Shown here: piece after piece, positions 1-64,000 of the stretch
How positions within the stretch are numbered: the first letter of the stretch is position 1
How the letters are laid out: each line of letters begins with the position of its first letter
Assembly: GCF_000384815.1 (NCBI RefSeq)
Contig: NZ_ARQF01000021.1
Coordinates: 930,001-994,000, forward strand
DNA length: 64,000 bases
Reading direction: 5' to 3'
Source: Halodesulfovibrio aestuarii DSM 17919 = ATCC 29578
Lineage (GTDB): Bacteria; Desulfobacterota; Desulfovibrionia; Desulfovibrionales; Desulfovibrionaceae
Made by a program: the position numbers and the translations under genes
Notes under the pieces: generated by a model
Told to the model about the DNA's origin: nothing
Seen by the model: only the letters and a program-made list of their open reading frames with translations
Database searches by the model: none

Positions 1-705
1 GTTCGGATTATCGTTATGTTTCAACGCCTCGCGGGCTTCTTCAATGGCTCCGGCTTCAATCATGAGATCGATACGTTTGCCAAGCAGCGGAGTCAGCTCA
101 TCGAGTGTTACATCAATGCCAAGACGCACACCGCGAAATGGTGTCGGTGTCATTGGCTGGGCATGCCACCATGAGAAGGTCTTACCGGTGGCTCTATACA
201 CAGCAAGCGCACGACAGATTCGCTGGCTATCGTTGAAGTGAATCTTAGCAGCGTAATCCGGATCAATTTTAGTCAGGTCTTCATGCATAGGCGCAGAGCC
301 GCGCTCTGCCATTTCTGCTTCTGCCACATCCGTATACGACTGGTCGATACGCGGGATCTGTGCCAAGCCTTCCAGCAAGGCTTTTAAGTAGAAGCCGGTT
401 CCACCAACAAGCAAAGGCAACAAGCCTTCCTCGCGAGTTTGATGGATTGCCGCTGTTGCCATATCCATAAATTTGCCCACATCTATTTTGTCTTCAGTTT
501 TCAAAAAACCATAGAGCTTATGCGGACACACCTGCTGTTCTTCTGCTGTCGGCTGCGCGGTGATTATAGGAAAATCACGAAACACTTGACGGGAGTCCAG
601 ATTAATCACACCACCGTTAAAAGTGCGACACAGGTTGAAAGACGCAGCAGTCTTACCCGCTCCGGTAGGGCCGACCAGACAGACAATAGGAATTTTTTTA
701 GACAT
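1..705 (-). CDS. miaA: tRNA dimethylallyltransferase MiaA (3' end cut by window)
   Basis: Transfers a dimethylallyl group from DMAPP to N6 of A37 in tRNAs that read codons beginning with U. The reverse strand from an ATG at 705 reads MSKKIPIVCLVGPTGAGKT, with the family's P-loop GPTGAGKT near residues 11-18. It then shows INLDSRQVFRD and the tRNA/DMAPP-contact stretch LLVGGTGFYLKALLEGL. About 235 codons are visible and the C-terminal quarter lies outside the window. The gene is last in the order rsmD-coaD-miaA, starting 5 bases after the coaD stop, so it is probably co-transcribed. The identity is clear from the conserved N-terminal motifs. Confidence 0.95.
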   Translation of the reverse strand, partial: MSKKIPIVCLVGPTGAGKTAASFNLCRTFNGGVINLDSRQVFRDFPIITAQPTAEEQQVCPHKLYGFLKTEDKIDVGKFMDMATAAIHQTREEGLLPLLVGGTGFYLKALLEGLAQIPRIDQSYTDVAEAEMAERGSAPMHEDLTKIDPDYAAKIHFNDSQRICRALAVYRATGKTFSWWHAQPMTPTPFRGVRLGIDVTLDELTPLLGKRIDLMIEAGAIEEAREALKHNDNPN

Positions 706-710
706 ATATT

Positions 711-1220
711 TTAGTTCAGCGGGTACGGATACCCGTATTTTTCGCGAAGCTTACGGTAGACGTTATCCGGAACAAGCCCTTTGATATCACCACCCAGTTT
801 GCCTGCCGCTTTAATGATGGTCGAACTGATATACAGCCATTGGTAATCCGTCATTAAAAAGACAGTCTGAATATGCTTTTTAAGCTTACGGTTCATCAAT
901 GCAAGCTGGAACTCGTATTCAAAGTCAGAGACTGCTCGTAACCCACGCAAAATCACATGCGCACCACGACGTTCCGCATATTCCACAAGTAGACCGGAAA
1001 AAGGCTCTACAGTTACCTGCGGGACATCCTTGAAGACTTCTTCTGCCATTGCCACGCGCTCTGTAATTGAAAACAGCGGCGACTTCGGGGTGTCGTTGGC
1101 CACCGCAACAATCACACGATCAAAAATTTCGCAGCCGCGTTTAATAAGACTCACATGCCCCATTGTCATAGGGTCAAATGTGCCGGGATAAACGGCTACT
1201 CGCTCTCCTCTGTTGTCCAT
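711..1220 (-). CDS. coaD: Phosphopantetheine adenylyltransferase
   Basis: Cytoplasmic CoA-pathway enzyme that adenylates 4'-phosphopantetheine to dephospho-CoA. The 169-residue protein has the family length. It carries the nucleotidyltransferase TxxH-type motif in YPGTFDPMTMGH (residues 11-22), the middle signature LRGLRAVSDFEYE, and the C-terminal ISSTxxK motif as ISSTIIKAAG. The ATG at 1220 lies inside the end of rsmD with a 25-base overlap, which suggests translational coupling. The rsmD-coaD pairing is common in bacteria. Confidence 0.97.
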   Translation of the reverse strand: MDNRGERVAVYPGTFDPMTMGHVSLIKRGCEIFDRVIVAVANDTPKSPLFSITERVAMAEEVFKDVPQVTVEPFSGLLVEYAERRGAHVILRGLRAVSDFEYEFQLALMNRKLKKHIQTVFLMTDYQWLYISSTIIKAAGKLGGDIKGLVPDNVYRKLREKYGYPYPLN

Positions 1221-1768
1221 AGCAGAATCCTTGTCTGGCCATACGCTCTGTTGGCAATGAGTTCGAGATCAGAATGGTCAGCTTCAGGCGGTAAGGCGAG
1301 TTTAGATTCAACCTCAGCACAAATAATGCCGCCTTCTGCAAGCCAACCATTTTTAAGCACCGCTTTCATGGCAGGGGTTAAAAAGTTTTTTCCATAGGGC
1401 GGATCAATAAAAATTACATCAAACGGCTCTGCTGCACGGCGTGAGATAATTTTAAACAAATCTTCTGCCATCACACTGTAACGCTTAGATGAAATACCAA
1501 TCTTCTGCGCGTTTTCAGTAATCAACTTAGCAGCTGTTTTGTTCATTTCAACCAACCATGCTTCTTCTGCGCCACGGCTCAATGCTTCAAACGCTAAAGA
1601 ACCGCTGCCGGCAAATAAGTCCAGAATACGACATTCAGGCCAGTACACTCCGCGTGCTTCAAGCATAGAAAATATTGCCTGACGCACTTTTGAAGTTGCT
1701 GGACGGTATCCCGGAGCACTTGTGGTTTTGAGTACTCGACCTCGGTACTCACCTGCGATAATGCGCAT
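1196..1768 (-). CDS. rsmD: 16S rRNA (guanine(966)-N2)-methyltransferase RsmD
   Basis: Methylates G966 of 16S rRNA during 30S assembly. The protein has 190 residues and opens with the near-invariant MRIIAGEYRGR. It then shows the RPATSKVRQAIFSML stretch, the SAM-binding DLFAGSGSLAFEALSRGA (about 50-67) and the N6/N2-methyltransferase motif DPPY at about 122-125. It is the first gene of the minus-strand rsmD-coaD-miaA unit and diverges from the LOG gene across a 194-base spacer that must hold both promoters. Confidence 0.95.
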   Translation of the reverse strand: MRIIAGEYRGRVLKTTSAPGYRPATSKVRQAIFSMLEARGVYWPECRILDLFAGSGSLAFEALSRGAEEAWLVEMNKTAAKLITENAQKIGISSKRYSVMAEDLFKIISRRAAEPFDVIFIDPPYGKNFLTPAMKAVLKNGWLAEGGIICAEVESKLALPPEADHSDLELIANRAYGQTRILLWTTEESE

Positions 1769-1962
1769 AACTATATAATATCCTTACAATACCCTAAATT
1801 TTAAGCAGAAGGGTATATTTACTTTATCTTTCTTGCCATACTATAAACAACAAATACGAACCGATACAGAACCGGTTGCGCGTATTCACATAGACTACAC
1901 GTTGCGAAAACAATTTCCAAGTCTGACGAATAGACATTCCCCAGACCTACTACGGAGCTACA

Positions 1963-2622
1963 ATGAGCACAGCAAAACAATATGTAATTGATTCTCTATC
2001 TACGCAAGAGTCATGGCGACTTTTTCGCATCATGTCTGAGATTGTGGACGGAATCGAAAACTTAAACGACATACCAGCCAGCGTGTCTATCTTCGGATCT
2101 GCACGTACCCCGTCAGATCACCCTATGTATCAGGAAGCCGAAGAAATTGCACGACTCCTTTGCGAAGCGGGTTTCGGTGTCATCACCGGCGGCGGGCCCG
2201 GCATTATGGAAGCAGGTAACAAAGGCGCGCAAGAAGCGGGCGGCACTTCCGTCGGTTTATGCATCCACCTGCCAATGGAGCAGGGTTCCAATCCATTTAT
2301 AGATGTTAAGTGTAATTTCAAGTACTTTTTTGTCCGCAAACTCATGTTTATTAAATATGCCATGGCATACGTTGTAATGCCGGGCGGATTCGGTACTCTG
2401 GATGAACTTTCAGAAGCCTTTGTCCTGCGCCAGACAAACAAAATCAAGCCGTTCCCTATTATTCTGTACAAGAGCACATTTTGGAATGGTCTGTTAGACT
2501 GGACGCGCGAACAGATGGTCTCCGCAGGATATATTGGCGAGGATGAACTGGACGCCATGGTCGTGTTGGATACCCCTGAAGAGGTCGTTCAGTACATCAT
2601 GAGTCATTCACCGAACCTATAA
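1963..2622 (+). CDS. LOG family protein (putative nucleoside 5'-monophosphate phosphoribohydrolase)
   Basis: The 219-residue protein belongs to the LOG (lonely guy)/TIGR00730 family. Characterised members split cytokinin-type or ordinary nucleoside 5'-monophosphates into base and ribose 5-phosphate. The two signatures are present: TGGGPGIMEAGNKGA near residues 75-89 and PGGFGTLDE at 140-148, which carries the catalytic Arg/Glu region. A Shine-Dalgarno GGAG lies 5 bases before the ATG. The gene ends 8 bases before tadA, so the two are probably co-transcribed. The substrate cannot be read from the sequence, and plant-hormone chemistry should not be assumed. It may be a housekeeping nucleotide-salvage enzyme. 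Confidence 0.85.
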   Translation: MSTAKQYVIDSLSTQESWRLFRIMSEIVDGIENLNDIPASVSIFGSARTPSDHPMYQEAEEIARLLCEAGFGVITGGGPGIMEAGNKGAQEAGGTSVGLCIHLPMEQGSNPFIDVKCNFKYFFVRKLMFIKYAMAYVVMPGGFGTLDELSEAFVLRQTNKIKPFPIILYKSTFWNGLLDWTREQMVSAGYIGEDELDAMVVLDTPEEVVQYIMSHSPNL

Positions 2623-2630
2623 GGGAAAAT

Positions 2631-3179
2631 ATGACGACCAGACGTGAACTTGAGCATTGTTACAACGCCCTGACCGCCCTGCCCGAAGGCTGGAACAGTT
2701 GGGACGATTTAATGCGTATAGCGATGGAGGAAGCACGCAAAGCCGAAGCCATTGAGGAAGTACCTGTTGGAGCACTGCTGGTCGCGCCGGACGGAACCAT
2801 TGTTGCCAAGGCATACAATCGAACCATCACCAACAATGATCCCACAGCGCACGCGGAAATTCTGGCCCTACGGAAGGCAGGCGAACAATTACAGAATTAC
2901 CGCACAGAAGATTTAGTACTGGTGGTAACACTTGAGCCCTGCCTCATGTGCAGCGGAGCAATGGTTCATGCGCGCATCAGAGGCGTAGTATACGGCGCAC
3001 CGGATCATAAAACTGGCGCGATAGATTCTCAGCTGAACAGCTTTGAACTACCATTGCACAACCACGCTATCTGGCACACTTCCGGAGTTCTGCTGGAAGA
3101 ATGCAGCAGCATGCTTTCTACCTTCTTCAAAAAACGCAGAAATCAAATAAAAGCCGCCAAGGCAGGCCAAAAAGTATAA
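2631..3179 (+). CDS. tadA: tRNA adenosine(34) deaminase TadA
   Basis: Deaminates A34 to inosine in the anticodon of tRNA-Arg(ACG). The 182-residue protein shows the zinc deaminase motifs: HAE with His74 and catalytic Glu76 in DPTAHAEILALRKAG, and PCxxC with Cys104 and Cys107 in LEPCLMCSGAMVHARI. It has about 25 extra N-terminal residues (through GWNSWDDLMRI) compared with minimal TadA. The start at 2631 has AAGGG five bases upstream. It is followed by the tRNA-Ser gene on the same strand with no terminator between them. Confidence 0.93.
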   Translation: MTTRRELEHCYNALTALPEGWNSWDDLMRIAMEEARKAEAIEEVPVGALLVAPDGTIVAKAYNRTITNNDPTAHAEILALRKAGEQLQNYRTEDLVLVVTLEPCLMCSGAMVHARIRGVVYGAPDHKTGAIDSQLNSFELPLHNHAIWHTSGVLLEECSSMLSTFFKKRRNQIKAAKAGQKV

Positions 3180-3254
3180 AGAATATCGCAATATTCGTAT
3201 TTCTACGGGCAACAACTTGCAATGCTGTATAAAATTGCATAAACAATCCCCAAC

Positions 3255-3349
3255 GGAGAGGTAGCGAAGTCCGGCCGTAACGCACACGACTCGAAATCGT
3301 GCTTAGGCTTAACAGTCTAACGAGGGTTCGAATCCCTCCCTCTCCGCCA
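3255..3349 (+). tRNA. tRNA-Ser (anticodon CGA)
   Basis: The acceptor stem GGAGAGG pairs with CCTCTCC near the 3' end, followed by discriminator G and an encoded CCA at 3347-3349. The anticodon stem CACGA/TCGTG encloses the loop CTCGAAA, giving anticodon CGA (codon UCG). The T arm is GAGGG-TTCGAAT-CCCTC. A long variable arm, as expected for a class II serine tRNA, lies between them. The total length is 95 nt. No repeat of its 3' end was seen downstream, so it is not marking an integrated element in this window. Confidence 0.96.
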
Positions 3350-3365
3350 TATAACACCATGAATA

Positions 3366-3402
3366 AAGGGCTTTATCCGATTGGATGAAGCCCTTGTTTT
3401 TT
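3366..3402 (+). terminator. Terminator of the tRNA-Ser unit
   Basis: AAGGGCTT and ATCC on the left arm pair with GGAT and AAGCCCTT on the right arm around a GATT loop. A GTTTTTTG tract follows, 16 bases after the tRNA CCA. Confidence 0.85.
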
Positions 3403-3696
3403 GTACGCCGTTTACGATGTGTGAATTTTGTGCGATTTTTTGAAAAATGTACTTTTTATTTGAAAGCTTTTTTTCTTATGGATCGTCAAAGTCATTTACG
3501 ATGTCTCTATCCGTTCCAGTTTGTGCAGATATGTTTAGTTCATGCCGAAGCTGCCTAACCCAAAAATCCCCCTATCATAAGGTAGGGGGATTTTCTTTTA
3601 ATTCTATGGCTATTAATTAACCCGTCATTCCATTCCGGCGAAGAGGATGGAATAACGTAGAGATTCATTACATAACCCACTTGAGATGTTGCCTGA
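3403..3696. other. Gene-free stretch with an orphan terminator; candidate small RNA
   Basis: No credible reading frame. AT-rich sequence to about 3480 is followed by an 80-base stretch of mixed composition that runs into a strong hairpin with a T tract (3563-3600). A terminator with no gene in front of it is the usual sign of a small RNA transcribed rightward. No promoter could be fixed with confidence. The final 100 bases hold nothing recognisable. Confidence 0.35.
3563..3600 (+). terminator. Strong hairpin terminator without an upstream gene
   Basis: A 12-base perfect stem, AAAATCCCCCTA/TAGGGGGATTTT, has an 8-base loop and is followed by CTTTTA. The nearest upstream feature, tRNA-Ser, already has its own terminator. 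Because of the A and T flanks it could also stop leftward transcription from the small gene at 3697-3882. Confidence 0.8.
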
Positions 3697-3882
3697 CTAG
3701 ACTGTCATTCTCCGCTCTACCGTGTTGGCGAGTTGAATGAGCTTGTCTGCAATACCAGCCAACGCAAGACTATTTTCTTTTGTCGAAGTGTCTCTACGGA
3801 TCTTTTGCAGCATTGCAGCTGCGTTACGCAACTCATCCATACTTGGAAGCATTCCGGTTGGAGTAGTTTTTGTCTGTTTCAT
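3697..3882 (-). CDS. Small hypothetical protein (61 aa)
   Basis: Unrecognised. The ATG at 3882 (protein MKQTKTTPTGMLPSMDELRN...) is preceded by AAGGGGGG at a 4-base spacing, much better than the in-frame ATG six codons upstream. The product is a soluble, mostly helical, Lys/Arg-rich peptide with an ELRNAAAMLQKIRRD helix and no Cys. Nothing in it points to a function. It lies alone between the orphan terminator and a 445-base spacer. The strong ribosome site supports expression. Confidence 0.55.
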   Translation of the reverse strand: MKQTKTTPTGMLPSMDELRNAAAMLQKIRRDTSTKENSLALAGIADKLIQLANTVERRMTV

Positions 3883-4327
3883 AAAGCCCCCCTTATTCAT
3901 TAGACAACGAATCTTTCCAATAAGATAATCGTACGTTGTATTATATCCCTTAGAGCTAACGCTATTTCTTTACAAACATCCACGTTTAACTCGAAGGAAA
4001 AAACTTCACGACTAATTCCGTCTAAAAACTATCAACATTCAAGCATTATTACAAATAAAGAATAGTACACTCAAAATAAAAGTTCCCACTAGACAGAAAG
4101 TTTATCATTACGCGAAAGATTGAAGCCTGCTTCTATGGCACAGAGTTAAGCCCCCCCTGCTCGGACGGAAAACAGGAATGACTCAAGACGTTGCACATTT
4201 GATTTGAAATTCAACCGGAAGGGATTTTTACTAAATAAAAGCTCCCGACCGTGTAAGGTTTTAAGCTGGAGATCAACGGTCGTCACTCTTCCACGAACCG
4301 AACTTGGAAAGATCAAAGGATACCCCC
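3883..4327. other. Intergenic region before the HD-GYP gene
   Basis: AT-rich, with no reading frame. A 7-base inverted repeat, CGACCGT/ACGGTCG (4246-4252 and 4276-4282), lies about 50 bases before the HD-GYP start. It could be a leader hairpin or a regulator site. I compared the segment with the cyclic-di-GMP riboswitch core by eye and do not see it. Confidence 0.4.
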
Positions 4328-5602
4328 ATGGATAGAATGTCGCTTAGAGAGCTAGCGGTTCCAATTATCAAGGCTATCGATAGCTTTAACTATTTGCTGA
4401 AATCGCATCATAGGCGAACTGCCGTAGCAGCGTACCATATCGCTAACAAAATGGGATTAGGCAATGAGGACATGTTCGAACTTGTTGTTGCGGCCGGGAT
4501 TCATGACATCGGGGCATTATCTATTCAGGAACGAGATATGCTTGTACAAGTGGATGTAGCCAACCCTGCGCCGCATTGCACCATGGGGCACCGCATGTTG
4601 GCGTCCTTCTACCCCTTTAAAAATATAGCACAAATTATTAAACACCATCATATAAGCTATCAAGATTCGCTGCATTTGAACGCTGGAGAAGTGCTGTTCC
4701 AAAGTCATATAATCCATCTTGCAGATAGAGTGGATGTGCTTATCAACCCAGATAGTTTTATTCTTAACCAAAAAAAGCAAGTAGTTGAAACAATCAATGC
4801 AAAGACGGGAATGACCTTTCATCCCAAAGTTGTCGAAGCTTTTAATGAAGTTTCCAAAGCAGATATTTTTTGGATTGAAATCAACAATCTGGATATTGAC
4901 CAACTGTTTCGCAGGCTTGACGTTTCCGTAGATTTTGAGCTGACGATAGACAACATTATTGATTTTGCCTTGACCCTATCCAGAATAATTGATTTCAGAA
5001 GTCGCTTTACCGCCTCGCACTCTTACACTGTTGCGCATTTATCCAGCCTATTTGGAGAGTATTTTGGATTCTCCGAAGAAAAATGTAAAAAACTGTTAGT
5101 TAGTGGCTATCTGCATGATATTGGGAAGATAGGAATTGATCCCGGCTTAATAGAAAAAAAAGAGCCACTTTCTAATGAAGAGTATAACCTTATCAAATTG
5201 CATGCATATTACACTGGACAAATTCTCAAAGAGCTTAGCCTGTCTCCTTGGTTTGGTGAAATTGTGGAATGGGCGGAAAAGCATCATGAGAAGATTGATG
5301 GAATGGGGTATCCATATGCGTTGAAAGAACTCGACATTGATAATGGCTCAAAGATAATCGCTTTTTCAGATGTTATCTCCGCTTTATTGGAAGAGCGTCC
5401 TTATCGAAAGGCTATGCCTATTGATGTGGCATTTAATATAATCCGGGAAAAAATAGCCCCATCAATTTCTTGCTCTATGTTTCAAGTAATCGAGCAGCAT
5501 AAAAAAGAAATAAATAATCTAGTTAAGCAATGCCACAATCATACTTTTGAAGAATATCGGCTAGATAATGAGCTTGGTACAAACTTGTGGGCTCCTAGCT
5601 AA
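4328..5602 (+). CDS. Two-HD-domain protein with C-terminal HD-GYP (cyclic-di-GMP phosphodiesterase type)
   Basis: About 424 residues. The N-terminal half carries a degenerate HD hydrolase domain: HHRRTA near 27-32, HDIG near 59-62 and HHH near 106. The C-terminal half is a full HD-GYP domain: HSYTVAHL, HDIGKIG near 263-269, then HHEKIDGMGYP near 319-329 with the GYP triad intact. Families with these motifs hydrolyse c-di-GMP to pGpG or GMP using a bi- or trinuclear metal site. There is no receiver, PAS or membrane segment, so the N-terminal HD domain is the likely sensor or dimer module. I chose the ATG at 4328 because AAAGGA precedes it by 8 bases. A TTG at 4304 would add 8 residues. The gene is monocistronic. 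Confidence 0.85.
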   Translation: MDRMSLRELAVPIIKAIDSFNYLLKSHHRRTAVAAYHIANKMGLGNEDMFELVVAAGIHDIGALSIQERDMLVQVDVANPAPHCTMGHRMLASFYPFKNIAQIIKHHHISYQDSLHLNAGEVLFQSHIIHLADRVDVLINPDSFILNQKKQVVETINAKTGMTFHPKVVEAFNEVSKADIFWIEINNLDIDQLFRRLDVSVDFELTIDNIIDFALTLSRIIDFRSRFTASHSYTVAHLSSLFGEYFGFSEEKCKKLLVSGYLHDIGKIGIDPGLIEKKEPLSNEEYNLIKLHAYYTGQILKELSLSPWFGEIVEWAEKHHEKIDGMGYPYALKELDIDNGSKIIAFSDVISALLEERPYRKAMPIDVAFNIIREKIAPSISCSMFQVIEQHKKEINNLVKQCHNHTFEEYRLDNELGTNLWAPS

Positions 5603-5911
5603 GCCTATGAGTAATGGCTGACTTTCCCCTGCTTTTTTTGAGTATCACAATAAACAACAATACCTTATGGTATAACTTGAACTCTGCGTCGTTGTTGTGA
5701 CTCCACAAACGCTTCGTTTTCCATTGTGAGATATTTTCTGCAATTTATGTACGCTACATATTCGCATCCCCCTCCACACTTAGTGTTTCTACATTGAGCG
5801 CCCTTAGTTTATCCGTCTATTTATATAGAAGGATTTCTTTTTATCTCCCTTACTGGTAACTTTTAGTAATCTACCCATTAATTGCATTTAAACCAGTTAG
5901 GAGAAGTCATT
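5603..5911. other. Intergenic region
   Basis: No gene seen. A short palindrome ATACC-TTAT-GGTAT lies near 5670. Nothing else stands out. Confidence 0.3.
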
Positions 5912-6115
5912 ATGCCAAGTACCGATTCTGAATCCATTCGACTCTGCATGAAAAATCTTAGTCTGGAATTTAAGCTAGCTTACTATCTGACTCTTTCAGA
6001 AGCTAAAGCAGGTACTCCAGCCAGCAACACTGACCCTGATTATATCAGTCTTGCGTTTGAGAAAAATTATGAAAAGATTAAGGAACTTATAAAAAGAGAT
6101 CGTAAAACAGATTAA
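5912..6115 (+). CDS. Small hypothetical protein (67 aa)
   Basis: Unrecognised small protein beginning MPSTDSESIRLCMKN. The start is fixed by TAGGAGAAG with about 7 bases to the ATG at 5912. A TTG ten codons earlier is open but lacks a ribosome site. The sequence is amphipathic and helical (LEFKLAYYLTLSEAKAG) and ends in a basic tail, KELIKRDRKTD. It has no Cys or membrane segment. A strong hairpin follows 29 bases after the stop. Confidence 0.55.
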   Translation: MPSTDSESIRLCMKNLSLEFKLAYYLTLSEAKAGTPASNTDPDYISLAFEKNYEKIKELIKRDRKTD

Positions 6116-6144
6116 CAGGTTACTAAAGACAGCCGAACAAACTT

Positions 6145-6176
6145 CGTCCTCAGAAACACCACACTTTCTGAGGACG
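6145..6176. terminator. 12-bp perfect hairpin without T tract
   Basis: CGTCCTCAGAAA/TTTCTGAGGACG with an 8-base loop. The stem is perfect, but TTCGCGATCC follows rather than a run of T, so it is either a Rho-assisted or RNA-stabilising 3' hairpin of the preceding small gene, or a structural element. Confidence 0.5.
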
Positions 6177-6552
6177 TTCGCGATCCTTCGTACCAAAGGG
6201 CTGCGGTGAATTGTACATTCTGGCCTGTAGTCAATTGCTATAACACCCTAACTACAAATGTTAAGTTACGTTAAGTTTCTCTAAAAACTTGACGAAATAA
6301 GTAAAGACTTATTAAAGACTGCAAGCCCTAATTGGTAGGGTTTATACCCAGAATGAGGGAGAAGGAATTAAGAGACTTTTTCTACGCCGAAAAACTCTTG
6401 TTTCCCCTCCCTATTACTCATACTCCACGACCATTTCACGACCTACATAGTATTGTGAAGAGAAACACTGCCCGCCAAGCTACTCCAGAGCAACACAGTA
6501 CTTACCGCCCCCTTTTGTGCCCATCGCTTTATGCCTGTAAAAAATTATGCTC
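6177..6552. other. Intergenic region
   Basis: No gene supported. A rightward frame at 6332 runs into the antisense of tag and has no ribosome site. A weak AGCCCT/AGGGTT hairpin lies near 6325-6342. Confidence 0.3.
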
Positions 6553-7125
6553 TCAATCTTGCGAGCCTGTTACTTCAGAATATCTAAAGCACGAGATGAC
6601 GTGGTCATTTACCATCCCTACGGCTTGCATATATGCATAGCAAATGGTTGGGCCAACAAATTTAAATCCTTTTTTCTTCAAACTCTTACTCATTGCGTCC
6701 GACTCGGGTGAACTGGCAGGAATGTCGGATAGTGTTTCCCACTTATTGATGATCGGCTTGCCACCCACAAAAGACCAAATATAATGATCAAAGCTCCCGT
6801 ATTTTTTTTGAATCTCTAGAAAGCATTTTGCATTTACGACCGTTGCGTTAATTTTGAGCTTATGCCGGACAATTCCCGAATTTGTTAGTAATTGTTCTAT
6901 TTTTGTATCTGAATATTGTACAATTTTCTCAGCATTAAAATTATCAAATGCTTCCCGATAGGCTTCCCGCTTTTTAAGAATCGTTGTCCAACTTAAACCG
7001 GCCTGTGCTCCTTCGAGGATTAGCATTTCAAAAAGAAGGCGGTCGTCATGAACAGGAACGCCCCATTCCTCGTCATGATACTTCATGTCTAACGAACCTA
7101 TATTCGCCCATTCACATCGATTCAT
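6553..7125 (-). CDS. tag: DNA-3-methyladenine glycosylase I
   Basis: Base-excision repair enzyme that removes 3-methyladenine from alkylated DNA. The 190-residue protein matches the Tag family closely. The zinc ligands fall exactly where the E. coli enzyme has them: Cys4, His17, His175 and Cys179. Glu38, the residue that recognises the base, is in the EGAQAGLSW motif. Other family blocks are RCEWAN, YHDEEWGVP and YIWSFVGGKP. The gene is monocistronic, with AAGGGAG upstream of the ATG at 7125. Confidence 0.96.
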   Translation of the reverse strand: MNRCEWANIGSLDMKYHDEEWGVPVHDDRLLFEMLILEGAQAGLSWTTILKKREAYREAFDNFNAEKIVQYSDTKIEQLLTNSGIVRHKLKINATVVNAKCFLEIQKKYGSFDHYIWSFVGGKPIINKWETLSDIPASSPESDAMSKSLKKKGFKFVGPTICYAYMQAVGMVNDHVISCFRYSEVTGSQD

Positions 7126-7232
7126 AATATGTGCTCCCTTAATATGACCCCATGCTCCACAATACGTTCCTGCTACCCATTACAAAACAAATAAAATTTG
7201 TACATAGCCGATTCTACAACATAGAGAAATGC

Positions 7233-7278
7233 ACAAAAAACTCCCCCAAACCTATCGAAGGATCGGGGGAGTTTTTTT
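7233..7278. terminator. Bidirectional hairpin terminator
   Basis: AAAAAACTCCCCC pairs with GGGGGAGTTTTTTT across an imperfect inner stem. The A and T flanks let it work for the minus-strand gene at 7308-7760 and for rightward transcription. Confidence 0.8.
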
Positions 7279-7307
7279 ATTCTGCCAAACTAGCAAACAA
7301 CTTTTTT

Positions 7308-7760
7308 CTATGCTGACTCACACGCATCAAGAATTTCTTCTATTCTTTCAGCGACTAAAGCTATTACCTCTTCAGGATCAACTTCATACTCATCAGATTC
7401 TGCTTCTACAGCAGCCTTAAGAATCGCCTTTGCTACTTCCTCAGGTTTTTTCCCGGCCTCCAATGCTTCGCTTTTTGCTCTATCTTTGGCCAGTTCAACT
7501 GCATCTTCCCTTTCAACCTCAATTTCTTCCTCAATAATCGTCTCTTCATAAGCTTGGATTATAAAAGATAAAACAGTTTCAGCAACCCGGCTGGTAGTTA
7601 CGAGCCAATCATCTATCTTAACTGCATAGGATACATTATTTTCTTCAGGTAAAATGCTGATTGAATGTTCCTCAAACGAACCTTCAAGCGCTCGCCCTGA
7701 ACGCATAAAACAGTCCATTCTCTCAATCCATTCATTATGACTAGGAGCATAATCAAACAT
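7308..7760 (-). CDS. Hypothetical acidic protein (150 aa)
   Basis: Unrecognised. The start at 7760 (MFDYAPSHNEWIERM...) is chosen because AAAGGAT sits 6 bases upstream. A longer frame adds 29 residues with no ribosome site. The N-terminal 65 residues look folded and contain aromatic residues (YAVKIDDWLVTTSRVAETV). The C-terminal half is a long Glu/Ala/Lys-rich helix (EEEIEVEREDAVELAKDRAK) with strong negative charge, likely a coiled coil. There is no signal peptide. Function unknown. Confidence 0.6.
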   Translation of the reverse strand: MFDYAPSHNEWIERMDCFMRSGRALEGSFEEHSISILPEENNVSYAVKIDDWLVTTSRVAETVLSFIIQAYEETIIEEEIEVEREDAVELAKDRAKSEALEAGKKPEEVAKAILKAAVEAESDEYEVDPEEVIALVAERIEEILDACESA

Positions 7761-7847
7761 TGCTTTATCCTTTGTAATTAGTTGATGAATGCTCGCCTTC
7801 GCTAAGGACGAGAACCACCTACCATGTATAAAAAAGCATAACAACAA

Positions 7848-8274
7848 CGAATAAATAGTTCGACATTTAAACTACAAATAGTTGTATTGAGATAGCTGAG
7901 TCAAAAGCAAACAGTGTTTACTATATTTTTAACAGTTTTTTTCAATTCAATATTAATTATCTAGCCACCTTCTCCGATAGTTCTTTATAGAGAGACTAAT
8001 AACAATGTATCTAAGCTGAGAAGAGTCTCAGCTTAGTCCATACAACAGACAGGAAACATAAGCTTACCCTAACATTATCCTCGGGTACTGTGTAACACAT
8101 ATTCTCCCTTCGCTTTTGATACAGTTTACGTATTTTTTAATTATAAAACCGTATTCCATTACCTGCTTAATCCTAATGGGATAAAAATCTCATGCAACAA
8201 AGTGAAATTTTTTTGCACTTCAGATTCCACAACTAGGGGCCTGTATTTAACCATTAAGGAAAGGGGGTACGTAG
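7848..8274. other. Intergenic region before the chemoreceptor
   Basis: AT-rich, with no reading frame. It holds the 11-bp hairpin at 8011-8036 listed separately. The promoter of the chemoreceptor gene must lie here, but no confident sigma-70 or sigma-28 boxes were picked. Confidence 0.35.
8011..8036. repeat. 11-bp perfect inverted repeat
   Basis: CTAAGCTGAGA/TCTCAGCTTAG separated by AGAG. There is no T tract on either side. It could be an operator or a leader hairpin in front of the chemoreceptor gene. Confidence 0.55.
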
Positions 8275-10524
8275 ATGTCTTTTAAATCCATTAAGACAAA
8301 AATTGTTATCATGTCAGCATGCTGTATTATAGTGACAGCCGTTGCATTAATCTTTTTGCAAATCAGAGAGCAAAATAAAACACAACACTTCGTAACAGAT
8401 GAAGTAGATAAACTGATTAAAGATTCAACAACGCAAGGCTTGGCAGGCATAGCAAAAGCTGAGGCCGGAATAATTCGGGTTGAGCTAGAAAGAAATATTG
8501 ATACTGCACGTACAATTGCCAGTGCTTTTAAGACAATTAGATCGAATAATGAATATTCTGCCACTATAAGGGAGATGTTCAATGGCATACTTCTCACTGT
8601 TTTAAAAGATAACGAAGATTTTTTGGGCGCCTATAGTGCATGGGAACCTAATGCCATAGATGGAAATGATGATTTTTATCGCAATAAAACCGATCAGGGA
8701 TACGACGCAAGTGGCCGGTTTGTTTCCTACTGGAACAGAGACATCAATGGAAAGATAGCACGGCAGGCTCTTGTGGGATACGAAGATGCAAGCCTCCACC
8801 CGAATGGCGTTCGAAAAGGTGGCTGGTACCTTTCACCAAAAGAAACAGGGCGAGAAAATATTCTTGATCCATTTCCGTATATTGTTCAAGGCAAACAGGA
8901 ATGGCTTACGACCATGTCCGTACCGGTTAAGCTTCAAGGACAATTTCTTGGGGTCGCCGGAACAGACTTACGGCTTAAATTTGTTCAAAAACTAAGCGAA
9001 AAAGTTTCTGCCGATATTTATGACGGCAAGAGCACTGTTAAAGTTATCAGTAATCTCGGAATAATCGTTGCGGACAGTTCCAATTCTAACAATGTCGGCA
9101 AGCCTCTTGACCGGGTAAGCCCCAAAGATTCCAATAAAATCAAGCAGAACGTAAAAGATGGAAAGCCATATATTAATCTAGGCGAACAAGATGGTACCGT
9201 TCAGGTTATGGCACCAATAACACTCGCTAAAACAGGAACCCCATGGGCTGTATTGATCGAAGTTGACAGAGCTATTGTTTTTGCCAAGGCCATACAGCTA
9301 GAAAACGTCATGGCTGAAAACTCCAACACGAGTTCTTTTGTTGCAATGCTAACAGGAGCTGGTGTTACGGTTCTAGCCTGCATCATACTTTGGTTATTAA
9401 TCAGTAACATTGTGGCTCCTATAAAAAAATCAGTTGCTTATGCTGAATGTGTTGCCGATGGCGACTTCGATCAAGACTTGGATATTGATCAGGTTGATGA
9501 AATCGGTGTCTTAGCAGATGCGTTAAAAAAGATGGTCGAAAATCTTAAAAAGATGATTCAAGAGGCTGAAGAGAAAAGCCAACAAGCTGCGGAAGAAGCC
9601 GCTCGAGCAAACATTGCTGTTGAAGAAGCTAATAAGGCTAAAGAACAAGCCTCACGTGCTGAAAGGGAAGGTAAAATCCAAGCAGCGCAAGAGCTTGAAG
9701 ATATCGTTAATATTGTAACCTCGGCTTCCGAAGAGTTGGCTGCCCAAATCGAACAGTCCCGCCGAGGAGCAGACGATCAGTCAATGCAAGTAACGGAAAC
9801 CGCAACGGCTATGGAAGAAATGAATCTTACAGTGCTTGAAGTTGCGAAAAATGCCTCAAACTCTTCTGAAACGGCAAGCATGGCTAAAGATAAGGCTCAA
9901 GCAGGTTCAGAGATTGTGTCTGAAGTTCTGCGCAGCATGGAAGAGCTTCAGTCCGTCGCATTACAACTTAAAGACAATGTCACAGTACTTGGCTCAAATG
10001 CAGAAGGAATCGGGCAGGTGATGGATGTCATATCTGACATTGCTGACCAAACAAACCTTCTCGCACTGAATGCTGCTATTGAAGCAGCTAGAGCCGGTGA
10101 AGCCGGCAGAGGGTTTGCTGTTGTAGCTGACGAAGTACGAAAACTGGCTGAAAAAACCATGACTGCGACAATGGAAGTTGGAAAAGCTATCACTGACATT
10201 CAGCAAGGCACAAAGATAAATATTGAAAATGTCGACCGAGCCGTTGAAAAAATAAATGATACTACAAAACTCTCCGGAGAATCCGGTGCAGCCCTTGATT
10301 CAATAGTTAGTTTTGTCGATGAAACTTCAAATCAGGTTCAAAACATTGCAACTGCAGCAGAACAGCAATCTGCAGCAAGTGAAGAGATTAATCAGTCACT
10401 TACCAAAGTTTCAGAGATTTCGAATGAAACCGCCACAGCAATGGGTGAATCAGCCACAGCTATTGAAGAAGTTGCAAGACAAACACAGGTTCTACAGAAA
10501 CTTATTAACCATATGAAAGCATAG
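8275..10524 (+). CDS. Methyl-accepting chemotaxis protein with dCache sensor
   Basis: Membrane chemoreceptor of 749 residues. Order: transmembrane helix 1 (about 10-28), a long periplasmic double Cache domain (about 35-345, with [15 protein letters not shown] and the [11 protein letters not shown] block), transmembrane helix 2 (about 353-378), HAMP, an Ala/Glu-rich coiled coil, then the signalling domain with the conserved hairpin tip [20 protein letters not shown]. The C terminus ends HMKA with no CheR/CheB pentapeptide tether. Cache domains bind small molecules such as amino or organic acids directly. The ligand is not predictable here. No che genes are in the window, so it feeds a cascade encoded elsewhere. 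AGGGGG precedes the ATG. Confidence 0.95.
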
Positions 10525-10590
10525 TAATTTTATCATAAACCCAAAAGCAACCGCGGCAGACTGTTACCCAAATGACACCTGCCCGTAAAG

Positions 10591-10640
10591 AAAAGGCTGG
10601 AACGATGAGTAGTTAACCCTATGAACGTTTCAGCCTTTTT
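10591..10640 (+). terminator. Terminator of the chemoreceptor gene
   Basis: AAAAGGCTG plus AACG pair with CGTT plus CAGCCTTTTT, with a G/T bulge and a loop of about 20 bases, ending in the T run. Confidence 0.75.
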
Positions 10641-10772
10641 GCATGAGACAACGATCATGCCTGCAACGGACCCTACCGCGCAAATTTTAGTGAGTATTCG
10701 GGCTTCATATCTATAGTTTAAATCTATAACAAAGCCACCTTTATATTGATAAAGCCTATTTCTCCGCGCGTT

Positions 10773-10789
10773 ATAATTGTGATAATTGT
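10773..10789 (+). promoter_or_regulatory. Tandem ATAATTGT repeat, candidate operator
   Basis: Two exact copies of ATAATTGT separated by one G, overlapping a TATAAT box upstream of the NifB-like gene. Each half resembles the GATAAT units of Fur boxes, but the arrangement is direct rather than inverted. The regulator is unknown. Confidence 0.3.
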
Positions 10790-10827
10790 CGGTGCACTTT
10801 GTTTTGTTCTCTTAACAGGATGCACTT

Positions 10828-11766
10828 ATGAACACCTCTTCTTTGTCTTCAGCATGTTCCTTCAGCGGAGTTGCTTTGGATAGCTGCGGCACACAGCACG
10901 CGCCACACTGCACAGCTCCTCCGGCGCAAAAAGCTGGATCTGCCCAACTCCCTTTTCACCCATGTTTTAATGAAAAAGCACATGGGCGGATCGCCCGCAT
11001 CCATGTACCAATTGCTCCACGCTGTAACTTGGCCTGTGGATACTGCGAACGTGTAATTTCACCTTCTCCAGATCTGACCGGCCCGGGGTCTGCGTCTGAA
11101 GTGCTCTCCCCTGAACAAGGCATTGAAAGAACAATGAAGTTCCTCCAGCAATACGGAGACAAATCTATTGTCGGCATTGCAGGCCCGGGAGACCCGCTGG
11201 CGAATCCGGAAACAATGACATTTCTGGAACAAATGCAAGAAGAAGCTCCCCACATTGCAACCTGCCTGTGCACCAACGGGTTAGCACTGCCTCAATACGC
11301 AGAAAAACTTATCGAACTGAGAATCAACACGCTAACCGTCACTGTTAACGGCGTTACGCCTTCTGTTATTGCACAAATGCAGCCTCGTGTTCTTGATTCC
11401 GGCACTTGGCTCACCGGGGAAGAAGCCGGTCATCTACTTATTTCACGCCAGATGGAAGGGTTACGAAAAGTTGCCGGTCATATGACACTCAAAATCAACA
11501 TGGTTATCGCTCCTGAAATTAATATGAGCGAGGTAGAAGCTGTCATGCAGCTCGCCGTAGACTCCAAGGTGCAGGTATTTAACCCTATGCCTCTGATTCC
11601 ACGACATGCTCTGCGATTTACACGCAAGCCAACCCACGATGAGATAAAACACATTTACTCACTCTGCCCCCCTTCGCTTTCACTCTTCACAAAATGCAAA
11701 CAATGCCGCGCTGATGCGGCAGGAATTCACGGTAAGGAGCACTCCAAATGTCCGACGATCGTTTAG
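10828..11766 (+). CDS. NifB-like radical SAM protein (stand-alone, no nif genes nearby)
   Basis: 312 residues. True NifB fuses two [4Fe-4S] clusters and inserts a SAM-derived carbide to make the NifB-co core of nitrogenase cofactor. All the family's cluster ligands can be seen. HPCFNEKAHGRIARIH carries the N-terminal Cys46. The radical SAM motif CxxxCxxC is at Cys66, Cys70 and Cys73 (APRCNLACGYC). GIAGPGDPLANPE is present, and so is the C-terminal pair Cys290/Cys293 in CKQCRADAAG. There is no NifX tail, so it is a core-only NifB. An unusual Cys-containing 40-residue leader (Cys10, 20, 28) precedes the core. It overlaps the next gene by 19 bases. No nifHDK, E or N is in the window, so the product may serve another protein. 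Some other cofactor-building role in the radical SAM superfamily is possible, but the paired ligands favour NifB. Confidence 0.85.
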   Translation: MNTSSLSSACSFSGVALDSCGTQHAPHCTAPPAQKAGSAQLPFHPCFNEKAHGRIARIHVPIAPRCNLACGYCERVISPSPDLTGPGSASEVLSPEQGIERTMKFLQQYGDKSIVGIAGPGDPLANPETMTFLEQMQEEAPHIATCLCTNGLALPQYAEKLIELRINTLTVTVNGVTPSVIAQMQPRVLDSGTWLTGEEAGHLLISRQMEGLRKVAGHMTLKINMVIAPEINMSEVEAVMQLAVDSKVQVFNPMPLIPRHALRFTRKPTHDEIKHIYSLCPPSLSLFTKCKQCRADAAGIHGKEHSKCPTIV

Positions 11767-12623
11767 TAGTAAATCGCCGAAAATTTTTAACCGCTGGCGG
11801 CACAGCTCTGGCTGCGACTATGGTACCTCGCATCGCAGATGCCGCCGCAACGGTTGCAACCACCTCTCCTTACGAGGGACAGTCTCTTCAAGTATGGTCA
11901 TGTGGTGGACTGGCAGAAGCCTTTATGCCTGCAAATGCCATGTATGAACAGCAAAGCAAAGCAAGTATCAGCTACACAGGCGCCTTTGCAGGTGCACTTG
12001 GTAAATCGCTTCTTGGCAGCGCACAGACAGAAGTATTTGCACCGCGCGTTCTCGGTCTTGCAAAAAAGCTCAAAGCACAAGGCAAAATGCTTGCTTTTCA
12101 GCCACTGTGCTTCACTAAGTATGTGCTCATCACACCAAAAGGAAACCCTGCAGGAATTGAATCGATTCAGGATTTGAAGCGGGATGGCATTAAAACGCTC
12201 TGCTCGCCGGAATCATCTCCTCCGGGCGGTAAAGCTGCCATGGGCGTTCTCAAAAAAAGCGGTGTACTACAAGAGGCAAAAGAAAAATCCATCTACATGG
12301 GTTCCTGTGTACAGCATGATGTTGCCGATATTGCAGCAGGAAAGGCCGATGCGGCAGTTGTGGAACTTCGCATTACTCGTCTTCCACGTTATAAAGATAA
12401 ATTCGACATCATTGAAATTCCGGAAAAGTACTTCCCTGCACCTCCTATCCCATTCAGCATTGGGGTTATGAAGTGGGCGAAAGATCGAGATTTTGCACAT
12501 AATTTTGTATCGTTCATCACATCTGAGGCCGGGCAAGCACACTTTGCGGCTGCCGGATTCATCCCTGCTCTTTCTGAAGAAGGCGAAAGACTGGCCGCAA
12601 AATATGGAGTAGTCGATGCCTAA
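11748..12623 (+). CDS. Tat-exported ModA-like substrate-binding protein with four cysteines
   Basis: 291 residues. The N terminus has a twin-arginine signal, VNRRKFLTAGGTALAA, with likely cleavage after ADA near residue 32. The mature part resembles molybdate/tungstate-type binding proteins: LQVWSCGGLAEAF, YTGAFAGALGKSLLGS, VLITPKGNP, and the hinge segment GKADAAVVELRI. Unusually for this fold, four Cys (52, 121, 152, 187) and His190 are spread through the mature protein. Tat export implies that it folds, perhaps with a cofactor, before crossing the membrane. No ABC permease or ATPase follows, and the partner is instead a NapH-like membrane ferredoxin that starts within its last codons (8-base overlap). 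Ligand unknown: an oxyanion or a metal cluster are both possible. A coupling role with the NifB-like enzyme is inferred from the operon. Confidence 0.8.
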   Translation: MSDDRLVVNRRKFLTAGGTALAATMVPRIADAAATVATTSPYEGQSLQVWSCGGLAEAFMPANAMYEQQSKASISYTGAFAGALGKSLLGSAQTEVFAPRVLGLAKKLKAQGKMLAFQPLCFTKYVLITPKGNPAGIESIQDLKRDGIKTLCSPESSPPGGKAAMGVLKKSGVLQEAKEKSIYMGSCVQHDVADIAAGKADAAVVELRITRLPRYKDKFDIIEIPEKYFPAPPIPFSIGVMKWAKDRDFAHNFVSFITSEAGQAHFAAAGFIPALSEEGERLAAKYGVVDA

Positions 12624-13374
12624 TTCCAGCTCATCAACACTCAGTCGTTTATGGCCTCGAAGAGTAATACAGGCTGTATCATTCTTCATGCTGGCAGAAT
12701 TTTCATACTACGGCATTTTTAGATGCCCCTTTGCAGTGCCGTACGTAAGCTGTGCAAACTGTCCTGTTGTGCAATGTCCGGGGAAAAAACTCTGGTATAT
12801 TGTTCTTGGGGGCATTGCAGTCTCAGCGCTATTTTTTGGTAGAGCTTTTTGCGGGTACGCCTGTCCTGTGGGAACGATTTCCGATCTCTTCAGTTCCGTT
12901 GCGCTTATGAAACGGAAAATTTCTCCAGCTATCAAGACCGTTCTCCAAAAGGGAAAATATATTGTTGCTATCGGTGCCGCATACCTTTTCTTTGCTATGC
13001 AAAACCCACGCTGGGCTGTCCCGATTCGCACCGGTGAATTCATAAATTCCACCATGCTTACGTTTGAACATGCAAGCTGGCTCTGGCTTTCCAGAACGAT
13101 AATAGTCGCTGGAGCCATCGCGCTCGGTCTTGTTATCCCTTACTTCTTTTGCCGGTTCATATGCCCGACAGGTGGAGTGCTTGAATTATTCAGCCGCTTC
13201 TCATTTTTCAAGTATACCATGACATCATCATGTTTTGATTGCGGAAAATGTGACAAAGCCTGCAAGCAGGATACACGTCCCGCGCAAGCAAACTGTACAA
13301 ACTGCGGAGCCTGCAAAGACACCTGCCCCGTAGATGCAATTTCAATAACGCATCCGTTCGATAAAAAAGATTAA
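12616..13374 (+). CDS. NapH/MauN-type membrane ferredoxin
   Basis: 252-residue inner-membrane iron-sulfur protein. About four to five hydrophobic helices are visible. The family signatures GRAFCGYACPVGT (Cys79, Cys83) and CRFICPTGG (Cys179, Cys183) sit at membrane edges. Two ferredoxin [4Fe-4S] motifs follow: CFDCGKCDKAC (206-216) and CTNCGACKDTC (227-237). An extra Cys cluster, SCANCPVVQC (46-54), lies in the first loop. NapH relatives pass electrons from quinol or cytosolic donors to periplasmic enzymes. Here it is the last gene of the three-gene operon, so it probably supplies or removes electrons for the exported ModA-like protein, or reactivates its cofactor. A terminator follows at once. 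Confidence 0.88.
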   Translation: MPNSSSSTLSRLWPRRVIQAVSFFMLAEFSYYGIFRCPFAVPYVSCANCPVVQCPGKKLWYIVLGGIAVSALFFGRAFCGYACPVGTISDLFSSVALMKRKISPAIKTVLQKGKYIVAIGAAYLFFAMQNPRWAVPIRTGEFINSTMLTFEHASWLWLSRTIIVAGAIALGLVIPYFFCRFICPTGGVLELFSRFSFFKYTMTSSCFDCGKCDKACKQDTRPAQANCTNCGACKDTCPVDAISITHPFDKKD

Positions 13375-13395
13375 CCCCTGCTTCTAAAAAACTTC

Positions 13396-13430
13396 AAAGG
13401 CTTTTGCGATTCTTCGCAAAAGCCTTTTTT
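13396..13430 (+). terminator. Terminator of the NifB-like operon
   Basis: 14-bp perfect stem AAAGGCTTTTGCGA/TCGCAAAAGCCTTT with a 4-base loop, followed by more T. Confidence 0.88.
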
Positions 13431-13512
13431 AATAAACAACTATCTATTTCCATTAGATTTGATTTTGATTATAGAAACTCCCAGCTTATATTACAGACTA
13501 TCAGGAGAACAC

Positions 13513-13890
13513 ATGGGATTTTTTGACGCTATATTAGGCAATGCATCAGAAGTTAATGCAGACCAATTGCAAGAGGAATTATCTCCGATTATGTTCGAAG
13601 GTGAAATGATCGAGCGCGCATTTAAAGTAATTCGGGACATGTATGTATTTACAAGTGCCCGCCTTATTTTAATTGATAAGCAAGGGGTAACCGGTAAGAA
13701 AATTGACTACCTTACCATCCCCTACAAAGCCATCAGCACCTTTTCCGTTGAAACAGCGGGACATTTTGATATGGATTCAGAGCTAACACTTTGGGTTTCC
13801 GGACGACATGAGCCGATCAAAAAAGAGCTTAAAAAAGGCAGCGACGTTGTCGGCATTCAAAAGCTTCTTGCAACTAAGCTATTAGCCTAA
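13513..13890 (+). CDS. PH-domain protein (bPH type, YvbH/DUF1696-like)
   Basis: 125-residue soluble protein, MGFFDAILGNASEVN... . The start at 13513 follows AGGAG with a 5-base gap. A TTG 18 codons upstream lacks a ribosome site. The pattern of a leading helix, then EGEMIERAFKVIRDMYVFTSARLILIDKQG and IPYKAISTFSVE with a closing helix GIQKLLATKLLA, is that of the bacterial pleckstrin-homology family found widely as a single-domain protein. No catalytic residues are expected. The cellular role of the family is unclear (stress or membrane links have been proposed). It is monocistronic and converges on the autotransporter gene. Confidence 0.8.
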   Translation: MGFFDAILGNASEVNADQLQEELSPIMFEGEMIERAFKVIRDMYVFTSARLILIDKQGVTGKKIDYLTIPYKAISTFSVETAGHFDMDSELTLWVSGRHEPIKKELKKGSDVVGIQKLLATKLLA

Positions 13891-13932
13891 AAGATAGAAA
13901 AACCCCGTTGTTAGCGGGGTTTTTCTATCTTT
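13890..13932. terminator. Bidirectional terminator between convergent genes
   Basis: 17-bp stem AAGATAGAAAAACCCCG with its complement around TTGTTAG. The A-rich left arm and T-rich right arm serve both the PH-domain gene and the autotransporter gene. Confidence 0.9.
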
Positions 13933-13963
13933 CATAAATAAACGCTTTAGGCAAAGCCAATAG

Positions 13964-16900
13964 CTAGAATGTCAATGCACACTTAACCATGGCTCCGCGA
14001 TACGTGCTGTGTTCAGAAATATTTCCATTCAAATCAAGCATAAACGTCACAGGCCCTTTTTCAACGGCCATTCCGACCTGCAGATTTCCTGTCACAGGAT
14101 CTGCTATATCTGTTGTAAGTGATATATCATTACTAAAAGACGAATCAACCAGTTTGGCATCTGTTCTAAGGTCGGTTTCACCAAAGGCAAACGTCACACC
14201 TGCATCAATATTCGCATTAAACCGCCAGCCGGAATCCGTATCGAACTTTTTGGTCAAGGTCATACCTAACGGGAGTAGGCAAGTAGACATGTCTGCACTG
14301 TCGACTTTAAAGAGCTTACCATCTGAATTGCTGGAGCTATAGCTGTCTTGTCTGTAGTAGGCATAGTCTAAGCCCATATACGGGGTAAGAATGACAGATT
14401 TGTATTCAATCGGTCGGGAACACTCCAGTCCCACGGAATAGACACTACCGTCAGCATCGCCAGAAAAATCTTGAGAACTGATATCTGACTCCAGATTTAC
14501 ATAGATCAACTCACCTTTAAGCTGAAAATCTTCTGGCAAAATATAGGCTCCATAGACAAGAACGCTGACATAATCATTATTAGTAAAAAAACCTGAGCTG
14601 GCTTTACTGCCGTCTGTATCTGCTTTACCAAAATTGACAGCAGCGCCGAGCAAATATTCTTCACTGGCAGTTTCCGCGCCAATGGCAAGACCATAGATGT
14701 TTGTTGAAAAACTATTTGAAAAGTGCCCTGTTTTTATGCTTTTCACTCTGGAATATTGGTAAAGCGGGGTAACATAAATATCATTCTGCTGTTCCTTCAA
14801 ATCTTTTGCCCGATAAAGCAACGATGAACCGGATGCGGGGATGCGTCGGGAAGTAAGACTTCTACTCGTCTTTGTTATGTCATACGCGATGTGGCCAACG
14901 CCACCAAATCCGGCAAGGTTGGCAGCTTTTTCTACATTATATGCGGCATCAGAATCAGCACTGGTTAACAAAGAGTCCATAAAACGCTCACTGGCAGAGG
15001 TCAGACTCCCCGTCATTCCAGCGATTGTATAGTCGTCAAGGAATTTCGCTGTTGAGCCTTCTGCACCAAACACTGCAGCTGAGCCATATAGTCCTAACGT
15101 TACCGTAAAGGAATGCAATAAACTGCTACTTTCTGGATAAAGAAGAACATTGCGCATATAAATATTACTCAAAGACCAACCACTGGTAAGATTTGGAGCA
15201 AATTCAGCAACCTTAATGGTACCGGGAGCTGCCCGTAAAATTTGTAAATAAGCACCGGGATCGACTGTAAGTCTGGCTGTAGAGGTGGATGTTATTGCAG
15301 CTCCCCCCTCCGGGATTGTTTTTGCATTAATAATAAGTAATGAGTTCGCACCAAAAGTTGCATCTGGATTTGTCGGAGTAGCTGGAGTTGAAGTTAGAGT
15401 CCCATCAACATGTAAACTCGACCCGGCTGTAAGAGTATATGGTTTGCCAATATACAATACCGCTGAAGCCCCACTTGCTCCCCACAGTCCCGTATCATTT
15501 ATTGCTGTAATAGCATCCTGAGAGCTGGAAGTTCCCAAGCTGAGAATGGCATTTTTTCCTGCTACAAGATGTCCATCAATTTGGTTAGAAGTGGCAAAGG
15601 AAGCGATATTAACAATATTTGCATCTTCAGGATGTTCTGCAACTGTTGAAGATGGTAAAGGGCTGCGCAACAGAGGACTACTTAAATTCATATTTATTGT
15701 AGATCCATGCAAACTCAATTTTCCTATTGCCAGCTGACTGCCACTATCTGTATTTTTGTCATTTCTTACTGTAATAATACTATCATTCTGTGCATTCAGT
15801 TCGGAAAGAGTCCACTTGCCATTGCTTACGCGCAAGGTTCCGTTATCCAACTCGACATCGCCAGAAATACTATTTGTAGATGAGCCAGACAAAACAAACT
15901 CGCCTCCCGAGTCGACGTTACACGCTGTTGCTCCATTACTGGTAATAATTGAGCCGCTATGCGTGGCAACTCCACCATGAACCCAAATAGCGGTAGAACT
16001 TGCACCATCTGCTTTAATTGTTCCAGTATTTGTCAATGTGGAGCCCGAATCTTTGACATAGACCCCGACGGCATTTTTCCCAGTTACTATAATGGTACCG
16101 TCATTTGTCACATCACCATTTACCCATGTTCCCAACGTATATGAAAGCGCAGAATTACCTGTATTTGTAAGTGTTGCTCCTTTCTCCAATCGCAACGAGC
16201 TAGAGTCCCCCATTAAAACGACTTGCCCTGTTGTCTTAGATCCATTTAAAAGCGTTACATCCCCAACATTTCCAGCAAAAATTGCGTACGCCTTTGAGGA
16301 TCGTGGAGCTATGGCCTCTATAACGCCACTTGACGTTAACGTTAAATTACCTTTTGTTGGTGTAGCACTTTCGTCGTAAGCATCTATTGCATATACAGTT
16401 GTTGTTGAATCTTCAGCAAACACTGTATCGCCAATGGCTCTAACTGTTCCTGACATGTTTAAAATCGTTAAGTCACCTTCCCGGGCGCATATCCCTTTTA
16501 CAGTAGCAACGGTGCTCGTATTCGATCTGGCACTCGTATTAATTGTTCCATCCAGCTGGTTAATGTTAATATCCCCGTGCCATGTTTCAAGGCCATAAGA
16601 AGTAAGATTTCTAAAGGACGTGGAGCCCTCAAGGGAATTCAGAGTATCTGAATATGCTGTTGCTGTGATAGTTGAAGACGCATCCAAGGTCTCAATGCTA
16701 ATTCCAGTTGCTCCATATATACCAAATGCTGCTATAGCCTCTGATGCAACCCCTGCTGCGTTATGACTTTGTGCAATGGATGTTATATCGCCGAAAATTG
16801 TTCCAAAGGTACCTGTAGTTCTACAATCAATTGCAGAAACATTTGCATCTTTATTTTCCGATGTAGCCCGGGCCTCAATATCCCCTACAAGATTGGTTAG

Positions 16901-17467
16901 CTCTACTATCCCGCTCCTAAGTCCTTTTGCATATGCAGCTTCGTTCCCATTGGATGTTGCGTAAACATTTATATTGAATGAGCTACCAATCAACTTGCTG
17001 GTATAATCCCTTCTCTTCCCCCCAAAGCCCTGCACATAAGTTTGATCAGTACCAGCAGTTTTAGTTCCTGTTGCTGTTACAGTTCCAGTTGCAGTACCGT
17101 CTACTCGAATGGTCACACCGGCAGTGTTATTAAGAATACCACATGCGTTACCATCTGTATTCGTGGCAGTTATGGTGCCGACATTTTCAAATCGCACCTC
17201 TCCTGTCGCAGAATCAACAACAACTGCTACAGGAGAGGTTACACCTTCAAATAAATAACTGTCCTCTTCAGCAGTAATGGATCCTAAGTCATCAAGATGA
17301 TTACCGGCACCAAGCGTAAAATTTGCAATCGTTCCCGCAGTAACAGTAGCGGTCTCCCCCTCCGCTATATCAATATCTGTACCTGCAACAAGAACAAACG
17401 GGCAAAATAAAAGGCTCACACAAAACAAACTGGCACTGGCAAGAAAAAGACCGGCATAGTTTCTCAT
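13964..17467 (-). CDS. Autotransporter (type Va secretion) with beta-helical passenger
   Basis: 1167 residues. A Sec signal (MRNYAGLFLASASLFCVSLL..., cut near VAG) precedes a passenger of about 30-880. The passenger is rich in Thr, Ser, Asn, Gly and Asp and made of short irregular repeats such as GTITATNTDGNACGI and LTNTGTIKADG, typical of a right-handed beta-helix adhesin. The C-terminal 280 residues form the translocator barrel (TPLYQYSRVKSIKTGHFS, aromatic alternation, final residue Phe). No protease triad was recognised in the passenger, so an adhesin is more likely than a SPATE-type protease. GGGGAAG precedes the ATG. The gene is monocistronic, and its 398-base upstream region is AT-rich. 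Confidence 0.92.
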   Translation of the reverse strand: MRNYAGLFLASASLFCVSLLFCPFVLVAGTDIDIAEGETATVTAGTIANFTLGAGNHLDDLGSITAEEDSYLFEGVTSPVAVVVDSATGEVRFENVGTITATNTDGNACGILNNTAGVTIRVDGTATGTVTATGTKTAGTDQTYVQGFGGKRRDYTSKLIGSSFNINVYATSNGNEAAYAKGLRSGIVELTNLVGDIEARATSENKDANVSAIDCRTTGTFGTIFGDITSIAQSHNAAGVASEAIAAFGIYGATGISIETLDASSTITATAYSDTLNSLEGSTSFRNLTSYGLETWHGDININQLDGTINTSARSNTSTVATVKGICAREGDLTILNMSGTVRAIGDTVFAEDSTTTVYAIDAYDESATPTKGNLTLTSSGVIEAIAPRSSKAYAIFAGNVGDVTLLNGSKTTGQVVLMGDSSSLRLEKGATLTNTGNSALSYTLGTWVNGDVTNDGTIIVTGKNAVGVYVKDSGSTLTNTGTIKADGASSTAIWVHGGVATHSGSIITSNGATACNVDSGGEFVLSGSSTNSISGDVELDNGTLRVSNGKWTLSELNAQNDSIITVRNDKNTDSGSQLAIGKLSLHGSTINMNLSSPLLRSPLPSSTVAEHPEDANIVNIASFATSNQIDGHLVAGKNAILSLGTSSSQDAITAINDTGLWGASGASAVLYIGKPYTLTAGSSLHVDGTLTSTPATPTNPDATFGANSLLIINAKTIPEGGAAITSTSTARLTVDPGAYLQILRAAPGTIKVAEFAPNLTSGWSLSNIYMRNVLLYPESSSLLHSFTVTLGLYGSAAVFGAEGSTAKFLDDYTIAGMTGSLTSASERFMDSLLTSADSDAAYNVEKAANLAGFGGVGHIAYDITKTSRSLTSRRIPASGSSLLYRAKDLKEQQNDIYVTPLYQYSRVKSIKTGHFSNSFSTNIYGLAIGAETASEEYLLGAAVNFGKADTDGSKASSGFFTNNDYVSVLVYGAYILPEDFQLKGELIYVNLESDISSQDFSGDADGSVYSVGLECSRPIEYKSVILTPYMGLDYAYYRQDSYSSSNSDGKLFKVDSADMSTCLLPLGMTLTKKFDTDSGWRFNANIDAGVTFAFGETDLRTDAKLVDSSFSNDISLTTDIADPVTGNLQVGMAVEKGPVTFMLDLNGNISEHSTYRGAMVKCALTF

Positions 17468-17865
17468 GGGTTACTTCCCCTAATAAAATACAGCTCCCCC
17501 CATAGGACCATGTGAAAACTATGCATAAATTTTTTAACATTTCTTTTATAATCAACACGCATTACGTGCTACTTTTTTAAAAAAAGTATGATATTTTTTT
17601 AGTTTATCCAAAATTTGCCACACTACAAGGCAAGTTCCAAAGATACATCAACACTATGGTATAATTGAAAAAAATCACCAGAATACTCAATCTACACCGC
17701 AAGTATTCATGCTGACGAATGCCTACCAAAATTCAATAAGATGTTTGTTCAACAGGTATGCTGTAACACCACGCATAAAAAAAGACTGCAACATATAGTC
17801 ACAGTCCTCTCATCATTCAATTTCCCGAATAACTTCTGGTCACTCATTTTTTATAACTGTATTAT
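17468..17865. other. AT-rich region upstream of the autotransporter and downstream of the AAA/HNH pair
   Basis: No gene. Holds a near-palindrome TACTTTTTTAAAAAAAGTA near 17570, which may be part of the autotransporter control region, and the leftward terminator at 17777-17808. Confidence 0.4.
17777..17808 (-). terminator. Terminator of the AAA/HNH pair
   Basis: On the minus strand GACTGT pairs with GCAGTC (one G-T pair) across an 11-base loop and is followed by TTTTTTTATG. The stem is short but the T run is good. Confidence 0.6.
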
Positions 17866-18501
17866 TCAACTCTCATCTATAACTACTCCCTGCCTCTGTA
17901 TCTCGTACCAGATGAAAGGGGCATAGCGTGCAATCTGTGCATTTGTGAGAGCATCTTCGCGGGTTCTGTCTTTGTATCGTGCATAGTACTCCGCACGTTC
18001 TGCGTCATAGACTTCTTTATCCAACCCAAGTGCATCCAGAATTTCATAGGCTTTCTCTTCCTGCTCCGGAGTCAGGTCTTCGGAAACGGCAATCATTCCG
18101 GTTTCCAGCATTAGCTCAAAAGGATAGAAATCCAAATCGTACGGACACGTCAGCGGTTCCTGTCCTCTGGTAGAGTTTACGCGCCTGTCAGCAAGAAGAT
18201 AATTCTTCCACTCGTACGCCATCCATGCATCCTGTGCTTTGGGAATAAAATGCTCCACACTGCCTTCACGGTTTCCTGTTCCATCAATATCCGGATCGAG
18301 GTACACAGCAAGGTACGCGCAAATGTCATTATAGCTTTTATGAAGCATCGGTAATGCCCTGCTCCAATATCTTCTCCAAGCAAAATTTGCAGGCGGCGGA
18401 TCCCCCTGTTTCACATGATGACGCTTTAAAAATCTTCTGCCCGGCTGTCGTACTTTTTTATTGAACTTGGAAGGCTCCGGAGCACGAGTCACTGGAATCA
18501 T
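17866..18501 (-). CDS. HNH endonuclease of a Septu-like pair (PtuB-like)
   Basis: 211 residues. The core VEHFIPKAQDAWMAYEWKNY followed by LLADRRVNSTRG matches the HNH nuclease layout of PtuB-type effectors: His84, Asn100 and Asn109. In PtuB relatives a CxxC pair before the first His and a second CxxC before the Asn hold a structural zinc. Here only Cys61 remains (CAYLAV) and the second pair is replaced by ADRR, so this is a zinc-less variant. The gene starts 4 bases inside the end of the AAA ATPase gene (ATGA overlap), the fixed gene order of Septu systems. The likely role is DNA cleavage triggered by the ATPase partner upon phage infection. This is inferred from family and context, not proven. 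Confidence 0.75.
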   Translation of the reverse strand: MIPVTRAPEPSKFNKKVRQPGRRFLKRHHVKQGDPPPANFAWRRYWSRALPMLHKSYNDICAYLAVYLDPDIDGTGNREGSVEHFIPKAQDAWMAYEWKNYLLADRRVNSTRGQEPLTCPYDLDFYPFELMLETGMIAVSEDLTPEQEEKAYEILDALGLDKEVYDAERAEYYARYKDRTREDALTNAQIARYAPFIWYEIQRQGVVIDES

Positions 18502-19850
18502 AAATTCCAGCCCCGTTTTTCTGCACGGGTACGCCAGAATGACCAGAACGGATCGGCCTGATGCAGCGCAGCGACCAATTTTTTATGAATAACTTGTGCT
18601 TCTGCTTCACTCACACGATTACGCACAGCAAGCTTGGCTTCTTTTATCGCCTCTTCACGCTGCTCTGAAGAGTCCGTTTCCAACCCGAATACCGGGCTTG
18701 TGAGCCATGCTGCAGAAGACCCGCGCCTTACCCACTCTTCTTTTTTAAGTTCAACGTCAGACGTTTCTTTGTTCAGATCAAATGTGTATAGCACGTCTCG
18801 GGTTTCATCAAAAATGGGATCCAACGACGCCAGAACCAACGGAGAATGTGTAGTGCAAATAAGCTGTGTGGAAACATCGTGCCCTGTAAGCAGACTGCCC
18901 ATTACTGACTCAAGCGATTTCAAAATACTGCGCTGCCACTGAGGATGCAGGTGTGCCTCTACTTCATCAACCATAAGAATAATTTTCGAAGCAGCTCCCA
19001 TTTTAAATTTATCGCATAACTCAATATGTTCATGCCATGCCCATGTCAGAGCATACAAAAGAGAGAGAATCTTGCGAATGCCTGCAGAAGCGTAAATAAG
19101 AGGCGTTTCTTTGCCATACTCTGTTTTAATAGTAGGGAATTTACGGCTGTCGTCTGCCTTAACCCTACGCAATCTGCCTATGGAAAAAGCCTCACCCTTT
19201 GGGGATAAATGATGCACTCCCCTTTTCAAACAGGCGTAGGCAAAGCTATCCTCCCGCTGCCAGTCGCCCCAGTCTGAAATAAGACCGTTAAATTCTTGCC
19301 GGTGGCGCTTTTGAACACCATCCCACAGCTCAGTCTGAGAATAGATGCGGGTAGTCTGATGTCGCATTGAACTTGTTACATGATCATAGTGATGCGCCCG
19401 TTCGTGAATAAATGCGCGTGCAAATTCATCTGCCTGCGCCTTAACAGGATCATACATAGCCACGGTTCCATCACATTTCATGTACAGCACAATAGAATCA
19501 CTTGGGGAATTGGCTTCAATAATTCTCTCCTCACTCTGAGAATTACAGTTCCATACCTGTCCCAACCGCTGAAAAACATACTGTTGAATTGAATCCATTC
19601 TATTTATGGAATCAAGTCGACCTCGGATAACCGAATCCGGCTGTTCCCTGCCTTCATACGCATTTGTAATAAAAGATTCGGGCATGGCCATCTCGCCTGC
19701 CCACTCTTTTGTAAGCATCCACCATGCAACATCAAGAACAAAACTCTTTCCAAGGCCGTTGTCACCCGTGAAAACGGTGAGTCTATCCCCGAACTCTATT
19801 TCAAGATGTTCAGAGGGCCCCACGTTATTAAGCTCAAGAGTTTTGATCAT
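18498..19850 (-). CDS. AAA/ABC-type ATPase of a Septu-like pair (PtuA-like)
   Basis: 450-residue SMC/ABC-like ATPase of the AAA_15/AAA_21 group. Walker A is GDNGLGKS (29-36), following the typical N terminus IKTLELNNVGPSEHLEIEFG. A signature-like segment ASAGIRKILSLLYAL lies near 254-268. Walker B is IILMVDEVEAHLHPQW (Asp295, Glu296) and the switch His is in TTHSPLVLAS (335). There is no Toprim domain, unlike OLD nucleases, so cleavage must come from the overlapping HNH gene. The C-terminal 90 residues (acidic, then Ala/Lys helices) are specific. In Septu, PtuA forms a multimer that holds PtuB. The gene is flanked by unrelated genes with no other defence gene within the window. Confidence 0.8.
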   Translation of the reverse strand: MIKTLELNNVGPSEHLEIEFGDRLTVFTGDNGLGKSFVLDVAWWMLTKEWAGEMAMPESFITNAYEGREQPDSVIRGRLDSINRMDSIQQYVFQRLGQVWNCNSQSEERIIEANSPSDSIVLYMKCDGTVAMYDPVKAQADEFARAFIHERAHHYDHVTSSMRHQTTRIYSQTELWDGVQKRHRQEFNGLISDWGDWQREDSFAYACLKRGVHHLSPKGEAFSIGRLRRVKADDSRKFPTIKTEYGKETPLIYASAGIRKILSLLYALTWAWHEHIELCDKFKMGAASKIILMVDEVEAHLHPQWQRSILKSLESVMGSLLTGHDVSTQLICTTHSPLVLASLDPIFDETRDVLYTFDLNKETSDVELKKEEWVRRGSSAAWLTSPVFGLETDSSEQREEAIKEAKLAVRNRVSEAEAQVIHKKLVAALHQADPFWSFWRTRAEKRGWNL

Positions 19851-20349
19851 TATCTTCTCCGGAAGAATATTTACGGCGCAATGCGCTAATAAACTAATTT
19901 GATATGACTAATATAGTCCACTTCGCTATTTTGTCTAGTCAACTCACCCCATACCTGCATTACAGATAACGCCTGTATCCTGTCGGTCGTCACAATTTCA
20001 CACAAAACCACCCCGAGCTCCAACACTTGAGTTTGTTTTCCATTTGTTCATCTTATCGGAAAAACAAAACACACCCTCTAAGGACCCACCAGGGAGCATT
20101 ATATATTGTTTCTTATCATCTGGCTTATGAAGCTTACCTTTCTACCGTCTCAAGAATTCAATTTAAAGCGTCTGAAAGCGTTCCTTGCACCTATTGTTAC
20201 AAAAGTTGCGGGAAATAAAAGTATTGCCGCTGTTATCCTCCCCCTTAAATACAGGTTCTCCAAAACAACAAAGCCCCCGAAGAATTTTCTTCAGGGGCTC
20301 TCATTCGTTATCTCAACGACATAACAACCGAATTATGCACAACGAGATA
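19851..20349. other. 499-base region without a supported gene
   Basis: Several short overlapping frames exist on the plus strand at 20027-20382, none with a ribosome site or recognisable protein. It holds the promoter side of the AAA/HNH pair and the terminator at 20260-20299. Possibly degraded sequence. Confidence 0.3.
20260..20299 (-). terminator. Terminator of the M15-like peptidase gene
   Basis: On the minus strand AGCCCCTGAAGAA pairs with TTCTTCGGGGGCT (one mismatch) and is followed by TTGTTGTTTT. Confidence 0.75.
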
Positions 20350-20892
20350 TTAACCGCCGACCCTTTCGATTTGCCTTGGTAGACCTGCACGGTCGCCACG
20401 GTTGCTAATTACAGAAATCGCCTTTTCATAGCGGGCATGATATCCGATATCAAAATGGAACCACGACATACCGCCGAAAGCTTCAATGCGCTGCATATAC
20501 TCGAACTGCGGTGCTCTAGCGTCCGCGAGCATCTCATCCCATATTTCATCCGGTGTTGTTTTACTGAACTTGCAATCCATGGCGCGAAACAGCTTATGTT
20601 CAGACAAAGCCGCTCCCTCACCGCAATCCACTGGTCTCCAACCGGAAAAACGAAACATCTCAGCAGCCCCGTTTTTCCATTCTGTTTCAGAAAACCAATG
20701 CCAATTGTTCACTAAACACGGGCCATATCGATCGCGCAGCCTATCCAACGTTAACAGAATACGATAATCGAACAGGCGGAACAATGCAGATTTATCTTTA
20801 CAATATGCAGCCTTGAACGGCGCAGGAAGCAACACAGGCGGTGGCAACAGCTCTTCAATGCTGAAATGTTGCGGAATATAACTACTACTCAT
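20350..20892 (-). CDS. Peptidase M15-like protein (phage endolysin type)
   Basis: 180 residues from an ATG at 20892 (MSSSYIPQHFSIEELLP), chosen because GTGGAGG lies 6 bases upstream. It shows the zinc carboxypeptidase pattern of the M15 family: a GWRP block, SEHKLFRAMDCKF with His99 and Asp106, and the C-terminal WFHFDIG with His146 and Asp148. M15 enzymes cut D-Ala-linked bonds of peptidoglycan. Without a signal peptide and with the phage-type layout, this fits a lysin or a remnant phage or tail-associated enzyme rather than a vancomycin-type VanY. No holin or phage structural gene is adjacent. Confidence 0.65.
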   Translation of the reverse strand: MSSSYIPQHFSIEELLPPPVLLPAPFKAAYCKDKSALFRLFDYRILLTLDRLRDRYGPCLVNNWHWFSETEWKNGAAEMFRFSGWRPVDCGEGAALSEHKLFRAMDCKFSKTTPDEIWDEMLADARAPQFEYMQRIEAFGGMSWFHFDIGYHARYEKAISVISNRGDRAGLPRQIERVGG

Positions 20893-21474
20893 CAACGGCC
20901 TCCACTGCGAATTTCTTACCAATACAGCCTGCCGGCACAGCAATCAGGGTCACTTGTTTTTTTTACTCCGCCTAAGGACATTATCTGTGTTTTTTTCGGG
21001 TTACCTATCAGCGCACCGTTTCCTCTCATCCCTTGATTTCCACCCGCCCAAAAAATTTTTGATGCTCCAGTACAAAATATCGTTCCCACCATGCCAGATT
21101 TTTCCTTTCTAAACCAGTGTTCCATACAGATTTTCTAGAACTTCCGTTGAAGTGTTATTTCTCTGCACTGCGACATATGGGTTACGTACTCCGTATGCTA
21201 CCAATACATAGCCCAATCGAATGACAGTCTGAAATAACATCCTTTCAAGCAACGAGATATACACTAACGGAAGGTATTAGGTAAGGTGCGCCACACAATG
21301 CTGGTACCACTGTATCATCATCTTCTGGCTATCCCCAAAGCTAGGTACACTGTATTAACGTCATCGAACCAACATACCGTTTATGTCTGCCGCGATCAGA
21401 CATAATATTTAATTCTTTTTAATCTGATATTGAATTTTTGCGCATGAATCATTAAAGTCGCATGCGAGGTGAAC
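20893..21474. other. 582-base region; one doubtful minus-strand frame and two inverted repeats
   Basis: A minus-strand frame at 20916-21125 could encode a Gly-rich 58-69 residue peptide containing GNGALIGNPKKTQ, with a weak AAAGGA site, but it is not listed as a gene. An 8-bp inverted repeat TATGTCTG/CAGACATA lies at 21382-21404. A 10-base palindrome TCGCATGCGA (21458-21467) overlaps the ribosome-site region of the 33-residue peptide. Confidence 0.35.
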
Positions 21475-21576
21475 ATGCTAAATAGATTTTTATTACTGCT
21501 CAGCAACTATGTCCTGTCGTTTACTCTTTTTATAACAATGCTATTTTTCTTAAGTTCTTCCCTATATATGCGATAA
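21475..21576 (+). CDS. 33-residue hydrophobic peptide (candidate membrane peptide or type I toxin)
   Basis: ATG at 21475 preceded by GAGGTGA at a 2-base gap. The peptide begins MLNRFLLLLSNYVLSFTLF, continues ITMLFFLSSSLYMR, and stops at TAA 21574-21576. It is almost wholly Leu, Phe, Ser and Thr, with Arg4 and Arg33 flanking a single hydrophobic helix of about 26 residues. It is too short for ordinary gene calling. The stop overlaps the left arm of a long structured segment ending in TCTTTTCTT (21579-21660). Short hydrophobic helices with a structured RNA are typical of type I toxin loci or of small membrane regulators. No antisense RNA promoter could be confirmed. Function unknown. Confidence 0.45.
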   Translation: MLNRFLLLLSNYVLSFTLFITMLFFLSSSLYMR

Positions 21577-21578
21577 AA

Positions 21579-21660
21579 GCACCACAATGCTAACCCTGTA
21601 TATAAGTTGCATAAGTACCGCTGCCGTCTACTCATAGACATGGAAGTGGTGCTCTTTTCT
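21579..21660 (+). terminator. Structured RNA or terminator after the 33-residue peptide
   Basis: GCACCAC (21579-21585) pairs with GTGGTGC (21646-21652), enclosing 60 bases with an inner hairpin GTCTA-CTCA-TAGAC (21626-21639). A TCTTTTCTT tract follows. The large enclosed segment is more than a simple terminator needs. Confidence 0.5.
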
Positions 21661-21671
21661 TATGTTTAATA

Positions 21672-21712
21672 ATAAAAAGCCGCTTCTATCTGGTAGAAGC
21701 GGCTTTTTATTA
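21672..21712. terminator. Bidirectional terminator
   Basis: 17-bp perfect stem ATAAAAAGCCGCTTCTA with its complement, around a 5-base loop. A and T flanks on both sides. Confidence 0.88.
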
Positions 21713-21915
21713 CCCATATGCAAGATCTATTAATCGCAGCCAATAAGCATCCCTTAGGAACATACTATAATCTTTGTAAAATTTGCTATGCCGTCCCAAC
21801 CATAAATGTTGTACACCTGTTGGGAAATGACTTCCCGCTGGAGCTTAGTCATGGAATTTTTCAGCCGGACAACTCACGCGTATGCGCCATCATAAACTGA
21901 TACAAACAAAAGTAA

Positions 21916-22383
21916 CTAGTTGTAATGCAAGCGCAACCCGCAGACGGTCTCCATCAGTTCATCCAGTGGAATAACCTTATACATCGGCAACTTCAGGTGT
22001 GATGCCAACGTCGTAATATCTATCGCCCGTTCTTCCTTACTGCTTCTGTCCAGCCCTTGCAGGTACACATTACCGCTTCCATCCTGAATAACTGATTTCA
22101 ATGTAAACTTAATATTTTCTGCATTCTCACGCTTGCGTGTGTAGGAAAAATCCATGGGAAATCCTTCATCCGTTGTCCACAATACGTTTACTTCAGAATC
22201 CCAGTCCCGGTTATTTGCATATTTTTTACGCTTACGCGCTGCAACATACACGTCCTTAACTGCGCCGGAACGTTTTTCAACAATCTCTGCAATCAATTCT
22301 CTATAGTTACGTGCAATACTCCGACGCCACCAGCTATTTACCCCCAACGCAACAACCGCAATAAGCCCAATGAACCAATACAT
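21916..22383 (-). CDS. Membrane-anchored hypothetical protein (155 aa)
   Basis: The start at 22383 (MYWFIGLIAVVALGV) follows AGGAG with a 7-base gap. One N-terminal membrane helix is followed by a basic cytoplasmic region (RRSIARNYRELIAEIVEKR) and a beta-rich tail. The tail has FSYTRKRENAENIKFTLKSV, GNVYLQGLDRSSKEERAI and ITTLASHLKLP, which recalls the ligand-sensing WYL fold. That match is weak and by eye. There are no catalytic motifs. Downstream of it (leftward) is the bidirectional terminator at 21672-21712. Confidence 0.6.
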   Translation of the reverse strand: MYWFIGLIAVVALGVNSWWRRSIARNYRELIAEIVEKRSGAVKDVYVAARKRKKYANNRDWDSEVNVLWTTDEGFPMDFSYTRKRENAENIKFTLKSVIQDGSGNVYLQGLDRSSKEERAIDITTLASHLKLPMYKVIPLDELMETVCGLRLHYN

Positions 22384-22513
22384 GCAACACTCCTGTATCA
22401 TACGATAATGCAGTAACGTTTTGCTTAACATTAAATGAATTCAGAAAAATAGGAAACAAGAGTAGTTACCCTCGCGGAAATACTACGTGCCGCACCGGTA
22501 ATTCACCCCCCGT

Positions 22514-22550
22514 AAAAAAAAGCGCCGCAGGAATTAGCTCCCGAAGCGCT
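22514..22550 (-). terminator. Terminator of the WG-repeat protein gene
   Basis: On the minus strand AGCGCTTCGGGAG pairs imperfectly with CCTGCGGCGCT and is followed by TTTTTTTT. Confidence 0.7.
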
Positions 22551-22556
22551 AAAATT

Positions 22557-23849
22557 TTAGCTTCCAATTGGCTTAACCCACATACGTGTTTGCAGGTTGT
22601 AAATACCATATAACATTATTCCGCTTGAAGAGGTCTGCTTCCCGACTTTCAGCAACCCATCATCGTTAAGCGTAAACAGTGTATATTCACAGGGTAAAAT
22701 TGTATTTCCTGAAAAATCCAATACTCCGACCCCATTATCATCAGTTACCACATAACCAAACGTATCAACATACAAGCTGCAATACTTAGGTGGTACAACG
22801 ACAGTTCCGTCAGCCAACAAAACACCGCCCTCCCCGTTATTATTCCAGACAATATAGGCATTTTTAACACCGTAGTTGTTGATGCTGTATGCCTTTATAA
22901 ATGTATCTGAGGGAGCGCAGTGTTGCGGATTCAATGTTCGAAGCAATGAATAAGCATGCAGAATTTCTTTGATACCACCTGCTCGAACTTGTCCCCGACG
23001 ACATCTGCTATGGACGGTTACAGATGTACTGCTGGCGGACGCAATCATTGAAGCTGAATCTGGGGGCATATCTGGCTCAGTAGAGAGACCCGAACCGACA
23101 CTTGTGATTTTCTGAGAGTTCATGCGCCCCGACGAAATGGCCTTGTTACTACCTTTGACAATGCCTTCTTTCCCATGGGGATCTAAAGCACATTTTTTTG
23201 TAAAACCTTCTACGTATCCGTCTGAGGTTCGAACAGATGAATTACGCTCCGCGCATGTAATACCGGAAACTATCGATTTCCCCACAAGATGCACACCTGT
23301 TATCGCTTTGTACTGATGATACACGGCGACAAGGGTGTTCTCATTAGAATCATAGTATATTACGCCATTCGGCTCACGGAAAAGAACATCTTCGGGAGAC
23401 CGTACTGAAGTGGTCAAAAAATGCTCCCACTGAACAGCGTCCTGACTGCCGGGAATAACGGCCACTACAGCAGCACCCTGATCTACGTCATAAAACGATA
23501 CGCCAGCACTTTTGCTTGTGACCTTCAACCCATCAAATTGCAACCCGCAAGGAGTGTGAACAAAAGGAACAATAGTGTCACCCAACGGGAGTTTGATGGT
23601 AAATTCTTTATAGGAATGCAACGCGCCCGCAAAACTCTGCAAGCCGAGAGTTGCAATCTTGTTGCGCAGCCGAACAAGGCGTGCCTTGTCGCCTGTGAGT
23701 TGTTTTTGTAAAGAGGAAACAAAACCTGTGGAAATATCACATTCACCCTGTAGAGCATCACTCGCACAAGCTCCCTGAGCTACCGCGACCAGTAGAAGCA
23801 GGTACAATAAAGTAATTCTCAATACAGTAGGCAACGTTAAAAACACCAT
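22557..23849 (-). CDS. Secreted protein with C-terminal WG-type repeats
   Basis: 430 residues. A Sec signal (VLRITLLYLLLLVAVAQGACA) is followed by an N-terminal domain of about 30-200 with no recognised family (a coiled start, then PLGDTIVPFVHTPCG). A Ser/Thr-rich linker covers about 230-285. Near 330-430 repeats of the WG (KWG/beta-propeller-like) kind appear: GGVLLADGTVVVPPKY, YVVTDDNGVGVLDFSGNTIL and MLYGIYNLQTRMWV. WG repeats form extracellular or periplasmic beta structures of unclear function. Six Cys in the mature part suggest disulfides and periplasmic folding. The gene is monocistronic. Confidence 0.65.
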   Translation of the reverse strand: MVFLTLPTVLRITLLYLLLLVAVAQGACASDALQGECDISTGFVSSLQKQLTGDKARLVRLRNKIATLGLQSFAGALHSYKEFTIKLPLGDTIVPFVHTPCGLQFDGLKVTSKSAGVSFYDVDQGAAVVAVIPGSQDAVQWEHFLTTSVRSPEDVLFREPNGVIYYDSNENTLVAVYHQYKAITGVHLVGKSIVSGITCAERNSSVRTSDGYVEGFTKKCALDPHGKEGIVKGSNKAISSGRMNSQKITSVGSGLSTEPDMPPDSASMIASASSTSVTVHSRCRRGQVRAGGIKEILHAYSLLRTLNPQHCAPSDTFIKAYSINNYGVKNAYIVWNNNGEGGVLLADGTVVVPPKYCSLYVDTFGYVVTDDNGVGVLDFSGNTILPCEYTLFTLNDDGLLKVGKQTSSSGIMLYGIYNLQTRMWVKPIGS

Positions 23850-24209
23850 TAAACACCTTTTTTTATCATTATAAACGATGCAAAAGTATTCCCCAAATCA
23901 TTTTGCATAGAGATCCTTAATATATCGTAAAATAACACATAAATAGTGCTGATATCTTTTGTCCCCGCACAAAAAATAACACATACCCACCAACAGAAAT
24001 ATTTACAGCAAGTCAAGCAAAAAATGTATATAGGGGATAAGATTGATTATCAAATATACCAAAATTACATTTTTTTTATAATAGCCGAATACTACAACGT
24101 AAAGTGACGCAAGCGACATCAATGTTAAGAAGAAAAAAAGAGCTGTGACAAACAGCTCTTTTCAACCTCTACACATATACACATAGCCTAGTTATAACGG
24201 GACAATTTG
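23850..24209. other. AT-rich intergenic region
   Basis: No gene. Promoter side of the WG-repeat gene and the hairpin at 24136-24162. Confidence 0.35.
24136..24162. terminator. Hairpin terminator downstream of the zinc-ribbon gene
   Basis: 11-bp stem AAAAGAGCTGT/ACAGCTCTTTT with a 5-base loop. The minus-strand side runs into TTTTTTTCTTCTT, fitting termination of the gene at 24210-24407. Confidence 0.8.
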
Positions 24210-24407
24210 TTACTTATACAGAGCTTCGCCTTGTTCCTTTTGCACTAGAAAGTTAAACCCTTTTCGCATTGACGATAAATATACCTCTATAGATACTTCT
24301 TTGTGTCCGCATTGCTTACAAACACGTTGACGCACAATACAATTGTCATCAGACACGTTCGATCGCGGAACATGCGTCTTTGCTCCGCAAACAGGACATA
24401 ACAACAT
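24210..24407 (-). CDS. Small zinc-ribbon protein (65 aa, Ogr/Delta-like)
   Basis: The start MLLCPVCGAKTHVPRSN at 24407 follows TAGGAG with a 7-base gap. Two CxxC pairs (CPVC and CKQC) 25 residues apart make a four-Cys zinc ribbon. The layout, with a short Arg/Ser link, DDNCIVRQRVCKQCG and a basic helix, resembles the late-gene activators Ogr/Delta of P2-like phages and the N-terminal ribbon of NrdR. Phage activators act by binding DNA and RNA polymerase. That role here is only suggested by the fold and by the HTH and M15 genes around it. Confidence 0.6.
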   Translation of the reverse strand: MLLCPVCGAKTHVPRSNVSDDNCIVRQRVCKQCGHKEVSIEVYLSSMRKGFNFLVQKEQGEALYK

Positions 24408-24939
24408 CCTTAATCTCCTATGGGATAGGCTACCATCTGTGTTCAAAGCACGTCACTATCCGCATCTAGTGCAGCAACCTGACCACAACTCCACGTTTCA
24501 CAAAAAAAGACGTGGAATTTCCCCTCTTACAGATCGTTTTTTCTCATGAAAGCCTCAGTTCAAACGCGACACAACAACAAAACAAATGCCAAGGCGACAT
24601 TTACTTTTATTTTATAAATAACAATAGAACTATAAAACTAAATTCAAATACACATTAAAACTGCTATGTAATATATATTCTTTACTTTTATACAACTAAT
24701 GCATACTTTTTTATGTAAAAGTTATATTTTTAATATTATTATAAAGTAATTACTTATGTTAATTAAAATTTTAAACAAAAAAATACATGAACATGCTTTC
24801 ACAAAGCATTTTGACACAGCTCTTTGCAGTGTGATATCAATTCTCACTAGCAACTATTAATACAAGTCCGCTAGATAACCGCTCAACTACATTGTCACAC
24901 ACCAATGATGTGTCAGCACAACAAAAAAAGTCAAGCCCT
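24408..24939. other. Divergent, very AT-rich intergenic region
   Basis: 532 bases between the zinc-ribbon gene (minus) and the HTH regulator (plus). A TCCACGT/ACGTGGA hairpin lies at 24490-24516. From about 24595 to 24800 the sequence is almost free of G and C, far below the window average, which is typical of horizontally acquired or H-NS-like-bound control DNA. No reading frame. Confidence 0.5.
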
Positions 24940-25467
24940 ATGCTCAGACAACACAACAAAAATCGCGTACTCCCTACCACCGCAGCCAAACATGACCCAG
25001 AAAATGCTCAGGCATGGGCGGTCATTATGACTAAAATTCTTGCCTTACGAGCACAAGGCAAAACTATGCAGCAAATCGGAGACATGTTCGGTGTCGGACG
25101 AGACACCGTCTCTCGCTGGATCAGTAAAGAATTTGGCGGAGAAAAAACAACTTTCGGAGATATGCTCCGGTATGCAAAAGCGTTGAATATTCCATTTGAA
25201 GAGCTTGTCGAAAAAGACCACCCCGCATACATTTCTAAATACAACCGGATCGTTGGTGAGATTTTACAGGAGTTTACACAAGACAGCGCAATGTCCATCA
25301 CTGACATTGCGTCTGCATCCAACCTTTCGAAAACCGAAATCTGTGCTGTATTCTCAGGTCAAGCTGCCGCTACCCCTGAACAATTATATAAAATATGTTC
25401 CGCCATTGAGGTGAATGCCTCCGTCGTACTCAAACAGGCGGCGAAACATATACACACCGCAATCTAA
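24940..25467 (+). CDS. Phage-type HTH transcriptional regulator
   Basis: About 175 residues with two helix-turn-helix regions. The first is TMQQIGDMFGVGRDTVSRWI, a resolvase/Xre-like HTH. The second, SITDIASASNLSKTEICAVF, is a Cro/C1-type HTH followed by the typical ALxxLxxIC-like helix (EQLYKICSAIEVNASVVL). A central segment ALNIPFEELVEKD resembles the loop after phage repressor HTHs. The start is uncertain: the ATG at 24940 has only a weak AAG upstream, and an in-frame TTG at 24892 adds 16 residues. A DNA-binding role is likely. The targets may be the AT-rich spacer next to it. Confidence 0.65.
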   Translation: MLRQHNKNRVLPTTAAKHDPENAQAWAVIMTKILALRAQGKTMQQIGDMFGVGRDTVSRWISKEFGGEKTTFGDMLRYAKALNIPFEELVEKDHPAYISKYNRIVGEILQEFTQDSAMSITDIASASNLSKTEICAVFSGQAAATPEQLYKICSAIEVNASVVLKQAAKHIHTAI

Positions 25468-25498
25468 CACTGCGGGAACCAACCATTCCTACAAAAAA

Positions 25499-25540
25499 CA
25501 GGGCACCCCACGCCGGAGTGCCCTGACCTCATTTTTTTTC
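25499..25540 (+). terminator. Terminator of the HTH regulator gene
   Basis: CAGGGCAC/GTGCCCTG around an 11-base loop, followed after ACCTCA by TTTTTTTT. Confidence 0.75.
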
Positions 25541-25739
25541 CTTAGCCAGCTTCAAGCTGATCTCAGCAAAACACATGATGCATCAACCCAACACGCATCC
25601 CACATGCCTTCTCAGAAGTTAATCGTCACTACAACAAACTTTCACCTGTACAAAAACAACTTACGTTACGTATTATCAAATTTAAGGTCATTCTTTCCGA
25701 CAGCCTCAATGGAAGCATTCACTATACGGAGAAATAAAC

Positions 25740-26183
25740 ATGCTAACGACATTTTCCTGCTCCAACTGTGACGCCATCGTTTCATTTACTGCGAAGGACA
25801 TTAAACACCATGCCGTGCACAGCGTTACTTGCCCGCACTGTCACGCGGCTAATCGTAATGACGCCATCAACAATCTTGCAAACACAGTAGGCAACAGGTT
25901 TCGGCGCAAGTTTACCGGAGATAACGAAAACATGCACATCCTCATCCGCAATGAACCTGTAGAGGATGTAAATCATGCCATGGAAACCAGTTTTGTCTGC
26001 TCAACATGTAAAAAAGAGGTGTGCTTCAGTCCCATAAAAATACTGAGTCATGTTGAACACACGATCACTTGTCCCATCTGCTCCACCCGCAACGGCAATG
26101 CTTCTGTCGATGCACAGGGAATATCACTATGCAACAGTTTTATTGTCATTAACACAGAAGGAAAGCTGTTACCGAAGACCTAG
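25740..26183 (+). CDS. Duplicated zinc-ribbon protein (147 aa)
   Basis: Two copies of one motif. Residues about 6-35 have CSNC...CPHC with IKHHAVHSVTCPHC between. Residues about 85-115 have CSTC...CPIC with ILSHVEHTITCPIC. Each copy gives a four-Cys ribbon with the same F-xxKDIKHH/F-xxIKILSH phrasing, so an internal duplication is evident. The linker contains GNRFRRKFTGDNENM. There is no catalytic motif. The protein probably binds nucleic acid or a protein. GGAG stands 8 bases before the ATG. It lies between the HTH regulator and the methyltransferase on the same strand, but as a separate unit. Confidence 0.6.
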   Translation: MLTTFSCSNCDAIVSFTAKDIKHHAVHSVTCPHCHAANRNDAINNLANTVGNRFRRKFTGDNENMHILIRNEPVEDVNHAMETSFVCSTCKKEVCFSPIKILSHVEHTITCPICSTRNGNASVDAQGISLCNSFIVINTEGKLLPKT

Positions 26184-26455
26184 ATCAGCCAGATAGACAC
26201 AAACAACACCTTACCCAGCTGATCAACAATCATATTCGACCGATAAAAGCACCCTACAGCCACTTTTTCCTACAACATTTGCGAGACAACTCCCTCCCAC
26301 AGAACATAGAACACTACTGCTGATATTACAGATAGAGCACCAAAAAACAGCTTCTACCACAAAACACATAATAAACTAATATGCTTATATTTTTCTATTC
26401 GTTAATTAACAATAATCTAAATTCCATCATTAACGAACGTCAAGCGAGCGTTGTC

Positions 26456-27034
26456 ATGCAGTACTATAACAACCATGCCGTTGAATATGTAAAAAAGACC
26501 TTACCCATCAGTATGACTGAGCAGTACGAAAAATTTTTACGCAATATACCGAACAACGGATCTATTCTGGATGCAGGCTGCGGCTCAGGCCGTGACGCCC
26601 TTTATTTCCTCAAAAACGGCTATAAAGTTGATGCCTTTGACGCATCAACAGAGCTAGTGAAACTAGCAGAAGAACTGACCGGCCTGAACATTAGCTGCCT
26701 ACGGTTTCAGGAATTCTCCCCTCACACCATCTATGACGGAATATGGGCCAACGCTTCACTGCTCCATGTTCCACAAAAACAACTACACGACGTGCTCAAA
26801 ACATTTAAGGCATCGCTTAAGTCAGGTGGAATCTTGTTCTGTTCCTTTAAATACGGAAAGAAAGACGCTATCGACGAACTTGGAAGAAGTTTTACCAATA
26901 AGACATGCGAAATGTTGGATAAAGATTTATCCAACGCAGGATTTACATCACGACGTTCCATAGCTCTGCAGCAAAGCACAACACCTGAAGGCTCTCCGCA
27001 AGCCTGGGTTACAGGGTTGGCCGTTGCACCATAA
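26456..27034 (+). CDS. Class I SAM-dependent methyltransferase (TehB-like)
   Basis: 192 residues from the ATG at 26456. This start is chosen because homologous small methyltransferases begin with the M-x-YYNNHAVEYV phrase. A longer in-frame start at 26381 adds a poor 25-residue leader. Motif I is ILDAGCGSGRDALYFLKNG, followed by the acidic end of strand 2 (VDAFDAS) and motif IV as YDGIWANASLLHVP. The closest family feel is tellurite-resistance TehB and Methyltransf_25-type enzymes acting on small molecules. The substrate is not readable. The ribosome site is weak. Confidence 0.72.
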   Translation: MQYYNNHAVEYVKKTLPISMTEQYEKFLRNIPNNGSILDAGCGSGRDALYFLKNGYKVDAFDASTELVKLAEELTGLNISCLRFQEFSPHTIYDGIWANASLLHVPQKQLHDVLKTFKASLKSGGILFCSFKYGKKDAIDELGRSFTNKTCEMLDKDLSNAGFTSRRSIALQQSTTPEGSPQAWVTGLAVAP

Positions 27035-27714
27035 CTACGCCCCCCCCATAAAACAGATTTACTATTTTTTATACAGCATCATGTAGTATGCATATAAAAA
27101 AGCCCCCGCAGCCACTGCAGGGGCTTTTTTTATATTGAAACGCATACCACATATCTTCCCGCTATTATTCAAAATTGTTAATTTCGACAGCGTATTCCAT
27201 ACTCTATAAAAACTGTAGGCTTGTACATGATTTTTGGTATACATCATGTGTTATAATTCAGCGTGTTATATGCATTATTACAATTATAGGCCATAAAAAA
27301 GCCCAACACTTCTATACATATTTTTACGTAGAACAGTACGAGTTTATACTTGTTAAACGTGCACAATTTACAACAGATAATAATTCAATAATTAACACGA
27401 TGTACAATTATTCCGAGTTTTATAAAACACTTTCAACAATGAGACGGCATTTTTAGTTACGCAGTAACTCCTACAGTACTGCACACAATCTGTATAAAAT
27501 ATTTGCTGCTTGCACATACAAGAACGTTTTGCTGCAAAATATATTTCTCAAAACATTCAGATAGAAAAATGCCACCTGTTACTCACTCTCTAAAGAGCAT
27601 GTTGAGGATAGCCACCTTTACACTTTAGCCTGTGAGTATTTTTTGGGAGTCTCGGTATAAAATTTTGAACGGCTTTTGTTTTTGAGTCTTTAATGAATTC
27701 AAGAAGGAATTATC
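27035..27714. other. Long AT-rich control region upstream of the major porin
   Basis: 680 bases. Contains the terminator at 27095-27132 and then about 580 bases with no gene. A plus-strand frame at 27175-27456 lacks an ATG and a ribosome site. A TATAAA box lies near 27654, about 60 bases before the porin start. The long leader fits a strongly regulated, highly expressed gene. Confidence 0.4.
27095..27132. terminator. Terminator after the methyltransferase gene
   Basis: AAAAAGCCCC-GCAG pairs with GC-GGGGCTTTTTTT around a short loop. Strong T run on the plus strand. Confidence 0.85.
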
Positions 27715-28980
27715 ATGAAACGTTTTATTACTCTTGCACTTGCATTGTGCATGGTATTCGGCGCAGCGCTTAACGCTTCTGCAGCTGAAATCAAAGCTTC
27801 CGGTAACATGTGGGTTGGTTACGATTACCTCAACGTTGATAACGAAGGTAAAACAACTGACTTTAAACAGCGTTTCCGTACTCAGATCGACATCGTTGCT
27901 TCTGAAGCTCTCTCCGGTACTGTATTCTTCGAAATCAACAATACTTGGGGTCAGACTAACGCTACCAACACTGGTAACGGTTCCGGTGGCGCTCTCGGCG
28001 CTGATGGTGTAAACATTCAGACCCGTCGTGCTTACCTCGACTTCCTCATCCCAAGCACCCCTGTTAAAGTTCGCGCTGGTATCCAGGGCGTAGCTCTTCC
28101 AGGTGCTGTATCCGGTAACGTTGTTCTCAACGACGACCTCGGTGCAATCGTTGCTTCTGCAAGCTACTCTAACGTAGACTTCACCGCTTTCTACGGTCGC
28201 CCTTACGATGCAAAAGATAACGGCTACGATGATTCCGAATCTTCTGTTGACGTTTACGGTCTTATCGCTGCTCTCAACTTTGACACCATCACTGTTACTC
28301 CATACTTTGTAGCAGCAAACGTTGGTGAAGATGTTAACCTTCCTGCAACATTAGTTGCAGATAAAGGCCTCACCGGCGACACTCAGTGGTACGGTGTAGC
28401 TCTCGAAGCAACCCCTATCGAAAACCTCGTACTGTCCTTCGACGGCGTATTCGGTAAAGCATCTGATGATGATGGTGGCTTCCTCGTAGCTGGTAAAGCT
28501 GCTTACACTACTCAGTACTGCGTACCTGCATTCATGGCTTGGTACGGTTCTGGTAACGATGACGACAACGAAGGCCGTATGCCTATCCTCGACAACGGTG
28601 GCGACTTTGTAGCTACCACCCTCGTAGGTGAAGGCGCAGTTGGTCCTATGTCTGACAGCGTTCTCGGCGATGCTCGCGGTAAATGGGGTGTTGCACTCGA
28701 AGCTAGCGAAATCACCTTCATCGACAAAGTATCTCACGTTGCACGTATTGCTTACGTTCGTGGTACTAACGATGATGACGCCGCTGGCCTTGACATTGAA
28801 AACTGGAGCGACGACGACAGCGCTGTTGAAATCGACTTCACTACTACATACAACATGTACGACAACCTCGATCTCGTTGCTGACCTCGCTTTTGCAGCAA
28901 CAGACTTCGACAATGACAACGCTAACGAAAACGTAGACCACGTATTCAAAGCTGCTATCCTCGCCGTATACAGCTTCTAG
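27715..28980 (+). CDS. Major outer-membrane porin (Desulfovibrio homotrimeric type)
   Basis: 421 residues. A Sec signal MKRFITLALALCMVFGAALN is cut after ASA-A near residue 24. The mature protein consists of alternating amphipathic strands with acidic loops (DDDGGFLVAGKAAY, NDDDAAGLDIENWSDDD) and ends in the obligatory C-terminal Phe (AVYSF). Motifs RAYLDFLIPSTPVKVRAGIQG and KWGVALEASEITFID are typical of the trimeric porins of sulfate reducers. The codon choice is strongly skewed to GTT, GCT, AAC, GGT and CTC, unlike neighbouring genes, showing very high expression. GAAGGA sits 7 bases before the ATG. It forms passive channels for small solutes in the outer membrane. Confidence 0.93.
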   Translation: MKRFITLALALCMVFGAALNASAAEIKASGNMWVGYDYLNVDNEGKTTDFKQRFRTQIDIVASEALSGTVFFEINNTWGQTNATNTGNGSGGALGADGVNIQTRRAYLDFLIPSTPVKVRAGIQGVALPGAVSGNVVLNDDLGAIVASASYSNVDFTAFYGRPYDAKDNGYDDSESSVDVYGLIAALNFDTITVTPYFVAANVGEDVNLPATLVADKGLTGDTQWYGVALEATPIENLVLSFDGVFGKASDDDGGFLVAGKAAYTTQYCVPAFMAWYGSGNDDDNEGRMPILDNGGDFVATTLVGEGAVGPMSDSVLGDARGKWGVALEASEITFIDKVSHVARIAYVRGTNDDDAAGLDIENWSDDDSAVEIDFTTTYNMYDNLDLVADLAFAATDFDNDNANENVDHVFKAAILAVYSF

Positions 28981-29015
28981 CACCAAATATACTCAAAAAC
29001 TAAAAGCCTAGTGAA

Positions 29016-29046
29016 GGGGGTTGCTGTAAAAGCAACCCCCTTTTTC
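29016..29046 (+). terminator. Terminator of the porin gene
   Basis: 10-bp GC-rich stem GGGGGTTGCT/AGCAACCCCC with a 5-base loop, followed by TTTTT. Confidence 0.92.
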
Positions 29047-29120
29047 TATATGCTACCCAAAGCATTTGGAGATACTTATAGGGCACATACTTGGATGTTC
29101 ATCGAGCACTCACTTTCTTC

Positions 29121-29657
29121 CTATTTGAATAGATACAAAAAAGCTCCATACCCTTCTTTTTCCATATCGTCTTTAGAGATAAAACGCAGGGCTGCAGAGT
29201 TTATACAATAACGGAGACGTGTCGGCAGGGGACCATCCGTAAACCTGTCACCCAAATGAGAATCGGACGTCTTGCTGCGCACTTCGAACACTTCTCCAAA
29301 AAAAGAAAATTTCTTACGCAGAGTAATATATTTCATATCAATAGGCTCAGTAAATGCTGGCCAGCCGGAACCGGAGTCATATTGAGTTGTGGTACTGAAT
29401 AACGGCGCTCCCGACAGCAGATCAACATAGATGCCCTGTTTTGTGTAAAACTTGAAATACGGATTATCAAACGGGCTTTCTGTACCGTCTTTCTGTGTAA
29501 TTTTATACTGCAACGGAGTAAGAAGCTTTCGAACCTCTACGTCATCCGGCTTTTTATATGAATCCCAAGGTGCACTATCAGCCATACCCGCACCGGCTGC
29601 GAAACAACAAACAGTGCATACTAAGAAAATGAACGTTACCATATGCATCATTTTCAT
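29121..29657 (-). CDS. msrB: Exported peptide-methionine (R)-S-oxide reductase MsrB
   Basis: 178 residues from the ATG at 29657, which has GGGGGAA upstream. A longer frame adds six residues. An N-terminal signal (MVTFIFLVCTVCCFAAGAG) exports the enzyme to the periplasm. Catalytic Cys151 is in RYCINSAALRF. The substrate blocks DSGSGWPAFTEPI and RSKTSDSHLGDRF are intact. The zinc-binding CxxC pairs of many MsrB proteins are absent, so this is the zinc-free form. It repairs oxidised methionine in envelope proteins, useful for an anaerobe exposed to oxygen. No MsrA domain is fused or adjacent. Diverges from the envelope operon at 29960. Confidence 0.92.
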   Translation of the reverse strand: MKMMHMVTFIFLVCTVCCFAAGAGMADSAPWDSYKKPDDVEVRKLLTPLQYKITQKDGTESPFDNPYFKFYTKQGIYVDLLSGAPLFSTTTQYDSGSGWPAFTEPIDMKYITLRKKFSFFGEVFEVRSKTSDSHLGDRFTDGPLPTRLRYCINSAALRFISKDDMEKEGYGAFLYLFK

Positions 29658-29959
29658 TATTCCCCCGAACACCACTCTACTGCATAAGCAATCAACCTCA
29701 GCAGTAAGTTCGTTACGTTTAATTGTGGTTACTGCCCTCTATACCGCATTGTAACACCTCGCTCTAGTATTTATCATTACCCCCCTTTCCCATCACCAAG
29801 TTGGATATAAAAAATACGACAAGCCATTATTTACTGTCGTAAATATTAGACAGTGTATATCGCCCTGCAAATAAACGTTATTTTCACGGGTATGCAGTTG
29901 AAAGTGTGCACTCAATCCAGTATTCCCCATATGTTTCTTAACTTTAAATCGGGGGATAT
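29658..29959. other. Divergent promoter region
   Basis: 302 bases between msrB and the envelope operon. An inverted repeat TACGACA/TGTCGTA (29815-29821 and 29835-29841) may be a regulator site. Confidence 0.35.
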
Positions 29960-31387
29960 ATGAAGCTAAGGCTTTGCTTATTACTAGCAACAGCAACGCT
30001 GTTATGTGGTTGTGCAACAATGCAGCAGCAAGACCAAAAGGCACTACTGCAACCGTACTACCTGGGTGACACAACAGCTACATCAACCATTCTTGATACT
30101 GACTTTGACCACGCACTGCCTTTTCTGCTCGATGCAGGTATGGTTCGTTTTAATCAGGGAAGGTTTGAAGATGCATACACTCTGCTTAATGAATCTGAAG
30201 CAGAGGTAAAAAACGACGAAACGGAAAATGATGCCTACGCCGCATCAAAAGTCGTTGGCGAAGTTCTCTTTAACAGAGAATTCATGAACTACGAACCAAG
30301 AACAAGCGACACTGTCCTTATCAACATGTACAAAGGGATGTCCCTGCTTGCGCTCAATAAAACCAGCAAAGCACGTGTAGAATTCAACCGCACACTGGAA
30401 CGCCAGCGTCGGGCGGTAGAAGAATATAAGGAAGAGATCAAAGACTTACAGAAAGAAGCAAAAGAGCAACGCTCAAAGCAAAAAAAACAAGCTGCGACGC
30501 AAAAAAAAGACAACGCGCCAGTACTCGACTTACTTCGTATACAGGATGTTGCAACAAAATCCGTATATGAATCTATGCCTGAAATTAATAAATGGAAAAG
30601 CTACGGTGATTTTGTCAACCCATATGCAACGTACCTTTCCGGCTTATTCTTTTGCGTAAACGGCGAGATGAAAAGCGACTACAACAAGTGTAATACTATG
30701 TTGAAGCGCGTTAAAGGCATGGTTCCGAACAACTCGTATGTTAAGCAAGACGCAAACATGTCCAAAGATTTTGCACGGGGAAGAAAGACCAGCAAATACC
30801 GTAAGCCTTCCGTGTGGGTTGTGTTCGAAAACGGCCTTGCGCCGGAAGTGGACGAATTCCGTCTCGACATCCCGCTCTTTATTGCTGGTAAACGAGCCGG
30901 TGTCTCTATGGTTTCCTTTGCTATGCCAAAACTGAAAACTCGCGATGCAGCGATGCCGTTTCTTCAGGTTACAGCAGGATCAAAAAAATACGCTTCCAAA
31001 ACCCTTTGCAACTTTGACAGAGTTATGCAGGCCGAATACAAGGCGCACCTCACATCAACAATATCAAAGGCTGTTGCGTCCACTGCCACCAAGACTTTTG
31101 TACAGTATCTGGCACAGGAAAGCGGGGGGCAACTTGTAGGGCTTGCAACCGGTCTTTTCACTTCTGCAATGACACGGGCAGACACGCGTTCATGGCTTTC
31201 ACTGCCTAAAAATGTCCAGCTTATACGTGTACCTAAACCTAAAGATAAAAAACTGTGTCTTCAGGCTCCAAATGGTACAACACTGGCAACCGTGACACTT
31301 CCAGACAGCAAATACTCCATTGTCCATGTACGTATGCCTCAGGCGAACAGTGTACCATATGTGCAGACTATTGCCCTTGGAAAGTAA
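29960..31387 (+). CDS. COG3014-type outer-membrane lipoprotein
   Basis: 475 residues. The lipobox LLCGC gives a lipidated Cys at about residue 18, followed by ATMQQQ, so outer-membrane sorting is expected (no Asp at +2). The N-terminal part (about 45-240) is TPR-like: MVRFNQGRFEDAYTLLNESE and MYKGMSLLALNKTSKARVEF, with a Lys/Gln/Glu-rich coiled segment near 150-180. The C-terminal part, SVWVVFENGLAPEVDEFRLD followed by Ala-rich strands, is the conserved COG3014 domain. No enzymatic motif. First gene of a four-gene operon, with LpoB-like, DUF6844 and FlgT/CsgG-like genes following. Function in the envelope is unknown. Confidence 0.75.
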   Translation: MKLRLCLLLATATLLCGCATMQQQDQKALLQPYYLGDTTATSTILDTDFDHALPFLLDAGMVRFNQGRFEDAYTLLNESEAEVKNDETENDAYAASKVVGEVLFNREFMNYEPRTSDTVLINMYKGMSLLALNKTSKARVEFNRTLERQRRAVEEYKEEIKDLQKEAKEQRSKQKKQAATQKKDNAPVLDLLRIQDVATKSVYESMPEINKWKSYGDFVNPYATYLSGLFFCVNGEMKSDYNKCNTMLKRVKGMVPNNSYVKQDANMSKDFARGRKTSKYRKPSVWVVFENGLAPEVDEFRLDIPLFIAGKRAGVSMVSFAMPKLKTRDAAMPFLQVTAGSKKYASKTLCNFDRVMQAEYKAHLTSTISKAVASTATKTFVQYLAQESGGQLVGLATGLFTSAMTRADTRSWLSLPKNVQLIRVPKPKDKKLCLQAPNGTTLATVTLPDSKYSIVHVRMPQANSVPYVQTIALGK

Positions 31388-31438
31388 CTAGTACTGAACC
31401 CAATATCTATTCACTCATTTTTTACAACGGAGCCACAA

Positions 31439-32053
31439 ATGAAAAAACTGCTCATACTTACCTTACTCGTACTTATTGCCCTTACAACAGGTTGTAACAA
31501 AAAGAACGTGGCAACCATGATTGACCCATACAACGACACCAATGCGCGTATTATGGGCCTCGGTTACAGAGACTTTGAACAGGCAGCATCTACCGCTGTT
31601 AACGAAATGCTCTCCTCCGGCGCAGTATCCAAGCCGGGTGGCGGTCGTTACGTTATGGTTGTATCCCGTGTTATTAACGACACAATGCAGAACATCGATA
31701 CTGACCAGCTCATCAAAAAAATTCGTATTGACCTGCTTCGCAGCGGCAAAGTTGTTACTACCACCGCCATCGGCATCAACGGCGCTGAAGACCCGATGGT
31801 TGCAGCAGCACGCAAGCTGAGAAAATCCAAAGAAGTTAACCAGAAAAACGTGGCACGAAAAGGCCAGATTGTCGCTCCGGACTTAAGCTTATCCGGCAAA
31901 ATCATCCAGCGTAACCACAGTATTGATTCTGATACAGACCAGATTGAATACTTTTTCATGCTTACCCTTACCGATATCAATACCGGCCTTGCCTTCTGGG
32001 AAGGTGAAACTCCAATCATCAAACGCGGTGATTCCGGCACAGTTTCCTGGTAG
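31439..32053 (+). CDS. LpoB-like lipoprotein (penicillin-binding-protein activator family)
   Basis: 204 residues. The lipobox LTTGC at residues 15-19 gives a lipidated Cys. The mature domain has NARIMGLGYRDFEQAASTAV, then GRYVMVVSRVINDTMQNIDT and the tail LTDINTGLAFWEGETPI. This is the CsgG/LpoB fold, as in LpoB (COG3417), which activates PBP1b in enterobacteria. No PBP gene is adjacent, so the partner here is not established. Relatives of this fold also occur in flagellar and curli systems. GGAG precedes the ATG by 6 bases. It lies 51 bases after the COG3014 gene. Confidence 0.8.
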   Translation: MKKLLILTLLVLIALTTGCNKKNVATMIDPYNDTNARIMGLGYRDFEQAASTAVNEMLSSGAVSKPGGGRYVMVVSRVINDTMQNIDTDQLIKKIRIDLLRSGKVVTTTAIGINGAEDPMVAAARKLRKSKEVNQKNVARKGQIVAPDLSLSGKIIQRNHSIDSDTDQIEYFFMLTLTDINTGLAFWEGETPIIKRGDSGTVSW

Positions 32054-32068
32054 TTTTCTCTTTTTCAC

Positions 32069-32090
32069 GGGGCTGATTCAGCCCCTTTCT
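32069..32090 (+). terminator. Hairpin inside the envelope operon
   Basis: GGGGCTG-ATT-CAGCCCC followed by TTTCTT, between the LpoB-like and DUF6844 genes. It may act as an attenuator or mRNA processing or stability point that sets different amounts of the first two and last two products. Confidence 0.55.
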
Positions 32091-32110
32091 TACTTCTTAG
32101 GAGATCCCAC

Positions 32111-33547
32111 ATGCAGACTCAGTTCTCACGCTCCGCAAAGCGTTATATTGCAGCATTCATAGCCATATTCCTTCTGCCGTCCCTATCTTTTGCACAAGGC
32201 TCAACCAATCTTGAAGCACCTGCTCCTGCCACACAGGAACAAGCGGCCGTCATTGAAGAGGCCGTGGCTGAGGCTGCTGTGCCTCAGGTTCTCGATCCAA
32301 GGGCAGAGCTTGATGAACTTATCTCTATCTACAACGGAGAAGGCAAGGGTGCCCTCTTCCTCGAGAAACAAGATCAAGGTCAGATTTTCTACACGGTAAG
32401 CAGAGCACGCGTAAAAGTTTCCGCAGACCATCCGGACTGGGCAAACTTCCGCACAATGGCATTTGAGGAAGCCTATTTAAAGGCGCAGGCTGAATACATG
32501 AAGTTTCTTGGTGTTTCCGTGCGTGCTGCAGCATTGCAGAGCATCAAAGAAGACCCGACAATGCCGGAATTCACCCGCGAAGAACTTGGCAGCACCAATA
32601 AATTTGAAGAAATTTTAGAGAAAGCTGTTGCCGTTGTCGGCAGCAAACTGGACAACATGCTGTCAGAAAACGGTATTGATCCTGAAAAATTCAAAGCACT
32701 CCCGCGTGAAAAGAAAAAAGAACTGCTCCGCAACACCATTGAAAAACGCACTGTTACTACTGCCAGCGCAGAACTTTCCGGCATGATTCCAGTGCAGACG
32801 TTTGAAGCCAACAACTCCGAAGGCAGACATGAAGTTGCTGTCGCTGTTGTGGCATCTCCAAAATTCAAAAGCTGGATTTCTTCCATCATCGCCAACAAAG
32901 GCGACCTGCGCCCAAATCCTCGTAAAGTAGGCGGACCGTCTGTTCGCAGCATCGTCGGCAACAAGCCTGCCGCACTTTTCCAACAGTTCGGCATACGCCG
33001 CATCTACAATCAGGACGGCTATCCTGTGCTTGTATCCTACGGTCAGGCTGGCAACGCGTATACTGGTACAGATTATGATGAACGCGCTGAAGGCCGCGAA
33101 ATGGCTATGCGCCATGCAGATGCTCAGGCATACGCTAATTTTGCATTCCTGTTCAAATCCCACGGAATGTTCAGTCAGGATGCAGGCCGAAAAGAGGTTG
33201 AAAAAACCGTCGGGACAGTTGAGCAGCAGGCAGACGGCAGCATCTTCAGCAGCAAAGAGCGCTCCAAAGAATTCATCAGCACCCTGAACCAAACCATCAA
33301 CGCAAAAGGTTGCATCAAAAACCTGCCAGGTGTGCGCAAGCTCACCTCATGGACATATAAACACCCTGAATACAATCAGGAGATTGTAGGCGTTATCTAC
33401 ACATGGTCACCACAGTCCAGCAAGCTTGCAACAGACTTGAAAAAGACTGTGACTGCAAAGAAGACAGCTGCTGCTCCACATGCTAAAAAGCAAGTTTCAC
33501 CAAACGCAGTTATGGGTCAGGAGATGATGGATGTTGACGACTTCTAA
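32111..33547 (+). CDS. DUF6844-domain exported protein
   Basis: 478 residues with a Sec signal (YIAAFIAIFLLPSLSFAQ). A short Ala/Glu/Pro-rich linker (EAPAPATQEQAAVIEEAVAE) follows. The conserved part begins with ISIYNGEGKGALFLEKQDQG, YTVSRARVKVSADHPDWAN and FEEAYLKAQAEYMKF, then a charged helical region and QDGYPVLVSYGQAGN near 300-325. The protein is annotated as DUF6844 from its position between LpoB-like and FlgT/CsgG-like genes and its overall look; the domain name is from family knowledge. No active-site pattern. Its stop overlaps the next gene by 17 bases. Confidence 0.6.
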   Translation: MQTQFSRSAKRYIAAFIAIFLLPSLSFAQGSTNLEAPAPATQEQAAVIEEAVAEAAVPQVLDPRAELDELISIYNGEGKGALFLEKQDQGQIFYTVSRARVKVSADHPDWANFRTMAFEEAYLKAQAEYMKFLGVSVRAAALQSIKEDPTMPEFTREELGSTNKFEEILEKAVAVVGSKLDNMLSENGIDPEKFKALPREKKKELLRNTIEKRTVTTASAELSGMIPVQTFEANNSEGRHEVAVAVVASPKFKSWISSIIANKGDLRPNPRKVGGPSVRSIVGNKPAALFQQFGIRRIYNQDGYPVLVSYGQAGNAYTGTDYDERAEGREMAMRHADAQAYANFAFLFKSHGMFSQDAGRKEVEKTVGTVEQQADGSIFSSKERSKEFISTLNQTINAKGCIKNLPGVRKLTSWTYKHPEYNQEIVGVIYTWSPQSSKLATDLKKTVTAKKTAAAPHAKKQVSPNAVMGQEMMDVDDF

Positions 33548-34808
33548 AAAAACACCGTTTCAGCTTGTCCTGCGCATGCTCATCATTATCTGCATGCTGC
33601 TCCTCACATTTTCTGTAGAAAGCCATGCTAAGGTTGTGTCCGCTACAACAACAGGCATGGCAGCATCTCGAGATGCTGCTATTGAAGATGCGCTTATTCA
33701 GGCAGTTCGTCAGATCAAAGGGGTAAGCCTGCAATCTGCCTCTGTTGCCGTGCGTGCCGGTGCAACTGAAACAACAAATGGTACGCGCAACACTAAGTTC
33801 AAAGCAGAAAACGCCTCTGTCACCGGAATGAAGACTTCCGGTGTCATAGCAGGTTATGACATTATAGACGAGACTAACGACAACGGATTGTGGAATGTAA
33901 CCCTTGAAGCTCAGATCAACGTCTACGAGACTCCTGGTCTGGCACCGAATAACCGCCGCAAACTTGCCATTGTGGGCTTCAAAGCTTCCACTGCAAACCG
34001 CAAGCGCGGAGTTCCGCAGGTATTCCAACAAAAACTCACTGACAGCCTTGTACAAAGCAGACGCTTTACCGTGCTCGACCGCGAAGAGGATGCTCTTTAC
34101 CAACGTGAAAAAGCGAACTGGAAGAGCGATGATTTTGCTATTGCTGAACAGGCAAAACTTGGGATGCGCCTTGGTGCAGACTACATTGTAACGGGGAAAA
34201 TTCTTTCCTACACCACAAGCTGCACAAAAAAAACAATCGACCTTACTGGTGAAAGTTACTTTATAGAACGTATTGCCGCGCAGGTTTCCTACAAAGTAAT
34301 CGTTCCGGCCACTATGCAAGTTAAGTGGTCATCCACCGTTACCGTAGACAAAACATACGAAAGGGATACTGCAAGATCCTCCGGCGCCCTCTCTGCAAAA
34401 CTCTCCAGCATGGTCTCACAGAAGATCAGCACTGAACTGTTGCAAGCAATCTATCCAATTAAGGTTATCAAAGTTGCAGGTAGCAGCGTATATTTGAACA
34501 TGGGCGGAGTTAACGTCAAAGCCGGACAGCGTTACAACGTGTACCATCTTGGAGAACGGCTTATCGACCCGTACACAAAGGAATCGCTTGGACGGACTGA
34601 AACAAAAATCGCAACAGTGCAGGTGCAGGACATAAAAACAAAATTCACTGTAGCGAAAGTTCTTAGCCAATCAGGCAACATTGCTACCGGTGATATCTGC
34701 AGACCTGCATCGCATAGTGGCAAAAACAAACACAGACAACCTGCGCCAAAAAAGAAGGCCTCCATCAAATACACAGATGACGGCGGCGTGAAGTTACCGT
34801 TTGATTAA
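33531..34808 (+). CDS. FlgT/CsgG-like exported protein
   Basis: 425 residues. A signal peptide (LRMLIIICMLLLTFSVESHA) is followed by an FlgT-N/LPP20-like module, KVVSATTTGMAASRDAAIED then ALIQAVRQIKGV. Next is a CsgG-type domain: KLAIVGFKAS, the QKLTDSLVQSRRFTVLDRE helix and ADYIVTGKILSYT. Last is an FlgT-C-like beta domain (SVYLNMGGVNVKAGQRYNVY). FlgT is a basal-body collar protein in Vibrio, but no flagellar gene is nearby and the gene sits with an LpoB-like gene. An envelope role outside motility is therefore likely. AGGAG precedes the ATG by 7 bases, inside the DUF6844 gene. Confidence 0.72.
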   Translation: MLTTSKKTPFQLVLRMLIIICMLLLTFSVESHAKVVSATTTGMAASRDAAIEDALIQAVRQIKGVSLQSASVAVRAGATETTNGTRNTKFKAENASVTGMKTSGVIAGYDIIDETNDNGLWNVTLEAQINVYETPGLAPNNRRKLAIVGFKASTANRKRGVPQVFQQKLTDSLVQSRRFTVLDREEDALYQREKANWKSDDFAIAEQAKLGMRLGADYIVTGKILSYTTSCTKKTIDLTGESYFIERIAAQVSYKVIVPATMQVKWSSTVTVDKTYERDTARSSGALSAKLSSMVSQKISTELLQAIYPIKVIKVAGSSVYLNMGGVNVKAGQRYNVYHLGERLIDPYTKESLGRTETKIATVQVQDIKTKFTVAKVLSQSGNIATGDICRPASHSGKNKHRQPAPKKKASIKYTDDGGVKLPFD

Positions 34809-35146
34809 ATCAAGGTTTATGTCTGCGGTGCTTATCTTTGCATCCGGCAGGTCTCGAGAAGGCATGGGAAAATCCCACATCTTGCACTACGGCAAGACAA
34901 TGCGCCCCTTTGACTGCGCCTAGCAAAAGAAGCATGCTACCAAATGATATTCACAAAGGAATTCACCTCATAAAAAAAGCAGAGTCATTGGCTCTGCTTT
35001 TTTATTTTTCAAAGTTACTTTTCTGCGCAACCGCCTTAATAGCATTACAGAACACTCCTTAAAAAACTCAAACATATTCCAACAAATCACAGCTGCCCTA
35101 TGGTAATGTAATTCGATCATGCAACCGTTATTTATGGAGCAGCGCC
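34809..35146. other. Intergenic region
   Basis: No gene. Small hairpins (TGGG-AAAA-TCCCA, TTGC-ACTACG-GCAA) near 34860-34900 precede the terminator at 34973-35007, so the segment from about 34830 could be a 3' untranslated RNA. No known riboswitch core was recognised. Confidence 0.35.
34973..35007 (+). terminator. Terminator of the envelope operon
   Basis: AAAAAGCAGAG/CTCTGCTTTTT stem with a 7-base loop, followed by TTATTTTTC. Confidence 0.85.
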
Positions 35147-36601
35147 ATGGAACTTTCAAAGAAAACGAAAATCGGTGGGTTGATTAAAAAATATCCCTTT
35201 CTGTTGGACTACTTCGTGGACAAGTCCCCTAAATTTTCTAAACTAAAAAACCCTCTCATGCGTAAAACCATTGGTAGCATTGCCACACTGGAACAGGCGG
35301 CAGGCATGGGAAATATTGACATAGGCGAGCTACTACTAGAAATAACCACCCAAATTTACCATCACACAACTGACAACATAACCATCATAAACTCCAATCA
35401 AGCACCGCCAGATGCTCCCCTTGCCCGTGAAGAACGAATAGAACTGCTGAAAAATATTGTTCTACAGTTACATAACGGTGCACCTATAGACGAAGTGCGC
35501 AAAGAATTCTTAACCCTGTTTCATAATGTATCCCCTGCGGAAATTGGACAAATGGAGCAAAAGCTCGTCGCAGAGGGCATACCGGAAACAGAAATCAAAA
35601 AACTGTGTGAGCTGCATGTTGAGCTATTTGAAAACTCTGTTGCCCAAAGCGAACGCCCTGAACTCCCGAAAGGGCATCCATTGCACTCCTTTCAGGAAGA
35701 AAACAAGCTTGCAGACATAAAATGCAGGGAACTGCTCGATGTAATTAAGGGTGCAAACGAACCCTTGGAATTTTTCGCAGCAAAACCCGGTCTTATTGAA
35801 AGCGTAGAAGACCTTGCAAAAATCATCAGGCATTATGAGCGTAAGGAGAATCAACTTTTCCCGGTTATGGAACGCCACGGGCTCACGGCACCACCGCAAG
35901 TCATGTGGGAACTGCATGACGACATCCGTGCATTGCTCAAAACGGCACGCAAAGCATTTGCAACAGATGATACAAAGGGCACAATCGACGCAGTGCAAAA
36001 CCTTGTCGTTAGCATCTGCGACATGATTTACAAAGAAGAAAACATTCTCTTTCCTATGGTGTTTGAAACGTTCTCCGAAGATGACTGGGCGCAAGTTTAC
36101 TCCGGTGAAAAAGAGATAGGTTACGCATGGATCACCCCCGGTACTGAGTGGAAAACAGCAGAATATCCCGCCGCGACACAAGCAACACAGACTGGAAAAA
36201 TTACACTGGACAAAGGCAAACTGGAACCTCTCGTTATCAACGCCATTCTCAAGTCTCTTCCAGTCGACCTCACATTCGTCAACGCAGACAATAAAGTTGC
36301 ATACTTTTCACAGACACAAGAACGAATATTCCCGCGCAGTGCCGGAATCATCGGGCGAGACGTTGACAACTGCCACCCGCCGAAAAGTGTCCATGTTGTA
36401 GAAAAAATCCTTAAAGCGTTCAAATCCGGTGCCCACGACACCGCCGAGTTCTGGCTAGAACTCAACGGAGTCTTCATCCATATCCGCTACTATGCAGTGC
36501 GTGATACCAACGGCTCCTATCTGGGATGTCTGGAAGTTTCTCAGGATGTGACCGGCATTCGTGCCCTCACAGGCGAGCAACGCCTACTCAGTTGGGAATA
36601 G
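35147..36601 (+). CDS. DUF1858-DUF438-hemerythrin-PAS protein
   Basis: 484-residue cytoplasmic sensor-like protein. Order: DUF1858 (about 8-65, IGGLIKKYPFLLDYF), DUF438 helical part (about 95-165, RIELLKNIVLQLHNGAPIDE), hemerythrin-type HHE bundle (about 180-310, IIRHYERKENQLFP, WELHDDIRALL, YKEENILFPM) and a C-terminal PAS_10 domain (about 365-475) with the diagnostic NCHPPKSVHVVEKI block. Hemerythrin bundles bind a di-iron centre and sense oxygen or nitric oxide, and the PAS_10 module often follows it in anaerobes. There is no output domain such as kinase or DNA-binding, so it probably acts by protein contact. GGAG lies before the ATG. The gene is monocistronic. Confidence 0.88.
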   Translation: MELSKKTKIGGLIKKYPFLLDYFVDKSPKFSKLKNPLMRKTIGSIATLEQAAGMGNIDIGELLLEITTQIYHHTTDNITIINSNQAPPDAPLAREERIELLKNIVLQLHNGAPIDEVRKEFLTLFHNVSPAEIGQMEQKLVAEGIPETEIKKLCELHVELFENSVAQSERPELPKGHPLHSFQEENKLADIKCRELLDVIKGANEPLEFFAAKPGLIESVEDLAKIIRHYERKENQLFPVMERHGLTAPPQVMWELHDDIRALLKTARKAFATDDTKGTIDAVQNLVVSICDMIYKEENILFPMVFETFSEDDWAQVYSGEKEIGYAWITPGTEWKTAEYPAATQATQTGKITLDKGKLEPLVINAILKSLPVDLTFVNADNKVAYFSQTQERIFPRSAGIIGRDVDNCHPPKSVHVVEKILKAFKSGAHDTAEFWLELNGVFIHIRYYAVRDTNGSYLGCLEVSQDVTGIRALTGEQRLLSWE

Positions 36602-37015
36602 ATGCACTATTCCTTGAATGCAGCGGAATTAAACATCAACACTGATGCAGTATATGTGCATAACTGATGGACATTCGGTTTTGTGCAAAAAAGTTTACAC
36701 TTCTCCGCCGTGCTGTGTACAGACCATACCTCAGCAATATATTCACCGCATCAAATTACAAAAAAAGGGTGGAGTTATTACTCCACCCTTTTTTTTTATG
36801 AAACACTCAAACGCAGTACTGTCGCTACAAAATCATGTGTCAGACTTAAGAGCTTAACGCTACATCATGTGATATGTTGCGCAAATTATGTACAGTTTAG
36901 ACATTCAATACTAGCTGCAAACAGTCTGCAACACATTTGAGGCAAAAATATTAGGCTTACTATCTGAAAAAGCAGCAGACTGAGACACAAACGCATTCCA
37001 CAGTCCCACCACTTT
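36602..37015. other. Intergenic region with terminator
   Basis: Only the strong terminator at 36760-36798 is recognisable. The 150 bases before it are long for a 3' end and the 200 after it hold no gene. Confidence 0.35.
36760..36798. terminator. Bidirectional terminator
   Basis: 15-bp stem AAAAAAGGGTGGAGT with its complement around a 4-base loop, then TTTTTTTTATG. It serves the PAS gene on the plus strand and possibly the lipoprotein gene on the minus strand. Confidence 0.9.
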
Positions 37016-37405
37016 TTATTCTTTATTATTCCATTTAAACATATGCCATCCACCTTGTGAATTAAGCATATGTTTACCTGCGGCAACGAGGGCATTGTTA
37101 ATTTGTTTCAATAAGTGCGAAGGAGCATATGTCACACCGCTTTGAGCGTCTGTAATAGCAACCCCTTGTTGATTTAATGCAAAGATATGGTTGTCAGCAT
37201 CCACCCAAAAAATAGCCTGATCGGCCTTTACAAGTACACCATCGCCCACAGATTCCTCAGACCATACATCGAGTTTATCTCTTTGAGTCGGCAATACAAT
37301 GGAATATACAAGTTTACTATAGGCTCCATCCGGTGCAGAATCCCCACAGCCAGCAAGCAGCATACAACAAAGAAAACTTATTAGTATGTATTGAACACGA
37401 AGCAT
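37016..37405 (-). CDS. Small lipoprotein of unknown function (129 aa)
   Basis: Lipobox LLAGC with lipidated Cys at residue 20 after a typical signal (YILISFLCCMLLAGC). The following residues GDSAPDG give Asp at +3. The mature part of about 110 residues is beta-rich (AYSKLVYSIVLPTQRDKLDV, AIFWVDADNHIFALNQQG) and ends in a helix with KHMLNSQGGWHMF. No family recognised. Monocistronic. Confidence 0.65.
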   Translation of the reverse strand: MLRVQYILISFLCCMLLAGCGDSAPDGAYSKLVYSIVLPTQRDKLDVWSEESVGDGVLVKADQAIFWVDADNHIFALNQQGVAITDAQSGVTYAPSHLLKQINNALVAAGKHMLNSQGGWHMFKWNNKE

Positions 37406-37510
37406 ACTCCCTCCATCAATAAAAAGATGCGTAAGCCTATCACATCATACAACATATGCAAAGCTCGATATTAGCTATCGCATTAGATTTTGGAATTACT
37501 TCACGCAAAA

Positions 37511-37924
37511 ATGACACAATGCTACTCCTTCCATCAACAATCTTATGTTTACCAGCAATGCAACAGTCACACTCTGCAAGAAAAGTTAACATCTCATCAG
37601 ATACATCCAGCCGTAGACTCCGCAGTTTTTATGACGTATATAACACCAATGGAACAAGTTCATCAGCAAAAAGCGGCTAAATTGCCGCCGTTTACAAAAT
37701 ACACATATTCTCGTGAAGGCATAGATTGCGTCCTCTTTTTTGACGAAAGAAAAAGATGGCGCATGACCATTAACGACATCACCTCAGATGCCAAATTCAA
37801 AAAGCCGGAATCTTGTCTGGAAGAACTGGTAGGCAACGAAATCATGACTGCCTGGGGTGTGGACTCTTCGATTCTCGCTCTAATACCAATTGATCTGGAT
37901 CTTTGGAAACGCCACAAAGCATAA
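37511..37924 (+). CDS. Hypothetical protein (about 137 aa, start uncertain)
   Basis: Unrecognised. The C-terminal half looks protein-like: KLPPFTKYTYSREGIDCVLF, DERKRWRMTINDITSDAKF and MTAWGVDSSILALIP. It ends in LWKRHKA. The first 50 residues are Gln/His/Ser-rich and may not be translated. No candidate start (ATG at 37511, 37631 or 37652, TTG at 37490) has a clear ribosome site. A good terminator follows at 37974, which supports a real transcript. Confidence 0.45.
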   Translation: MTQCYSFHQQSYVYQQCNSHTLQEKLTSHQIHPAVDSAVFMTYITPMEQVHQQKAAKLPPFTKYTYSREGIDCVLFFDERKRWRMTINDITSDAKFKKPESCLEELVGNEIMTAWGVDSSILALIPIDLDLWKRHKA

Positions 37925-37973
37925 CATTTTCTCTTTAACGCTACTGCTTCGCGCAGTGTTGTTGCAGGCAGAC

Positions 37974-38007
37974 CGGTCCCTGACAAAAAACGTCAGGGAC
38001 TTTTTTT
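37974..38007 (+). terminator. Terminator of the small hypothetical gene
   Basis: 9-bp stem GTCCCTGAC/GTCAGGGAC with a 7-base A-rich loop and TTTTTTT. Confidence 0.9.
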
Positions 38008-38014
38008 GGGATAA

Positions 38015-38056
38015 ATAAAAACCCCGCCCAGACTCCAAATGGAGACCGAACGGGGC
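38015..38056 (-). terminator. Terminator of the rhodanese gene
   Basis: On the minus strand GCCCCGTTCGG...GACTGGGCGGGG forms a two-part stem with an inner CTCC-ATTT-GGAG hairpin and runs into TTTTTATTT. Confidence 0.75.
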
Positions 38057-38112
38057 ACTTTTAGTAACTAAACACAATAGAGCACAACATCTGTGCTCCT
38101 ACGCTGCTTATC

Positions 38113-38676
38113 TTATGTATTCTTTGTGGTCACACCACATGAAACACCCGTGCATAACGGGGTTTTATTCCACGGCATCAGCATCAACAAACGCGCCATA
38201 CCACAGCTACCAGTAATCCCTGCAAAGATCATAGCTGCACCGAAGAATCCTACAAGTACGAGAAATGTTTTCGATACAGTAAAAGCAAGCAACAGCGTTA
38301 CCAGCAATAACGAGCCGACAGCAATAAGAACCTGACGATTCAGCGGAATACGTTTAACGCCCTGCTTTACCGGCCATCCGTTTCTACCCCATTCCACAAT
38401 CCCGCCATCAAGCACGGCTGAATCGACAGAACCTGCAACCGCTTCAGCGGCCTGCAGAGCCCTACTTCCAGAATGGCAAACAAAGACAACCTTCTTCTCC
38501 GCACCAACCGTCTTCTTAACACGTTCCGCGGAAACCAGATCAAACGGCATTAATATAGCATCAGGAATTTCCTGTTCCAGAATCTCCGTAGGAGTTCGTA
38601 CATCTAACAACACGGCCTTATCTTCATGAAGCAACTTCGCAACCGAGGCTGCATTCATTTTTTCTACTGTACTCAT
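38113..38676 (-). CDS. Membrane-anchored rhodanese (YgaP-like)
   Basis: 187 residues. The N-terminal 110 residues form a rhodanese domain with LLDVRTPTEILEQEIPDA and the catalytic Cys67 loop CHSGSR. The C-terminal part is a DUF2892-type pair of membrane helices (LIAVGSLLLVTLLLAFTV, LVGFFGAAMIFAGITG). It ends with Cys-containing CGMARLLMLMPW, typical of YgaP. Such proteins take up or transfer sulfane sulfur at the inner face of the membrane, sensible in a sulfur-respiring cell. AAGGAG lies 7 bases before the ATG. Monocistronic and divergent from ychF. Confidence 0.88.
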   Translation of the reverse strand: MSTVEKMNAASVAKLLHEDKAVLLDVRTPTEILEQEIPDAILMPFDLVSAERVKKTVGAEKKVVFVCHSGSRALQAAEAVAGSVDSAVLDGGIVEWGRNGWPVKQGVKRIPLNRQVLIAVGSLLLVTLLLAFTVSKTFLVLVGFFGAAMIFAGITGSCGMARLLMLMPWNKTPLCTGVSCGVTTKNT

Positions 38677-38845
38677 TTCAGCACTCCTTGTTTAAATAAC
38701 AAGCCTTATTATTAGGAATAATATCTAGTAAGAAAAATTTGTCAACTAAATACAACTCACCCTAACGACTCACGCCAACGGCAAAAAACGTATTGAAAAT
38801 CATACCTCGCAGGAGAAAGAAATTGTGTTTCAGGCTAAAAAGAAT

Positions 38846-38865
38846 TATAGCCGCGCGGAGCTATA
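38846..38865. repeat. Inverted repeat upstream of ychF
   Basis: TATAGC/GCTATA separated by CGCGCGGA, about 30 bases before the ychF start. Possible regulator site or leader hairpin, not matched to a known factor. Confidence 0.3.
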
Positions 38866-38895
38866 GATTTAGAAATCATTCTGGAGAAAAAAGTT

Positions 38896-39996
38896 ATGGC
38901 ACTGAGCATCGGTATCGTTGGGCTTCCCAACGTGGGTAAGTCTACCCTTTTTAACGCCCTCACAAAGGCACAGAACGCAGAGTCTGCGAACTATCCTTTC
39001 TGTACTATTGAACCCAACAAAGCGACTGTTCCTGTGCCGGACAAGCGCATCGAAACTCTTACAGAGATTGCAAATCCACAGCGCACACTGCACGCGACTG
39101 TAGACTTTATTGATATTGCGGGTCTTGTCCGTGGCGCAAGTCAGGGCGAGGGTCTTGGCAACCAATTCCTTGGTAACATCCGTGAAGCAGCTGCAATCTT
39201 ACAGGTTGTCCGTTGTTTTGATGACGAAAATATTACGCACGTAGACGGTTCTGTTAATCCGATCCGTGACATTGAAACCATTGAAACTGAATTGCTGCTT
39301 GCAGATGTACAGTCTGTTGAAAAACGGCATGACAAATTGGTTCGTTCCACTCGTGGTAACAAAGCAATGATCCCTGTTGTGAACGGCATTAAAGAGCTGC
39401 TTGACCACCTGAATGAAGGTAATCCGGCGTCTACTTTTGCCAAACGCGACAGTGACGTTTTGGCAGACCAGCTCAAAGAGCTGTCACTGCTTACAGATAA
39501 GAAAATTATTTATTGCGCCAACGTTGATGAAGACGGCCTTGCAGAAGACAACGAACATGTGAACAAACTGCGTGAATTCGCAGCAGGTCGCGGTTGTCAG
39601 CTGGTAAAAATCTGCGCAAAGGTTGAAGAAGAACTGCAGGGTCTCGAAGATGAAGAGGCACAGGAACTTCTTGAGTCTTACGGTATCAACGAAAGCGGCC
39701 TCGTACAGGTCATTCAGACCAGCTACAAAACACTCGGACTTATCTGCTACTTTACAGTAGGCGTTAAAGAAGTTCGTGCATGGACTATCGTTGACGGATA
39801 CACTGCCCCTCAGGCAGCAGGCGTTATCCATACCGACTTTGAACGTGGATTCATTCGCGCAGAAGTAATCGCGTATGATGCTTTTGTAGAAAATAAAACC
39901 GAAGCAGCTTGCCGTTCCATCGGCGCTCTGCGCTCTGAAGGTAAAGAATATATCGTTAAAGATGGGGATGTTGTTCACTTCCTCTTTAATGTATAG
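38896..39996 (+). CDS. ychF: Redox-regulated ATPase YchF (OLA1 family)
   Basis: 366-residue Obg-related P-loop protein that prefers ATP over GTP and associates with ribosomes. The start is [20 protein letters not shown] with G1 GLPNVGKS (9-16). [13 protein letters not shown] is the family switch [18 protein letters not shown] the G3 region, and the TGS domain at the C terminus ends VVHFLFNV. All are standard, as is the length. GGAG lies before the ATG. Highly conserved housekeeping gene. Confidence 0.97.
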
Positions 39997-40018
39997 TACA
40001 CAGTTTCCAAGCTGATAA

Positions 40019-40050
40019 GGTTACCCTGTTATTGCAGGGTAACCTGTTTG
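40019..40050 (+). terminator. Hairpin after ychF
   Basis: GGTTACCCTG/CAGGGTAACC with a 6-base loop, followed by only TGTTTG. The T run is weak, so read-through to the next gene (11 bases on) is possible. Confidence 0.55.
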
Positions 40051-40060
40051 GGAGGAACTT

Positions 40061-40951
40061 GTGAACAAACGCCATGCAGGACTCATCTCTGTTATATTCT
40101 GTTTCTTATCCACTATTCTTTTCTACTCTACAGTCCACAGCGTTACACTCGCAGAGATTCGTGCCCGTGGGGAACTGTATCATCTAGGTGTTCCTTACGC
40201 ACGCTTTGCAAACACCAACGCAGACGGGCTTGATTGCGCCCTTATCCGCCGTTTTGCGCATCGCATTGGTGTCCGATACAAATTCGTCCCCACCAGCTGG
40301 GAAAATGCCATCCCTGATCTCACTGGAATACGCCCGGCGCTGCCCGGTTCCAGCCAATCTGTTACCCCGATACGCGGGGACATCCTTGCAAACGGCCTGA
40401 GCATAATTCCGGAACGCAAGCGTTACGTATTATTTTCCAAGCCGACATTTACCGCACAAGTCTGGTTACTTGCAAAACCGGACGCCGATATCGACCCAAT
40501 CCACCCCACCGGTTCTGTTGAAAGAGACATCAAAAGCACACTTGAAAAAACTGCCGGAAAAACGGTCTACGGCATTAAAAATCTTTGTATTGATGTCAGA
40601 CTGTTCCCCGACTTGCTCCACACTGCCGGTTCTGCGGAAAATGTGCCGCTTGGCACACTTCCGCAACCTATTTCTTTTGTAAAATCTCCGTATTCAATCT
40701 TTCTCATGGAATCTCCAAGTGCTTTAATGGCATTAGGGATCTGGCCATACTCTTTTAAGATCATTGGCCCCGTAGCAAAGCAGCAAAATATGGGCGCAGC
40801 ATTTGCTCCAACGTCTGTGGAACTCAAAGAAGAGTTCGATCGATTTTTAACTGAAGTATGGACAAGTGGTGAATACCAAAAACTTGTCGCCAGCTACTAT
40901 CCAAACTCATTCTCGTATTTCAAAACGTTTTTCACGAAGAGTTCGCCGTAA
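40061..40951 (+). CDS. Periplasmic amino-acid-type binding protein (SBP family 3)
   Basis: 296 residues starting at a GTG with GGGAGGA 5 bases upstream. A Sec signal (HAGLISVIFCFLSTILFYST) is followed by a Venus-flytrap domain: LAEIRARGELYHLGVPYARF, a lobe hinge segment DILANGLSIIPERKRYVLFS (the SBP_bac_3 signature) and a C-terminal helix EEFDRFLTEVWTSGEYQKL. There is no ABC permease or ATPase gene nearby. The stop TAA overlaps the ATG of a hybrid histidine kinase by one base. The natural reading is that this is the sensory subunit for that kinase, a split version of BvgS/EvgS in which such domains are fused. Confidence 0.85.
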   Translation: MNKRHAGLISVIFCFLSTILFYSTVHSVTLAEIRARGELYHLGVPYARFANTNADGLDCALIRRFAHRIGVRYKFVPTSWENAIPDLTGIRPALPGSSQSVTPIRGDILANGLSIIPERKRYVLFSKPTFTAQVWLLAKPDADIDPIHPTGSVERDIKSTLEKTAGKTVYGIKNLCIDVRLFPDLLHTAGSAENVPLGTLPQPISFVKSPYSIFLMESPSALMALGIWPYSFKIIGPVAKQQNMGAAFAPTSVELKEEFDRFLTEVWTSGEYQKLVASYYPNSFSYFKTFFTKSSP

Positions 40952-43900
40952 TGAAGAAGCCGCTAGAGCAACTTTTTGAGAGTAAAAAACCGCTCAATCT
41001 AATACTAATACTCTGTGCCATTATCGTATGCGCATTTTTAGCACTGGGTATCCTGTTACACCGCTCTCAATTCTCATTACAACAGATTAAACAGGAACAG
41101 TTTAATAACGATTCACAAAAAGTTGCCAGCGCATTCAAAGACTATTTTACTGAACGCAACAGAGATTTGCAGACCCTTACAACTACGCAGGTTTTCTCCA
41201 GCTACTATCACAACAAGGCTCTTGGCATATCACTTGATTACGGTATGCGCGCCATCATTTCTGATATAGAACTGGTGCTGCAACGCTTTATTATGGAATG
41301 CAAGGTTCAGGGAGAATATATTTTCCCCGAAGTTAATTTTATTGATTACAAATACAATCTTCGTATCCGTGCAACAGCGCCACTCAAAAATGGCTCACCC
41401 GTCCATATTGAAACAATTACAGAAAAACATCCCTTTTCCCCCGGCGCCACACTTCAGTTTGAGCAGCACAATCAACAGAAGTTACTACGCATGAACATTC
41501 CCTATTTCATTATGGGTAAACACGTTGGTGAAATCACAGCAACACTGTCCTCCGAGGCCATCAAAAGATATTTACTCCTGCTCCAAAATTCTGAAAAATT
41601 TAACATCATCCTACTCTACGACAATATTCCTTTCACACGGATCATTACAACGCCCAACCTTACGTATGACGTTGAAAAACTTTCTGCAGGTCCTCCAAAC
41701 ACCTCGTACCAGCTAAACGAGGCCGCATATTTAAACAACATTCCCGTTCCTATGAAAGTACGCCTCGTTCCTGTAATGAATCGTAAAGTCATGGCAATAT
41801 CGTTCATAGAGGTAGCCAACCTCAAACGCGGACAGTTTTCTAACAACATTCTTCTCATTTTTTACGCAGTGTTTCTTGCAGCTGCGACAAGCATAGCGAT
41901 TGCTGCCCACGTTATAATAAAAAACATGTCCCTTTCCAGAAGCCTTAAGGAAGTCGCAGCCAGCAAAAAAGTAACAGCAGATAACCTTCTCAAACTGCAA
42001 TCAGAAATCGTGGTTCGACGCAGGGCAGAAATACGCGCACTAACAGCACGGCAAAAAGCCGAACAGCTAACGCACGTGGTACCAAGCGCCGTTTTCACCG
42101 TTACCATGGACAGACGAATTGACAGTTGGAACAAGCGTGCAGAGGAACTCACAGGATATAGAGCGATTGAGATTATAGGCCGTTCGTGCTCAGAGCTCTT
42201 TCTGGACACATGCAAAGACGAGTGCGCACTCTATCCCCACACGCAAAGCCCCACCTGCGGAAGGCAACACTCATTAAGACAGAAACACGGCGGGCTGCGG
42301 AGCATCATCAAAAATACAGAACCGATGCTTGACGGCTTCGGGCAAATTATCGGTCTGATAGAGTGTTTTGAAGACATCACCGATCAGCAAAAAACCCTTG
42401 CGGCACTGGCAAAGACAGAAGCAAACTACCGCGACATTATCCAGAACGCGCAGGATGGCATTTTCCAAAGTACCCTTTCCGGAGAAATTCTAAACGCCAA
42501 CCCAGCATTTTTGAATATTTTTGAATTCTCTTCTGTAGAGGAAATGCGCAGCTCTTTTCGCGGGTTTGAGAATCATTTTTATGTAAATAAGACCAGACGG
42601 GCAGAATTCGTCAACACGATGCTCAAAAAACGGTTTGTGTCCAACTTTGAGTCACAAATACGGACTAACAACGGACGAACACTCTGGATAATGGAAAGTG
42701 CCCGACTACGCACATCTCCCGACGGTTCCATACGTTTCGAAGGATTCGTACGCGACATTACTTTGCAAAAAGAAGCCGAACATAACCTTATCGCTGCCAA
42801 AGAAGCAGCAGAATCCGCCAACGTAGCAAAAAACAACTTTCTCGCTAACATCAGTCACGAGCTGCGAACACCGATGAACGCAATTATCGGTATTTCCGAA
42901 CTTAGTCTGCGATCTGAAAAAGATCCCGAACGCAAGCGGAACATGGAAGTTCTCTACAGGGCTTCAAGTTCACTGCTCAACCTGCTGAATGACCTTCTCG
43001 ACTTCTCCGCCATCGAATCCAACGCCCTTTCACTCAAATTTGCTCCGTTCTCTGTAAGGAATATGCTGCAAAACATTCGAGATCTTATGCGAGGAGAAGC
43101 GAGTAAAAAAAATCTCAACTTTCTCGTCACAGCAGACGACTCCATTCCGTCATTACTTACAGGTGACAAAGAACGTATTAAGCAAATACTTGTTAACCTC
43201 ATCTGGAACGCACTCAAGTTCACCAACCACGGGAACGTAAGCGTTACCTGTGCTGCCCGGCCCATCGATAATACTACCAATGACAAAGATGAAACTGACA
43301 AAAGCACACTGCCTCTGAATAATCAGACAGGGCAAAAAAAAGTTATGCTCACCTGCGCTGTCACCGACACCGGCATCGGCATCCCGTCGGAAAGCCTTGA
43401 AGAAATTTTTGAGAGCTTCGCACAATTACAAGCCTTCGACGTCGCACCACATGGCGGCGTCGGCCTCGGGCTTGCTATATCGCAACGCCTTGCAGTGCGT
43501 ATGGGCGGCACCATTACAGTGGAAAGCACTGTTGAAGTTGGGTCTACATTCACAGTTAAAATTCCATGTCTTATTTCTGAAGACAAAGCCGAGTCTGCCC
43601 ATATCATTTACGAAGAATCACAACATGATGTTGCTCCAATGCAATCACTCAATGTCCTTGTGGCAGAAGATAACGAATTCAGTCAGGAAGTGTTGACCAA
43701 AATGCTTAAGGAAGACGGGCACACGGTATTCCTTGCTGAAAACGGCAAGCAAGTACTCGAAATGCTCACCAGCATTACTGTGGACATAATTCTCATGGAT
43801 GTCCAAATGCCAATACTTGACGGTCTGGAGACTATTAAACGGATCCGCGCGGGTGAAGTGCCGGACCTTGACGTTACTATCCCTATCATAACTATCAGTG

Positions 43901-44448
43901 CGCACGATTCCATTACATCAAAAGACAACTTCCACGATGGTGAAGTAACAGAATGGCTGCAAAAGCCAATCACGCTCTATGCACTGCAACAGGTGCTGCG
44001 TTCCGTTTTCAAAAACAACCAGCCTGCAGAAAGAACAACCTTCACACACAATTCTGCATTGCCAAATACAGAGTATTCTACTACTCCAATGCTCGTAAAT
44101 ATCGAGACTATTTCTACAATGGTGAATGGTAAACAGAATATTATTCAGACAGTATTGAACACGTATCTAACATCACTGCCCGTCTCTCTTGAACTGCTTA
44201 AAAATGCGTTTGCAGAAGCGAATGAAGACGAAATATTGCGTCTTACACATAGCCTCAAAGCAACTATGGGCTCCGTAGGCGCATTGCCACTCGCTGAGGC
44301 AGCCAAAAAAATGGAACAGCTCACACGTGAAAACGCTCTGCCGGAAGCACAGCAGTTGCTCGACAACTTTATTGCCAATGCAGAAGAGTCTCTTGAAGAA
44401 ATAAGCATCTACCTTGCACAACAACAGCGTGAAAAACACGTTTCCTAA
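40951..44448 (+). CDS. Hybrid histidine kinase (PAS-PAS-HisKA-HATPase-REC-HPt)
   Basis: 1165-residue membrane kinase. Transmembrane helix 1 is near 16-37, a periplasmic sensor of about 260 residues follows, and transmembrane helix 2 is near 303-325. Two PAS domains lie at about 370-490 and 495-615. HisKA has His636 in ANISHELRTPM. HATPase shows NLIWNALKFT, DTGIGIP and GVGLGLAIS. The receiver has Asp950 in LMDVQMP and its Lys in LQKP. HPt has His1100 in LTHSLKATMG. A complete phosphorelay His-Asp-His is therefore present and needs only a downstream response regulator. It starts at the stop codon of the binding-protein gene (TAATG), so the two are coupled. The next response regulator, at 46424, is separated by pgm and may or may not be the partner. 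Confidence 0.95.
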   Translation: MKKPLEQLFESKKPLNLILILCAIIVCAFLALGILLHRSQFSLQQIKQEQFNNDSQKVASAFKDYFTERNRDLQTLTTTQVFSSYYHNKALGISLDYGMRAIISDIELVLQRFIMECKVQGEYIFPEVNFIDYKYNLRIRATAPLKNGSPVHIETITEKHPFSPGATLQFEQHNQQKLLRMNIPYFIMGKHVGEITATLSSEAIKRYLLLLQNSEKFNIILLYDNIPFTRIITTPNLTYDVEKLSAGPPNTSYQLNEAAYLNNIPVPMKVRLVPVMNRKVMAISFIEVANLKRGQFSNNILLIFYAVFLAAATSIAIAAHVIIKNMSLSRSLKEVAASKKVTADNLLKLQSEIVVRRRAEIRALTARQKAEQLTHVVPSAVFTVTMDRRIDSWNKRAEELTGYRAIEIIGRSCSELFLDTCKDECALYPHTQSPTCGRQHSLRQKHGGLRSIIKNTEPMLDGFGQIIGLIECFEDITDQQKTLAALAKTEANYRDIIQNAQDGIFQSTLSGEILNANPAFLNIFEFSSVEEMRSSFRGFENHFYVNKTRRAEFVNTMLKKRFVSNFESQIRTNNGRTLWIMESARLRTSPDGSIRFEGFVRDITLQKEAEHNLIAAKEAAESANVAKNNFLANISHELRTPMNAIIGISELSLRSEKDPERKRNMEVLYRASSSLLNLLNDLLDFSAIESNALSLKFAPFSVRNMLQNIRDLMRGEASKKNLNFLVTADDSIPSLLTGDKERIKQILVNLIWNALKFTNHGNVSVTCAARPIDNTTNDKDETDKSTLPLNNQTGQKKVMLTCAVTDTGIGIPSESLEEIFESFAQLQAFDVAPHGGVGLGLAISQRLAVRMGGTITVESTVEVGSTFTVKIPCLISEDKAESAHIIYEESQHDVAPMQSLNVLVAEDNEFSQEVLTKMLKEDGHTVFLAENGKQVLEMLTSITVDIILMDVQMPILDGLETIKRIRAGEVPDLDVTIPIITISAHDSITSKDNFHDGEVTEWLQKPITLYALQQVLRSVFKNNQPAERTTFTHNSALPNTEYSTTPMLVNIETISTMVNGKQNIIQTVLNTYLTSLPVSLELLKNAFAEANEDEILRLTHSLKATMGSVGALPLAEAAKKMEQLTRENALPEAQQLLDNFIANAEESLEEISIYLAQQQREKHVS

Positions 44449-44555
44449 CGTTTTTTCATTTTCGTTTTCTGCTTTTGGCACCCCTAAAAGATATCAAAAG
44501 CTCGCCAAAGCGTGCTTCCAAAAGCAACGATAATACGTCAATTATCCTTCAGATT

Positions 44556-44567
44556 CGGTGTACACCG
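44556..44567. repeat. 12-bp palindrome upstream of pgm
   Basis: CGGTGTACACCG, perfect, about 60 bases before the pgm start. Candidate operator or part of a promoter. No known regulator assigned. Confidence 0.4.
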
Positions 44568-44627
44568 TGATAAAATTTCGCACTGAACTGGCTAGAATAT
44601 AAAGAAAACAATACGAGGAAGCACATA

Positions 44628-46274
44628 ATGGCAATCAGTCCAAATGCTGGTAAGAAGGCACTTTCATCCAACCTTATCAATATCCAGAAACTGGTGACAG
44701 CATACTACACCGTTCTCCCTGATCCCGACAATCCGCTGCAACGTGTTGCTTTCGGAACATCTGGTCACCGTGGTTCAGCATTTGGCGGCAGCTTTAATGA
44801 GCCCCACATTGCAGCGGTTACGCAGGCCATTTGCGAATACCGCAAGAAGGAAGGCTATACCGGCCCGTTATTCATGGGCAAAGATACCCATGCCCTTTCA
44901 GAGCCTGCACATCAGACAGCGCTTGAGGTTCTGGCAGCTAACGAAGTAACCGTGCACATCGAGCAAGAAGACGGATATGTTCCGACGCCGGTAATTTCTC
45001 ATGCAATCCTCACATATAACCGCGATCATGATACTATCGCGGATGGCATTGTCGTAACGCCCTCACACAATCCGCCACAAGATGGCGGCTTCAAGTATAA
45101 CCCACCGAACGGTGGCCCTGCCGACAAGGACACAACCAAGTGGGTTGAAGACCGCGCTAACGAGCTTATCAGACAGGGCAACAAAGACGTTAAGCGTGTG
45201 CCGCTGGCAGAAGCACTGGCAGCACCGACGACGTTGCTCTACGACTACCGAACTCCGTATATAAACGACCTTAAGAACATTATCGACGTGGAAGCCATCA
45301 AAAAGGCCGGCATCCGTATCGGCATAGACCCTCTGGGCGGCGCCGGTGAATCCTACTGGGAGCCTATTGCGGAACAGTATGAACTGAATATTGAAGTCGT
45401 AAACAAGGAAATTGATCCTACATTCCGATTTATGCCTATGGACAGTGACGGAGTTATCCGTATGGACTGCTCTTCCCCCTGGGCAATGACAGATTTGATT
45501 CGTTTACATCCGCATTTTGACATTGCGTGCGGTAATGATCCTGATGCGGACAGACACGGCATTGTATGCAGCAAAGGGCTTATGAACCCTAACCATTATC
45601 TTGCTGTTGCTATTGAATATTTGTTTACGCACCGCCCGCAGTGGAAAAATGACGCGGTTGTAGGCAAAACTCTTGTGTCCAGCCAGATGATTGATCTTGT
45701 TGTAGAATCACTTGGTAGAAAGGTTGCTGAAGTACCTGTCGGCTTTAAATGGTTTGTGCCGGGTCTTCTTAACGGCAGTTATGGCTTTGGCGGTGAAGAA
45801 AGTGCAGGCGCAAGCTTCTTGCGCAAAGACGGCACGGTATGGACTACCGACAAGGACGGCATCATCATGAACCTGCTCGCAGCGGAAATCCTTGCTGTAA
45901 CCGGCAAAGATCCTCAGCAGCATTATGATGCCATGACAGAGAAGTTCGGCACTCCAATCTACGAGCGTTTGCAGGCGCCTGCCTCACCGGACCAGAAAGC
46001 TGCACTGAAAAAACTTTCTCCTGACATGGTGAAATCAGACACCCTTGCTGGCGAACCGATAATTGCAAAGCTGACACAGGCACCAGCCAATGGAGCGTCT
46101 ATTGAAGGCTTAAAAATTGTCACTAAATCCGGCTGGTTTGCAGCACGGCCTTCCGGAACAGAAGATATTTATAAAATTTATACAGAAAGTTTTAAAGGCA
46201 AAAACCATCTCGCGCTCTTACAAAAAGAAGCACAGGCTATGGTTTCTGAAGCATTCAAAGCGGCGAATGTATAG
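44628..46274 (+). CDS. pgm: Phosphoglucomutase (alpha-D-glucose-specific)
   Basis: 548 residues. Interconverts glucose 1-phosphate and glucose 6-phosphate, feeding glycogen, trehalose and surface-sugar synthesis. The phosphoserine Ser146 is in [12 protein letters not shown], the magnesium loop is [10 protein letters not shown], and the sugar loop is GGEESAG. The C-terminal phosphate loop is RPSGTED. The protein is of the Pgm/GlgM type rather than phosphomannomutase (NPPNGGPAD follows the catalytic Ser). GAGGAAG lies 8 bases before the ATG. Monocistronic. Confidence 0.96.
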
Positions 46275-46347
46275 CCATTTCATCCAGTTACCCCCGTATT
46301 GTATCCCTTGCCTTATGGCTCCTGAACTGTAACTATGCTGTTTGCCT

Positions 46348-46361
46348 TAAGTTATAACTTA
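46348..46361. repeat. 14-bp palindrome upstream of the response regulator
   Basis: TAAGTTATAACTTA, perfect, 63 bases before the response regulator start. Candidate operator. Its AT-rich core would also fit a -10 region. Confidence 0.4.
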
Positions 46362-46423
46362 CAGGCGCTTTGCAAAAAGAGGGTGTAATGGTATAGCGAT
46401 AGTCCTATATGGAGGTTTCCCAA

Positions 46424-46828
46424 ATGAAGTTTCTGATTGTTGATGACGATTTCGACAGCCGCCGGCTCGTACAAAAAATCCTTCATCCATACGGATATTC
46501 CGATCTTGCAGCAGACGGAGAAGAAGGCGTGGAAGCCTTTCGGCAGGCGTTGCAGGCTGGAGAGCCGTATGATGTTGTTACACTCGATATTATGATGCCG
46601 AACATCGACGGGCAGGACGCTCTGCGCGAAATTCGTGATCTTGAGAAGGAACATGGGATTATGCCTGAACATGGTGCAAAAGTGATCATGATATCCGGAC
46701 TTGATGACAGTCAGGAAGTACACGACGCATTTTTTCTTGGCAATGCAACGAGTTTCATCGTTAAACCTATCAGAAAACGAGCTCTTCTCGAGGAAATCCA
46801 GAACCTCGGCCTCCAACTCGAGTCCTGA
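46424..46828 (+). CDS. Single-domain response regulator (CheY-like)
   Basis: 134 residues, receiver domain only. The acidic pocket is DDD (7-9), the phospho-acceptor is Asp55 in VTLDIMMP, the Ser is in MISG, and the Lys is in FIVKPI. The length is slightly above plain CheY, with an extra loop LEKEHGIMPEHGAK. The start at 46424 follows GGAGG by 8 bases. An ATG five codons earlier overlaps that site. Output is through protein contact, for example a phosphorelay or flagellar motor. A partner is not evident, but the hybrid kinase 2 kb upstream is a candidate. Confidence 0.9.
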   Translation: MKFLIVDDDFDSRRLVQKILHPYGYSDLAADGEEGVEAFRQALQAGEPYDVVTLDIMMPNIDGQDALREIRDLEKEHGIMPEHGAKVIMISGLDDSQEVHDAFFLGNATSFIVKPIRKRALLEEIQNLGLQLES

Positions 46829-46856
46829 TAGGGCGAACAATCCATCAAATTTTGAT

Positions 46857-46905
46857 AAAAAAAAGGCCAGATCCTACATTTTGTGCGATCTGGCCATTGT
46901 TTTTC
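46857..46905 (+). terminator. Terminator of the response regulator gene
   Basis: GGCCAGATC/GATCTGGCC with a 13-base loop, followed by ATTGTTTTT. An A run precedes it. Confidence 0.8.
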
Positions 46906-47016
46906 CTTCAAATTAGACTTATGACCCAAGTAGCTGTTAGACAAATTTTATTCATGTCATAACGGTAAAAAAAACCATATCTACACAACAACACAAACTT
47001 TTTCAGGAGGAATCCA

Positions 47017-47400
47017 ATGGCCTACCCAGAAAATCTTCTTTACAGCAAAAGCCACGAATGGACCAAAATTGAAGGTGAAGAAGCTATCATCGGTATTACC
47101 AGCTTTGCACAGGAACAGCTTGGCGACATCACTTTTGTTGAGCTTCCTGAAGTTGGTGACACTCTTGAAGTCGGCGACGAAATGGGCTCCATCGAATCCG
47201 TTAAAGCTGCAAGCGAGCTCTACATTCCTGTTAGCGGCGAAGTAATCGCTATAAACGAAGATCTCGAAGACGCACCGGAAAAAGTAAACGAATCTCCTTT
47301 TGAAGGCGGCTGGCTTATCAAAGTTAAGCTTTCCGAAGAGCCAAAAGGCCTCCTTTCTGCATCTGAATATGCAGAACTGGTAGCTAACGAAGCACACTAG
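47017..47400 (+). CDS. gcvH: Glycine cleavage system H protein
   Basis: 127-residue lipoyl carrier. The lipoylated Lys63 is in the ESVKAASE motif. The start [20 protein letters not shown] and the central [13 protein letters not shown] are typical. It shuttles the aminomethyl group between P, T and L proteins. AGGAGG precedes the ATG by 7 bases. First gene of gcvH-gcvPA-gcvPB-lpdA. The T-protein gene is not in the operon or anywhere in the window. Confidence 0.97.
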
Positions 47401-47417
47401 TAAAAAAAGGAGGCATT

Positions 47418-48752
47418 ATGCCGTATACTCCGCACACAGCTGAAGAAACTCAAGCAATGCTTGACGTTATCGGTGTTAGAACCATTGAGGACCTGTTTGC
47501 AGATATCCCTGCGGACATGCGTCCTAAAAGCTTTGACCTGCCACAGGGGTTGAGCGAAATGGAAACCTGTGCCTACTTTGAACAGCTTGCCGGTAAAAAC
47601 AAAACCGGTCTTGTAAGCTTCCTTGGCGCCGGTTTCTACAACCACTATATTCCTAAAGCCATCGACAATATCGTTGGCCGTGGCGAATTCTACACTGCGT
47701 ACACACCGTACCAGCCTGAATCCTCTCAAGGCACCCTTCAGGCTATTTTTGAATTCCAGACTGCTGTCTGCAATCTCCTCGAAATGGACGTTGCAAACGC
47801 TTCTGTTTATGATGGCGGAACCGCTATCTTCGAAGCAATGATGATGGCAGTACGCGCCGGCCGTAAACGCAAGAAAATCGTTATCGATGAAAGCGTTAAC
47901 CCGATCTACCGCGTGATGCTCGACACCTACACCGACAATATTGATATTGATATCGTAGTAGTGCCGCATACCGAAGGCTTATCCAATGTTGATGCCCTTA
48001 AAGCTGCCATTGATGCTGATTGCGCCGCAGTTGTAGTGCAAAACCCTAACTTCTTCGGAAACGTTCAGGACTTCACTGACCTGTTCGAACACGCACATGC
48101 CAACAAAGCACTGGGCATCATCTCCGTATATCCTGTTATGCAGTCTGTCATGAAAACTCCTGGTGAAATGGGAGCAGACATCGCAGTTGCAGAAGCTCAG
48201 AGCCTTGGCCAACCTCTCTCTTTCGGTGGCCCGTACCTTGGCGTAATGTCCTGTACAAAAAAAATGATCCGCCAGATCCCTGGTCGTATCGTCGGTCGCA
48301 CCGAAGACGTTGACGGCAAAACAGGCTACGTACTCACACTACAGGCCCGTGAACAGCATATCCGCCGTGCAAAAGCTACCTCCAACATTTGCTCAAACCA
48401 GGCATTGTGTGCGCTGCGCGCCCTTATCCATATGTCCCTGCTTGGGCCAGAAGGCCTTATCCGCACTGCTGAACTAAGCATGGAGCGTGCACATTACCTC
48501 GCAGACCGCCTCACCATGATTGATGGTGTTGAGCTGCTTAACGATGCACCATTCGGTAACGAATTTGCTATCCGTCTGCCTATCAATGCTGAAGAAGCTA
48601 TTGAAGCGCTTATGGACAAAGGTTTTGTTACCGGCTTCCCTGCCGGTCGCTACTACGAAGGCATGGACAACGTTCTTCTCGTTGCCTGTACTGAGCTGCA
48701 TTCATTCGAACAGATTGGTGTATTCACCGAACTGTTGGGAGGTATTCTCTAA
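47418..48752 (+). CDS. gcvPA: Glycine dehydrogenase (decarboxylating) subunit 1
   Basis: 444 residues, the N-terminal-type half of split P protein. Recognised by MPYTPHTAEETQAMLDVIGV, the FLGAGFYNHYIP block, TPYQPESSQGTLQ and SNICSNQALCALRA. With GcvPB it forms the PLP enzyme that decarboxylates glycine and passes the methylamine to GcvH. The PLP Lys is in the other subunit. AAGGAGG lies 4 bases before the ATG, 17 bases after gcvH. Its stop overlaps gcvPB by one base (TAATG). Confidence 0.97.
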   Translation: MPYTPHTAEETQAMLDVIGVRTIEDLFADIPADMRPKSFDLPQGLSEMETCAYFEQLAGKNKTGLVSFLGAGFYNHYIPKAIDNIVGRGEFYTAYTPYQPESSQGTLQAIFEFQTAVCNLLEMDVANASVYDGGTAIFEAMMMAVRAGRKRKKIVIDESVNPIYRVMLDTYTDNIDIDIVVVPHTEGLSNVDALKAAIDADCAAVVVQNPNFFGNVQDFTDLFEHAHANKALGIISVYPVMQSVMKTPGEMGADIAVAEAQSLGQPLSFGGPYLGVMSCTKKMIRQIPGRIVGRTEDVDGKTGYVLTLQAREQHIRRAKATSNICSNQALCALRALIHMSLLGPEGLIRTAELSMERAHYLADRLTMIDGVELLNDAPFGNEFAIRLPINAEEAIEALMDKGFVTGFPAGRYYEGMDNVLLVACTELHSFEQIGVFTELLGGIL

Positions 48753-50200
48753 TGAAAACCATTTTTTCCCAATCCGTTGCGGGTCGTACTGCTTGCCTGC
48801 CGCCAATGCCGGAAGAACGCGCAGAGCGTTTTCTTCCAAAAGAACTTATGCGTGCAAAGCGTCCAGCACTGCCAGAAGTTAGCGAACTCGATGTGGTACG
48901 TCATTTCACCAAATTGAGCACTTTCAACTACGGTGTTGATTCCAACTTCTACCCGCTTGGCTCCTGCACAATGAAATATAATCCGAAATATACGGAGTAC
49001 ATTGCTGCACTGCCGGGCTACACGACCCCCCATCCTGCTCTTGCACAGCTTCCTAAAGGTGCCCAGTACACTCAGGGCTCTTTAGAAACCATGTACGAAG
49101 CAGAACAGATGCTTTGTGAACTTACCGGCATGGATGCATTCACATCCCAGCCAATGGCAGGTGCTAACGGCGAGCTTACCGGCGCGCTTGTTATCGCTGC
49201 GTATCACAAAGACAAGGGTAACAAAAAAACCAAGATCATCTGTCCGGATGCAGCACACGGCACAAACCCAGCTTCTGCTGTGCTCGCAGGTTTTGAAGTT
49301 GTTAACATTGAATCCAAAGACGGCATGGTAGACCCAGAAGCTCTTGAAGCCGTTCTTGATGACGATGTAGCAGCAGTTATGATGACCTGTCCGAACACCC
49401 TTGGTCTTTTCGAAAATCACCTCCCTGCAATTGTAGAAAAGCTGCGTAAAGTTGATGCCCTCCTCTACTACGATGGTGCTAACTTCAACGCTATTATGGG
49501 TAAAATGCGTATCGGCGACGTAGGTTTTGATGTAGTTCACCTGAACGTACACAAAACTCTCGGTACCCCGCACGGCGGCGGTGGCCCTGGTGCCGGCCCT
49601 GTTGGTGTATGTTCCCGTCTTGAGCCATACCTGCCGAACCATCGTCCGGCTAAAGCTGACGACGGCACATTCTACCTTGATACAGACAACCCAAAATCCA
49701 TCGGTCACATGTCACCATTCTACGGCAGCTTTGCGGTAATGCTCAAAGCATTCGCCTACATGGTTCGCCTTGGTGGTGAAGGCCTTACCCGGGCAACAGA
49801 ACGTGCAGTTCTAAACGCTAACTACATGCGTAAACGTTTAGAGAACCATCTCTACATTCCATACGACCGCATCTGCATGCACGAATTCGTTGCATCAGCC
49901 AGCAAACTGCATGACGAATGCGGAGTGCGGGCACTCGACATCGCGAAGGGGCTGTTAGAAAAAGGACACCACGCTCCTACTATCTACTTCCCGCTTATCG
50001 TAAAAGAATGCTTGATGTTTGAGCCGACTGAAACTGAAAGCAAAGAAACCCTCGACGGTTTCCTCGACGATCTTATTGAAATCATCGAAGCTGGTAAAAA
50101 AGATCCGGAATCCCTTTTCTCTGCACCTCACAACACTCCAGTTCGCCGCCTCGACGAAACTAAGGCTGCGCGTGAAATGGTGTTGACCGATGAAGTATAA
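48752..50200 (+). CDS. gcvPB: Glycine dehydrogenase (decarboxylating) subunit 2
   Basis: 482 residues, the catalytic half of split P protein. The PLP Lys268 is in NVHKTLGTPHGGGGPGAGP. Other blocks are YPLGSCTMKYNPK, PDAAHGTNPASA and the C-terminal LMFEPTETESKETLD. Functions as a (PA-PB)2 heterotetramer in glycine oxidation or, run backwards, in reductive glycine formation. Overlaps lpdA by 11 bases. Confidence 0.97.
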   Translation: MKTIFSQSVAGRTACLPPMPEERAERFLPKELMRAKRPALPEVSELDVVRHFTKLSTFNYGVDSNFYPLGSCTMKYNPKYTEYIAALPGYTTPHPALAQLPKGAQYTQGSLETMYEAEQMLCELTGMDAFTSQPMAGANGELTGALVIAAYHKDKGNKKTKIICPDAAHGTNPASAVLAGFEVVNIESKDGMVDPEALEAVLDDDVAAVMMTCPNTLGLFENHLPAIVEKLRKVDALLYYDGANFNAIMGKMRIGDVGFDVVHLNVHKTLGTPHGGGGPGAGPVGVCSRLEPYLPNHRPAKADDGTFYLDTDNPKSIGHMSPFYGSFAVMLKAFAYMVRLGGEGLTRATERAVLNANYMRKRLENHLYIPYDRICMHEFVASASKLHDECGVRALDIAKGLLEKGHHAPTIYFPLIVKECLMFEPTETESKETLDGFLDDLIEIIEAGKKDPESLFSAPHNTPVRRLDETKAAREMVLTDEV

Positions 50201-51551
50201 TTTAGTCGTTGTTGGTTCCGGTCCCGGCGGACTTAAAGCAGCCACACGTGCTGCGTCTTCCGGACTGAAAACCGCTCTTATTGAAAAAGCCGATATTGGT
50301 GGAACCTGCCTCAACTGGGGGTGTATTCCTACCAAAATGTACCTTGGTGCAACTGCATCCAGTCCGCTGCTGCATACTCAGGAAAAAGCGAAAACAGCCT
50401 CAGGAAGTCTTAGTTTTGATCTGCCGACTCTCATGCAGAAAAAAGACCGCTTCATCAAAGGCACCCGCTCCGCTGCAGAAAAGCAACTGGGTAGCCTCGG
50501 TGTAGACATACTCAAAGGCACTGCCTCGTTCAGCAACCCGACCACCCTCACCGTTACCAACGATGAAGGCTCTACCGAAGTTGCATTTGATAAGCTGATC
50601 ATTGCCACAGGTTCCATGCCAACCGCATTTCCGGGGTTGGAACCAGACGGGGACTGTGTCCTCAACTCTTCCCATGTCCTCACGCTTACAGAGGCTCCTG
50701 AGTCTCTCATTATTGTAGGCGCAGGTGCAATCGGGCTTGAAATGGGTGATTTCTTCAGCCGGCTCGGCACAAAGATCACCATTGTAGAAGCACTTCCAAG
50801 CCTTGCTCCTACTGAAGATCCAGACGTCGGGGAAACCTTCCGTAAGATCCTCAAGCGTGAAAAATGGGGAATTCGTACAGGTGAAAAAGTGCAGAGCCTT
50901 AAAACCGTTAACGGTGAAGCTGTGCTTACTTTCGAATCCGGCGAGACTCTCACTGCAGATAAAGCACTTATGGCCGCTGGTAGAAAACCTGCATCCGAAT
51001 CACTCAACCCTGCCGCAGCAGGTATTGAATGCATCGGCGCAGGCTGGATTGCCACAGACGACAACCTGCTCGCAGCAGAGAACATATACGCCATTGGTGA
51101 CATCAATGGTCGTACCCTGCTCGCTCACGCAGCAGATCATCAGGCTTGCTATGCCGTAGACCACGCAGCAGGTAAAATTACCGCAGCGTACGATTCCGGC
51201 CCAATGCCTGCATGTATCTACGGGCATACAGAAGTTATGCGCGTCGGCCCTAACACTGCTGATTTGCAGAAGGCAGGCCACACCGTGGAAACTTCTACCT
51301 CCATGCTTGTTGCAAACCCTATTGCGCAGTCCTATGGCTCTACGCAAGGTTTCGTAAAAGCTCTGTGGGTAGATAATAAAGTGCACGGCATCGTAGCAGT
51401 AGGCCACGGGGTATCGCACCTCGTTGCCGCAGCAACCATCATTGTTAAACAACAATGGACTCAGGATGATGTACATTCCATCATCTGGGCACATCCGACG
51501 CTCGACGAAGCGCTGGAAATGGCGCTGCTCGCTCCGCGTAAGCCTGCATAG
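50190..51551 (+). CDS. lpdA: Dihydrolipoyl dehydrogenase (L protein of glycine cleavage)
   Basis: 453-residue FAD enzyme. FAD motif GSGPGG (9-14). Redox disulfide Cys40/Cys45 in GGTCLNWGCIPTK. NAD motif VGAGAIGLEMG near 173. Second FAD motif YAIGDINGRTLLAHAA. The catalytic His-Glu pair is in AHPTLDEALE near the C terminus. It reoxidises the dihydrolipoyl arm of GcvH with NAD+. Its location in the gcv operon suggests it is dedicated to glycine cleavage. Starts inside gcvPB. A terminator follows 12 bases after the stop. Confidence 0.96.
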   Translation: MKYNLVVVGSGPGGLKAATRAASSGLKTALIEKADIGGTCLNWGCIPTKMYLGATASSPLLHTQEKAKTASGSLSFDLPTLMQKKDRFIKGTRSAAEKQLGSLGVDILKGTASFSNPTTLTVTNDEGSTEVAFDKLIIATGSMPTAFPGLEPDGDCVLNSSHVLTLTEAPESLIIVGAGAIGLEMGDFFSRLGTKITIVEALPSLAPTEDPDVGETFRKILKREKWGIRTGEKVQSLKTVNGEAVLTFESGETLTADKALMAAGRKPASESLNPAAAGIECIGAGWIATDDNLLAAENIYAIGDINGRTLLAHAADHQACYAVDHAAGKITAAYDSGPMPACIYGHTEVMRVGPNTADLQKAGHTVETSTSMLVANPIAQSYGSTQGFVKALWVDNKVHGIVAVGHGVSHLVAAATIIVKQQWTQDDVHSIIWAHPTLDEALEMALLAPRKPA

Positions 51552-51562
51552 AAAAACACACG

Positions 51563-51600
51563 TAAAAAAGACCGTCTCTCTGAGGCGGTCTTTTTTTTTG
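51563..51600 (+). terminator. Terminator of the gcv operon
   Basis: AAAAAAGACCG-CTC pairs with GAG-CGGTC around TCT with single-base mismatches, then TTTTTTTTT. Confidence 0.88.
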
Positions 51601-51602
51601 CC

Positions 51603-51923
51603 TATACTTTTCAGATTTTTTTTGACCTCCGGAAGCATCCATCTCTATCAGCGGGACACCTCAAGCAGTGGAAAAAGCCTCTAGAAGCAAATAACATACC
51701 ATCACTATTAAAAAAAAGAGTACACATAGCTGAGGACTTTGTTATACAGGATACAGACTGGAACGTTTCCTACGGCGTATTTGAGTTACCCGGAGTTCCT
51801 CTTTTTATGCTGAAAGCGGCATATACAGAAGACATTCTGGCATTCAAACACAGTGGAAATCTGTTCTACCGGCGATACAGAGGACACTATGGATATGAAT
51901 TCTATGTGATGCAGACGCCCTAA
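51603..51923 (+). pseudogene. Start-less gene remnant downstream of the gcv operon
   Basis: The frame that continues past the lpdA stop (from 51552) stays open for 123 codons to TAA at 51921-51923, although no ATG, GTG or TTG occurs in frame before the internal ATG at 51810. The translation looks like real protein: FFDLRKHPSLSAGHLKQW, HIAEDFVIQDTDWNVSYGVF, ELPGVPLFMLKAAYTED and RRYRGHYGYEFYVMQTP. This fits the C-terminal part of a gene whose front was lost or shifted. I do not recognise the family. It could be expressed only by read-through or a non-standard start, which is unlikely given the terminator at its front. Confidence 0.5.
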
Positions 51924-52259
51924 AAAGGCTTGTAGCGCAATGCGCCGCATTCGCGCTCACAAGACTACCTCTGCTACTCTTTATAATAGAGCTGAAAAAC
52001 TGGAAAAAAAGTTACCGAAATATAACAAGCTCTAACGTAGCAATATTTGTAACCTTATACTGTGTATACAGAAAAAAATCTGCACAGAATCATTGTTTTT
52101 TGCAGGGCGTTACTCTCGTTACTCGAATTATTCTTTTGAAAATAAGCACATAGTTTCATAAACATCCTTGTCGCACTCCTCTGGTTGCCATATATTACAT
52201 CTTGACCACGCATAATTTGACCTAAACCAGAAAAACTATACTAGCCGGAGGGGACCAGT
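51924..52259. other. Intergenic region before the VWA-OmpA gene
   Basis: No gene. Two TTGACC boxes (near 52203 and 52218) and a TATACT near 52238 suggest the promoter, but the spacing is not standard. Confidence 0.35.
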
Positions 52260-53270
52260 ATGACGATTAAGAGAACATTGCTTATCGCGCTTTCTCTTGT
52301 GTTGTTTGCTACATCCGTAGTCCAGGCGCAAGAGTTCATCCTTCAACCTAAAGTTGCCAGTTTCAACTTCCTTATTGACGACTCTGGCTCCATGATGATG
52401 CACGATGCGCAGACAGGAATGAAAAAGATTGTTCTTGCCAAAAAAGTGGTACAGATGATCAATGAAGCAATGCCGCCATTACCTTACATGGCAGCAGCTC
52501 AAACTTTCACTCCTTTCCAACCTATTGTCGGGTACGGACCATTCGACCCTGCAGTAATGGCAAACGCAGTTAACTCCATTACTACAGACAAAGAAATCCG
52601 TGCACGTTGGACCAAAATGGGTGAAGCATTTGAAATGCTCACACCTATGGCAACCAAAATGGCACCTAAAGGTGCAGTAGTTATCGCAACTGACGGCGTT
52701 AGCAACATGGGCCCAGACCCTGTTGAAGCCCTTATGGGATTCTACAACGCTAACCCACAGATGTGCGTACACTTCATCTCTTTTGCAGACACCGCACAAG
52801 GTAGCAAAACTTTGATGGAACTCTTTAACCTTAACACTTGTTCTGTAATGGCAGACGGTAAGAAATTACTTAATGATCCAGTTGCATTTAACGAGTTTAT
52901 GGTTGACGTATTCTACACTCCAGTCGAAGTTGTTGACGAAGTTATCGTAATTGATAACGTACTCTTCCATTTTGACTCCTCTGCTATCCTTCCTGCAGCA
53001 CGTCCGATCTTGAATGAAGCAGCACAGCTCATCTTATCAAGTGGCGACAGCACCACTGTTATCGGTCATACCGATTCCGTTGGTACCGCTCAGTACAATA
53101 TGGGTCTGTCACTTCGCCGTGCAATGTCCGTACGTAACTACCTTATGAAACAAGGTGTACCGGGCGATCTCATCGAAGTAGTTGGTAAAGGTGAATTTGA
53201 TCCTGAGTTCACAAACGAAACAGCCGAAGGCCGCCGACTCAACCGTCGTGTAACCATCGTGCTTGATTAG
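52260..53270 (+). CDS. VWA-OmpA fusion protein (exported)
   Basis: 336 residues. Sec signal (RTLLIALSLVLFATSVVQAQ), then a von Willebrand A domain (about 35-215) with the MIDAS metal site DDSGSMM, the supporting Thr/Asp in ATDGVSNMG and a long strand VCHFISF-like segment (CVHFISFADTAQG). The C-terminal 110 residues form an OmpA peptidoglycan-binding domain: VLFHFDSSAILPAARPIL, IGHTDSVGTAQYN and the LSLRRAMSVRNYL and RRLNRRV helices. It therefore displays a metal-dependent protein-binding domain anchored to the cell wall. GGAGG precedes the ATG. The codon use is biased, as in the porin, which suggests high expression. Monocistronic. Confidence 0.9.
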   Translation: MTIKRTLLIALSLVLFATSVVQAQEFILQPKVASFNFLIDDSGSMMMHDAQTGMKKIVLAKKVVQMINEAMPPLPYMAAAQTFTPFQPIVGYGPFDPAVMANAVNSITTDKEIRARWTKMGEAFEMLTPMATKMAPKGAVVIATDGVSNMGPDPVEALMGFYNANPQMCVHFISFADTAQGSKTLMELFNLNTCSVMADGKKLLNDPVAFNEFMVDVFYTPVEVVDEVIVIDNVLFHFDSSAILPAARPILNEAAQLILSSGDSTTVIGHTDSVGTAQYNMGLSLRRAMSVRNYLMKQGVPGDLIEVVGKGEFDPEFTNETAEGRRLNRRVTIVLD

Positions 53271-53641
53271 TACATACAACCAAGTGCCCGGCAGGAGCTT
53301 CCTGCCGGGCCTTCTGATTGCTAAGTTCATATTGTGCCTTATTGCCACGACAAACAACGTATAAAATAAATACGACACACTGACTGACACACTACTTCGT
53401 CCATTACCTTCAGCGCCGGAAATTCTCTTTCTACCACCGCAACGGAATTTCATGTGACATTGCCTTCGTATTCCCTCCCGATCCCTCGGGATTTCTGCTC
53501 AAGGCTAACGGCACTGCACAACATTATCCTAATGAGAGATATTACAATGGACCAATGACAACACCCTCAAGCAATTAGCCCCTGCAAATTCATTCGCAGC
53601 ATCGACCGTTGGTATTGTCATCCAATATTCAGGAGATTCTC
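53271..53641. other. Intergenic region with terminator and an open but start-less frame
   Basis: The terminator at 53286-53318 ends the VWA-OmpA gene. From 53384 to 53578 a plus-strand frame is open for 64 codons and reads plausibly (RKFSFYHRNGISCDIAFVFP) but has no upstream start. Too short to call. Confidence 0.3.
53286..53318 (+). terminator. Terminator of the VWA-OmpA gene
   Basis: GC-rich 11-bp stem GCCCGGCAGGA/TCCTGCCGGGC with a 3-base loop and a weak CTTCTG tail. Confidence 0.8.
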
Positions 53642-54052
53642 ATGAAAAAGGTTCTGGTTTTGTTCGTCATGGCGTGCGCCACGTGCCTGCTCACGACACC
53701 ATCCAGCGCTGTTTCCCAACAGGAACTCGAAAACACTCTTCGCCAGCATGCAACACAACATATTGATACAATGTGTAGGCAAATGCCTGATTGCGGCGGG
53801 AAAATTGAAACGTGTAAACTGCCTAATGGAAAATGGGTTCGTTCCTATTGCGACTTAAAGAAAGATACTATCAAAGTTGTAGTACATGAAGTTGAAAACA
53901 CAGGAACATATGTTGGAGTAATCAAGTACATAAAAGTAACTTACGAAGCAATCGGGCGAACGAAACAAGAGGCAATGCAGCAGCCTTTCCGGGTTGTTGA
54001 AAAAAACCGCGTTACTAAAATTCGCCAGTACAAAAACGGACATTGGGAATAA
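53642..54052 (+). CDS. Small secreted protein (136 aa)
   Basis: Start MKKVLVLFVMACATCLLTTP at 53642, with AGGAG 6 bases upstream. The longer frame adds 11 residues without a site. Sec signal cut near SSA. The mature part of about 110 residues has four Cys in CRQMPDCGGKIETC and SYCDLKK, likely two disulfides. A beta-rich, basic C-terminal half follows (YVGVIKYIKVTYEAIGRTK). No family recognised. Periplasmic or extracellular. Monocistronic. Confidence 0.65.
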   Translation: MKKVLVLFVMACATCLLTTPSSAVSQQELENTLRQHATQHIDTMCRQMPDCGGKIETCKLPNGKWVRSYCDLKKDTIKVVVHEVENTGTYVGVIKYIKVTYEAIGRTKQEAMQQPFRVVEKNRVTKIRQYKNGHWE

Positions 54053-54163
54053 CAACAAAACACGCATTCAGGCGCAACGACACTGATATGGCCCTCCTCT
54101 CACTTGCAACCAGCACCACCGCCTGATGATGCGCTTTGTTAAACCCCAATTACTCATATCGGC

Positions 54164-54203
54164 AAAAAAAAGGCCTGACACAAACATGTGTCAGGCCTTT
54201 TTA
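54164..54203. terminator. Bidirectional terminator
   Basis: GGCCTGACAC/GTGTCAGGCC with A and T flanks, between the small secreted protein gene and the convergent acetyltransferase gene. Confidence 0.9.
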
Positions 54204-54219
54204 AATCAGGACAGTAATT

Positions 54220-54852
54220 CTAGATAGCGCGACGTAACATCTTGATGTCATTGCCAACGATGGCTTCAAGATTATGAGTAATTTTCTCTTTTGACCACTC
54301 CCACCACGCTATATCCTCAAGCTCCTCAATCACAGTTTCATCAAAGCGGAATTTGAGTATTGTGGCTGGATTTCCACCGACTATCGCATATGGTGGAACA
54401 TCCTTAGTGACAACAGCTTTGCTGGCGATAATTGCACCATTTCCGACAGTCACTCCGGGCATAATAGTTGCTTCGTAACCAATCCACACGTCATTACCGA
54501 TGACAGTGTCGCCTTTAAACGGCAACTCACCGCTTTCTGGCATCACCTTTTCCCAGCCATTCCCGAAAATCTGAAAAGGATAGGTGGATAAACCGGAAAC
54601 TTTGTGGTTTGCCCCGTTCATAATAAAGGTAACACCACGGGCAATTGCGCAAAATTTTCCGATGATTAATTTGTCACCTATGAAGGGGAAGTGATAAAGC
54701 ACATTCTTTTCGAAATTCTCAACACCATCGGGATCATCGTAATAAGTGTAATCCCCGACAATAATATTTTCAGAGGTAATAAAATTTTTAAGATACCCAA
54801 CTTGCGGAAACCCTTTCATAGGTTCTTTGTCATCCGGATCTGGTCCAAACAA
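54220..54852 (-). CDS. Vat-like xenobiotic O-acetyltransferase (left-handed beta-helix)
   Basis: 210 residues of the CatB/Vat hexapeptide-repeat family. It has the isoleucine-patch pattern ([40 protein letters not shown]) and the catalytic His in [21 protein letters not shown] and [12 protein letters not shown] follow, and the whole length aligns by eye with streptogramin A acetyltransferases. Such enzymes acetylate streptogramin A or related drugs. Environmental homologues may have other acceptors. The start is a TTG at 54852, preceded by AAGGAG at 6 bases. An ATG 11 codons in is the alternative. Codon use resembles the neighbours, so recent transfer is not evident. Confidence 0.85.
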
Positions 54853-54948
54853 GGGGCTCTCCTTGATAATTTGTTGATATACTGAAGAGGCACAGGGATA
54901 AAAAAGTTTATCTCGCTCTCCATCTCCTGTTTTCCTAAAGAAAAGTAA

Positions 54949-56571
54949 TTAGCTTCTCTTGGTCAAACCGTACTTACGCAACTTGTACTGAAGCGTACGT
55001 CTGCTGATGCCAAGGGCGTCTGCCGTACGTTCCCTGTGCCCGCCGTTGGCGTTAAGCGCTTCAATAAGCGCCTGCCGCTCTGCATCATCAAGAGTTTTCG
55101 GACGCGAAATACTGCGGTTATCGTTCTGCGGAGGCATCGGCTGCTGCCCGTTATACCCTTGCTGGCCACTATAAGCTGCTTGATTATTATAGCCGCTATG
55201 GCTGCTGAAGTCGGTTCGGGTAAAATCTGTAGGAGCAAAATCTGGCTGCATACCCCCGTTCTGTCTACCCGTCTGAACTGTTTTCTGATCAGAAAACTCT
55301 ACACTCGACGGCACGTGAAAATTAGATTGTCCATAGCCTTGCGATGCATCCTGCTGTACAAACTGCGGCTGCATTGCAGGCGTAGGCTTTGGCGGGTTAG
55401 TAAATAATGGCGGCAGGGAGTCCACATTAAGAATCTCTGAACGTGAAAGAATAAGCGCACGTTCAAGCACATTTTCAAGTTCGCGCACGTTCCCCGGCCA
55501 TGAGTGGGTTGTGAGCTTCTGCATGAAATCAGGACTTACGCCGCGCACACTTTTGCGGTTCTTGCGCCCGAGCTTATCAAGAAGACGGCTGACGAGTACT
55601 GGAAGGTCATCAAAACGTTCGCGCAATGGCGGCGAAATAAGCTCCAGCACGTTAAGGCGGAAATATAAATCTTCGCGGAACTCGCCTTTCGCAACGGCTT
55701 CGCGGAGATTACGGTTTGTTGCCGCAATAATGCGTACATCAACTTCAATTGGCTTAACCGCACCAAGCGGCTCCACCACACGCTCTTGCAGGGCACGAAG
55801 GAGCTTTGCTTGCAGCTCAATCGGCATTTCACCGATCTCATCAAGAAAGAGTGTGCCCCCTTTGGCAAGCTGGAACCGACCCGGCTTGTCTTTGACTGCT
55901 CCGGTAAAGGCTCCACGTACGTACCCGAACAGTTCACTTTCAAGCAAGTTTCCCGGTAAGGCGGCGCAGTTTACTTTAACCATCGGGAATGCAGAACGGT
56001 TGCTGCTTTCGTGTAAAGCTTCTGCGATAAGCTCTTTACCGGTACCGGACTCACCCATGACAAGCACGGTTGCTTCTGTCGGGCCGACCTGACGGATAAG
56101 CTCGAGCATATCCAGCATGGCATCACACCCGCCGATGATTTTTTCGGAAGGATCGTTACCGATAAATTTTTTGCGTAGATTGTCGTTTTCTGCGAGTAGC
56201 CTGCCATGCGTATAGGCTTTTTCCAGCACGGCTATAAGCTCATCGTTGTCAGCAGGCTTACTGAGGTAATCAAAAGCACCGCGCTTCATAGCTTCAACCG
56301 CAGAACCGACAGTGCCGAAAGCGGTGAGCATAATAACAGGCAGATGAGGGTACTTTTCCTGAATAATCGCGAGCGTCTCGCTTCCGTCGATACCTGTCAT
56401 CCGCATATCCAAAAGAACAACGTTAACGTTATGTGATGCAAGATGCTCAATGCCGGCCTCACCGGAGCTTGCCTCCGCAACGCTCCAGCCTGCATCTTCT
56501 ACAACAGCCCGCACCATCATACGCAACGCAGGTTCATCATCTATAACTAACAGTCGTTTATTATAAGACAT
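54949..56571 (-). CDS. NtrC-family sigma-54-dependent response regulator
   Basis: 540 residues from the ATG at 56571, preceded by GAGGG. Receiver with Asp55 (LLDMRMTG). AAA+ domain with Walker A GESGTGKE, the sigma-54-contact GAFTGA loop and GGTLFLDEIGEM. A C-terminal Fis-type HTH ends in ADALGISRRTLQYKLRKYG. Between AAA+ and HTH lies an unusually long Gln/Asn/Gly/Pro-rich linker (about 90 residues, with YNNQAAYSGQQGYNGQQ). The start overlaps the stop of the cognate kinase by 11 bases, so the two are translated together. It activates sigma-54 promoters. Targets are unknown. Confidence 0.95.
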   Translation of the reverse strand: MSYNKRLLVIDDEPALRMMVRAVVEDAGWSVAEASSGEAGIEHLASHNVNVVLLDMRMTGIDGSETLAIIQEKYPHLPVIMLTAFGTVGSAVEAMKRGAFDYLSKPADNDELIAVLEKAYTHGRLLAENDNLRKKFIGNDPSEKIIGGCDAMLDMLELIRQVGPTEATVLVMGESGTGKELIAEALHESSNRSAFPMVKVNCAALPGNLLESELFGYVRGAFTGAVKDKPGRFQLAKGGTLFLDEIGEMPIELQAKLLRALQERVVEPLGAVKPIEVDVRIIAATNRNLREAVAKGEFREDLYFRLNVLELISPPLRERFDDLPVLVSRLLDKLGRKNRKSVRGVSPDFMQKLTTHSWPGNVRELENVLERALILSRSEILNVDSLPPLFTNPPKPTPAMQPQFVQQDASQGYGQSNFHVPSSVEFSDQKTVQTGRQNGGMQPDFAPTDFTRTDFSSHSGYNNQAAYSGQQGYNGQQPMPPQNDNRSISRPKTLDDAERQALIEALNANGGHRERTADALGISRRTLQYKLRKYGLTKRS

Positions 56572-58261
56572 AGTTTCCCTCATCTTCCACGTCGGGGAAA
56601 AAGAGTGCAATGGTGCATCCGCGACCGGCACTGGATTCAATCAATACCTTTCCTTCATGCTCCATCATAGTTTTGTTAACTAGCGCAAGTCCAAGGCCAG
56701 TGCCTTTTGATTTGGTAGTAAAGAACGGTTCCAGCGCCTGATCTATCTGCTGTTTCTCCATACCGGGGCCGTTATCCCTAACAAAAATCCAGACTCCGTC
56801 TTCGCCATATGCTGAGGCAATATGAATCTGCTTTTTGTCAATTCCTGCAGACTCAAGTGCATCCAGACTATTGAGCATCAGGTTGATCAACGTCTGTTTA
56901 AGCAAATCAGCATCTGCCTGCACATAGGATGACTCAAGGCTGACATCCAGCTGTACTTCTTTGCCTTCCAGATCAAGCTGCAGCAAGTTGCTGATTCCTT
57001 CTGCAAGTTCAACCAGATCCACCTCTTCCTTTTGCACAGCACGCGGGCGGGAAAGGTACAACAAATCTGTAATTACACGGTTAAGTCTGTCAGCTTCGCT
57101 AATCATAGTCCGTGCGTAAGTTTCATCTGGTTCCTTGCCTTTGAACTTCTTAGCAAAATATTGAGCAAACCCTCGTAACGCACTAAGCGGGTTACGAATT
57201 TCATGTGCCATGCCTGCAGCAATGGCACCGAGTGCTGCCATCTTTTCAGCATCCTGAAGACTTTTTTCAAGTTCGCGGAACCGTGTCCTGTCACGGACTA
57301 ATACGAGACGCGATCCAGCCTCTTTATGCTCTTTGAGCGGTACGGATAAAATTTCGAGATGCGTCCCTTGAACAGTTACCTGTTCCCAGTCAGCTTTGGA
57401 GTCTTCCGGTAACTTTTTGAGGCAGTTTGCCAAATCTTCCGGCAATGCAGAGACGGACAGCCCGGCAAGCCCGCTGCCCTTAGCCTTGAACACTTCATGT
57501 GCAGCAGGGTTTGCAGCACGAATAACATTGTCAGGACTTACGATCAGAAGCCCGTCCGGCAGGTTATCCAGCAATCGAGCCTGAAAACGTTCAAGCTGCA
57601 ACGCCTTGCCCGCAAGTTCACGGCGTTTAAGCAGCCCCATGGCAAGTGCCCATGTAAAAATTGCAGCGATAAGAATATACGCCGCCTGAAACATCGCGTT
57701 CTGCTTAAAACCTTTGTACACAGCGAAGTGTTTGGTCATATCAAGACCAACCACCAGAAACGTATCTTTACGCGGAGCATCCGGCTCCAAGGGCGAAGCA
57801 TCCAGTCCCTGACTATGCTTGGCATACACAAACACGCGGTGCTGACCAAACTGTGCGATACCATCCCATGTGCCAGTCTGCACCATGGTTGGAATAGCCT
57901 GTTGTGGAAAAAGAATGGTGCTGGAAGCACCGCCTTCAAGAGAAGAAAGAATTTGCCCGCCCTTTTCATCCAACAGACCCACAAACATAACTTCACCGCT
58001 TCGCTGCAATTCACGAAAGAACTTTGCAGTGCTTGGCAACCCCGCCACTTGTCCATTCTGTGTAAGAATACCTGTACGGAGCGAGATATCTACAGACTGA
58101 AGTACAGAGCGCGCAGTAAGTTTAAGGTGCTGTAAACGTGCTTCCTCCTGCTGCCGCAGGGTTTGTCCTGTTGAAACAATGAGCGAAAGTCCAATTGTAA
58201 CAAGGGTAACAATTGCGATAATAATCGTGCTTCGTTCTTTACTTAAATCTGCAATTTCCAT
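56561..58261 (-). CDS. Membrane sensor histidine kinase (NtrB/ZraS-like)
   Basis: 566 residues. Transmembrane helix 1 near 12-30, periplasmic sensor to about 185, transmembrane helix 2 near 190-210, PAS near 220-320, HisKA with His353 in GMAHEIRNPLSALRG, and HATPase with NLMLNSLDAL, VRDNGPGM and GTGLGLALV. It phosphorylates the overlapping sigma-54 activator. The sensor contains LDEKGGQILSSLEGG and may be Cache-like. The signal is not predictable. First gene of the two-gene operon. Confidence 0.94.
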   Translation of the reverse strand: MEIADLSKERSTIIIAIVTLVTIGLSLIVSTGQTLRQQEEARLQHLKLTARSVLQSVDISLRTGILTQNGQVAGLPSTAKFFRELQRSGEVMFVGLLDEKGGQILSSLEGGASSTILFPQQAIPTMVQTGTWDGIAQFGQHRVFVYAKHSQGLDASPLEPDAPRKDTFLVVGLDMTKHFAVYKGFKQNAMFQAAYILIAAIFTWALAMGLLKRRELAGKALQLERFQARLLDNLPDGLLIVSPDNVIRAANPAAHEVFKAKGSGLAGLSVSALPEDLANCLKKLPEDSKADWEQVTVQGTHLEILSVPLKEHKEAGSRLVLVRDRTRFRELEKSLQDAEKMAALGAIAAGMAHEIRNPLSALRGFAQYFAKKFKGKEPDETYARTMISEADRLNRVITDLLYLSRPRAVQKEEVDLVELAEGISNLLQLDLEGKEVQLDVSLESSYVQADADLLKQTLINLMLNSLDALESAGIDKKQIHIASAYGEDGVWIFVRDNGPGMEKQQIDQALEPFFTTKSKGTGLGLALVNKTMMEHEGKVLIESSAGRGCTIALFFPDVEDEGNYVL

Positions 58262-58411
58262 GTATATCCTAATCTCATCAAATTGATGAAAAGCAGCGTA
58301 ATCAATTTATATATTGGCTATTCCACCGATGATATATGAAAAAGTCATGCCAAAGTGAATTTTTCTGCACATCAGCAGTCATTCCTGCAAGTTATTACAC
58401 ATATAGCGTAT

Positions 58412-58446
58412 AAAAAAAGGTCTTCAACCGTAAGGGTTGAAGACCA
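58412..58446 (-). terminator. Terminator of the AsmA gene
   Basis: 11-bp stem GGTCTTCAACC/GGTTGAAGACC with a 5-base loop. On the minus strand it runs into TTTTTTTAT. Confidence 0.9.
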
Positions 58447-58511
58447 ATGTGCATTTTTTCTCACGCTTGCACAAGTTTTTTGTGCAATTTATTGCACTAT
58501 TCAAACTGCAC

Positions 58512-61500
58512 TTATCTGAGGGACGGAAGTAAATCCACAGCCCTGAACGGAATGAGCACGGCATCTTTTAAGATAGAGAATACGCCGCCACCAATCTTGC
58601 CGAACGTGCGCGGAACTACGCTTAACCCATCCACAGTGACTTTAGGATCATCCCAGCTGCCGACAATGGTTACCGGCACCGTCGGGATGCGGGCGTAGGT
58701 TACGTTTACTTTATAATCAATCTTCCTGTCCGGCAGATCAATTTTACCGCCACCGCGCATATCCACGAACGGAGAAGTTACAGCAGTATTATCGCTGCTC
58801 ATAATTCCCTGCTTAATATCACCGTCACTTATAGCAGAGGCAAAGGTAGTTTTTTCCACCTCGCCTTTTTTGTTCTTACTGAACCCGAAGAAACCGTCTT
58901 TAACAGAAATACCCCAAATGCCATCAAGACTGGCAAGGATATCATAGCTGGAAGCAAGCTGGCCGGTTGCCTCTATATACCCTGTTCCAAGCCCGCCAAG
59001 GTAATCATCGCCTGCAGCGCCTTTTGACGCCAGCGCCAAATCTACACCGTTGACATTGGCAACAAGACGGCTTTCCAACTTATCCTTTAATACACCCTTA
59101 AATTCGCCGGAGAACGTGCCGTTGTACAACTTTGCTTCCAGCGGCCCTACTTGTATTTCTCCACCACCAATGACGATCGGTGTAACCAGTTCCTGTGCAT
59201 CAACAGGATCCAGCCGCACAGAAGCTATCTTCAGACTGCCTTTAACATCCACTTCCTTCAGCCATTCCAGCTTCCATGGTTTTTTATTAAAAATCTTTGC
59301 ACGTACATCCACATCTTCCGGCGGGAAGTAGCGCGTAAGCATAATATCACCAAGCTCTGCGTCTGCACGGACAGTTGGAACCGCGCCGTTCAAATTTACC
59401 AGAACAGAACCTTTAAGCGCGGAATCATCCACGTACCCTACAACATTGTAAAGAGCATAGCGCCCTTTACGCAGATCAAATTCCCCACGCAGACTTGCAC
59501 GGCTGAACGCCGTGTTATCGCGAGGCTGCCAGCGCAATAAATTAAGAGAAGTCAGCAACGGGTGCAGATCAAACTCATCCCCCACAAAGCTGCCCTTAAT
59601 TTCCGGCGCAGAAATGAACTGTTTGCCGTCACCCTGCACTTTAAAACTCTGGCTATCAAACGTAAACAGACCATCGCGAATAGACAGGTCTTCTGTTTCC
59701 ATATTGTATGTGCATTTGCTCACCAGATGCGCTGTTAGAGGAACAGCCTTGGTGTTCACATTCATTGTGCCTTTCCAAGTCATGTCCAGATCGATATTTT
59801 CACCACGCACAGGCAGTACCCGCTTGGCGCTCATAACAATCGGCCCTTTAATCTTGGTCAGATACGAGTCGTCGGAATCCTTTTTATCAAACAGAACAGA
59901 TAGATCCCAATTGTAAAGCAAGTCATTTCCGGCTTTGTCCGGCTCTTTCATTAAACTTTTGCCGGACAGGTCAATTTTCAGTTCATCAAAAAAGTTCTGA
60001 CTGGATGCCAAAGTGCCGTCCGGCTGCTTTGTGGCTAACGATTTTACGTACCCGTTTTTAAAGACAGCATTTATTTTGCCGCCAAGCCCTGCAACCAGAC
60101 CAAATACTGTATGAGCCTTTGCCCGCACATCCGCAGTGCCATTAGCAATGCCGGTAATTACAGAATCACCGGTAAGAATACGGCTGATTTCTGTTGTTTC
60201 TACATTGGTAATAGTTGCCTGCAAACGTAAATCGTCCGCAATTGTCATTACAGAATCCACGCTGCCGCCATACGCTTTCCCTATCTTATATGAAGTAAGC
60301 GTATCAAGATTCGGTGCAGGCCAGCACCGGAATGCAAGATCATTAATGGCAAAACCATAGGCCGTTGCCCGCTTTGCACCAACGCGGATATCGTATCCTA
60401 CGGAAAGCTCATCAGTTGCCTCGTCAGTTGCCTCGTCACCAGCTTTAGCCGGAGCTTTTGCTTCCTGTACAGGTTCATCGTCGGTATACCGGAAAATAGG
60501 CGGTGCATCGTCCGAAGGTTTCGGAAGCACGTCCGGCGGAGTCATGCTGATTTCCGGAAAAATTCTATTCACATCAATGTCTTCACCAGCGACATCAATA
60601 AACACAACCGGATTAGAAAAATCTTTCACACCGCCAACGCCCTCTAACGGCATGCCCAGCACTTCAGCTTTCAAACTGTCAGACCACACATGATCTTTGG
60701 TCATTTCAATGGCAATAACACCGTCGATACTATCGAGCGCATGGTTAAGGCTGGTTGGCAGGTTTTCTGTAAATCCAAACCAGTACGGAAGGCTGAAATC
60801 CTGCACAATGGCTTGTCCGGCCAGCTTCCAGTCAGAATTGCTGATATCTGTCATCGTTCCGTCAAAAGTCAGTTTGCCCTTGGCAACTTCTGCCTTAACT
60901 TCTGAGAAACGTAACTCGCGTTCAGGCCAGTTAAGGGAACACACTACGCTTATTGCAGTCGGAACGTTACGTCCTTCCAGTTCAACATCGCCTTTCCAGT
61001 CTACACTGCCGTGCACTTCTTCCGCGGTAAGTTTTTCAGAATTGAAATCACTTTCACCCATCAACTGCAGGTGCCCGTGCGCGGGCACAACAGTACCTTC
61101 AATGTCACAGGAAAGATCAAAAAGTGTCTTTTTATCAAAATCTATTTGAAGGTTCACACCTGTCGCCGCAACAAACTTTTTGCCGCTGTCCGTCTCGTGT
61201 TCCCATACAATGCGGCCGCGCTGAATATCGATGCCCTGCAAATCAAACCCACCGGCCATCTTGCCCAGAGAAAACTCAATATCAACGTTGGCGACGTCAG
61301 GTTTTGTATCTTTTTGTTTCAGAAGTTGGTCAGAAAGCGTTACGTCCAAATCCTGCAACCTAAGGTAATTTATAAAAACTTTTCCACCGAGTAAGGTAGG
61401 GATATCGACGCGGGACTGAACTCCACCAACAGTAAGAAAGGCTTTTTCTGTTTCAGGATCAACTACCTGTACGTCCGAGACCTTAATTGCCAACGGCACA

Positions 61501-61682
61501 ATAGAAAGATGCAAGTCACCGTTAATATGCCAATTAAAGCCTGTCGCCTCTGTCAGATTCCGTTCAATCAGTTCAGGGAAATTGGAGGACTGTATATACC
61601 ATCCCGCATACACAAAAAGACCACCGAGACATACGGCTAACGAAAGAAGAAAATAAAGTACAATACGTATTACTGGACGCAC
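58512..61682 (-). CDS. AsmA family protein (inner-membrane anchored)
   Basis: 1056 residues from a GTG at 61682, chosen because TTGAGG lies 6 bases upstream. A TTG ten codons earlier is the alternative. One N-terminal helix (IVLYFLLSLAVCLGGLFVYAG) anchors a very long periplasmic part. The AsmA signature SSNFPELIERNLTEATGFNW and VSDVQVVDPETEKAFLTVGG opens it, and repeated beta strands and the typical C-terminal block SPFVDMRGGGKIDLPDRKID close it. A charged low-complexity insert (DDAPPIFRYTDDEPVQEA, then DEATDEATDE) lies near 400-435. AsmA-like proteins are bridge-like lipid carriers of the envelope. Monocistronic. Confidence 0.9.
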   Translation of the reverse strand: MRPVIRIVLYFLLSLAVCLGGLFVYAGWYIQSSNFPELIERNLTEATGFNWHINGDLHLSIVPLAIKVSDVQVVDPETEKAFLTVGGVQSRVDIPTLLGGKVFINYLRLQDLDVTLSDQLLKQKDTKPDVANVDIEFSLGKMAGGFDLQGIDIQRGRIVWEHETDSGKKFVAATGVNLQIDFDKKTLFDLSCDIEGTVVPAHGHLQLMGESDFNSEKLTAEEVHGSVDWKGDVELEGRNVPTAISVVCSLNWPERELRFSEVKAEVAKGKLTFDGTMTDISNSDWKLAGQAIVQDFSLPYWFGFTENLPTSLNHALDSIDGVIAIEMTKDHVWSDSLKAEVLGMPLEGVGGVKDFSNPVVFIDVAGEDIDVNRIFPEISMTPPDVLPKPSDDAPPIFRYTDDEPVQEAKAPAKAGDEATDEATDELSVGYDIRVGAKRATAYGFAINDLAFRCWPAPNLDTLTSYKIGKAYGGSVDSVMTIADDLRLQATITNVETTEISRILTGDSVITGIANGTADVRAKAHTVFGLVAGLGGKINAVFKNGYVKSLATKQPDGTLASSQNFFDELKIDLSGKSLMKEPDKAGNDLLYNWDLSVLFDKKDSDDSYLTKIKGPIVMSAKRVLPVRGENIDLDMTWKGTMNVNTKAVPLTAHLVSKCTYNMETEDLSIRDGLFTFDSQSFKVQGDGKQFISAPEIKGSFVGDEFDLHPLLTSLNLLRWQPRDNTAFSRASLRGEFDLRKGRYALYNVVGYVDDSALKGSVLVNLNGAVPTVRADAELGDIMLTRYFPPEDVDVRAKIFNKKPWKLEWLKEVDVKGSLKIASVRLDPVDAQELVTPIVIGGGEIQVGPLEAKLYNGTFSGEFKGVLKDKLESRLVANVNGVDLALASKGAAGDDYLGGLGTGYIEATGQLASSYDILASLDGIWGISVKDGFFGFSKNKKGEVEKTTFASAISDGDIKQGIMSSDNTAVTSPFVDMRGGGKIDLPDRKIDYKVNVTYARIPTVPVTIVGSWDDPKVTVDGLSVVPRTFGKIGGGVFSILKDAVLIPFRAVDLLPSLR

Positions 61683-61947
61683 TATTAACCTCAATACAAA
61701 AATATGGTTCAATGCTTTTCAATATGACATTTTACTATACACAGACCATAAAGAAAACATGTGCCGGACAAATGGCAAAAGAAATACCTTTTACCGCCTC
61801 CCAAGGCTTGCATACAATAAAACGGCTAATCTAACCGCAGTATTAATAAAAATGAACACAGAAATGTATTTCTAAATAATTACAGAGGGCTTGAAAACTA
61901 CGTTCTCTACCCTTATAAGGGATACTAACATAATGGAGTAACGAACA

Positions 61948-62919
61948 ATGAAAACAGTAATTCTTGACGGTCAAACACTAAATCCCGGTGATAACCCGTG
62001 GGCTCCAATAGAAGGTATTCATCCCGTTACGGTTTACGAAAAAACGCAAGATGAAGACATTATTCCGCGCAGTAAAGAAGCAGATATTTTACTTACAAAC
62101 AAGACTCCGCTTACAAGAGAAACACTCAAACAGCTGCCGAATCTCAAATATATTGGAGTACTCGCCACAGGCTACGACGTAGTCGATATAAAAGCCGCTG
62201 CTGAACTCGGTATTCCTGTAACGAACACCCCCGGCTATGCAAACAATGCAGTGCCGGAGCACGTCTTCGCGCTTATCTTCGAGTGTTATCGACAAATAAG
62301 CTTACATTCCGAGCAAGTAAAGCAAGGAGAATGGGGGAAAAACGGCCAATTCTGCTTCTGGAACACTCCACAGCGAGAACTCGGCGGTAAAACCCTTGGT
62401 ATCATTGGCTTCGGAAATACAGGCAACAATGTTGCGCGCATCGCAAATGCGTTCGGCATGAACATCCTTGCCTACGCCCCACGCCCTAAGCCACTGCCAG
62501 AATACGACAATTTTTCTTTCGCAGAGCTCAACGAAGTTCTTGAAAAGTCAGACATCATCACCCTGCACTGCCCGCTCACGGCAGATACAAAGCACATTAT
62601 CAACGAGCAGTCTCTTGCACTCATGAAGCACGACGCAGTGCTCATCAATACTGCCCGCGGCCCGCTTATTGATGAAGCAGCGGTAGCAAAGGCTCTCAAC
62701 GAAGGCACACTCGGCGGGCTCGCCGTAGATGTCGTAAGTGATGAGCCAATAGCAAAAGATCACCCGTTCCTTTCAACGCCTAACACATTCATAACCCCGC
62801 ACCTCGCATGGGCTACAATTGAAGCCCGTAAGGCGCTGATGCAAATCGCCGCCGACAACATCACAGCTTTCCTCAACGGAACTCCACAAAACGTTGTGAA
62901 CGGTGTTACTGGCAAGTAA
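61948..62919 (+). CDS. D-2-hydroxyacid dehydrogenase (hydroxypyruvate/glycerate type)
   Basis: 323 residues. NAD-binding GFGNTG (154-159) with the following acidic or neutral strand end (AYAPRPKP). Catalytic Arg237 in NTARGPLID, Glu266 in SDEPI and His285 in TPHLAWAT. LATGYDVVDIKAAAELGIPV is the substrate-domain signature. The HLAW motif is typical of the hydroxypyruvate reductase/glycerate dehydrogenase subgroup rather than D-lactate dehydrogenase. Neither a serine- nor a thiamin-linked operon partner is adjacent. Monocistronic. GGAG lies before the ATG. Confidence 0.9.
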   Translation: MKTVILDGQTLNPGDNPWAPIEGIHPVTVYEKTQDEDIIPRSKEADILLTNKTPLTRETLKQLPNLKYIGVLATGYDVVDIKAAAELGIPVTNTPGYANNAVPEHVFALIFECYRQISLHSEQVKQGEWGKNGQFCFWNTPQRELGGKTLGIIGFGNTGNNVARIANAFGMNILAYAPRPKPLPEYDNFSFAELNEVLEKSDIITLHCPLTADTKHIINEQSLALMKHDAVLINTARGPLIDEAAVAKALNEGTLGGLAVDVVSDEPIAKDHPFLSTPNTFITPHLAWATIEARKALMQIAADNITAFLNGTPQNVVNGVTGK

Positions 62920-63029
62920 CGCTGCAACGGTTATTCTCTCAGGAGATGATAGCGGCTTACGAACGTTAAGGAATCATTGTTTTTATCCAAACTGAACTAC
63001 TATATATTTCAGTTTACTTGCTGGAGAAC

Positions 63030-63070
63030 AAAAAAAGACCTGATTCACAATGTGTATCAGGTCTTTTAAT
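63030..63070. terminator. Bidirectional terminator between convergent genes
   Basis: AAAGACCTGAT-CAC/GTG-ATCAGGTCTTT with single-base mismatches. The T run is present on both strands. Confidence 0.88.
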
Positions 63071-63078
63071 TTGCGAGA

Positions 63079-64000
63079 TTAGTTAGAACACTGAGGATCT
63101 TCTTCGATCATCTTGTACGCACAGAACTTGCCACACATGGCGCATTCGCGTTTATCTTTATGTTCTTCTCTACGCTTTTCAACCATATCCGGATCGAGAG
63201 CGAGGGTTTTCATGCCTTCCCAATCGAGAGCTTTACGCGCACGGGAGATGCCCAGTTCGCGTTCTACAGCTGCCGGTCTGCCCATGCAGGCTTCAGCAGC
63301 CTGAGCTGCAATACGGGACGCCATAACACCTGCGTGAACATCTTCGACGCTTGGCAGGGTAAGGTGTTCCGCCGGAGTCAGGTAGCAAAGGAAGTCAACG
63401 CCAGCTTTAACAGCGATTGCTCCACCGATGGCACCTGCGATGTGGTCGTAGCCCGGGCTGCTGTCGATAACAAGCGGTCCGAGAACGTACAGCGGTGCGC
63501 CATGGGTGAGCTTTTTAATGCTGATAATCTGTGCTTCAACTTCGCTCAAAGGAACGTGTCCCGGTCCTTCGATCATGCACTGAACGCCAGCTTCGAGGCC
63601 ACGTTTAGCCAGCTGACCAAGTACCATAACTTCTTCCCACTGTGCTGCGTCACCGGCATCAGTGCCAGCACCAGGGCGAAGACCATCGCCGAGAGAAAGA
63701 GTTACGTTGTACTTGCGTGCAATCTCAAGAATACGATCGTATCCAGTAAGAAGCGGGTTTTCCTTGCCGTTTTTCAACATCCAACGAGCAAGGATGGAAC
63801 CGCCACGGGAAACAATGCCCATGGTACGGCTACCGTCAGTAGCAAATTCAGCGCCGCGCATAGTCAAACCGCAGTGAACGGTCATGTAGTCTACGCCCTG
63901 CTTTGCCTGCTTTTCAATTTCTTCAAACAGTTCATCCGGCTGAATGTCAGCAGGATCACGGTCACTATCAAGATATTTTTGTGCAACCGCGTACATTGGA
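63079..64000 (-). CDS. thiC: Phosphomethylpyrimidine synthase ThiC (5' end cut by window)
   Basis: The last 306 codons of the radical SAM enzyme that converts aminoimidazole ribotide to HMP phosphate for thiamin. Blocks GLTMRGAEFATDGSRTMG, SLGDGLRPGAGTDAGD, IEGPGHVPLSEVE and DSSPGYDHIAGAIGG are diagnostic. The [4Fe-4S] Cys motif near the C terminus is CAMCGKFC, a CX2CX3C variant. The front, including any TPP riboswitch, lies outside the window. Confidence 0.96.
   Translation of the reverse strand, partial: PMYAVAQKYLDSDRDPADIQPDELFEEIEKQAKQGVDYMTVHCGLTMRGAEFATDGSRTMGIVSRGGSILARWMLKNGKENPLLTGYDRILEIARKYNVTLSLGDGLRPGAGTDAGDAAQWEEVMVLGQLAKRGLEAGVQCMIEGPGHVPLSEVEAQIISIKKLTHGAPLYVLGPLVIDSSPGYDHIAGAIGGAIAVKAGVDFLCYLTPAEHLTLPSVEDVHAGVMASRIAAQAAEACMGRPAAVERELGISRARKALDWEGMKTLALDPDMVEKRREEHKDKRECAMCGKFCAYKMIEEDPQCSN

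Follow-up and report, generated by a model that had tools for sequence, protein, structure and literature searches.

A recurrent gene pair for a Tat-exported ModA-fold protein and a NapH-like membrane ferredoxin, with an optional NifB-like operon partner, in Halodesulfovibrio aestuarii and its phylum

The window is a 64,000-nt stretch (positions 930,001-994,000 of NZ_ARQF01000021.1) of Halodesulfovibrio aestuarii DSM 17919 = ATCC 29578. Within it, three forward-strand genes overlap by 19 and then 8 bases, as their ORF coordinates confirm. Their features follow; counts out of 58 refer to the module set described below (58 loci in 58 genomes, all within the window's phylum).

10828..11766, +: NifB-like radical SAM protein, 312 aa, single-domain, without a NifX domain (profile, motifs, clade op5 with support 100/99)
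11023..11046, +: radical-SAM motif CxxxCxxC (C66, C70, C73; alignment)
11047..11088, +: altered gating loop SPSPDLTGPG, replacing NifB CVNESRPG (alignment; loop function from PMC9692996)
11695..11706, +: C290 and C293 of the motif CxxCRADA, corresponding to ligands on the K2 side (alignment; ligands per PMC9692996)
11748..12623, +: Tat-exported ModA-fold protein (SBP_bac_11), here SBP, 291 aa; proposed carrier of a NifB-made cluster
11775..11780, +: SBP arginine pair R10-R11 in the Tat signal, present without exception (58/58)
11901..11903, +: SBP C52, invariant in 58/58; in the predicted model at the end of strand 1, directly before helix 53-70
12108..12110, +: SBP C121, invariant in 58/58; in the model within strand 114-122
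12306..12308, +: SBP C187, invariant in 58/58; in the model directly before helix 188-196
12616..13374, +: 252-aa NapH-like membrane ferredoxin with 16 invariant Cys
12724..12777, +: extra NapH-like motif CX8CX2CX4C (C37, C46, C49, C54) within the loop that follows TM1; weak prediction of an outside location
13396..13427, no strand assigned: terminator-like hairpin of 14 pairs, 3' of the operon; the scan places it on the - strand, and a T-run follows on + as well

Terminator-like sites numbered 5 in the whole scan against 3.7 expected from shuffles, and the promoter scan gave 3 against 3.9 in shuffles. Inspection by eye of the ORFs listed at 6-20 kb revealed no nitrogenase or ABC-transporter genes around the operon, in agreement with the preliminary description, and no napG or napA near the NapH-like gene. 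A profile search found no PF00148 (nitrogenase-fold) match in the three operon proteins.

The first product, described earlier as a core NifB homologue, scores 218.7 bits against the NifB equivalog profile TIGR01290, under the curated cut-off of 343.65. Only four relatives of solved structure are found at E<=0.001; three bear the name NifB, and the other one, 6y1x, is so named in PMC9692996. The preliminary description had also credited it with all cluster ligands of the family. Alignment bears this out for the radical-SAM cysteines and for C46, H59, C146, C290 and C293, which match the K-cluster ligand set given in PMC9692996 (an N-terminal Cys, the His and Cys of K1, and the CxxC of K2), but not for the gating loop, whose C62 and E65 are missing. 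According to that source, the loop provides a Cys cap for the radical-SAM iron and a Glu ligand for K1; PMC7145814 counts the same Cys as a K1 ligand. A pattern scan of genome contigs with the window NifB, which reaches close patterns only, returned one archaeal NifB (locus L008), and there too the gating-loop Cys is missing. The tree places the window copy in a distinct clade (op5), separate from the nif-type NifBs sampled, a point that the preliminary description had proposed to check.

The second product, whose earlier description as a ModA-like protein with a Tat signal proved correct, has a twin-arginine signal, a SBP_bac_11 match of 144.6 bits and, in the predicted model, the type II binding-protein fold of ModA (TM-score to 4kd5 of 0.84-0.88 on the target). 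Against the ModA profile TIGR01256 it reaches 38.9 bits, under the cut-off of 62.5. The Tat motif and C52, C121 and C187 are invariant among all the SBPs of the module set, and by alignment the three cysteines lie near the ModA ligand cleft, C187 falling one residue before the position that we take to be V152 of ModA. Three further ModA-like proteins encoded by the host, whose genes each precede an ORF of permease size, have neither the Tat motif nor a Cys at any of the three corresponding positions.

The third product was likewise correctly recognized as NapH-like: it has two CxxxCP and two ferredoxin (4Fe-4S) motifs, with 51.7 bits against TIGR02163 (cut-off 213.05) and 46.5 bits against PRK09477 (cut-off 234). 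Its 16 Cys are invariant in 58/58, four of them in the extra loop motif, and exceed the need of two ferredoxin clusters by 8. A four-helix topology is weakly supported by hydropathy, and the extra four-cysteine site probably faces outward.

An SBP profile was searched against 395 genomes of the phylum and 247 genomes of the family that gave the profile. SBP occurs in 16 of the former (14 genera), 13 of these 16 lying outside the profile's source family, and in 45 of the latter. The matches form a discrete family, the lowest at 348.8 bits with no other match at E<=1e-30; tblastn of 72,556 plasmid records found no plasmid-borne SBP. At each of the 58 loci the next gene, which overlaps SBP and has the same orientation, encodes a NapH-like protein. 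An operonic NifB gene accompanies the pair at 31 loci, decayed at one of them, and is absent from the remaining 27. The three-gene neighbourhood recurs, in line with the preliminary description, but only its last two genes do so without exception: the core of the module is the SBP and NapH-like pair, and a NifB gene in the operon is optional. Operonic NifBs belong to two clades, op3 (22 loci) and op5 (9 loci), which flank the pair one on each side.

These clades differ at the gating loop. The op3 NifBs retain C62 and E65 in 22/22 loci, and one of them (genome G165) passes the equivalog cut-off with 360.2 bits against 343.65. Among op5 NifBs, Cys stands at the gating position in 0/9 loci, the decayed copy included, with a Cys elsewhere within the loop at L095, L098 and L106; the 8 intact copies, window type included, have an extra Cys two residues past the K1 ligand Cys (C146). 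With the usual gating loop lost, the op5 NifB product might differ. On this ground one can imagine an operonic NifB making some other complex Fe-S cluster for SBP, for instance carbide-free or of another geometry, the module otherwise working as we propose below; the missing gating Cys, the extra Cys near K1 and a window NifB far under the NifB cut-off would all suit this. We hold it to be quite unlikely, given that radical-SAM and K-cluster ligands are retained in 30/30 intact operonic copies, and that each of the 27 pairs without an operonic NifB lives with a NifB above the curated cut-off elsewhere in its genome (all 27 genomes also have PF00148 genes), which suggests that the standard NifB product is enough.

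NifB is in fact encoded somewhere in all 58 SBP-bearing genomes. In the phylum sample it is found in 110/395 genomes and in 16/16 of those with SBP (Fisher p 5.7e-10, phylogeny ignored), so that within the window's phylum the SBP module depends genomically on NifB. Nitrogenase-fold genes are not shared so generally: a PF00148 search at E<=1e-10 comes up empty in 7 of the 58 genomes, and 3 further ones (G158, G328, G482) have remote homologues only, the 7 ORFs scanned from these three (G482's second ORF left out) falling far under the NCBIfam cut-offs for nifD, nifK, nifE and nifN. The neighbourhood is thus found also in genomes without a detected nitrogenase-fold gene, a case that the preliminary description had proposed to look for; one of these genomes (G165) is a single contig and 99% complete. 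The seven and the three together make ten genomes whose sole detected NifB is the operonic copy, in intact form.

In the other 48 genomes PF00148 genes score high (best E no worse than 2.7e-122), as would be expected of a nitrogenase accessory for molybdate sensing or handling, or for cofactor recycling, that travels with nif. Loci of genus g6 lend this some colour, the fetched stretch holding a second ModA-like gene in 8/10 and a NifB, whole or partial, in 6/10. We nevertheless rate such an accessory role as very improbable: the module is missing from 94 of the 110 NifB-bearing genomes of the phylum sample, and its presence in the seven genomes without PF00148 and the three with remote homologues counts against it, provided that those operons are functional. 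Still harder to credit is a linkage of chance or history, in which NifB would be a relic that happens to adjoin an unremarkable exported binding protein. The decayed operonic NifB of G155 would fit such a relic, but SBP and the NapH-like protein are intact in that genome, which has a NifB above the cut-off elsewhere; moreover, NifBs of two groups stand on opposite sides of the pair, and the sole NifB of the ten genomes just described is an intact operonic one.

The NifB-bearing genomes of the phylum sample without SBP have PF00148 genes in 94/94 cases. An orphan NifB without SBP was looked for in 20 of them, chosen mostly for a short or low-scoring NifB, and was ruled out there (20/20 have PF00148) and in the remaining 74/74. 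The window genome itself encodes four PF00148 proteins together with a nif-type NifB of full length, about 440 kb from the operon. The operonic copy is therefore ruled out as the host's only NifB, which, in a host with nifHDK, the preliminary description had named as fatal to its reading. The window copy is the host's second NifB, and with PF00148 genes and a nif-type NifB present it may be redundant or differ in task. Across genomes, a trade-off between nitrogenase genes and operonic NifB has an uncorrected p of 0.001, which overstates the case, as phylogenetic control leaves 5 supported independent pairs with a median p of 0.25 (on average 3.2 pairs in the expected direction, 0.0 opposite and 1.8 without difference).

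We give somewhat better than even chances to the view that the operon is one instance of a conserved module dependent on NifB, in which SBP is an exported carrier of a metal cluster and the NapH-like protein its redox partner. NifB, operonic here and nif-type elsewhere, would build a putative [8Fe-9S-C] L-cluster or a close relative. SBP would receive this product in the cytoplasm, perhaps on the three invariant cysteines near its cleft, and the loaded protein would be exported folded via Tat to act as a redox metalloprotein at the outer face of the membrane. There it may contact the NapH-like protein, which would give or take electrons through its two ferredoxin clusters, two CxxxCP motifs and extra four-Cys site, a role modelled on NapH and NosR, which serve other exported metalloenzymes. 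This scheme of loading, export and redox exchange fits the invariant Tat signal, the invariant cysteines and the role of the NapH and NosR relatives.

The NifB product might instead go to the NapH-like protein, leaving SBP as a substrate-binding or docking subunit whose cysteines serve to bind a soft metal or sulfur compound, or else as a disulfide switch. SBP does keep the ModA fold in its predicted model, and the NapH-like protein has those 8 invariant Cys beyond its two ferredoxin clusters. This remains an unlikely arrangement, since the Tat signal is invariant in 58/58 SBPs; to our knowledge, ordinary binding proteins do not need folded export. The CxxxCP motifs, found also in NapH, NosR and RdhC (PMC5928378), by themselves imply no NifB.

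If SBP is the recipient, it could be a periplasmic, ATP-independent [8Fe-9S-C] reductase built on the ModA fold and fed by the NapH-like protein, a nitrogenase-type cluster then being at work beyond the nitrogenase superfamily and in some hosts free of nitrogenase; we put this a little below even odds. The module points to an undescribed use of a nitrogenase-type metal cluster outside the cytoplasm. No prior description of the NifB, SBP and NapH-like trio was found in the literature searched, which included few subscription papers and was seen in part. Otherwise, the NifB product is known in nitrogenases and in the proteins that assemble them; NifB and NifB-co have been termed unique to diazotrophs (PMC5601070); L-type [8Fe-9S-C] clusters are also described in methylthio-alkane reductase (PMC12552129) and in the MCR activation complex (PMC12176620). 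If our reading is true, (i) a NifB client exists on an unrelated, exported fold, and the cluster can cross a membrane inside a protein; (ii) nitrogenase research gains a small two-protein system for the L-cluster; and (iii) NifB genes in nitrogenase-free bacteria are accounted for. Reduction of N2 without ATP has been reported for L-cluster-bound NifB and NifEN (PMC13245594), so the substrate of an exported L-cluster protein would be directly testable.

Among known systems, NifB (TIGR01290; 7jmb, 7bi7, 7jma, 6y1x), which turns SAM and [4Fe-4S] units into NifB-co, shares with the operonic protein its family, radical-SAM cysteines and K-cluster ligands. The window copy differs in being unlinked to nif, without a NifX domain and in its own clade; the absence of the C62/E65 gating loop and the extra Cys past C146 mark its type.

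The MCR activation complex (McrC, Mmp7) is cytoplasmic. It resembles the proposed module in having L-clusters in a non-nitrogenase complex, with NifB their probable source, and in ligation by Cys alone, an L-cluster there being bound by two Cys with a third as a possible bridge (PMC12176620); unlike the module, it is archaeal, ATP-driven and made of unrelated proteins. Methylthio-alkane reductase and nitrogenase-like enzymes offer a second parallel, in that an [8Fe-9S-C] cluster has been modelled in an enzyme other than nitrogenase (PMC12552129), but the reductase has a nitrogenase-like fold and a P-cluster, whereas the module occurs in genomes without detected PF00148. ModA shares the predicted fold of SBP; SBP is set apart by its Tat signal, three invariant Cys and sub-cut-off TIGR01256 score, and at the window locus by having no transporter genes beside it (by eye). 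NapH, NosR and RdhC share with the NapH-like protein a membrane part with two CxxxCP motifs, and its pair of 4Fe-4S motifs recurs in NapH and NosR. Exported metalloenzymes are the clients of these two, and a like role has been proposed for RdhC (PMC5928378). From all three the NapH-like protein is distinguished by its extra CX8CX2CX4C site, by scores far below the NapH cut-offs and by its ModA-fold partner gene.

The window operon consists of three genes whose overlaps, 19 bases between genes 1 and 2 and 8 bases between genes 2 and 3, were confirmed as described earlier, with all ORFs on the forward strand:

10828-11766, +, gene 1, single-domain NifB homologue (by TIGR01290 and solved relatives)
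11748-12623, +, gene 2, the binding protein SBP (SBP_bac_11 family, twin-arginine signal)
12616-13374, +, gene 3, NapH-like membrane ferredoxin
13396-13427, terminator-like hairpin 3' of the operon

The NifB homologue scores 218.7 bits against TIGR01290, below the cut-off of 343.65; its four solved relatives are three named NifB and 6y1x. Also in the window, on the reverse strand, are an autotransporter-like protein of 1167 aa (13964-17467; signal-like start and repetitive middle, judged by eye) and a Septu-type antiphage pair (17866-19850; PADLOC, PtuA AAA ATPase 417.8 bits, PtuB partner 163.8 bits).

Nine SBPs of the window's family gave a profile (A1) that was searched against samples holding one genome per species, 395 for the phylum and 247 for the family; the survey covered the window's phylum and, beyond it, a single scan for NifB patterns plus a search of plasmids. 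The profile matched 16/395 phylum genomes, which span 14 genera and of which 13 belong to families other than the window's, as well as 45/247 family genomes, 58 in total with three common to both. Matches score 349-526 bits and neither sample has a further one at E ≤ 1e-30; the SBP family therefore looks discrete. At all 58 loci (57 fetched neighbourhoods and the window) SBP overlaps a NapH-like gene just 3' of it and in the same orientation, mostly by 8 bases. What recurs of the three-gene neighbourhood proposed in the preliminary description is this pair; an operonic NifB is present in just 31/58 loci, either after the NapH-like gene (op3, 22 loci) or before SBP (op5, nine loci, the window's type, one copy decayed). 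No other gene cluster was seen in more than 17/58 loci, the commonest being ABC ATPases (by eye) in variable position. Fetched stretches of genus g6 bear a second ModA-like gene in 8/10 loci and a whole or partial NifB in 6/10, so there the pair lies near nif. At four loci of genus g3 (L043, L044, L046, L111) genes for an ABC importer (by eye, an NMT1-like binding protein, a permease and an ATPase) lie directly 3' of SBP-NapH-NifB and might hint at the module's substrate.

NifB was found (E ≤ 1e-20) in all 58 SBP-positive genomes; in the phylum sample (E ≤ 1e-40) it is present in 110/395 genomes overall and 16/16 with SBP (Fisher p 5.7e-10, phylogeny-uncorrected). Occurrence without detected nitrogenase-fold genes, a possibility raised earlier, was indeed seen: nitrogenase-fold genes (PF00148, E ≤ 1e-10) are present in 51 SBP-positive genomes and were not found at this threshold in seven (G165, one contig and 99% complete; G624, 79% complete; G181, G402, G400, G445 and G393), and in three more (G158, G328, G482) the matches are remote homologues only, seven scanned ORFs falling far below the nifD/K/E/N cut-offs, with one G482 ORF left out. 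In all ten the sole NifB found is operonic. Among the remaining 48 the operonic NifB is intact in 20, decayed in one and absent in 27, and all 27 have a NifB above the curated cut-off elsewhere (the G439 match has an internal stop). The comparison of operonic NifB in 10/10 versus 21/48 (Fisher p 0.001) ignores phylogeny; the SBP tree offers only five supported independent pairs for a trade-off between operonic NifB and nitrogenase genes, averaging 3.2 in the same direction, 0.0 opposite and 1.8 without difference (median p 0.25). NifB-positive genomes of the phylum sample that lack SBP have PF00148 in 94/94 cases (20/20 and 74/74), versus 12/16 with SBP (p 0.0003, uncorrected). Within the sample, then, genomes that have NifB and no detected nitrogenase-fold gene are seen only where the module is present. 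The module looks like a second NifB client, rather than a nitrogenase accessory.

G155 provides a natural contrast, with intact SBP and NapH-like genes, another NifB above the cut-off, and a decayed operonic copy (L042 8000-8536, reverse strand) from which about 100 residues, including the K1 Cys, are gone and in which two more cluster cysteines are replaced. The window's host (G000, 3.55 Mb) has four genes of PF00148 together with a NifB of 431 aa that exceeds the curated cut-off, at 499.8-507.5 kb of the operon's own contig, some 440 kb away; it is therefore nif-type-bearing, as called from PF00148 and TIGR01290 scores, and the window copy is its second NifB.

Some further NifB arrangements were observed: (i) Among the matches listed, about 20 family genomes carry another, more distantly related gene of NifB type (26-34% to the window NifB) some 4-5 kb from a NifB, e.g. 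G173:C2:413933-414739, G076:C2:233166-233828 and G194:C1:1628850-1629446. (ii) Six f87 family genomes (G410, G431, G451, G489, G525, G560) combine a short low-scoring NifB with divergent PF00148 genes, several per genome, which may encode nitrogenase-like enzymes served by a NifB of their own. (iii) G158, where the only NifB detected is that of the SBP operon, has four adjacent, very divergent PF00148 matches (G158:C22:7027-12161; L162, L165-L167) with little or no NCBIfam match.

Radical-SAM cysteines and K-cluster ligands (roles as in PMC9692996 and PMC7145814) are kept in the 30 intact operonic NifBs. Gaps at ligand columns of the 33-sequence alignment appear to be those expected from two of its sequences, the decayed L042 and the nif-type NifB L131, which is truncated where its locus ends. 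The preliminary claim of all family cluster ligands holds for these residues and fails at the gating loop (CVNESRPG): Cys and Glu are present there in 22/22 op3 copies, and Cys at the gating position in 0/9 op5 copies, the window's SPSPDLTGPG included (L095, L098 and L106 have a loop Cys at another place). An archaeal NifB (L008) likewise lacks the gating Cys. In each of the eight op5 copies that are intact, a Cys stands two residues past the K1 ligand Cys (window C148). No NifB other than the op5 copy was found in G328 and G482, so the loop-less form probably functions by itself. In NifB trees, proposed earlier as a check, the window NifB stands apart from the nif-type NifBs sampled: op5 is one clade (support 99 in a 56-row tree, 100/99 in a 47-row tree), with a program warning that long branches join at op5 and the archaeal outgroup. 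The op3 copies are nearly one group (21/22 rows at 98 in the 56-row tree; in the 47-row tree, 63% of bootstraps put them on one side), and sampled nif-type NifBs form two separate groups. Two groups of NifB thus accompany the pair, and they do so at two different places in the operon.

Invariant in 58/58 SBPs are Tat-signal R10, R11 and F13 and three cysteines, C52, C121 and C187; the window's fourth, C152, is found in 5/58. An AlphaFold2 model built from alignment A4 (43 of the 58 sequences; mean pLDDT 87.5) has ModA proteins as best structural matches (4kd5, TM 0.84-0.88 on target). In it C52 ends strand 1, right before helix 53-70, C121 lies within strand 114-122, and C187 is just ahead of helix 188-196. 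Profile alignment with 4kd5 pairs G54 with the Ser of an AAASL loop and V188 with a Val; we equate this Ser and Val with Ser12 and Val152, which bind molybdate in E. coli ModA. Given these ligand sites and the model positions, the three cysteines should line the cleft, one per lobe and one near the hinge. The host's three ModA-like proteins have neither a Tat motif nor Cys at these columns, and a permease-size ORF follows each gene.

In the NapH-like protein, the ferredoxin motifs (two), the CxxxCP motifs (two) and an additional CX8CX2CX4C (C37-C54) together account for the 16 cysteines that are invariant in 58/58 sequences. Counts of charged residues agree with four helices and an N-in orientation, which would place the extra motif outside; the hydropathy signal is weak. 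PMC5928378 reports that NapH and NosR take part in passing electrons to NosZ and the periplasmic nitrate reductase, and proposes something similar for RdhC.

Most likely, with cluster and acceptor as we infer them, NifB would make the L-cluster ([8Fe-9S-C]) or a relative, SBP would take it via the cleft cysteines, Tat would export the loaded protein, and at the face of the membrane the NapH-like protein would trade electrons with this exported SBP. According to PMC12176620, NifB is essential in nitrogenase-free methanogens; a role for NifB apart from nitrogenase is thus not itself new. No earlier description of an exported ModA-fold NifB client in bacteria was found in the open literature searched, and as far as that literature shows such a client would be the new part. 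The proposed load-export-redox mechanism draws on three precedents: L-cluster-bound NifB and NifEN are reported to reduce N2 without ATP (PMC13245594); methylthio-alkane reductase has an L-cluster with Cys-His ligation, the carbide being modelled rather than resolved (PMC12552129); and the MCR activation complex holds L-clusters outside nitrogenase, with His-His, Cys-Cys or Cys-His ligation (PMC12176620), a precedent for the cluster proposed in SBP.
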